32,391 nt of DNA from Pseudomonadota bacterium (GTDB lineage: Bacteria > Pseudomonadota > Alphaproteobacteria > HIMB59): the NCBI GenBank assembly GCA_027623775.1, contig JAQBUY010000004.1, positions 1-32,391 of the forward strand. The letters are read 5' to 3'. The notes below the pieces were generated by a model. That model saw only the letters and a program-made list of their open reading frames with translations. It did not search any database and was not told the origin of the DNA. Made by a program: the position numbers and the translations under genes. Positions 1 through 32,391 of the stretch are shown here, piece after piece (position 1 is the stretch's first letter; every line of letters begins with the position of its first letter).

Positions 1-26
1 AAGTAAAAAAAACAACTACTAAAAAA

Positions 27-662
27 ATGCCTGGAAAAAAAGTTACTCCAATCAATAAAGTTAAAGTAGTAAAAAAAAGTGTTATTAAGAAAGTAGTAAA
101 AAAAGTAATTAAGAGAAAAATCATAAAAAAAATGGTTTTACCAAAACCCCCTAAAATTAAAAAAATTATATTTTCTCAAGAGTTCAAAGCTGGAGATAAT
201 ATTGTTTACCCCACTCATGGAGTTGGAAGGATATTAACAGTAGAAAAGTTTCAATATGACTTTGTTGAAGAACAGCTATATGTAATTCAGTTTTTTCAAG
301 ATAAATTAACTATTCGTGTACCTTTTACTAAAGTTAAACTTATTGGTTTAAGAGATATTACAAGTAAACCTACAATGGCTCGTACTTTCACAAATCTTAA
401 ACAAAAACCAAAAATTAAAAAAGCAATGTGGAGTAGAAGAGCACAAGAATATGATCAAAAAATTAACTCTGGTGATATCAGGCTTTTATCTGATGTGGTA
501 AGAGATTTATTTAGAAAAGACGATCAAACAGAACAGTCCTATAGTGAGAGACAGATGTTCCAAATTGCATACGAAAGATATACTAGAGAATTCGCAATTT
601 CTTATTCTATAAAATTTGAAGAGGCTTCAGCAAAAATATTAGAAATATTGAATAGTAGATAA
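27..662 (+). CDS. carD: CarD-like transcriptional regulator with Lys-rich N-terminal extension (frame stays open to the window edge, so the true start may be upstream)
   Basis: GDNIVYPTHGVGRI...FFQDKLTIRVPFTKV...GLRDI and the C-terminal helical region resemble the CarD/CdnL family; codons 3-26 upstream of the ATG contain no stop. Confidence 0.88.
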   Translation: MPGKKVTPINKVKVVKKSVIKKVVKKVIKRKIIKKMVLPKPPKIKKIIFSQEFKAGDNIVYPTHGVGRILTVEKFQYDFVEEQLYVIQFFQDKLTIRVPFTKVKLIGLRDITSKPTMARTFTNLKQKPKIKKAMWSRRAQEYDQKINSGDIRLLSDVVRDLFRKDDQTEQSYSERQMFQIAYERYTREFAISYSIKFEEASAKILEILNSR

Positions 663-664
663 AT

Positions 665-1003
665 TTAGGAATTTTCTTCAGGGTCTTTGTTAGCAGCAAT
701 ATCTATAGTGATATCTTCATTTAAGTCTTCTTCTTGAGTAGTTTCAGAGTCTTCTTCAGGAATCTCTTCAATGAGGTCCTTCAGATCATCATTTTCTTTA
801 ACATTTTGAGTAGGATTAGCGATAACGCCAGCTCTTCTTCCTCTTTTAGGCTTATTAATATTCACCGCTAGTATTGTTTTACCACATGATGGACATTCAA
901 GTTCATCTTGATGGAAGTCATAATACTTAGCTGCACATAAAGGGCATACTCTTTTGTGGCCTAAATCTATTTGTTCGCCTATCATTGAGGAATTTTTATA
1001 CAT
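665..1003 (-). CDS. TIGR02300/FYDLN-acid family small zinc-ribbon protein
   Basis: LGHKRVCPLCAAKYYDFHQDELECPSCGKT motif followed by an acidic tail. Confidence 0.8.
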   Translation of the reverse strand: MYKNSSMIGEQIDLGHKRVCPLCAAKYYDFHQDELECPSCGKTILAVNINKPKRGRRAGVIANPTQNVKENDDLKDLIEEIPEEDSETTQEEDLNEDITIDIAANKDPEENS

Positions 1004-1048
1004 TATTATTGTAATTTAAACAAATTTTTAATAAATTAACGCTTCATT

Positions 1049-1291
1049 ATGGCAGTACCAAAACAGAAAGTATCCCCCTCAAGAAGAAACATGAGAAGAT
1101 CTCATGATAGAGCTATTTCACAATCATTTATTGAGGATAAAAAATCAGGAGAGTTACGTAGACCTCATCATATTGATTTAAGTACTGGTATGTATCGTGG
1201 TAAGCAAATTATTGCTAAAAAAGTAAAAAAAATCGACGCTGATTCAGCACAGACAGATAACGCTACAATCGAAGCTCCTGCTTCAAAATAA
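1049..1291 (+). CDS. rpmF: 50S ribosomal protein L32
   Basis: [21 protein letters not shown]-terminus typical of alphaproteobacterial L32. Confidence 0.95.
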
Positions 1292-1771
1292 TTAAGTTTT
1301 TAGAAATCTAAGTATATTTTCATTATTAAAACCAGCCTGAAATAATTTTTTTCTAAATGTTAGCTCGTCTTCAGTTTTAAGTTTCTTTTTTTTGACAAAA
1401 TTTACCAATATATCAAATTCTAAATCTGGATTCTCAAAGATGGTATTGGTAATAAATTCATCAACATCATTTTTATCAAAGCCCTGAACATAAAATTTAT
1501 TTTTCATTTTGTTGATTGAGAACATTAATCGACAGTAATAATTAAATAAAGACTCTAAGTAGTGCTTTTCATTCAAAATTTTAAGATCAACTAATTTTTC
1601 AAGAACTTGCTCTATAGAAAAACCTAAATCTTCAATACTAACCTTATATTTATAAGCATACCTTTTACTCTTGATTTTTTTTTCTAAATGTATGGCAAGT
1701 TTTTTTTTAGTAGCGGGATATCTACTTAAATAACTAATTGATTTATTAAATAAAAATTCATCTAATTCCAT
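1292..1771 (-). CDS. recX: RecX-like regulatory protein
   Basis: ISYLSRYPATKKKLAIHLEKKI...LVDLKILNEKHYLESL resembles the RecX three-helix repeat pattern. Confidence 0.65.
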   Translation of the reverse strand: MELDEFLFNKSISYLSRYPATKKKLAIHLEKKIKSKRYAYKYKVSIEDLGFSIEQVLEKLVDLKILNEKHYLESLFNYYCRLMFSINKMKNKFYVQGFDKNDVDEFITNTIFENPDLEFDILVNFVKKKKLKTEDELTFRKKLFQAGFNNENILRFLKT

Positions 1772-1867
1772 TTATGTATATTATCTTTTAAATTTTAAAT
1801 CAGATAGTAAAATAAAATTTGTTATTAATGTTAATTAGGTTTAGTTAATAATTGTAGTGTTTTAGAA

Positions 1868-2272
1868 TTAGTTTTTATTTTTACAATCCTTACAAAGGCC
1901 ATAAACTTCTAAATTATGTTTACTATATTCTAAATTATATTTGTTACTAATCTTTGAGAAGTAAGCTGAGATTTTATCATCTTTGATTTCAGTTACCTTA
2001 TCGCATTTTTCGCATATCAAAAATGAAGTAGACGTAAGTGCACTACAATTAGAATTTTTACAGGTAATAAAAGCATTTTTGCTTTCAATTTTATGAACTT
2101 TTCCAAGCTTCATAAGTTTGTCTAATGCACGATATACTTGAAGTGGAGACTTCATACCTTTTTCTTGTATATTGAAAAGTATTGAATAAGCCTTCAAAGG
2201 CTCATTAGATAATTCAAGTAAGTCAAAAACGATTTGCTGATTTTTTGTTAATTTTTCCTGAATATTTTTCAT
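1868..2272 (-). CDS. zur: Fur-family regulator, probably Zur
   Basis: Winged-helix N-terminus, CxxC pairs (ICEKCDK, GLCKDCK), adjacent to znuB/znuC. Confidence 0.82.
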   Translation of the reverse strand: MKNIQEKLTKNQQIVFDLLELSNEPLKAYSILFNIQEKGMKSPLQVYRALDKLMKLGKVHKIESKNAFITCKNSNCSALTSTSFLICEKCDKVTEIKDDKISAYFSKISNKYNLEYSKHNLEVYGLCKDCKNKN

Positions 2273-2312
2273 TTCAATATATTAGTCATTTGGGATTATT
2301 TTTGCAAGGCCC

Positions 2313-3098
2313 TCATTTTTTTAAAGGTATCAAAGATAAAATAAAAAAAACTAAGGCTACAGTTATAATTGCAGGTCCAGACGCTATGTCAAATTCTAGA
2401 GATGCAAACAATCCAACAATAACAGATAATACTCCTCCTATAGCAGAAAAAAATACCATCTGGTAAGGTCCTTTACTAAAATTTCTAGACATGGCAGCGG
2501 GAATTAACAGTAGTCCTGTAATTAATAAAATCCCAACCATTTTTATTGATATTGCAATTACTCCCGCAAGTAAAATTGTAAAAATTAAATTCGTGCGGTC
2601 GGGATTCATACCTTCCGCTGCCGCTAATTCATAATTCACAGTTGCAGCAAATAAAGATTTCCAAATAAAAAATAAAATAATTAAAATCAAAAAACCACCA
2701 ACCCAAATTATTAATATTTCTTGTAAACTTACAGCAAGTATATCACCAAAAAGAAGACTCATTAGATCAATACGAATAAAAGATAAGAAGCCAATAATGA
2801 CAAGTCCTACAGCAAGAGAGGCGTGTGATAAAATCCCAAGTAAAGCATCTCCAGGTAACTTTGTTCTTTTTTGTAAACTTAAAAGTAATAGCCCAATAAC
2901 AGCTGAAATAATAAAAACTGAAAATGAAGCATTCAGCTCAAAAGAATAAGCAAAAGTAACTCCTAATAAAGCTGAGTGAGCTAAGGTATCGCCAAAATAA
3001 GATAAACGACGCCATATCACGAGACATCCTAATGGACCCGCAACTATTGCAACGCCTATACCGGCAATTAATGCTCTTATAAAAAAATCATCAAACAT
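2313..3098 (-). CDS. znuB: Zinc ABC transporter permease
   Basis: ABC-3 type permease: LGCLVIWRRLSYFGDTLAHSALLG, many TM segments. Confidence 0.92.
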   Translation of the reverse strand: MFDDFFIRALIAGIGVAIVAGPLGCLVIWRRLSYFGDTLAHSALLGVTFAYSFELNASFSVFIISAVIGLLLLSLQKRTKLPGDALLGILSHASLAVGLVIIGFLSFIRIDLMSLLFGDILAVSLQEILIIWVGGFLILIILFFIWKSLFAATVNYELAAAEGMNPDRTNLIFTILLAGVIAISIKMVGILLITGLLLIPAAMSRNFSKGPYQMVFFSAIGGVLSVIVGLFASLEFDIASGPAIITVALVFFILSLIPLKK

Positions 3099-3842
3099 CT
3101 ATTTGGAAATACTCCCATCAGAATCATGGGTATGATCGTGTTTGTGTTCATATAAACTTAAAGTAGATGAGGTGCGCTCACCAAATAATTCTAAATAAGC
3201 TGGATTTTTTGAAACAACACTTGGTGCCCCAGAACAGCATATATGACCATTTAAACAAATAACGTGATCAGTAGCAGACATAACAAAATGTAAATCGTGA
3301 GAGATTAGAAGTATTCCGCAGTTAAAATCTTTGGAGATTTTTTTAATCAAATTATAAAGAGCAATTTCACCCGAGTAATCAACACCTTGCACTGGCTCAT
3401 CTAAAATTAACAATTCTGGTTTTTTTGCAATAGCTCTTGCGATAAGAACTCTCTGAAATTCACCTCCTGATAAATTACGAATATCGTTGTACAGATGACC
3501 AACAACGCCAGTTAATGATAAGGCATCTTCAATTTCTGATATTTTTAATTTACAAGTTAAAGTCATAAAATCAAAAACTCTCAGTGGTAATGTCCAATCA
3601 ATAGCTATCTTTTGAGGAACATAAGCTAATTTATTAGTATTTTTTGTTACTTCACCTTCATCAATTTTGAAAATATCTAAAACTATCTTAGCTGTAGTAG
3701 TTTTGCCTGAACCATTAGGCCCAATTAAAGTTACAATTTGTCCTTTATATATCTCAAGGGAGACACCTTTTACTAGCCACTTATTATTTTTTTTTACACC
3801 AGCATTATTTAATTTCACTAATAACTTATTTTGATTCAGCAT
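3099..3842 (-). CDS. znuC: Zinc ABC transporter ATPase with His-rich C-terminal tail
   Basis: Walker A GPNGSGKTT, signature LSGGEFQR, Walker B LLILDEP; tail HKHDHTHD. Confidence 0.93.
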   Translation of the reverse strand: MLNQNKLLVKLNNAGVKKNNKWLVKGVSLEIYKGQIVTLIGPNGSGKTTTAKIVLDIFKIDEGEVTKNTNKLAYVPQKIAIDWTLPLRVFDFMTLTCKLKISEIEDALSLTGVVGHLYNDIRNLSGGEFQRVLIARAIAKKPELLILDEPVQGVDYSGEIALYNLIKKISKDFNCGILLISHDLHFVMSATDHVICLNGHICCSGAPSVVSKNPAYLELFGERTSSTLSLYEHKHDHTHDSDGSISK

Positions 3843-3859
3843 TTTATTTCTAAAATAAA

Positions 3860-3893
3860 GATATGTTATATTATTACATCTATGTTATAACAT
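3860..3893. promoter_or_regulatory. Candidate Zur operator(s) in the znuCB-zur / znuA divergent promoter
   Basis: GATATGTTATATTATTACATCTA (3860-3882) resembles the proteobacterial Zur box GAAATGTTATAATATCACACTTC; a perfect 12-bp palindrome ATGTTATAACAT follows at 3882-3893. Confidence 0.72.
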
Positions 3894-3898
3894 TGAAC

Positions 3899-4846
3899 AT
3901 GAAAATAATACAAATTAATAATCTATCTACTTTACTAAAAATTTTTCTTACTTTTTCTTTTTTAATTTCTTATTCCTCTTTAAATGCTGAAGTAAAAGTT
4001 GTAACAACAATCAAGCCTATTTATTCATTAGTAGCTGGTGTTATGGACGGATTAGGATCCCCAAGTTTAATTGTAGATGGCAGTAATTCACCACATAATT
4101 TCTCATTAAAGCCTTCCCATGCAAAAATGATAGAAGACGCAGAAATAATATTTTGGGTGGGAGAAGATCTTGAAACATTTATGATTAAGCCATTAGAGTC
4201 TATTGCCAATAATGCAACAAAAGTATCATTTATGGACCTTGATAATATTACCAAATTAAAATTTAAAGAAGAAAATATTCTTGAAGTAGAAGGATATGAT
4301 GATGACCATGAAAAACATGATGACCATGATAAACATGCATATGGAGAATTTGATGCGCATATTTGGTTAGATCCTAAAAATGCAATAGAAATTGTTCATG
4401 AAATAGCCAAGACACTATCTCTAAAAGATCCAAATAATAAAAATGTATATTACTCTAATGCAGAAAAATTAAATCATTCACTTAATGAGCTAATTGAAAA
4501 AATTAATTTGTCTATTAACAAAGATGCGCGATTTATAGTTTTTCACGATGCATATCAATATTTTGAAAAAAGATTTGATGTTTCGTCTGCTGGAGCTTTA
4601 ATTTTAAATGAAGAGGCATTGCCAAGCGCAAAGAGAGTTTCAGAAATTCATAAAATAATTAAAAAACAAAATATTAATTGTATTATTTCTGAGCCTCAAT
4701 TTAATCCAAATATAATTAAATCAATAGCACAAGACTCTAGCATACTTACTGGATCATTTGACCCGTTAGGATCAAGTTTTGACACAAATAAAAATTTATA
4801 TTTTGAAATGATATTAAGCTTATCCAACTCTTTAAAATACTGTTAA
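3899..4846 (+). CDS. znuA: Zinc ABC transporter substrate-binding protein (start probably 3899, not 3863)
   Basis: Signal peptide MKIIQINNLSTLLKIFLTFSFLISYSSLNAEVKVVTTIKPIYSLVAGVM, His-rich loop DDDHEKHDDHDKHAYGEFDAHIWLDP; the 3863 start would overlap the Zur-box-like site. Confidence 0.9.
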   Translation: MKIIQINNLSTLLKIFLTFSFLISYSSLNAEVKVVTTIKPIYSLVAGVMDGLGSPSLIVDGSNSPHNFSLKPSHAKMIEDAEIIFWVGEDLETFMIKPLESIANNATKVSFMDLDNITKLKFKEENILEVEGYDDDHEKHDDHDKHAYGEFDAHIWLDPKNAIEIVHEIAKTLSLKDPNNKNVYYSNAEKLNHSLNELIEKINLSINKDARFIVFHDAYQYFEKRFDVSSAGALILNEEALPSAKRVSEIHKIIKKQNINCIISEPQFNPNIIKSIAQDSSILTGSFDPLGSSFDTNKNLYFEMILSLSNSLKYC

Positions 4847-4913
4847 AAATTTACATCTAACTTTTAATTATAATCATTCGAAGTTAGACTCAGTGTTATA
4901 TTATGAATCTTTT

Positions 4914-4990
4914 GCACTCGTAGCTCAGTAGGATAGAGCACCAGATTCCTAATCTGGGGGTCACAGGTTCGATTCCTGTCGAGTGCGCCA
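4914..4990 (+). tRNA. tRNA-Arg(CCT), CCA encoded
   Basis: Acceptor GCACTCG/CGAGTGC, anticodon stem-loop CCAGA-TTCCTAA-TCTGG, T arm ACAGG-TTCGATT-CCTGT, terminal GCCA. Confidence 0.96.
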
Positions 4991-5013
4991 AACACGTTAG
5001 GTTCCGTTATTAA

Positions 5014-5418
5014 TTACTTTAAGGATCCTTCCAATATATATTTCAATATACGAAAAGCTTGTTTTTGATCCAAAGCAACAGCAGCAGAGGCGTCTACTTC
5101 TTTAAGGGCGTGCTGATGATCGTTACTATGAATAACAATCATAGATTTATTGAGCGCTGCAGCATAACCCGCATCAAAGGCCGCATTCCATTGCTTATAT
5201 TTTTCCACAATCTTTAATAGATTTCTTGGTTCGAATAGAATTAATATTAGCACCTTTCCTATCTTTCCAAAAAATTTTTTCTTCGGCTCCTAGGATTTCT
5301 ACACCGCAATTATCAGAGGCCTCATGATCGGTAACAAGAGAAGTAAATTTAACATCCAACTTTTCATTTTCACAAAGTTGCATAATTTCATCTCACCTGC
5401 CAAATATACTTTTAACAT
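5014..5418 (-). pseudogene. ytoQ: YtoQ family protein, disrupted by two frame-breaking lesions
   Basis: Pieces MLKVYLAGE (start 5418), MQLCENEKLDVKFTSLVTDHEASDNCGVEILGAEEKIFWKDRKGANINSIRTKKSIKD (5383-5195 frame) and VEKYKQWNAAFDAGYAAALNKSMIVIHSNDHQHALKEVDASAAVALDQKQAFRILKYI (5253-5014 frame) match consecutive parts of the YtoQ family. Confidence 0.8.
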
Positions 5419-5427
5419 TTATATCTC

Positions 5428-5646
5428 CTAATTATTAATTATAGTAATGGGAATAGCCATAACATAAAGAACAGCTACTACACCATAACAAGACAGTAAT
5501 TGTTTCATCCTTTTTTCAGTGCTGATCGAATCCGAGCCTTTACTAATATCATTATAAGTTAAACCTATCCACAAAGGTAAACCAAAGAGATTAATAATAA
5601 AATGCATCCATATCGGCATAGATAAGAGTATTTCAAGTAATGCCAT
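5428..5646 (-). CDS. Small integral membrane protein, unknown function
   Basis: 72 aa ORF with about two hydrophobic segments, same strand as neighbours. Confidence 0.5.
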   Translation of the reverse strand: MALLEILLSMPIWMHFIINLFGLPLWIGLTYNDISKGSDSISTEKRMKQLLSCYGVVAVLYVMAIPITIINN

Positions 5647-5665
5647 TAAGCCCTCTCCCCATAAA

Positions 5666-5889
5666 TCAGTCAGTAATTAAATTAACTATTTTTTTTGCAA
5701 GAGGCGCAACAATACTGGAAACTAAAAGAGCAAGTGGTAGCGCCGCCATCCAAGCCTTACCCAACGAGATAAAAAATCTATGTCCATACCAGTATTAATA
5801 TAAGTAATGGTAAAAGACATAATAATACTCATTCCAAATCCCATAAAAAAAATGAATAAAGCTTGAGAATATTTTTTAGGAAATTTCAT
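5666..5889 (-). pseudogene. DUF2798-like small membrane protein with a single-base frameshift
   Basis: MKFPKKYSQALFIFFMGFGMSIIMSFTITYINTGMDIDFLSRWVR, then a frame change, then AWMAALPLALLVSSIVAPLAKKIVNLITD-stop; overall pattern resembles DUF2798. Confidence 0.68.
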
Positions 5890-6060
5890 TTACTTTAAAA
5901 TTATTGTAGTATCAAAGTAGTAGACAAAAAGCAGGTATGCTACTAAAAACAAAATTAATCGAATTTTATTTTTAGGGTTTTTATATTTTTCTGATTTATG
6001 TTGAACAACAAAAAACATTGCAATAGCAATAAGTGTCATAATAATCATAAACCAATTCAT
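5890..6060 (-). CDS. 56-aa small membrane protein, unknown function (not in the ORF track)
   Basis: Translation MNWFMIIMTLIAIAMFFVVQHKSEKYKNPKNKIRLILFLVAYLLFVYYFDTTIILK; stop directly abuts the ATG of the DUF2798-like gene. Confidence 0.5.
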   Translation of the reverse strand: MNWFMIIMTLIAIAMFFVVQHKSEKYKNPKNKIRLILFLVAYLLFVYYFDTTIILK

Positions 6061-6138
6061 TGAATTTATATTATCATAAAAATAATAATTTTGTAAAATG
6101 AACCGACTAGTGCGGATATTTTTATATTATAGAAGTAT

Positions 6139-6384
6139 TTATTTTAGTGCTTTTCTATAAACAAAAATAATAGCAAAAATAATTATTAGGGCGGCTATGC
6201 CTTGATCTCCTAAGTTATTCATTAGTCCGATTAGATTTTGTGTTACTGTTGAACCGAAAAAAGGAACATTTGGACCAAATAATATTTCAGCGATAACTGA
6301 TATTGCTAAAAGAAGAACACCTAATTCTATAAATTTATTTAAATAATCTTTAGTTTTTGAAATCAAATTCATCATTATTCCCAC
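6139..6384 (-). CDS. Small hydrophobic protein, paralogue of the next ORF (start probably ATG at 6375 or 6372)
   Basis: LLLAISVIAEILFGPNVPFFGSTVTQNLIGLMNNLGDQGIAALIIIFAIIFVYRKALK; SD-like AGGTGGGA upstream of the ATG. Confidence 0.65.
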   Translation of the reverse strand: MGIMMNLISKTKDYLNKFIELGVLLLAISVIAEILFGPNVPFFGSTVTQNLIGLMNNLGDQGIAALIIIFAIIFVYRKALK

Positions 6385-6394
6385 CTATCTTTTT

Positions 6395-6432
6395 CACTAC
6401 CCTAATCCTATTATTATACAATAAGGGTAGTG
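6395..6432. repeat. 9-bp perfect inverted repeat between the two small-protein genes
   Basis: CACTACCCT (6395-6403) and AGGGTAGTG (6424-6432), 20-nt spacer. Confidence 0.75.
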
Positions 6433-6444
6433 AATAAGTATTAC

Positions 6445-6666
6445 TTACTTATTATAAAATCCAAGAATAATTATGGCAGCTACTAGACCTACTATTCCCG
6501 CATTCCCTAATGATTGAACTAAGCTAACAATATTGCCAGATATAGCTCCTATAAAAGGAACATTGCCACCCAATAAACTGAGAACAATTCCTAGTCCAAG
6601 TAACGAAATAACTACCTGAGTTAAGTTGTCAAAAGTTCCTTTTAGTCCAGATAACATTTTATCCAT
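6445..6666 (-). CDS. Small hydrophobic protein, paralogue of the 6139-6384 product
   Basis: VVISLLGLGIVLSLLGGNVPFIGAISGNIVSLVQSLGNAGIVGLVAAIIILGFYNK; SD-like AAGGAG upstream. Confidence 0.65.
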   Translation of the reverse strand: MDKMLSGLKGTFDNLTQVVISLLGLGIVLSLLGGNVPFIGAISGNIVSLVQSLGNAGIVGLVAAIIILGFYNK

Positions 6667-6893
6667 TTGAGTACTCCTTTTTTTTTACATTCAGTTTTTC
6701 GAATCATTTCTCAAAACTGCTAGTAATTTATCATGTATTGAACTTAACAACTATTCGAACAATTCAAGCAAAAAGGCTATTCCATTATCTTTATATGAAA
6801 AAAAGACCATAATGGCCTATAAAAAACATAAATTTTTTCTATTAAATAAGATTAAAATCTAATTCAATAAACTGAGTAGAAATAAATATAAAA

Positions 6894-7373
6894 CTAGTTT
6901 CTAGTTTTTGTATCTAGAAAATCTAAAAGTCTATCTAGGTATTTTTCATCAACATTATATGCCTGTTTGTAATGTTCAATGCAGTAAGGTTTGGTAGCAA
7001 TGTTTTGATCGCCGCAAAAATGAAATCCTTCTTTTAATGGATCTCCAATTGGCCACTGGCATTTATTGAAATTTCCTTTCCCAATAATACTTTTTTTAAA
7101 TTGAAATTTATCTTTTTTCTTAGGGGTGGGAGTCTTTATAAAATCATTAGATACAATATCTTGACTAGTAGTTGTTTCACGGTAAATAGTTGATGAAATA
7201 TGACTTGAAGCAGTTTTTTTTCTAGAATTTTGTCTTCTCTCTAAACCTAGTCTGAAAGCTTTACCAATAACTGCATTTTTTGTAAATCCTAATTGCTGAC
7301 CAATTTGGCTTGTAGCAACACCATCATCCCAAAGTTTTTTTAAACTATCAATTTTTTGTGTATTCCAAGACAT
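6894..7373 (-). CDS. gcrA: GcrA cell-cycle regulator
   Basis: MSWNTQKIDSLKKLWDDGVATSQIGQQLGFTKNAVIGKAFRLGLERR and CQWPIGDPLKEGFHFCGDQ...PYCIEHYKQAY. Confidence 0.93.
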   Translation of the reverse strand: MSWNTQKIDSLKKLWDDGVATSQIGQQLGFTKNAVIGKAFRLGLERRQNSRKKTASSHISSTIYRETTTSQDIVSNDFIKTPTPKKKDKFQFKKSIIGKGNFNKCQWPIGDPLKEGFHFCGDQNIATKPYCIEHYKQAYNVDEKYLDRLLDFLDTKTRN

Positions 7374-7412
7374 TTTAATACCTACCTCATATAGTTAAGT
7401 TATTGGTATTTT

Positions 7413-7428
7413 ATACTATATATAGTAT
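7413..7428. promoter_or_regulatory. 16-bp perfect palindrome in the gcrA/pgk divergent region
   Basis: ATACTATATATAGTAT is its own reverse complement. Confidence 0.4.
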
Positions 7429-7468
7429 TAGTAATAAAGAGAAAAAATACTAAGAGTGTGAGTAAATA

Positions 7469-8635
7469 ATGAACAATATTAACAATATTAATTTCACACT
7501 TATAAAAAACGTAATATTAAGAGTGGATTATAATGTTCCAATTAATGATAATTTTATCATTCAAGACTTTACCCGTATTTCCAGATCTCAAGAAACAATA
7601 GAGTTACTTCTTAAGAATAATTGTAAAATATTACTCTTAACACATTTTGGAAGACCGGACGGATTATTTGATGAGAAATTATCACTTAATCATATTTCAG
7701 AACAAATAGGAAATAATCTAGGAAAAAAAATTAATTTCATATCTTATAAAGATTTTATAACAAATGGTCTGTCTCAGTACCATGAGGCGGATAATGGTAT
7801 TTTCTTATTAGATAATATTCGTTTTTTTTCAGGTGAAAAAAAGAATGATGCCTCTTTTAGCAAATCTATTACTAATGGTGCTGATATATTTATTAATGAA
7901 GCTTTTTCAGCTTCTCATAGGAGCCATGCTTCAGTTGACCAAATGGCTAAAGATATTAACTCATGTGCCGGTATTAATTTTTATAAAGAAGTAGAGGTAA
8001 TAAATAGTATTAAAAAATCCACAGGGAAAAATTTTGCTATTATTGGAGGATCTAAAGTCTCTACTAAAATAGATACTCTTTTATCATTAGTGAAATCATG
8101 TTCAGATATTTTTATAGGTGGGGCAATGGCAAATAATTTTTTAAAATTTCAAAAAATCAATGTAAGTAATTCATTAATTGAAGAAAATATAGAAAGTAAA
8201 GTAAGCTTAATTTTAAATGATGCGATAAAATATAACTGTAAAATTCATCTGCCTGAAGATGTTATTTTAGATAACGGTGAAGAGTATTCAACGCAAGAAC
8301 TTAATACTAAAAAAGATTTTAAAATTTTTGATATAGGGACTAACACTATTAATGTAATAAAAAATATAACTTATCAATCTGATTTAATTTTATGGAATGG
8401 ACCACTTGGTCTTATCGAAAATGAAAAATTTGCTCAAGGTTCAATTGATATAGCAAAAAATCTATCTAGTTCCTCTTCAAAAGTAATCGTTGGAGGTGGA
8501 GATACAATACTTGCGCTAAATATTGCAAAACAAGACTTTAATAATTTTTATTTTGTTTCAACTGCTGGAGGTGCATTTTTAGAAGCACTTGAAGATAAAA
8601 TATTGCCAGGAATTAAAGCTCTAACTATTCAATAA
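7469..8635 (+). CDS. pgk: Phosphoglycerate kinase
   Basis: ILRVDYNVPIND, LLTHFGRPDG, FINEAFSASHRSHAS, LWNGPLGLIE, VGGGDT. Confidence 0.95.
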   Translation: MNNINNINFTLIKNVILRVDYNVPINDNFIIQDFTRISRSQETIELLLKNNCKILLLTHFGRPDGLFDEKLSLNHISEQIGNNLGKKINFISYKDFITNGLSQYHEADNGIFLLDNIRFFSGEKKNDASFSKSITNGADIFINEAFSASHRSHASVDQMAKDINSCAGINFYKEVEVINSIKKSTGKNFAIIGGSKVSTKIDTLLSLVKSCSDIFIGGAMANNFLKFQKINVSNSLIEENIESKVSLILNDAIKYNCKIHLPEDVILDNGEEYSTQELNTKKDFKIFDIGTNTINVIKNITYQSDLILWNGPLGLIENEKFAQGSIDIAKNLSSSSSKVIVGGGDTILALNIAKQDFNNFYFVSTAGGAFLEALEDKILPGIKALTIQ

Positions 8636-9155
8636 AATATTTTTTTAAAATAGGTATTTGTATAATTGTAAAAGCAATAGTAACTCCCATAATGCCAAAT
8701 ACTTTAAAGTTTACCCAAATATCGGTTGGATAATTTCGCCAAACAATCTCATTTAAAATTGCAAGAAAAATAAAATATGCAGACCACATTTTATTAAGAG
8801 TTGACCATCCTTGATCAGTTAGTTTAATTGATGAATTTAACATCATTTTTAATATTGGTTTTTTTAAATAGGTACTAACAATAAGAACGGCCGCAAAAAG
8901 AGAATTAATGATTGTGGGTTTCATTTTAAAAAAGGTTTCATTTTTAAAAAATAAAGTAAGCCCGCCAAAAACAATTAGAATTACAGTGCTAACTAACATC
9001 ATAGTCGATATTTTTTTTTCTTTAATATAAAGGGAAATTAATGAAATCAAAGTTGCTACAATGACAGCTGCAATACTTACATATAAATCCTTATCAGATT
9101 TATAATAAACAGCAAAAAATACTATTAACGGAAAAAATTCAAATAATTGTTTCAT
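8625..9155 (-). CDS. yciB: YciB/IspZ septation-A family membrane protein
   Basis: MKQLFEFFPLIVFFAVYY start and MWSAYFIFLAILNEIVWRNYPTDIWVNFKVFG motif. Confidence 0.9.
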   Translation of the reverse strand: MKQLFEFFPLIVFFAVYYKSDKDLYVSIAAVIVATLISLISLYIKEKKISTMMLVSTVILIVFGGLTLFFKNETFFKMKPTIINSLFAAVLIVSTYLKKPILKMMLNSSIKLTDQGWSTLNKMWSAYFIFLAILNEIVWRNYPTDIWVNFKVFGIMGVTIAFTIIQIPILKKYFIE

Positions 9156-9156
9156 T

Positions 9157-9975
9157 TCAGAGTAATCTATCTAAGTATTTTTCAAATTCAAACATTCTTA
9201 ATTCTTTTATATCTTCACCATAGCCTTCAAAAATTATAGGAATTTCAAAGTCATTTATAATAGTAAGAAGAGCCCCATACTTTGCATTAGAATCAACTTT
9301 ATTGATTACTAATCCATCAATTGGAATATAATTTTGAAACCCTTCTATAATCTGTTTAGAAGCGAGTCCAATATTTGCATCAAGAGTAAGCAAAGTTTTG
9401 ATATTTAAAAATTGATTTTGATTTTTAATTATTATGTTTAAAATTTTTTTTAGCTCATCCATAAGATTCTTATTGTTATGTTGTCTGCCTGAAGTGTCCA
9501 CTATGATGACAGAAGTATCATCTTTAAAATTTAGAATACCTTTATAAACAACTGCAGCTGGGTCTTCTTTATCGGCACCTTTAAAAAAAGGCACCTCCAT
9601 TTTATTGGCAAAATGCTCAAGTTGTTCCATTGCAGCAGCTCTAAAAGTATCTGCAGCAATAACTGAAGGCGCAAGTCCTTTTTCTTTTAAGAAATTAATA
9701 AATTTTCCAATAAAAGTAGTTTTACCAGAGCCATTATTGCCAATGATTAAGTAGAGTGTGCTAGGATTAAAATCCCAATCTAAATTATCTTGAATATTTA
9801 ATTTTTCTTTTATTTTTTTTTTTAAAGTCTCTTTAATGTCTGTTTCTTGAGATTTACCAGACAGTGTTTCGATTATTATATCTGTAAATTTAGGTTCTAC
9901 ACCATTCTCATATAAAATATCTTCTAATTCAGAAGCTTCAAATTTCTTTGAGAAGAATTTTTTGAGAAAAAACAT
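9157..9975 (-). CDS. ftsY: SRP receptor FtsY, short form without a long acidic A domain
   Basis: GNNGSGKTTFIGKF, AADTFRAAAMEQLEHFA, DTSGRQHNNKNLMDEL, NKVDSNAKYGALL. Confidence 0.93.
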   Translation of the reverse strand: MFFLKKFFSKKFEASELEDILYENGVEPKFTDIIIETLSGKSQETDIKETLKKKIKEKLNIQDNLDWDFNPSTLYLIIGNNGSGKTTFIGKFINFLKEKGLAPSVIAADTFRAAAMEQLEHFANKMEVPFFKGADKEDPAAVVYKGILNFKDDTSVIIVDTSGRQHNNKNLMDELKKILNIIIKNQNQFLNIKTLLTLDANIGLASKQIIEGFQNYIPIDGLVINKVDSNAKYGALLTIINDFEIPIIFEGYGEDIKELRMFEFEKYLDRLL

Positions 9976-10010
9976 TAAATACTTATAACTGTGTAAAAAT
10001 TATTCGCATT

Positions 10011-10823
10011 TCAAATAATAATTTCACTTTGAAAAACCATTTCTGCCGGACCTTTTAGTAAGACAGTATTTTTTTGAATTGAAGTAAACAAATGAGAAGA
10101 CTCAGTTTCAACTTTAATATTTTCTTTAGTAAATTTATTTATAAAAAGTGTGTAGGCTGCAGCACAAGTTCCTGAGCCACATGCTAAAGTATGACCGCTA
10201 CCCCTTTCCCAAAATAAAACTTTAATGTTAGTAGAAGATATTTTTTGAACAAAAGTTACATTAGCCTGATTTTTAAATATTTTATGACTTACAAGTTTTG
10301 GTCCTATTTCTTTAATGCTAATACTACTTAAATTCTTTACGAGGACTATGCAATGAGGATTACCAATACTAGCGCTCATAATTTTAATTAATCCTGGTAT
10401 TTTAATATTTGTAAATTTTAGATTTTGAGTATCCTTATTTTCTATAAGAGGAATTTTTCTCCAATCAAGCGATATGTCTCCTACATTAATCTGATACAAA
10501 TTCTTAATTTTTTTGCCTAAATGTGTAAAATTATTAGTCTTAATAATAGGATGATGAATTTTTTTAACTTCAGTTAAATACTTATATATACATCTCAAGC
10601 CATTTCCGCAATTTTTAGCCCTCGAGCCATCTGAGTTATAAAACTTAATTTGATAAAAGTTCTTATTTTTCTTAATTAAAATGATTTGATCACAACCAAT
10701 TCCAACTTTTCGATCACATAGAAATTTTATCAATTTCTTTGATTTTCCAATAATATCAACATTTTTATCAATAATAATGAAATCATTACCGGCGCCTTGA
10801 GCTTTAATAAAAGGTATTCTCAT
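10011..10823 (-). CDS. dapF: Diaminopimelate epimerase
   Basis: KAQGAGNDFIIID, NSDGSRAKNCGNGLRC, WERGSGHTLACGSGTCA. Confidence 0.95.
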   Translation of the reverse strand: MRIPFIKAQGAGNDFIIIDKNVDIIGKSKKLIKFLCDRKVGIGCDQIILIKKNKNFYQIKFYNSDGSRAKNCGNGLRCIYKYLTEVKKIHHPIIKTNNFTHLGKKIKNLYQINVGDISLDWRKIPLIENKDTQNLKFTNIKIPGLIKIMSASIGNPHCIVLVKNLSSISIKEIGPKLVSHKIFKNQANVTFVQKISSTNIKVLFWERGSGHTLACGSGTCAAAYTLFINKFTKENIKVETESSHLFTSIQKNTVLLKGPAEMVFQSEIII

Positions 10824-10870
10824 TTGGTTTCTATAGTGATATAAAAACAGCTACTAATAAAGAAAAATTT

Positions 10871-10907
10871 GGTCGGTCGATGAGTTTCATCCACCGATCC
10901 TTTTTTT
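10871..10907 (+). terminator. Intrinsic-terminator-like hairpin in the ffh leader (candidate attenuator)
   Basis: GGTCGGTCGATGAGTTTCATCCACCGATCC + TTTTTTT: 12 pairs, one C-C mismatch and one bulged T. Confidence 0.65.
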
Positions 10908-10915
10908 ATTTTAAA

Positions 10916-12268
10916 ATGCTAGATAATATAACAAATAAATTAACAGGAATTTTTAAATTGCTTTCTAATAAGGGAGCAATTACAGAAAAAGACCTCAACA
11001 CAACTTTAAGAGAAGTTAGGGTAGCTTTGCTTGAGGCTGATGTTTCACTGAAAGTTGCTAAAGAGTTAGTTTCAGTTATAGAACAAAAAGCTATAGGTCA
11101 AAAAATTATTGAAAGTGTCCAGCCCGGGCAGCAAATTGTTAAAATTGTTAGTGATGAACTAACGGCTATTTTAGGCAATGATAGTCATGAATTAAACTTA
11201 AAAAGTAAACCTGCTGTCTTTCTTCTTTGTGGTCTACAGGGTGCAGGTAAAACAACAACAGTAGCTAAACTTGCTCATTATTGTCAGCATACTTTAAAAA
11301 AAACGGTTTCTTTAGTTTCTACAGATTTAAGAAGGCCGGCAGCTATTGATCAGTTACGTATTTTATCAAAAGAAAATCAATTTCATTTTATTGAACCTCT
11401 TAATAATAATATTGAAGAAATAGTTAAGCATGCTGTTAATCAAACTGAAAAACAATTATCTGATATTCTTATTATAGATACATCTGGTCGAATAAGCACA
11501 GACGAAGAATTGCTCCAGGAGTTAAAAACTATTTATGATTTAGTCACACCACAAGAAAATTTTCTTGTACTGGATGCCATGATGGGACAACAGTCATTAG
11601 AGGTAGTTGAAAATTTTAATTCTACAGCGCCATTAACAGGTTTTATTTTAACAAGAGTTGATGCAGATCCAAGAGGGGGAGTAGCACTTTCGGCAAAATA
11701 TCAAACAGGGTTACCTATTCGTTTTTTTGGTTCAGGAGAAGGCGTAAAAGATTTTGAAGTTTTTTATCCGGAAAGAATAGCTTCAAGAATATTAGGAATG
11801 GGAGATGTCGTTTCTCTTGTTGAAAAAGCGCAGCAACAATTTGATGAAAAAGAAATGGAATCAATGCAAACCCAAATGATGAGTGGTCAATTTAGCTTTA
11901 ATGATTTACTTAAACAGTTTTTACAAATGAAGAAAATGGGAGGCATGTCAGGAGTCATGTCTTATTTGCCAGGAGTTTCTAAAGTCAAAGATATGCTTGA
12001 AAAAAGGGATATGGATGAAAAAATTATTGATCATCAAATCGCAATCATTAGATCTATGACAAAAAAAGAAAGATCTGACCCCGATATCCTAAAAGCATCT
12101 CGCAAAAAGCGAATTGCTTCAGGTTCGGGTCGTCAAGTACATGAAGTTAACAGATTGCTAAAACAATATGAGCAAACTAAAAAATTCATTAAACAAGCCC
12201 AAAAGCCCGGCTTTGCCAATAAACTGAAAAGTATGTTTGGTGGAGGCGATATGCCAACTATGGAATAA
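10916..12268 (+). CDS. ffh: Signal recognition particle protein Ffh (start probably 10916; the 10880 ATG lies inside the hairpin)
   Basis: MLDNITNKLTGIFKLLSNKGAITEKDLNTTLREVRVALLEADV, GLQGAGKTTTVAKLA, Met-rich M domain. Confidence 0.96.
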   Translation: MLDNITNKLTGIFKLLSNKGAITEKDLNTTLREVRVALLEADVSLKVAKELVSVIEQKAIGQKIIESVQPGQQIVKIVSDELTAILGNDSHELNLKSKPAVFLLCGLQGAGKTTTVAKLAHYCQHTLKKTVSLVSTDLRRPAAIDQLRILSKENQFHFIEPLNNNIEEIVKHAVNQTEKQLSDILIIDTSGRISTDEELLQELKTIYDLVTPQENFLVLDAMMGQQSLEVVENFNSTAPLTGFILTRVDADPRGGVALSAKYQTGLPIRFFGSGEGVKDFEVFYPERIASRILGMGDVVSLVEKAQQQFDEKEMESMQTQMMSGQFSFNDLLKQFLQMKKMGGMSGVMSYLPGVSKVKDMLEKRDMDEKIIDHQIAIIRSMTKKERSDPDILKASRKKRIASGSGRQVHEVNRLLKQYEQTKKFIKQAQKPGFANKLKSMFGGGDMPTME

Positions 12269-12287
12269 ATCTTAGAAAGGAGAACCC

Positions 12288-12755
12288 ATGGCAACTAAAA
12301 TAAGACTAGCAAGAGGTGGTACTAAAAAAAGACCATTTTATAGAATAGTAATTGCTGACGAAAGAGCACCAAGAGACGGTAACTTTATTGAGAAGGTTGG
12401 AAATTTTAATCCAATGTTACCTAAAGACCACAAGGAAAGATTAATATTTAGTAAAGAAAGAATAGAATATTGGTTAAAAGTAGGAGCACAACCAACTGAA
12501 AGAGTTCAGAAATTTCTTTCTGAGCATGGACTTGTTGAAGCTTCTAAAATTACAGAAAAAACAAAGCAACATTTGCCAAAAGCCAAGGCTCAAGAACGTA
12601 TGAAACAAAAAGATGAAGCTGCTATAAAAGCTGAAGAAGATGCTAAAGCCGCCGCTGCAGCTCCTGCAGTAGAAGAACCAGCAGCAGAACCTGAAGCAAC
12701 TCCAGAAGCAGAAGCAGCTCCTGTAGCTCCGGCCGAAGAGGAAAAAGTAGAATAA
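12288..12755 (+). CDS. rpsP: 30S ribosomal protein S16 with an Ala/Glu/Pro-rich C-terminal tail
   Basis: [42 protein letters not shown]; upstream SD AAAGGAGA. Confidence 0.95.
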
Positions 12756-12766
12756 TATAAATATCT

Positions 12767-13267
12767 ATGGTTATTAATTCCAAAAATTTCATTCAAGTTG
12801 GTAGAATCGGCAGACCCAAAGGAACAAAGGGTCTGCTTAGATTCCAATGCTTTTTACATGATCACAGAGAGATTAATGACTTTAAGATTTTTTATTTAGA
12901 AAACTCAGAGAAGATTGAACTAAAACTTGTTTCTTTTGATTCTAAAGGGCCAATAGTTACAATTAATAATTATACCGAGCGAAGTAAAACGGAAAATTTT
13001 GTTAATCAGTTTATTTTTCTAGAAAAAAAATATTTTGATAAACCTACTAAAGAAGATGAATTTTATATTTATGATCTTGAAGGATTAGACGTCATTAACA
13101 AAAAAAAAGAATGTGTTGGCGTTGTGTCTTCAGTGGTTAATTTTGGCGCTGGGGATTTAATTGAAATCCTTTTTCATAAAAGTAAAAAAAAGGAATTTTT
13201 TAGATTTACCAAAGATGAGTTTCCCGAAGTAGACTTAAGCGAAAAAAAAATATTCATTAATTCTTAA
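12767..13267 (+). CDS. rimM: Ribosome maturation factor RimM
   Basis: VGRIGRPKGTKGLLRF, FYIYDLEGLDV; between rpsP and trmD. Confidence 0.9.
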   Translation: MVINSKNFIQVGRIGRPKGTKGLLRFQCFLHDHREINDFKIFYLENSEKIELKLVSFDSKGPIVTINNYTERSKTENFVNQFIFLEKKYFDKPTKEDEFYIYDLEGLDVINKKKECVGVVSSVVNFGAGDLIEILFHKSKKKEFFRFTKDEFPEVDLSEKKIFINS

Positions 13268-13993
13268 ATGTTAAATTTTAAAATTTATTCACTTTTTCCT
13301 GAAATGTTTCCAGGATCACTAAAATATGGTTTAGTAGGAAAAGCCTATAAAAATAAAATTTGGAATTTTGAAACAATTCAAATACGTGATTATAGTAAAT
13401 ATTCGGGTAATTCTGTTGATGATAAACCATTTAGTGGTGGGGCAGGAATGATATTAAGACCAGACGTAATATCTGAATCAATAGAAAAAACTACAACTAA
13501 AGAAGAATTAAAAAAAAGTATAAAAATTTGTTTTTCTGCTAAAGGCAAAGTATTAAATCAATCACTTATAGAAAAGTTTAAGAACGAGGATAGTTTTATT
13601 TTACTATCCGGAAGGTATGAGGGTATAGATCAAAGAGTAATTAACCATTATGAGTTTGAAGAAGTATCCATAGGGGATTACATATTAAATGGAGGAGAAA
13701 GTGCATGTATAGTTTTTATGGAGGCTATCATTCGAGTACAAGATAAAGTTTTAAATAATCCCGAAACTCACAAGCATGAGTCTTTTCAGAATGATTTGCT
13801 TGAACATGACCAATTTACGAGACCTTCAATATGGAGTGCTCCAGATGGGTCTAGCTATAAAGTTCCTGATGAATTGCTAAACGGCAATCATAGTGACATA
13901 GAAAAGTGGAAAAAAGCCAATTCAGAACAAAATACATCAAAAAATCGTCAAGATTTATGGAAAAACTATTTAAAAAATAAGAAAAATGATTAG
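13268..13993 (+). CDS. trmD: tRNA (guanine-N1)-methyltransferase
   Basis: YSLFPEMFPG, DDKPFSGGAGMILRPD, LLSGRYEGIDQRV, SIGDYILNGGE. Confidence 0.95.
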   Translation: MLNFKIYSLFPEMFPGSLKYGLVGKAYKNKIWNFETIQIRDYSKYSGNSVDDKPFSGGAGMILRPDVISESIEKTTTKEELKKSIKICFSAKGKVLNQSLIEKFKNEDSFILLSGRYEGIDQRVINHYEFEEVSIGDYILNGGESACIVFMEAIIRVQDKVLNNPETHKHESFQNDLLEHDQFTRPSIWSAPDGSSYKVPDELLNGNHSDIEKWKKANSEQNTSKNRQDLWKNYLKNKKND

Positions 13994-14041
13994 AATATCC
14001 CAACTCGGGATCACCCTAAACTGTACCTTATGGAGCAAGCA

Positions 14042-14518
14042 ATGAATGAACTTATAAAAAATTATGAAAAACAACAAATTAAAGAGATTTTAAAAAATTC
14101 TAAAATTACTGATTTTAACCCTGGAGATACGGTTAAAGTTAATATTAAAATAAAAGAAGGAGATAAAGAGCGTGTTCAAGCGTTTCAAGGTATCTGTATT
14201 GCAAAAAAAAATAATGGACTAAACTCTTCTTTTTCAGTTAGAAAAATTTCTAGCGGCGAAGGTGTTGAAAGAGTATTTCCTCTTTTCAGCAATATCATCG
14301 AATCTATTGAAAGAATAAAAACTGGTGACGTTAGAAGAGCAAAACTTTATTATCTTAGAAATCTTTCTGGTAAGAAGGCACGTATTTCTGAAAGAACAGA
14401 TGGTAGATCTTATGATGAAACTAAATATGAATCAATTTCAGAAACGATTGAACCTAAAGTTGTAGCAGAAGCAGCTCCTGAAGTTGAAGCAGCTGCTGAA
14501 GAAACTGAAGCTAAGTAA
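14042..14518 (+). CDS. rplS: 50S ribosomal protein L19 with an acidic Ala/Glu C-terminal tail (start probably 14042; ORF track gives 14030)
   Basis: [59 protein letters not shown]. Confidence 0.94.
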
Positions 14519-14527
14519 TTTTTTACC

Positions 14528-15937
14528 TTGAATACAGGTTCTCCAAAAACATTATTTGATAAAATTTGGACCGATCATTTAGTTAAACAAAGAGATGACG
14601 GGACAAGTTTATTATATATTGATAAACACTTAGTTCATGAAGTAACAAGTCCTCAAGCATTTGAAGGACTAAAAATTTCTAATAGACCTGTAAGAAGACC
14701 CAGTGCTACTGTTGCTGTTGCGGATCATAATGTACCAACAATCAATAGAGAAAATATTAAGGATGAGCAAAGTAGAATTCAGGTTCAAACATTAGCTAAT
14801 AATACCAAAGAACATGGAATTGAATATTTTGAGTTAACCGATAGAAGACAAGGCATTGTTCATATAATTGGACCAGAGCAAGGAATAACACAGCCAGGAA
14901 TGACAATAGTATGTGGAGATAGTCATACTTCTACTCATGGTGCTTTTGGAGCTCTTGCTTTTGGAATTGGAACAAGTGAAGTTGAACACGTTTTAGCAAC
15001 ACAAACAATTGTTCAAAAGCCAGCTAAAAATATGAGAATTTCTGTAAATGGAGCTTTACCATTTGGAGTAACTTCAAAAGATTTAATATTATATATAATA
15101 GGTCAAATTGGAACTGCAGGAGGAAATGGTCATGTAATTGAATATGCCGGATCATCAGTGCAATCTCTTTCCATGGAAGCGAGAATGACTATTTGTAATA
15201 TGAGCATTGAAGCTGGAGCACGAGCAGGATTAATTTCACCGGATCAAACTACATTTGACTATTTAAAAGGAAGACCTTATGCGCCAGCAGAAGAATATTG
15301 GGCAAAAGCTTTAGAATATTGGTCTACTTTACCAAGCGATGCAGACGCCCACTATGATAAAGAAATTATTATTAATAGTTTAGAGATAGATCCAATGGTG
15401 ACTTGGGGAACTAGTCCGGAGGACGTAGTGTCTGTTCAAGGTTTGGTTCCAGACCCTTCAAGTGCAAAAACAGAAAACAAAAAGAAAAGCATGGAGAGAT
15501 CATTGGAATATATGGGTCTTACACCAGGAACGAAAATAACAGATATAAAATTAGATAAAATCTTTATAGGATCTTGTACAAATGGAAGAATTGAAGATTT
15601 AAGAAATGTTGCGGCAATTGTAAAAGATAAAAAAATTGCAGATCACGTTGAAGGTATGATTGTACCAGGTTCAGGCTTGGTAAAAAAACAAGCCGAAGAA
15701 GAAGGTTTAGATATTATTTTAAAAGATGCTGGTTTTGATTGGAGAGAAGCTGGATGTTCAATGTGCTTAGGAATGAATCCTGATCAGTTAAAACCTGGAG
15801 AGAGATGTGCTTCAACATCCAATAGAAATTTTGAAGGACGTCAAGGCAGGGGCGGACGAACTCATTTAATGAGTCCCGAACTTGCTGCTGCATCTGCCAT
15901 TAAAGGAAGCATTGCGGATATAAGAGAGTTTAAATAA
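14528..15937 (+). CDS. leuC: 3-isopropylmalate dehydratase large subunit (TTG start)
   Basis: [61 protein letters not shown]. Confidence 0.96.
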
Positions 15938-15939
15938 AA

Positions 15940-16551
15940 ATGGATAAATTTATTTCACTTAAGGGAGTTGCTGCACCTTTACCTATAGTTAATATCGATA
16001 CCGATATGATAATTCCAAAACAATTTTTAAAAACAATTAAGCGAACAGGTCTTGGTATAAGTTTGTTTTATGAGATGAGATATGATCATCAAGGGCAAGA
16101 AATAAAAGATTTTATTTTAAATACAAGTCCTTTCAATCAATCAAAAATACTAGTTGCTGGAAATAATTTTGGATGTGGATCGAGTAGAGAGCATGCCCCA
16201 TGGTCATTAAAAGATTTTGGTATTACTTGTATTATTTCAACAAGTTTTGCAGATATTTTTTACAATAACTGTTTTCAGAATGGTATTTTACCAATCGTTG
16301 TTTCTCCTGAAAACTCAAAAAAATTAATGAGCTTAGCTGTTGACCAAAAAGAATTCGAGATTGATCTTCCTTCTCAGAGTATCTCAGTTGGTGGAGAAAA
16401 AATTGGTTTTGAAATAGAAGAATATAGAAAACAGAGGTTACTAGAAGGATTGGATGATATTAGTATAACTATGAATTATGAACAAAATATTACGGATTAT
16501 GAATCACAGCAAAAGAAAAATAAACCTTGGATTTTTAAGGATATTAAATGA
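15940..16551 (+). CDS. leuD: 3-isopropylmalate dehydratase small subunit
   Basis: [58 protein letters not shown]. Confidence 0.96.
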
Positions 16552-17639
16552 GCATAAAAAAAATCTTAATCTTACCTGGTGATGGTATTGGCGTTGAAGT
16601 TGCAGACCAAGCTATTAGAGTAATTGACCATCTAAATTCCAAAAATAATTTAAATATTGAATATGAAAAAGAATTAGTTGGTGGCGCATCTTATGATGTT
16701 AATGGAGAACCGCTTACCCCTGCTGTTTTAGAAAAAGCTAAAGAAGCTGATGCTATTTTATTAGGTGCCGTTGGAGGTTCCAAATGGGATGATGTAGAAA
16801 GAAATAAAAGGCCTGAAGCTGGCTTACTTGGCCTTAGAAAAGAATTAGAGTTATTTGCGAATTTAAGACCTGCAATAGTTTTTGACGCCTTACTATCATC
16901 ATCTTCCTTAAAAGAAGAAATTGTTAAAGGTCTAAATATTGTCATAGTACGAGAATTAACAGGCGGTGTTTATTTTGGTCAACCAAGAGGCATCGAAGAA
17001 TATGAGCCGGGTAAACAAAAAGCAGTAGACACACAAATTTATTTTGACTATGAAATTGATCGTATAGCTCGTGTTGCTTTTGATCTTGCAAGAAAAAGAA
17101 ATAATAAAGTAACCTCTGTTGAGAAAGCAAATGTTATGGAAACAGGAGTATTGTGGAGACAAGTTGTAAAAAAAACACATGAAAGTTTCATTGATGTTAC
17201 TTTAGAAAACATGCTTGCCGATAATTGTGCTATGCAATTAGTCCGAAACCCTAAACAATTCGATGTTCTTGTTACGGATAATCTTTTTGGAGATTTATTA
17301 AGTGATTGTGCTGCAATGTTAACCGGATCACTAGGAATGTTACCTTCGGCCTCTCTTGGCGCAGAAAAAAATGGAAAGAGAAATGGGCTTTTTGAGCCAG
17401 TTCATGGTAGTGCTCCAGATATTGCAGGGAAAAATAAAGCTAATCCAATTGCTACAATTTTAAGTTTGGCAATGATGTTAAGATATAATTTAGATCAACA
17501 GGAATTAGCTCAAAAATTAGAAGATGTTATTCAAAATGTTTTAAACGAAGGGTTTAGAACAGCTGATCTTTATAGCGCAGACTCACAAACTTTAGTATCT
17601 TGTTCTAGAATGGGCGATCTCATTATAGAGAGACTTTAA
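16548..17639 (+). CDS. leuB: 3-isopropylmalate dehydrogenase (4-nt overlap with leuD)
   Basis: [70 protein letters not shown]. Confidence 0.96.
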
Positions 17640-17641
17640 TT

Positions 17642-18670
17642 ATGACTGCTAAAAAACCTAAAATAGCGATTGTCGGAGCCACAGGAAATGTTGGAAGAGA
17701 AGTCTTAGATATAATTGATGACAGAGAAATTCAATACTCAGATTTAGTTGCTTTAGCTTCTAAAAAATCTGAAGGGATGAAAATAAATTATGGTGAAGAT
17801 AAATCCATCATCGTCAAAAATCTAAGTGACTATGATTTTAAGGGAACAAACATTGCTATATTTTCTGCAGGGGCAAGTGTTTCGAGAGAATACGCCCCAA
17901 TTGCCGCCAAACAAGGATGCATAGTAATTGATAACACTTCTCATTTTAGGACTGATCCAGATGTTCCTCTAGTTGTTTCAGAGGTTAATCCTCAAGATAT
18001 AAAAGATTTTAGAAAAAAAAATATAATAGCTAATCCTAATTGTTCTACTATAGGCATGTTGGTTGCTATTAAACCTCTGCATGATCAATTTAAAGTTAAG
18101 AGATTAGTTGTTTCTACTTATCAGTCTGTTTCGGGCGCTGGTAAGGAAGGAGAAGATGAGCTGGACAATCAGACTAGAAGTTTATTAAACAACAAAGCAA
18201 TTACAAAACAAAAATTTACAAAACAAATAGCATTTAATCTTATTCCTCATATTGACGTATTCCTTGAAGATGGAGATACGAAAGAAGAATGGAAAATGCA
18301 TCAAGAGACAAAAAAGATTTTAGATCAAAATATTGAATTAACAGCAACTTGTGTAAGAGTTCCTGTTTTTGTATCCCATTCAATGGCGGTCAATGTTGAA
18401 TTTGAAAATCCCTATGAGGAAGATCAGATCAGGGAGATTTATAAAACTGCGCCAGGATTAAAGGTTGTTGATTTTAGAGTAGATGAAGGATACGTCACTC
18501 CTGTTGAAGTGGCTGGTTTAGATCCAGTTTATATCAGTAGAATCAGAAGAGATAAAACAATAGCCAATGGTTTAAATTTTTGGTGTGTTTCAGATAATTT
18601 AAGAAAAGGTGCAGCTTTAAATACCGTTCAAATTGCAGAAATATTAATTAAAGATTATTTAAGCTCTTAG
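17642..18670 (+). CDS. asd: Aspartate-semialdehyde dehydrogenase
   Basis: KIAIVGATGNVGREV, NPNCSTIGMLVAIKPLHD, VSTYQSVSGAGKEG. Confidence 0.95.
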   Translation: MTAKKPKIAIVGATGNVGREVLDIIDDREIQYSDLVALASKKSEGMKINYGEDKSIIVKNLSDYDFKGTNIAIFSAGASVSREYAPIAAKQGCIVIDNTSHFRTDPDVPLVVSEVNPQDIKDFRKKNIIANPNCSTIGMLVAIKPLHDQFKVKRLVVSTYQSVSGAGKEGEDELDNQTRSLLNNKAITKQKFTKQIAFNLIPHIDVFLEDGDTKEEWKMHQETKKILDQNIELTATCVRVPVFVSHSMAVNVEFENPYEEDQIREIYKTAPGLKVVDFRVDEGYVTPVEVAGLDPVYISRIRRDKTIANGLNFWCVSDNLRKGAALNTVQIAEILIKDYLSS

Positions 18671-19475
18671 CTTTAAATTTATAAATACTATTTTTATTCA
18701 TCACATCGTCTGTAGTAATTTTATCACCTTTTATATTTTTAATAATTTTAAACATTAAATTAGTTGTGAGTTCTAAAGTTTTTTTGAGATTCACATTGTT
18801 AAATACATGATGAGTAAATAAGGCAGTAGATATATCTCCAGCACCATCAATTCTTTTTTTAAATTTGATATTAGGTGTCTCGATGTAAAAGCAATTTTTA
18901 TTAGATACGATCATATTAATTAAATTTTTCTTGGGACCAATAATGCTCCTGATAAATAATATTTTATTATTTTTTTTGCAGTAATTTTTAGCATCTTTAG
19001 CAATAGTATTGAATTTATAATCTTTATAATTTTTTTTTTCCAAAGTTGACCATTCAAAAAAATTTAATGAAACATGTGATGCCTCTTTGATAATTTTAGG
19101 TAAAAAATTAATCACTTCTTTACTAATATAAATTCCTGTGTCGATATCGCCAATGACTGGATCGACAACAACTTTTTTTTGTCCTTTAATAATCTGAAGG
19201 ACAGAGCACCCAATTTTGCTATTAGGAATATACCCTACTAAAAAAATATCGTCATGATTCAGCTTATATAATTTTTGAAATGCTTTAAAAAATAAAAGAG
19301 GTATATTTTGATTAATGGGTATTTCAATGAAATTTTTATTTCCTTTGTGAGAAGATAAAATAATTGTTGGAATTTGTAATACCTGATAGCTTAAATTGCC
19401 TAAAATAAGAGAAGCCGCCTGATTTCCAACTAAATCATTAAGTACATTTGACTGAATTGTAATAATTTTTTTCAT
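18648..19475 (-). CDS. PdxK/PdxY-like pyridoxal kinase, divergent; 3' end overlaps asd by 23 nt
   Basis: ITIQSNVLNDLVGNQAASLIL, VVVDPVIGDIDTGIYI, RIDGAGDISTALF (ribokinase-like anion-hole motif). Confidence 0.7.
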   Translation of the reverse strand: MKKIITIQSNVLNDLVGNQAASLILGNLSYQVLQIPTIILSSHKGNKNFIEIPINQNIPLLFFKAFQKLYKLNHDDIFLVGYIPNSKIGCSVLQIIKGQKKVVVDPVIGDIDTGIYISKEVINFLPKIIKEASHVSLNFFEWSTLEKKNYKDYKFNTIAKDAKNYCKKNNKILFIRSIIGPKKNLINMIVSNKNCFYIETPNIKFKKRIDGAGDISTALFTHHVFNNVNLKKTLELTTNLMFKIIKNIKGDKITTDDVMNKNSIYKFKAKSLNNL

Positions 19476-19546
19476 AATCTACCTTTTAGAATGAGTAATA
19501 TTATAGTATTAATAGTGTTTTAAAATTAAGAAAAGGAACCGTTATC

Positions 19547-20140
19547 ATGCCATTTGAATTACCAAAACTTAACTACGAAAATGATGCCCTTGCGCCAATT
19601 ATGTCGGCTGAAACTTTAGAGTTTCATCATGGAAAACATCATCAAACATATATTACTAATTTAAATAATTTAACAAAAGATAATGACTTAGCTAATGCTT
19701 CTCTAGAGGATATAATTACTAAAACTAGTGGTGATGCATCAAAAGCCGGTATTTTTAATAATGCTGGACAGCATTGGAATCATATTATGTTCTGGCAATG
19801 TATGAAGCCAAATGGTGGTGGAGCTATGCCTTCTGAATTAGAAAATAGAATTATTTCTGATTTTGGAAGTGTTGATAAATTCAAAGAAGATTTTATCCAA
19901 GCTGGTGTGACTCAATTCGGATCAGGCTGGGCCTGGTTAGCAATTGATAATGGTAAACTTGTGGTTACTAAATCTGCAAATGCATCAAATCCTTTGGTTG
20001 ACGGAATGAAGCCGATTTTTGGATGTGATGTATGGGAACACTCTTATTACATAGATTTTAGAAATAGAAGGCCTGACTATCTCAAAGCTTTTTTAGATAA
20101 TTTGGCTAACTGGGAATTTGTAGCCTCACAACTAGTTTAA
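19547..20140 (+). CDS. Superoxide dismutase, Fe/Mn family
   Basis: FELPKLNYENDALAPIMSAETLEFHHGKHHQTYITNLN, DVWEHSYYIDFRNRRPDYLKAF. Confidence 0.95.
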   Translation: MPFELPKLNYENDALAPIMSAETLEFHHGKHHQTYITNLNNLTKDNDLANASLEDIITKTSGDASKAGIFNNAGQHWNHIMFWQCMKPNGGGAMPSELENRIISDFGSVDKFKEDFIQAGVTQFGSGWAWLAIDNGKLVVTKSANASNPLVDGMKPIFGCDVWEHSYYIDFRNRRPDYLKAFLDNLANWEFVASQLV

Positions 20141-20170
20141 TTAAGAAAATTATCACTAGACCAAGTTTAT

Positions 20171-20224
20171 AAACTCCTTACATGCTCTTTCTGTCATTTA
20201 AGAAAAAGTATTTAAGGAGTTTTT
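20171..20224 (+). terminator. Inverted repeat plus T-run downstream of sod; possible terminator or SD-sequestering hairpin
   Basis: AAACTCCTTA (20171-20180) and TAAGGAGTTT (20213-20222), perfect 10 bp, then further Ts; 32-nt loop. Confidence 0.5.
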
Positions 20225-20226
20225 AT

Positions 20227-20319
20227 ATGATGGATGATATTTTAGAGAGAGAGTTAATAAATATTATAAAATTTCACATAAGTAAATTAGGTAAAAATAA
20301 GCTTATTATTGGAAAATAG
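20227..20319 (+). CDS. Possible 30-aa small ORF with a strong SD, overlapping the dctM 3' end
   Basis: AAGGAG at 20214-20219, 7 nt from ATG at 20227; MMDDILERELINIIKFHISKLGKNKLIIGK. Confidence 0.25.
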   Translation: MMDDILERELINIIKFHISKLGKNKLIIGK

Positions 20320-21554
20320 GTAATACACAATAAAGCAAAAATTGTTGCTAAAATAAATGGGTATCCTTCTTTTACATAATCTTCAATTTTAACATTACTA
20401 ATTGAGCAAGTAGTGAACATTAAAGTCCCTACTGGTGGAGTCGCACCAGCTATTGTTAAATTTAAAATAAAAACTATACCAAAATGCACTGGATCAATTC
20501 CATATGTATTCGTTATAGGAACAAGTATTGGGGTAAGTAAAATTAATGCTGCAGTTCCTTCAACAAACATTCCTAGTATTAATAAAAATAAATTCATTAT
20601 TAGTAATATTTCTATTGGGTTTGATGAAATATTCACCATAAATTCTGCTAAAATTATTGGAATTTTTTCCCAAGTTAAATAATATCCAAAGGAAGAAGCT
20701 GCACAAATAATTAGTAATATGACGCTAGTAGCGATTACGCTTTCATTTATTATTTTCGGTATAGTACTAAGTTTAAGCTCTTTATAAATAAAGAAGCCCA
20801 CTAGTAAAGAGTAAGCTACTGCAATTGCACCTGCTTCTGTTGGTGTAAAAACCCCAAATCTAATACCTCCAACAATTATTATAGGTATAAGTAATCCGAA
20901 AAATGACTCTTTCAACGCTAAAAAAACTTCTTTTAAACTAGCTTTTTTTTTTCTGCTTGGTTCATATTTTTTTTTGCCAGCCATAAAACGTACAGTGACC
21001 ATAAGAACGATGCATAGAAAAACTCCTGGAAGTATTCCTGCTAAAAAAAGCTTCCCAATAGAAGTTCCACTCATAAAACCATATAAAACCAGAGCTATTC
21101 CAGGTGGGATTATTGCAGCAATAATTGCTGAACAGGCTGTAATAGAAGCTGAAAATCCTGGTCCATAATTGCGTTTGATCATTTCAGGTACAACAATTTT
21201 ACTTTGCATAGCAGCATCAGCGTTTGAAGATGCTGACATTCCTCCCATCAATGTACTCATCAAAATATTTATTTGGGCAAGTCCTCCTATCAGGTGTCCA
21301 ACTAATGTATCTGCTAAATTCATTATCCTTTTTGTAATTCCTGAGTAATTCATAATTACGCCAGTCATTATAAAAAATGGAACTGCCAATAATGGAAACG
21401 ATAAAGTTGGAGAAATTAATCTTTGAATAAAAATGTATGTAGGAATTCCACTATCCGAAATAAAGAAAGATAATGCGCCAATTGCTATTGAAAATGCAAC
21501 TGGCACTCTTATACAAAGTAGAAAAAAAAATATTACTATTGGAAGAAAGATCAT
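20274..21554 (-). CDS. dctM: TRAP transporter large permease DctM
   Basis: PLLAVPFFIMTGVIMNYSGITKRI, GGMSASSNADAAMQSKIVVPEM, ATPPVGTLMF. Confidence 0.95.
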   Translation of the reverse strand: MIFLPIVIFFFLLCIRVPVAFSIAIGALSFFISDSGIPTYIFIQRLISPTLSFPLLAVPFFIMTGVIMNYSGITKRIMNLADTLVGHLIGGLAQINILMSTLMGGMSASSNADAAMQSKIVVPEMIKRNYGPGFSASITACSAIIAAIIPPGIALVLYGFMSGTSIGKLFLAGILPGVFLCIVLMVTVRFMAGKKKYEPSRKKKASLKEVFLALKESFFGLLIPIIIVGGIRFGVFTPTEAGAIAVAYSLLVGFFIYKELKLSTIPKIINESVIATSVILLIICAASSFGYYLTWEKIPIILAEFMVNISSNPIEILLIMNLFLLILGMFVEGTAALILLTPILVPITNTYGIDPVHFGIVFILNLTIAGATPPVGTLMFTTCSISNVKIEDYVKEGYPFILATIFALLCITYFPIISLFLPNLLM

Positions 21555-21991
21555 TTTTTAAATTTTTGCAACGATCGAATTATTAAACTTAAAAAAAATA
21601 GGACTACAGGTAAGTCTACATAACTAAATGGTATTCTTAAAATAGAAGTAGGCTTATTATAAGCGGTGATTGTGAATTTAATTGCTAAATATAAAGAAAA
21701 TACAAAAAATATTGTTAATATAAGAAACTTTAACCAATCAGATATTTTTTTTAATATATTGGGTAGAAAATTATAAACTAAATCTAGATGAATATGTTTA
21801 TTACTTTTCCAAGCAGCAGCAGCGCCTAAAAAAACAGCCCAAGTGAAAGAAATCGTAGCCAATTCATTAGACCAATTAACAGGATTATTTAATATATATC
21901 TACTAATCACACCATAGAAAGCAGCAAGAACTACAATACATATTGCTATAGCGGCAATAATTTCCTCTAAATTTTTAATGATAAATCTCAT
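21551..21991 (-). CDS. dctQ: TRAP transporter small permease DctQ
   Basis: Four TM segments, VNWSNELATISFTWAVFLGAAAAWKSNKHIHLD; 4-nt overlap with dctM. Confidence 0.92.
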   Translation of the reverse strand: MRFIIKNLEEIIAAIAICIVVLAAFYGVISRYILNNPVNWSNELATISFTWAVFLGAAAAWKSNKHIHLDLVYNFLPNILKKISDWLKFLILTIFFVFSLYLAIKFTITAYNKPTSILRIPFSYVDLPVVLFFLSLIIRSLQKFKK

Positions 21992-22004
21992 ACAATTATA
22001 AATA

Positions 22005-22037
22005 AAAAACTGCTGGATTATTTTCCCAGCAGTTTTT
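22005..22037 (-). terminator. Intrinsic terminator between dctP and dctQM
   Basis: AAAAACTGCTGG (22005-22016) / CCAGCAGTTTTT (22026-22037), 12-bp perfect stem. Confidence 0.85.
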
Positions 22038-22048
22038 GAAAATAATAA

Positions 22049-23032
22049 TTATTTTAATATTGACGATACTCTTTCATATAAACCGTCTGACCACTCAGGA
22101 AAGACATCATATGTTGGAGCTGTAGCATCTTGGAAAGCTGAAATATCAATTTCACTAGCTCTGACAAAAGTAACTCCTTCATTATTTTGTAGATCCTGGA
22201 TAAGCTTTTCCTCACCTTCAATAATAAGCTTTGTCATGTATTTCCCAGAATTAATGGATTCTTCAATAATAATATTTTGAAGATCCTCTGGCATACTGTC
22301 AAAAATTTCAGCATTCATCATTGGGGCAACAAATGCTTTAAAATGGCCTGTCATTGAAATTACTTTTCTTTGCTCATAAAGTTTAGCACCTACAATTGAC
22401 GCAATTGGAGCCTCCGCAGCATCAACTAAACCAGTTGAAAGAGCTCCATAAACTTCAGCCCATGCAACTTGAGTACCATTTGCGCCCATAGATTCAAATG
22501 TTTTTACCCACATAATGTTGGGTGGAACACGAATAGGAACATTTTTCATATCATCCGGATGTTTAACAGGTTTATCGGTTATAATATGTCTAGCACCAAA
22601 AAACCAGTTAGCAGCTGTAACTTTTAAGCCACTTAAAGCTGAAAGATTAGCTGAGGTTTCTGCATACCAATCAGATGATAAAATCTTTTCCATATCACTA
22701 GGATCCGGTAATAAATATGGACCTGCTATTATTCCAAGATCGGGAACATAATCAGCTAAATAACCAAAATCAGCAATCGTCATTACCATAGCGCCATTTT
22801 TAATTTGTTCATAAACTTCCTTGTTAGTACCTAATACCCCTCCACCATAAACATCGATCGCAATCCGCCCATCAGAACGACTTACAATATTTTCTGACAT
22901 TTGTCTCATAGCATCAAGTAAAGGCTCTCCATCCGCACTAACAGTTCCAAATTTGAAAGTGTAGTCAGCGGCAAAAGATCCTTTTGAAATTGTTAATAAT
23001 AAAATTATTAATAATTTGCTTACTGTATTCAT
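22049..23032 (-). CDS. dctP: TRAP transporter solute-binding protein DctP
   Basis: Signal peptide; YTFKFGTVSADGEPLLDAMRQMSENIVSRSDGRIAIDVYGGGVLG, PIRVPPNIMWVKTFESMGANGTQVAWAEVYGALSTGLVDAAE. Confidence 0.94.
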   Translation of the reverse strand: MNTVSKLLIILLLTISKGSFAADYTFKFGTVSADGEPLLDAMRQMSENIVSRSDGRIAIDVYGGGVLGTNKEVYEQIKNGAMVMTIADFGYLADYVPDLGIIAGPYLLPDPSDMEKILSSDWYAETSANLSALSGLKVTAANWFFGARHIITDKPVKHPDDMKNVPIRVPPNIMWVKTFESMGANGTQVAWAEVYGALSTGLVDAAEAPIASIVGAKLYEQRKVISMTGHFKAFVAPMMNAEIFDSMPEDLQNIIIEESINSGKYMTKLIIEGEEKLIQDLQNNEGVTFVRASEIDISAFQDATAPTYDVFPEWSDGLYERVSSILK

Positions 23033-23064
23033 AGTAATCCTCCTCTTTTATTAAAAAATTAGTT

Positions 23065-23625
23065 CATTCACAAAATATAACATTAATAAATGAAATTCAA
23101 TATCCAGAGCTTTGGTATAACTCCATCCATTATATCGATTCAATTAGATACCTTTTTGGAGAACCTCTGACAATAAACTCGAAATTATTGACACATCCTA
23201 AGAGCATTTTAAATAAACCTTCAAGAACATATGTCAATTTTGAGTATCCAGATAATCTTTATGGATATTTAAATATTAATCATGACTCAATTTTACCTTC
23301 TGATGAGTGGGTAGCAGGGTTCGAGATTGAAGGCGACAAAGGTATATGCCATGGAAAAATTAGCTCAATGGTTGGTGATGGATCTAATTTTAAAGATAAA
23401 ATCTCTTTTAGCTCACTGACATCCAATGGCCTCATTCAAATAGAAAAAGATTTAGATGGTAGATGGTTTCATGATTCTTTTGTAGGGCCAATGTTTTCAC
23501 TAATTGAAGCTATTGATACTAATTCACAGCCCGAAACTAGTATTTTTGATTCATTTAAAACCCTAAAATTAATTAATAATATTGTTAAAAGTCATGAAAC
23601 TTCTCAAGTGGTTACATGTTCCTAG
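23065..23625 (+). pseudogene. C-terminal remnant of a Gfo/Idh/MocA family oxidoreductase
   Basis: Frame open upstream of the predicted ATG (23188) reads HSQNITLINEIQYPELWYNSIHYIDSIRYLFGEPLTINSKLLTHP; C-terminus DLDGRWFHDSFVGPMFSLIEAIDTNSQPETSIFDSFKTLKLINNI is typical of the family; NAD-binding half absent. Confidence 0.75.
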
Positions 23626-23631
23626 TTATTT

Positions 23632-23662
23632 AAAAAGGGCCTACCTAATTTTAGATAGACCC
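23632..23662 (-). terminator. Intrinsic terminator of hsp20
   Basis: Minus strand GGGTCTATCTAAAATTAGGTAGGCCCTTTTT: stem with two U-G wobbles followed by U5. Confidence 0.75.
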
Positions 23663-23672
23663 GTTGGATTTA

Positions 23673-24125
23673 CTAGGCACTAATAGTTTTTGAGTTAGAG
23701 CTGATTTCAATCTTTCTTGGTTTTTTATGTTCTGGGATTTCTCTTTCCAAACCAATAACAAGAAGACCATTTTTTAAATCAGCTTCATTTACTTTTACTG
23801 TGTCTGCTATTTCAAATCGTCTCTCAAAGTTTCTCGTAGCTATGCCTCTATGTAAGTATTCAACATTTTCATCTAAGTCATTTCCAGATTTATTATCTCC
23901 TTTGATAACCAAAAGGTTCTCTTCTAAAGATATATTTATATTGCTCTCATCAAATCCCGCTACTGCCATTGTAATTTGATAATTATTTTTATCTGTTTTA
24001 ACAATATTGTAGGGTGGATAAGTATTAGTCTTAGTTTCTGATGAAAATACAGTATCGAAAAGTCTATCAAACTCATCGAAACCAACGGTTGTTCTCCACA
24101 ATGGAGATAAGTCAAATGTAGTCAT
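23673..24125 (-). CDS. Small heat-shock protein Hsp20/IbpA family
   Basis: SPLWRTTVGFDEFDRLFDTVF, YPPYNIVKTDKNNYQITMAVAGF, YLHRGIATRNFERRFEIADTVKVNEADLKNGLLVIGLEREIPEHKKPRKIEI. Confidence 0.95.
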   Translation of the reverse strand: MTTFDLSPLWRTTVGFDEFDRLFDTVFSSETKTNTYPPYNIVKTDKNNYQITMAVAGFDESNINISLEENLLVIKGDNKSGNDLDENVEYLHRGIATRNFERRFEIADTVKVNEADLKNGLLVIGLEREIPEHKKPRKIEISSNSKTISA

Positions 24126-24127
24126 AA

Positions 24128-24198
24128 TTAACCTCCTTAAAGCGTTAATTTAATCTGCAGTATTAACCTGCGTTACGTAGGTCCTTCATGGCACCTAC
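24128..24198 (-). promoter_or_regulatory. Candidate ROSE-like RNA thermometer in the hsp20 5'UTR
   Basis: Minus strand: TTAACGCTTTAAGGAGGTTAA (24148-24128) folds over the SD with one bulged G; upstream TTAAT-ACTGCAG-ATTAA and GTAGGTGCCATGAAGGACCTAC hairpins. Confidence 0.6.
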
Positions 24199-24318
24199 AA
24201 TTTATATATGGGATTTTTTAAAAATTTTTCAAGTGATTTAAATTTTAAATAAATCTTTAACCTACTTTTCTGAAATAAGAACTCATATTAATATGTTAAC
24301 ACTTATTAATTTAAAAAC

Positions 24319-25344
24319 ATGGTTGTATGTAGGATTATGATGAATTATTCTAATTTCTCAATGCCATACTGTATTCAAGCTAGCAAACCAGGCGATTCAT
24401 CTGTTTTAATTAAAAAAGAATTTGTATTAGAAATACCCAAGGCTAATGAGATTGTTATTAAAAATGAAAGAATAGGCATCAATTTTATTGATATTTATAT
24501 TCGTAAAGGTATTTATCCATGGCCAGTTGAAAGTAATAATATGAACTTAGTTTTAGGTTCGGAAGGCGCTGGCGTTATTGAAAAGATTGGATCTGAAGTT
24601 ACAAAATTTAAAATTGGTGACAGAGTTGCTTTTTTAAAAACAAATGGTGCCTACACATCCCATAGAACTATTGAGCAAGAATTAGTTGTTCACATACCAG
24701 ACTTTATATCTTTTGATAAAGCAGCCGCCGTTATGCTTAAAGGACTTACAGTTAAGTATTTGCTAAACGATAGCTATAAAATTAAAGGACACGAAACTGT
24801 TTTATTTCATGCTTCAGCTGGCGGTGTAGGTTTAATTGCTGGCCAGTGGTTAAAGTCTTTAGGTATCAAAACAATTGGGACTGCTGGAACAGATGAGAAA
24901 TGTTCACTTGCGAAACAACATGGGTATGAGCACGTCATCAATTACAACAAAGAAGATTTTCAAAAGGTTGTAATGGATCTCACTAATGGTGAAGGGGTCG
25001 ATGTTGTTTTTGATAGCGTCGGACAGACTACAATGTCAGGTTCTTTCGGTTGTCTTAAAAAACATGGGACGTTAATCAGCTTTGGACAATCATCTGGCGT
25101 ATACACAGATTTGAAAATAAGTGATTTACAAGCAGGGTCATTTTTTCTTTCTAGACCAACTTTATTTCACTTTATTCCTATTCCTGGATGGTTAGATAAT
25201 GCTACCGCGATTTTATTTAAAATGATCAAAGAAAATAAAATGGATATTCAATATAATAATACTTATGACTTGGAAAACTTAGGTCAAGCTCATGACGAAA
25301 TCGAAAATCGTAGGACTACTGGCTCTGTTATTTTAAAAGTTTAG
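24319..25344 (+). CDS. Quinone oxidoreductase (zeta-crystallin-like MDR); start may be a downstream ATG (24340 or 24361)
   Basis: GSEGAGVIEKIGSEVTKFKIGDRVAF, VLFHASAGGVGLIAGQWLKSLG, GVDVVFDSVGQTTMSGSFGCLKKHGTLISFGQSSG. Confidence 0.9.
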   Translation: MVVCRIMMNYSNFSMPYCIQASKPGDSSVLIKKEFVLEIPKANEIVIKNERIGINFIDIYIRKGIYPWPVESNNMNLVLGSEGAGVIEKIGSEVTKFKIGDRVAFLKTNGAYTSHRTIEQELVVHIPDFISFDKAAAVMLKGLTVKYLLNDSYKIKGHETVLFHASAGGVGLIAGQWLKSLGIKTIGTAGTDEKCSLAKQHGYEHVINYNKEDFQKVVMDLTNGEGVDVVFDSVGQTTMSGSFGCLKKHGTLISFGQSSGVYTDLKISDLQAGSFFLSRPTLFHFIPIPGWLDNATAILFKMIKENKMDIQYNNTYDLENLGQAHDEIENRRTTGSVILKV

Positions 25345-26684
25345 TTACTAATTTTAATTTCATTAAAAACTTCATTTAAAGTTTCTTTAAGAGTTGAGTA
25401 CATAAAATCAATTTGTTCAGGAGTTGTTATGAAGGGAGGACATAAAACTATTGAAGGGCCTAGTGGTCTACATATCAAGCCCTTTTCAATTGCTTTGTTT
25501 GCTACTCTTTCTCCCATATTCATATGACCATCAAAAGGCTTTTTAGTTTTTTTATCTTGAACCATCTCTAGTGCGCCCATTAATCCAATTCCTCTAGCTT
25601 CACCAATAAACTCCATATCTTCAAAACTTTTTAATCCGCCCATAAAAAGTGGTTCGAGTTTTCTCACATTTTCTAATAATTTTTCCTCAATAATAATATC
25701 AATGGCCTGAAGTGCTAAAGCGCATCCGACCGGATGACCCCCAGCTGTAAATCCATGTGGGAATTCTTCTGCTGCATAGGATGCATCCATTAATTCTTTT
25801 GTAATTTCCTCTCCGGTAATCACAGCACCTAGAGGAAAAAAACCTGACGTTATACACTTAGATGCAATGATCATATCAGGTTTAATATCATAGGTAATAG
25901 AGCCCCATAAATTTCCTGTTCTTCCAAAACCACAAATAACCTCATCTGCAATCAATGGAATATTATGTTTTTTTAAAATAGGTTGAATAAGTTGAAAATA
26001 GTTTTTTGATGGAGGTATGACTCCCCCCGCACCCATGACAGGTTCAGCAAAAAAACCAGCAATTGTATCGGCACCTTCTTTTGCAATAACATCTTCCAAG
26101 TCCTGTGCCATTCTTAAGGAAAAATCTTCTTCACTTTCTCCTTCTTTGCCAAATTTCCAATAGTGAGGGCATGCTGATCTAATAAAGTCAGATAGAGGTA
26201 ATCCAAAAACATCATTATAGGGTTTGCCTGTCATTGATGCAGCTCCAACGGTAACCCCGTGATAGGAGTTATATCGAGTTATAATTTTTCTTTTTTTTGG
26301 TAAGCCTTTATGCCAATTCATAAACCATAATAATTTAACTGCAGTATCATTAGCTTCAGAACCTGAGTTTGTAAAAAAAACTTTACCTTCATCAAAAGGA
26401 GAAACTTCAATAAGTTTATTTGTTAGATTAATAGCTGGTTCAGTTATTCTTCCAAATAAAGCATGATATCCTGACAACTCTTCATATTGTTTTTGAGCTG
26501 TAGCAATCATCTTAGGATGATCAAATCCTACAACAGAATTCCAGAGACCTGAATTTCCATCAAAATATTTTTTCCCTTTCGTATCATAGACGTAAGCACC
26601 CTTGGCTTTATTTAAAACAATTGGACCATGAGAATCTAGATTCTTGAGATCGGTAAATCCGTAAAGAATATGAGAAGTATCCAT
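25341..26684 (-). CDS. Class III PLP-dependent aminotransferase (omega-aminotransferase; substrate unresolved)
   Basis: FFTNSGSEANDTAVKLLWFMNWHKGLPKKRKIITRYNSYHGVTVGAASMTG, IADEVICGFGRTGNLWGS, ASKCITSGFFPLGAV. Confidence 0.92.
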   Translation of the reverse strand: MDTSHILYGFTDLKNLDSHGPIVLNKAKGAYVYDTKGKKYFDGNSGLWNSVVGFDHPKMIATAQKQYEELSGYHALFGRITEPAINLTNKLIEVSPFDEGKVFFTNSGSEANDTAVKLLWFMNWHKGLPKKRKIITRYNSYHGVTVGAASMTGKPYNDVFGLPLSDFIRSACPHYWKFGKEGESEEDFSLRMAQDLEDVIAKEGADTIAGFFAEPVMGAGGVIPPSKNYFQLIQPILKKHNIPLIADEVICGFGRTGNLWGSITYDIKPDMIIASKCITSGFFPLGAVITGEEITKELMDASYAAEEFPHGFTAGGHPVGCALALQAIDIIIEEKLLENVRKLEPLFMGGLKSFEDMEFIGEARGIGLMGALEMVQDKKTKKPFDGHMNMGERVANKAIEKGLICRPLGPSIVLCPPFITTPEQIDFMYSTLKETLNEVFNEIKISN

Positions 26685-26690
26685 AATTAA

Positions 26691-26816
26691 TTATTCCGCC
26701 TTTTCATAAAGATCTTCAAAGTAAGGCATTTGATCAAAAGGGATATTTATAATTTCTAAATCAGCAATAAAGTAACCAGAAAAAAAACAGAGAAACATTA
26801 AAATTAATTTAAACAT
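26691..26816 (-). CDS. 41-aa microprotein with an N-terminal hydrophobic segment, upstream of the aminotransferase (not in ORF track)
   Basis: MFKLILMFLCFFSGYFIADLEIINIPFDQMPYFEDLYEKAE; 6 nt upstream of the aminotransferase ATG. Confidence 0.5.
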   Translation of the reverse strand: MFKLILMFLCFFSGYFIADLEIINIPFDQMPYFEDLYEKAE

Positions 26817-26857
26817 GAGATATTATCTTATTGGATTATTTAATAAAAAGAACAAAA

Positions 26858-26892
26858 AAAAAGGGCCAGAAGTAAGACTTTTGACCCTTTTT
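26858..26892. terminator. Symmetric terminator-like hairpin between divergent genes
   Basis: AAAAAGGG-c-CA-g-AAGT-aag-ACTT-t-TG-a-CCCTTTTT. Confidence 0.65.
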
Positions 26893-27070
26893 GAAGGAAA
26901 AAATGACCATTAAGAAAAAAGCCATTTACTTTAGTCTGCAAAAAAAAAAGATATAAATACCTAAATTTCATCATAGATTTAATCGAAATACATATCAAGA
27001 AATTTGCAAATTGTACTATATATTGTTAATTATAAGGTCATGATCTACTATAGATAGATATCATAATTCA

Positions 27071-28630
27071 ATGCTTAATCTCATTCACCGAATCATAGTC
27101 AACACTCCGATTTTATTGGTAATGTTTTTCTCTCTTATTTGTATTGCCATCATGATTTACATCACGCCTGTTTTAGACAGAGATGAAGCTCGGTACGCAC
27201 AAACATCTTTTCAAATTTCAGAAACCAATGATTTTATCAATCTTAAATTTGATGAAAGTTTAAGATTAAAAAAACCCCCAGGAATTTACTGGATGCAATT
27301 TGCATCTTATAAAATTTTTAATAATTTTCTAGACAAGGAAATATGGATGTTTCGAATTCCATCTTTTTTAAGTCTCATACTGATGCTTTTATTTACTCAT
27401 AAATTAGCAAGATTATTATTTTATGATTTAAATACAATGATTCCTCTGACAGCATTAGCTGGAACAGTCATTGTTATATTTGAATCTTTACAGGCAACTA
27501 CAGATATGGCTTATACGGCATTTTCATTAATGTCTTATTATTATTTTATAAAATGTTTTCAGGAAGAAAAAAATTATTCTCATATTTTTTTTATTATAAC
27601 AAGTCTTATTGCAATGTTAATTAAAGGACCCATATTTTTAATTATTATAGGAATAGTTCTTATTTTCAAATTAGCAGATTTAAATATTCCAGTTAAGAAA
27701 AAAATAATACAACTTTCAAATTTATCTATTGTTATCTTTATATCTATTTTTTTAGCACTTCTTTATAATATTTTAACAGAAGGACAATTCTTTCAGCAAT
27801 CATTAATAAAAGATTTTGGTGGTAAATTAATAGCAACTCAAGAATCTCATGGCGGTATTTTTGGTTATTACTTATTAGGATCTTTTTTAATTGTATTCCC
27901 CATTTATCCACTTTTGATAATTGGAATTTTTTATAATTTTTTTAAGAAAATTAATTGGGATAAGAATCTTCTTATGATTTTATGTTCTATCTTTATATTT
28001 TTATTATTATTAGAGATAATTCCAACTAAACTTCCTCATTATATTTTGCCTGTAGTTCCGTTAATGGCAATTTATTTATCAAGAACTCTTGAATTCATAG
28101 AATTTAAATGGAGTAAGATATTATTAGGGTTAAATATTAGTTTTGTCATTATGTTCGTATTAATGGATTTAAAAGCTTACGAAATAACAGGTGAAAAAAG
28201 AAATAATCAATCTCTCTTCTATTATGGATTTATGATCATTCCATTAATTTTAAACCCGATATTCTTTAAAAATAATCAATCCTTATTAAATGTAGTGAAA
28301 CTATCATCACTTTCATCTTCTTTTTTAGTGTTAATAACTGTAGCTAATTTAGTTATTTTACATAAAAATATATGGATTGCTGATGGAATTGAAGACTTTA
28401 TAAATAGGCATTATGAATGTGGCCAAGATTATAATATTAATATATATGGAATTAATGAACCAAGTTTAATATTTAAGTTTTATGAAAATTATAAATTGAC
28501 AAGCGATTGTAATATTCAAATACAAGTTTCTGATTTAGATAATATGCCAATAAATAATATATCCTCAACAAATCAAACTTTTTTTAACTATTCTAATGGG
28601 AAAAAAATTAATTTAAATTTTTCAAAATAA
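27071..28630 (+). CDS. ArnT/PMT-like GT-C family glycosyltransferase
   Basis: TPVLDRDEARYAQTSFQI...LRLKKPPGIYWMQ, many TM segments, IPTKLPHYILPVVPLMA. Confidence 0.85.
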   Translation: MLNLIHRIIVNTPILLVMFFSLICIAIMIYITPVLDRDEARYAQTSFQISETNDFINLKFDESLRLKKPPGIYWMQFASYKIFNNFLDKEIWMFRIPSFLSLILMLLFTHKLARLLFYDLNTMIPLTALAGTVIVIFESLQATTDMAYTAFSLMSYYYFIKCFQEEKNYSHIFFIITSLIAMLIKGPIFLIIIGIVLIFKLADLNIPVKKKIIQLSNLSIVIFISIFLALLYNILTEGQFFQQSLIKDFGGKLIATQESHGGIFGYYLLGSFLIVFPIYPLLIIGIFYNFFKKINWDKNLLMILCSIFIFLLLLEIIPTKLPHYILPVVPLMAIYLSRTLEFIEFKWSKILLGLNISFVIMFVLMDLKAYEITGEKRNNQSLFYYGFMIIPLILNPIFFKNNQSLLNVVKLSSLSSSFLVLITVANLVILHKNIWIADGIEDFINRHYECGQDYNINIYGINEPSLIFKFYENYKLTSDCNIQIQVSDLDNMPINNISSTNQTFFNYSNGKKINLNFSK

Positions 28631-30048
28631 TGCATTTTTTTAAAAATTTAGAATTCAAAGATAAAAAAATATTATTCTTTTTTTTAATATCGATTTTGTT
28701 TTCTTTTCTTATAGACACAAAATTAACATTATTTTTTTATGGCTTTAACGAACCTTTTAAATCATTTTTTCATACAGTTACTAAATTTGGCGACTCATTG
28801 TATTATCTATTATTCATTGCATTATTTTTCTTAATCTTACGAGTTAGGAAAAATATATCTCCCATTTTTAAAAATCTATATGATTTAAATGTTTTTATTT
28901 TTTATAATATTATTCTTAGTGGAATTGTTACACAAATTCTAAAACATCTTGTTGGTAGACCTAGACCTAAAATGTTATTTTTTGATCATGAATCTTTAGA
29001 TCTTAATCTATTTACTTTTGACTCTAGTTTTCATTCTTTTCCTTCTGGGCATACATCAACTATTTTTAGTATTGTCTTTGTTTTTTATTTTTCGTTTCCT
29101 GTAATTAAAAAATACATAATTTCTTTTGGTATTTTGATAGCTCTGACAAGGTTAATAATTGGCGCTCACTATCTAAGTGATGTCATTGCTGGTTGTGCTA
29201 TTTCTTATTTTACGTTTATTTTTTTAAGAAATAAATTTTTCATCCAAGAAAGATTATTTATTAAAAAAGAAGAATTTCTTCCAAACACTTATATTTCTCA
29301 AATATCCTCTATTTGTTCAAATTTTTTTCGTGAGTACTATTTAAAAATTATTATGACCCATTATTACTTAAAATATTTTTTAATTATAATTTTCATTTCA
29401 ATAATATTTTTTATATTTCCAACAATAGATATATCTGTGAGTGGGATTTTTTATAAAGGGAATGGGAGTTTTTTTGCTAACTCATTTGATTGGAATGTTT
29501 ATCTTTTACGTGACATTCTTCTTCCTATAATAGTTTTAGCAGTCTTTTTCATACCGATTATTGGAACAACATACTGGATTATTACTAGAAAAAATTTCTT
29601 ATCTTTAACGTTAAATAATTTAGCTTATCTTTTTTTATCATCATTTCTTTCATTAGGTTTGATTGTAAATGTTATTTTAAAAAATCTTTGGGGGCGAGTT
29701 AGACCTAATGACACTATTCTTTTTGGTGGAGATCAGCCATTCTCAATACCTTGGTTAAAAGTTTCACACTGTGATCAGAATTGTAGCTTTGTTTCAGGTG
29801 ACGTGTCTGCTTATACCCTATTACTGGCTCTAATTTTAGTTTTCTCTAAGCCAAATTTAAATAAATTTGCTTATTTATTAATTATATTAATTGGAATAAC
29901 CCGTATCATGGAAGGTGGTCACTTTTTTAGTGATGTGATAATGAGCTTCATGATTACGCACTTTATTGTTAAAATCTTATTTGATTTCTTTTCTCAATTA
30001 CCTGATAATTTAAATGTTGATAAAATCGTATTTTTTAAAAACAAATAA
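28630..30048 (+). CDS. Fused double-PAP2 membrane phosphatase
   Basis: Domain 1 KHLVGRPRP...SFPSGHTS...RLIIGAHYLSD; domain 2 KNLWGRVRP...CSFVSGDVS...RIMEGGHFFSD; TAATG overlap with the upstream gene. Confidence 0.88.
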   Translation: MHFFKNLEFKDKKILFFFLISILFSFLIDTKLTLFFYGFNEPFKSFFHTVTKFGDSLYYLLFIALFFLILRVRKNISPIFKNLYDLNVFIFYNIILSGIVTQILKHLVGRPRPKMLFFDHESLDLNLFTFDSSFHSFPSGHTSTIFSIVFVFYFSFPVIKKYIISFGILIALTRLIIGAHYLSDVIAGCAISYFTFIFLRNKFFIQERLFIKKEEFLPNTYISQISSICSNFFREYYLKIIMTHYYLKYFLIIIFISIIFFIFPTIDISVSGIFYKGNGSFFANSFDWNVYLLRDILLPIIVLAVFFIPIIGTTYWIITRKNFLSLTLNNLAYLFLSSFLSLGLIVNVILKNLWGRVRPNDTILFGGDQPFSIPWLKVSHCDQNCSFVSGDVSAYTLLLALILVFSKPNLNKFAYLLIILIGITRIMEGGHFFSDVIMSFMITHFIVKILFDFFSQLPDNLNVDKIVFFKNK

Positions 30049-31420
30049 TTACTTATTATTATTTGTTTTTTTTATTCTTTTCATAAGAATTATAAGTTTA
30101 GCCATATCTCCATTAGAGCCACAGGGTGATGAAACTCAGTATTGGTATTGGAGTACATATTTTGATTGGGGGTATTATTCAAAACCACCACTAGTTGCCT
30201 GGGTAATAACTTTATTCACTTCACTCTTTGGAAGTTCGGTATTTATTCTTAAGTTTCCATCTCTTCTTGCTCATATCTTAACTTCAATTGTTTTGTTTAA
30301 TCTTTCTAGGGGGTTTAATAGAAATAAGGAAGAAAGTATATGGCTTTCTATTTCTTATTTACTTTTCTTTGCAGTCAGCCTTTCATCTAATGTTATTTCA
30401 ACAGATCCATTTCTTTTATTATTTTGGTCACTTTCTTTATATTTTTTTAAACTCTCTCTGAATGATAATTCATTCAAACAGATAGTTCTAACAAGTGTTT
30501 TTATTGCATTAGGATTTTATGCGAAGTATGCAATGATTTATTTTTTTGTATGTAGTATTTTTTTAATCATTCTTAGTGAAAATAAAAAAAAATTAATTAA
30601 AAATATTCTAATTATTGCATTTTTTGTTTCTTTATTTATTAGTCCACATATTTACTGGGTCTATAGTACTAACTGGGTTACTTTCATTCATACAAGTGAT
30701 AACTTTAACTGGGGTGTTACACTATTTAATTTTGAGCAATTATTTAATTTTATTATAAGTCAGTTTTTTATAGCTACTCCTATTGTTTTTTTTCTCTACT
30801 TAAAGGGTCTAGTAAAATTTAAAAACTTCTATCAGTCTTACGCATTTGAAATTTCTTATTCCCTTCCTATTATTATATTAATAACTATTCAAAGTTTTAT
30901 CAGTAGGGCCAATGCTAATTGGTCATCAGTTGCTTTTATAGGAATAGGAATGATTGCATCAAACATAATGTACCAAAAAAATAAAAAACTACTTTATATC
31001 AATGCCACACTTGGAGTGATGGTTTTATTTCTAGTAAGTTTTTTTATTATCAACCCTCCCAATATTTCGCCTTTTAATAAACTTCAAGGAATGGAGGGCG
31101 CTTCAACTGAAATTAAATTTTTAGACGATTCACTATTATCTGATTATATAGTTTTTGATGACCGAATGAATATCGCAAAATTTCTTTACCATTTACCATC
31201 CAAGCAAGATAAAATGAGATATTTATCAACTGGAGGTCACCCAGGCAATCATTTTGAAATGCTAATGCCTATTACTGTTGATCAACTTCAAAATAAAAAA
31301 ATTATAATGATCCATCGTTATGAACAAACTATCAAACCTTTGAAAGACCACTTATTAGTTAAACAACTTTATGAAATGCCTAATTCTAAAAACAATTTCT
31401 TTATTAGTTATTTCGAATAA
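30014..31420 (+). CDS. GT-C (GT39/83-like) family glycosyltransferase
   Basis: PLEPQGDETQYWYWSTYFDWGYYSKPPLVAWVITLFTSLFG plus multiple TM segments. Confidence 0.85.
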   Translation: MLIKSYFLKTNNYLLLFVFFILFIRIISLAISPLEPQGDETQYWYWSTYFDWGYYSKPPLVAWVITLFTSLFGSSVFILKFPSLLAHILTSIVLFNLSRGFNRNKEESIWLSISYLLFFAVSLSSNVISTDPFLLLFWSLSLYFFKLSLNDNSFKQIVLTSVFIALGFYAKYAMIYFFVCSIFLIILSENKKKLIKNILIIAFFVSLFISPHIYWVYSTNWVTFIHTSDNFNWGVTLFNFEQLFNFIISQFFIATPIVFFLYLKGLVKFKNFYQSYAFEISYSLPIIILITIQSFISRANANWSSVAFIGIGMIASNIMYQKNKKLLYINATLGVMVLFLVSFFIINPPNISPFNKLQGMEGASTEIKFLDDSLLSDYIVFDDRMNIAKFLYHLPSKQDKMRYLSTGGHPGNHFEMLMPITVDQLQNKKIIMIHRYEQTIKPLKDHLLVKQLYEMPNSKNNFFISYFE

Positions 31421-31428
31421 ATAGAAAT

Positions 31429-31503
31429 TGGCGATTTCGTCAGGACTCGAACCTGAAACGCAAGGGTCGAAACCTTGAATGATATCCATTTCACCACGAA
31501 ACC
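31429..31503 (-). tRNA. tRNA-Arg(TCG), CCA encoded
   Basis: Minus strand GGTTTCG...CAAGG-TTTCGAC-CCTTG...CAGG-TTCGAGT-CCTG...CGAAATCGCCA. Confidence 0.95.
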
Positions 31504-31567
31504 AGAATTAATATATCAATACAATAAGTATGCTTCAAAAGGTATAAATTTCTGCTAAGATACAAAT

Positions 31568-31690
31568 ATGATTAAAATTCCGAAGCTAACAAAAATGGGC
31601 ACAGGAGGCAAAGTTATTTTAGGTATCAATATTTTTCTCGTTGTACTTGTATTATCCATCATTTTTTATAATCATTTCATTGGTTTATAA
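31568..31690 (+). CDS. 40-aa single-TM small protein (not in ORF track)
   Basis: MIKIPKLTKMGTGGKVILGINIFLVVLVLSIIFYNHFIGL. Confidence 0.4.
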   Translation: MIKIPKLTKMGTGGKVILGINIFLVVLVLSIIFYNHFIGL

Positions 31691-31781
31691 TAGATAACTT
31701 AATTATTTTTATGGTTAAAAAATATTTCTATTTAGAAAAATATGATGAGATTACTTATCCAATTAAACCATTTTTAAAAAT

Positions 31782-32210
31782 ATGAATGTTAATTTAAGTA
31801 CAACTAATACCTTTAATTTTTCAATTAAAATATATTACGAAGATACTGATGCTGAAGGTGTTGTTTATTACGCAAATTATTTAAAATTTATTGAACGAGC
31901 AAGGACTAAAATGATTAATGCCTGCGGCACCAGTTTAAAAATACTTCATACCGAACATGATTGCAGATTTATAGTTAAAATTTGTAATCTAGATTATATA
32001 AAATCAGCAAACTTAGAGGACATTTTGCAAGTAAGAACATCTCTTGAAAAAATCTCAAATGCCTCCTTTATATTAAATCAAAATATATTCCGTAATGAAG
32101 ATCTGATATTAAAAGCTGAAATTGTCATTGTTTGTATTGATAAACATCATAAACCTTCAAAAATTCCTAATTTTCTTAAGGAAAAAATTCAATTACTGAT
32201 TGGTAAATAA
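31782..32210 (+). CDS. ybgC: YbgC-like acyl-CoA thioesterase (hotdog fold)
   Basis: IYYEDTDAEGVVYYANYLKFIERARTKMI. Confidence 0.9.
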   Translation: MNVNLSTTNTFNFSIKIYYEDTDAEGVVYYANYLKFIERARTKMINACGTSLKILHTEHDCRFIVKICNLDYIKSANLEDILQVRTSLEKISNASFILNQNIFRNEDLILKAEIVIVCIDKHHKPSKIPNFLKEKIQLLIGK

Positions 32211-32391
32211 TGAAAGCTCTTTGGTTCCCTAAAGACAGCTATATTAAAAAAACAAATCTTTTCGACTTTCAGGAATTTATAAAAAAAGATTTAAAAATTA
32301 ATTTCTTGAATTACGATAAGCTCTGGAAATGGTCAATACAGAATAAAGAAATATTTTGGTTAAAGATAGCTGATTATTTTAAATTAAATAT
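32210..32391 (+). CDS. Acetoacetyl-CoA synthetase, N-terminal part, truncated by the window edge
   Basis: TAATG overlap with ybgC; MKALWFPKDSYIKKTNLFDFQEFIKKDLKINFLNYDKLWKWSIQNKEIFWLKIADYF resembles the ACAS N-terminal domain. Confidence 0.7.
   Translation, partial: MKALWFPKDSYIKKTNLFDFQEFIKKDLKINFLNYDKLWKWSIQNKEIFWLKIADYFKLN

What the first reader, a model, noticed from the sequence alone, without database searches (positions are those of the whole stretch)
27071..31420. Three-gene GT-C / fused PAP2-PAP2 / GT-C module: candidate envelope lipid remodelling system
Two polytopic ArnT/PMT-like glycosyltransferases flank a single protein with two complete PAP2 domains. The genes are overlapped (TAATG at 28628-28632; 35-nt overlap at 30014-30048), suggesting translational coupling. 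ArnT-like and Rgt-like GT-C enzymes decorate lipid A or core, and LpxE/LpxF-type PAP2 enzymes remove lipid A phosphates. A natural hypothesis is one operon that removes phosphates and adds sugars, lowering P content or surface charge. Undecaprenyl-phosphate or glycerolipid recycling is an alternative.
Basis: partly seen in the sequence, partly recalled or inferred. Interest (0 to 1): 0.72.

Follow-up and report, generated by a model that had tools for sequence, protein, structure and literature searches.

The report
Lipid A phosphate-to-sugar swap operon
Three joined genes in a tiny-genome ocean bacterium most likely strip both phosphates from the lipid anchor of its outer coat and put a sugar in each place; the two phosphate-removing enzymes have fused into one protein and each sits beside its partner sugar-adding enzyme.

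Summary
The three genes and both overlaps are real. The operon is bounded by a divergent aminotransferase gene and a minus-strand tRNA-Arg. Across Alphaproteobacteria its parts occur as two separable pairs: GT-A beside an LpxE-like PAP2 (N-type), and GT-B beside an LpxF-like PAP2 (C-type). In other alphaproteobacteria the pairs form one unfused GTA–N–GTB–C operon, or have the PAP2 domains fused in either order. The window order GTA–[N·C]–GTB puts each glycosyltransferase next to its presumed partner.

An ArnC-related GT2, a candidate donor synthase, lies in many of these loci; its orthologue is in the window's genome. Within the host order (HIMB59/AEGEAN-169 by inference) this GT2, GT-B, a motif-intact GT-A and UDP-glucose dehydrogenase occur in the window's closest relatives. 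They are missing, or motif-less for GT-A, in the rest of the genus, which keeps the fused phosphatase.

Best reading: a compact version of the known rhizobial LpxE/RgtF plus LpxF/RgtD exchange, giving phosphate-free lipid A with a sugar, perhaps galacturonic acid, at C-1 and C-4'. Substrate, positions and sugar are inferred. GT-A/GT-B could not be compared with RgtF/RgtD sequences. LpxK and Ugd were not found in the incomplete host genome.

The parts
27071..28630 (+). GT-A: ArnT-type GT-C glycosyltransferase, 519 aa; proposed to add a sugar at C-1 of lipid A (RgtF-like role)
   Evidence: PMT_2; ArnT family and solved ArnT 5EZM; profile of class GT-A proteins built without this order scores it 228 bits, GT-B profile -1.8
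27176..27196 (+). DRDEARY signature of GT-A (residues 36-42)
   Evidence: DRDE present in all 13 class GT-A proteins aligned; motif absent from the 32 full-length copies elsewhere in the genus
28628..28632 (+). TAATG stop/start overlap between GT-A and the fused phosphatase
   Evidence: Sequence and ORF coordinates
28630..30048 (+). Fused PAP2-PAP2 protein, 472 aa, proposed LpxE-LpxF double lipid A phosphatase
   Evidence: Two PAP2 stretches; in 53 of 60 relatives; motif residues invariant in both domains
28630..29265 (+). N domain: LpxE-like PAP2 (residues 1-212), proposed 1-phosphatase
   Evidence: 162 bits with class N-type profile, like Rhizobium LpxE at 167 bits and unlike E. coli PgpB/YbjG/LpxT; the N-type profile's best solved match is Aquifex LpxE, E 1.5e-11
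29347..30015 (+). C domain: LpxF-like PAP2 (about residues 240-462), CSFVSGD motif, proposed 4'-phosphatase
   Evidence: NCBIfam LpxF E 9e-24 here; unfused class member 6e-43
30014..30048 (+). 35-nt overlap of phosphatase and GT-B genes
   Evidence: Sequence; overlaps of 32-35 nt in L046, L047 and L033
30014..31420 (+). GT-B: GT-C glycosyltransferase, 468 aa; proposed to add a sugar at C-4' (RgtD-like role)
   Evidence: PMT_2; profile of class GT-B proteins scores it 326 bits, GT-A profile 0.3; predicted fold (pLDDT 88) closest to ArnT 5EZM/5F15
30125..30154 (+). GDETQYWYWS signature of GT-B (residues 38-47)
   Evidence: D39, E40, Q42, Y43, W44, W46 invariant in 21 GT-B sequences
31429..31503 (-). 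tRNA-Arg(tcg), right boundary of the operon
   Evidence: ARAGORN; beside this locus in all 17 same-genus loci read
25341..26684 (-). Divergent class-III aminotransferase gene, left boundary (not part of the system)
   Evidence: Pfam/NCBIfam; conserved left neighbour in the genus

Best explanation
The operon is a two-site phosphate-for-sugar exchange module acting on lipid A at the periplasmic face of the inner membrane. The N domain of the fused PAP2 protein removes the 1-phosphate (LpxE-like) and GT-A adds a sugar there (RgtF-like). The C domain removes the 4'-phosphate (LpxF-like) and GT-B adds a sugar there (RgtD-like). Both transferases would use a polyprenyl-phosphate sugar made by a separately encoded GT2 (G000:C153:1058-1768), perhaps a uronic acid made with the help of UDP-glucose dehydrogenase. 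Shown: gene structure, family placement, catalytic motifs, GT-A/N and GT-B/C pairing across the class, and joint occurrence of the sugar-adding parts within the genus. Inferred: lipid A as substrate, the site assigned to each domain, the sugar, and a benefit from saving phosphorus or changing surface charge.
For: Pairing, GT-B with C: in the class sample GT-B lies within 1 kb of a C-type PAP2 in 19 of 54 genomes with a C-type, 17 on the same strand (places). Pairing, GT-A with N: in 23 unfused N-type loci read, GT-A adjoins N in 14 on the same strand and lies nearby, divergent, in 2 more. L180 and L181 are unfused GTA-N-GTB-C operons. PAP2 fusions occur in both orders beside GT-A or GT-B (L183-L190), so at least two fusions arose independently; the best trees need 4 to 6 changes. 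Identity. Donor: the ArnC-related GT2 (107 bits with E. coli ArnC) lies in 15 of 40 class loci and its orthologue is in G000, G013 and G023, the genus genomes with intact GT-A and GT-B, but in none of the other 34 genus members searched. Ugd (E<1e-60) is in G013, G023 and 19 of 23 sister-family genomes and in no other genus member. Literature: Mesorhizobium loti has rgtE-rgtF-lpxE clustered (PMC5644692); Oligotropha has neighbouring lpxE/rgtF/rgtE and GalA at C-1 and C-4' (PMC7663294).
Against: No activity was measured. RgtD, RgtF and LpxF sequences of proven function were not available, so orthology to them is inferred from neighbourhood, size and family profiles. The C domain scores far below NCBIfam's LpxF cut-off (85 against 400 bits). 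LpxK and Ugd were not found in the window's own incomplete assembly. Most of the genus keeps the fused phosphatase with no GT-B and a motif-less GT-A, so dephosphorylation does not require glycosylation there. The joint losses may be a single event. Only 11 of 23 sister-family genomes have the A4-type GT2 although 22 have GT-B. The fused-protein model is only moderately confident (pTM 0.50).
Confidence: 0.75

Rival explanations
1. The fused PAP2 protein is a general lipid phosphatase (C55-PP recycling and PGP hydrolysis), and the GT-C genes are unrelated neighbours that decorate another envelope polymer.
For: LpxE enzymes also hydrolyse C55-PP and sometimes PGP (PMC6581854). PgpA is absent from all 37 genus genomes searched, including the single-contig G029. 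Most of the genus keeps the phosphatase without working GT partners.
Against: UppP/BacA is present in the window's genome and in 49 of 60 relatives. Most of the sister family has PgpA and UppP as well as the same fusion. Each PAP2 domain has its own conserved GT partner across many families. The C domain is LpxF-like, not PgpB- or UppP-like.
Confidence: 0.12
2. Same reaction logic on lipid A, but the sugar is neutral (for example mannose or another hexose), so the cell surface loses charge.
For: Neutral lipid A with mannose in the backbone is known, in Bradyrhizobium elkanii (title cited in PMC7663294's references). Ugd was not found in the window's own assembly.
Against: Ugd tracks GT-B within the order: both close relatives and 19 of 23 sister-family genomes have it, none of the other genus members do. 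Characterised RgtD/RgtF enzymes use GalA.
Confidence: 0.3
3. GT-A and GT-B glycosylate the LPS core or another acceptor, while the PAP2 domains dephosphorylate lipid A independently.
For: RgtA/B/C-type GT-C enzymes act on LPS core in rhizobia (from general knowledge). In the genus the phosphatases persist without GTs.
Against: Pairing is specific: GT-A with the LpxE-like domain, GT-B with the LpxF-like domain, as in the rgtF-lpxE cluster of M. loti (PMC5644692).
Confidence: 0.12

Closest known systems
LpxE + RgtF (+ RgtE) of Mesorhizobium loti, and the lpxE/rgtF/rgtE neighbours of Oligotropha carboxidovorans
   Same: LpxE-type PAP2 next to a roughly 550-aa GT-C with a GT2 donor synthase nearby; removes the 1-phosphate and adds GalA at C-1 (PMC5644692, PMC7663294)
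   Different: Here the LpxE-like phosphatase is fused to an LpxF-like one and the GT2 is unlinked; sugar and activity unproven
LpxF + RgtD of Rhizobium leguminosarum
   Same: LpxF-type PAP2 (257 aa) and a roughly 470-aa GT-C (473 aa) for 4'-phosphate removal and 4'-GalA addition (sizes in PMC7795004)
   Different: Here GT-B overlaps the gene of the fused double phosphatase; in R. leguminosarum the two locus numbers (RL1570, RL0684) are far apart; sequences could not be compared directly
Aquifex aeolicus LpxE (PDB 6EBU)
   Same: Best solved sequence match of the N-type and C-type profiles; has the same His-to-Asp change in PSGH as the C domain
   Different: Single domain, and also active on C55-PP and PGP (PMC6581854)
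ArnT / ArnC lipid A aminoarabinose system
   Same: GT-C transferase using an undecaprenyl-phosphate sugar made by a GT2; ArnT is the nearest solved fold to GT-B
   Different: ArnT decorates existing phosphates; this system is proposed to replace them

Membership tests
PAP2 lipid phosphatases (LPT branch) | Tripartite motif KX6RP - PSGH - (S/T)RX5HX3D in each catalytic domain | tested here: met
   Both domains keep it in 22 copies, except that PSGH reads VSGD in the second domain
LpxE (lipid A 1-phosphatase) | Sequence grouping with LpxE rather than PgpB, YbjG or LpxT | tested here: met
   Class N-type profile: window N 162 bits, Rhizobium LpxE 167, PgpB 34, YbjG 36, LpxT 14; separation from the E. 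coli references in the tree is weak (support 71)
LpxE (lipid A 1-phosphatase) | Removes the 1-phosphate of lipid A | not testable with these tools
   Needs enzymology or lipid A mass spectrometry
LpxF (lipid A 4'-phosphatase) | Passes the NCBIfam NF045633 equivalog cut-off | tested here: not met
   84.6 bits against 400; it is the best-scoring family for the domain, so 'LpxF-like', not LpxF by that model
LpxF (lipid A 4'-phosphatase) | Removes the 4'-phosphate of lipid A | not testable with these tools
   Needs enzymology
GT-C of the ArnT/PMT/Rgt group | PMT_2 domain, acidic first-loop motif, ArnT-like fold | tested here: met
   (fold tested for GT-B only)
RgtF (GT-A) and RgtD (GT-B) | Sequence orthology to the characterised enzymes | not testable with these tools
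   No named RgtF or RgtD sequence was found in the collections searched
Rhizobial-type lipid A phosphate/GalA exchange system | Phosphatase, cognate GT-C, polyprenyl-phosphate sugar synthase and UDP-uronic acid supply in one genome | tested here: inconclusive
   Phosphatases, GT-A, GT-B and GT2 present in the window's genome; Ugd in both near relatives but not detected in the 87%-complete host assembly; epimerase not searched

The most novel reading that the evidence does not exclude
A natural LpxE-LpxF fusion acts as one double lipid A phosphatase and, with its two flanking transferases, gives abundant streamlined ocean bacteria a phosphate-free lipid A with sugars at both ends. Most of the genus went further, losing the sugars and keeping a bare dephosphorylated lipid A, with the old GT-A kept as a non-catalytic or repurposed membrane protein.
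Probability: 0.4. Interest if true: 0.7.

Novelty: new variant of a known kind. Interest (0 to 1): 0.55.

Why it matters
Phosphorus limits growth in much of the surface ocean, and lipid A is a fixed phosphorus cost of having an outer membrane. If this reading holds, an abundant streamlined marine lineage makes lipid A without phosphate, which would change expectations for its surface charge, cation need, phage and antimicrobial-peptide interactions, and cellular phosphorus quota. The class-wide pairing of each PAP2 type with one GT type also gives a simple rule for predicting lipid A backbone decoration from genome sequence, and gives many unannotated 'PAP2' and 'PMT' genes a concrete testable function. 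The repeated, two-way fusion of the phosphatases is a natural experiment on coupling the two dephosphorylations.

Tried and rejected
UppP/PgpB-only role for the fused protein: weakened by UppP/BacA in the same genome and by family placement. Plasmid records as a source of named RgtD/RgtF: only a 61-residue match on an unannotated Rhizobium jaguaris replicon. Using PF13231 to find GT-A across the genus: it misses the diverged copies, so position and my own profiles were used. Reading the second domain as inactive because of His-to-Asp: rejected on the precedent of active Aquifex LpxE. Structure of the fused protein: usable per domain only (pTM 0.50), best PDB matches YodM 5JKI and LpxE 6EBU. 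PMC3608353 (RgtF paper) is not held. Promoter/terminator scan gave nothing above chance. A paper search for an LpxE-LpxF fusion found no report by title or abstract among open papers.
Full report
What is there. The operon is bounded on the left by a divergent aminotransferase gene and on the right by a minus-strand tRNA-Arg(tcg) at 31429-31503. Genes 1 and 3 (GT-A, GT-B) are GT-C transferases of the PMT_2/ArnT group; gene 2 has two complete PAP2 domains.

Host. The window is contig C51 of a 1.37-Mb, about 87% complete assembly. I infer the order HIMB59 (AEGEAN-169); this is not proven by a named match to the window itself.

The fused phosphatase. It is present in 53 of 60 relatives from two families, with catalytic residues invariant in both domains. 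The N domain is LpxE-like: a profile of unfused N-type proteins from other alphaproteobacteria, built without the order and without LpxE, gives 162 bits to the window domain, 167 to an annotated Rhizobium lpxE product, and 34, 36 and 14 to E. coli PgpB, YbjG and LpxT; the best solved match of the N-type profile is Aquifex LpxE. The tree that includes the E. coli references separates them only weakly. The C domain belongs to a CSFVSG[D/E] family whose best curated match is LpxF (E 9e-24 here, 6e-43 for an unfused member), below the curated cut-off. Its PSGH histidine is Asp, as in functional Aquifex LpxE (PMC6581854).

Two pairs. In 289 genomes sampled from the class, N-type and C-type PAP2 domains usually occur as separate genes. 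GT-B orthologues lie within 1 kb of a C-type gene in 19 of 54 genomes that have one. Reading 23 unfused N-type loci, GT-A adjoins N on the same strand in 14 and lies close by, divergent, in 2 more; some of the rest are cut by contig ends, and the loci were not a random sample. L180 and L181 carry the unfused order GTA-N-GTB-C. GT-A and GT-B are distinct families: the GT-A profile built without the order scores the window's GT-A 228 bits and its GT-B 0.3; the GT-B profile scores the window's GT-B 326 and its GT-A -1.8. PAP2 fusions in both orders sit next to GT-A (L184, L186-L190) or GT-B (L183, L185), so fusion happened at least twice; the best C and N trees need 4 and 6 changes, with modest support. 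The window's GTA-[N.C]-GTB therefore brings the two pairs together with each transferase next to its own phosphatase domain.

The donor side. A GT2 with a GxSKY signature, related to ArnC (107 bits), lies in 15 of 40 class loci read. Its orthologue in the window's genome is on another contig (G000:C153:1058-1768). Within the genus it is found only in G000, G013 and G023, which are also the only genus genomes with GT-B and with the GT-A signature motifs. UDP-glucose dehydrogenase at E<1e-60 is in G013, G023 and 19 of 23 sister-family genomes, and in none of the other 34 genus members. This fits a uronic acid donor, but the pattern may reflect one joint loss, and only 11 of 23 sister-family genomes have this GT2. 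G037 also has a second, longer GT2 with two C-terminal membrane segments that could serve instead.

What the rest of the genus did. At the same place, between the aminotransferase gene and tRNA-Arg, other genus members keep the fused phosphatase, lack GT-B, and carry a GT-A homologue without the catalytic signature: DExRY and KKPP are missing in 32 of 32 full-length copies, and the KTD, ESHG and TKLPHY motifs are missing in the three copies aligned. The sister family has the fused phosphatase followed by GT-B with the same kind of overlap, after hslVU. The phosphatase is thus the most conserved part of the system.

Mechanism. In rhizobia and relatives LpxE removes the 1-phosphate and RgtF adds GalA at C-1, LpxF removes the 4'-phosphate and RgtD adds GalA at C-4', with RgtE making the polyprenyl-phosphate GalA donor (PMC7663294, PMC5644692, PMC7795004). 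M. loti has rgtE-rgtF-lpxE clustered. Gene sizes match: RgtF 549 aa and RgtD 473 aa against most class GT-A of about 540-630 aa and most GT-B of about 470-560 aa. I conclude that the window carries a compact form of this exchange. Lipid A as substrate and the site assignment follow from family identity and neighbourhood, not from assays. GT-B's predicted fold is closest to ArnT. LpxK, which makes the 4'-phosphate, is in 48 of 60 relatives but was not detected in the window's own incomplete assembly.

Rivals. A general C55-PP/PGP phosphatase role is possible as a side activity, the more so as PgpA is missing from the whole genus, but UppP/BacA is present and the GT pairing would be unexplained. 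A neutral sugar or a different acceptor for the transferases remains open.

Novelty. The reaction logic is known; the natural LpxE-LpxF fusion, its placement between both cognate transferases, the class-wide pairing rule and the stepwise loss in the HIMB59 genus were not found in the open papers searched, although subscription journals were not covered.

Noticed in passing
L048:9779-11269 and equivalents (32 full-length copies in the genus): GT-A homologues that kept their place but lost the recognised catalytic motifs while staying open and conserved; a possible pseudoenzyme or repurposed membrane protein.
   Followed up: partly
whole genomes G000-G036: PgpA (PF04608) is absent from the whole genus, including the single-contig G029, but present in most of the sister family, so the genus must use another PGP phosphatase.
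   Followed up: partly
between the fused phosphatase gene and the ybgC-like gene in L048-L061: Variable genes around tRNA-Arg(tcg) in other genus members, including a polysaccharide lyase (PF14099) at L048:6329-7261 and unknown proteins such as L051:12143-13648; looks like a variable spot.
   Followed up: no
window 4991-6893: About 1.9 kb after tRNA-Arg(cct) without an ORF of 100 aa or more and without an Rfam match.
   Followed up: no
window 18648-19475 (-) and 1292-1771 (-): ORFs of 275 and 159 aa with no Pfam match; the first is conserved beside the superoxide dismutase gene in the genus at about 43% identity.
   Followed up: no
L062:2775-3332 (G000:C113, a 3.4-kb contig): A second, small single-domain PAP2 protein (185 aa) in the same assembly, scoring much lower than LpxE with the N-type profile; may be a contaminant contig.
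   Followed up: partly
L249, L250, L251, L252, L253, L254: GT-A and N-type PAP2 open frames overlap in these loci as listed mechanically; true starts were not resolved.
   Followed up: no
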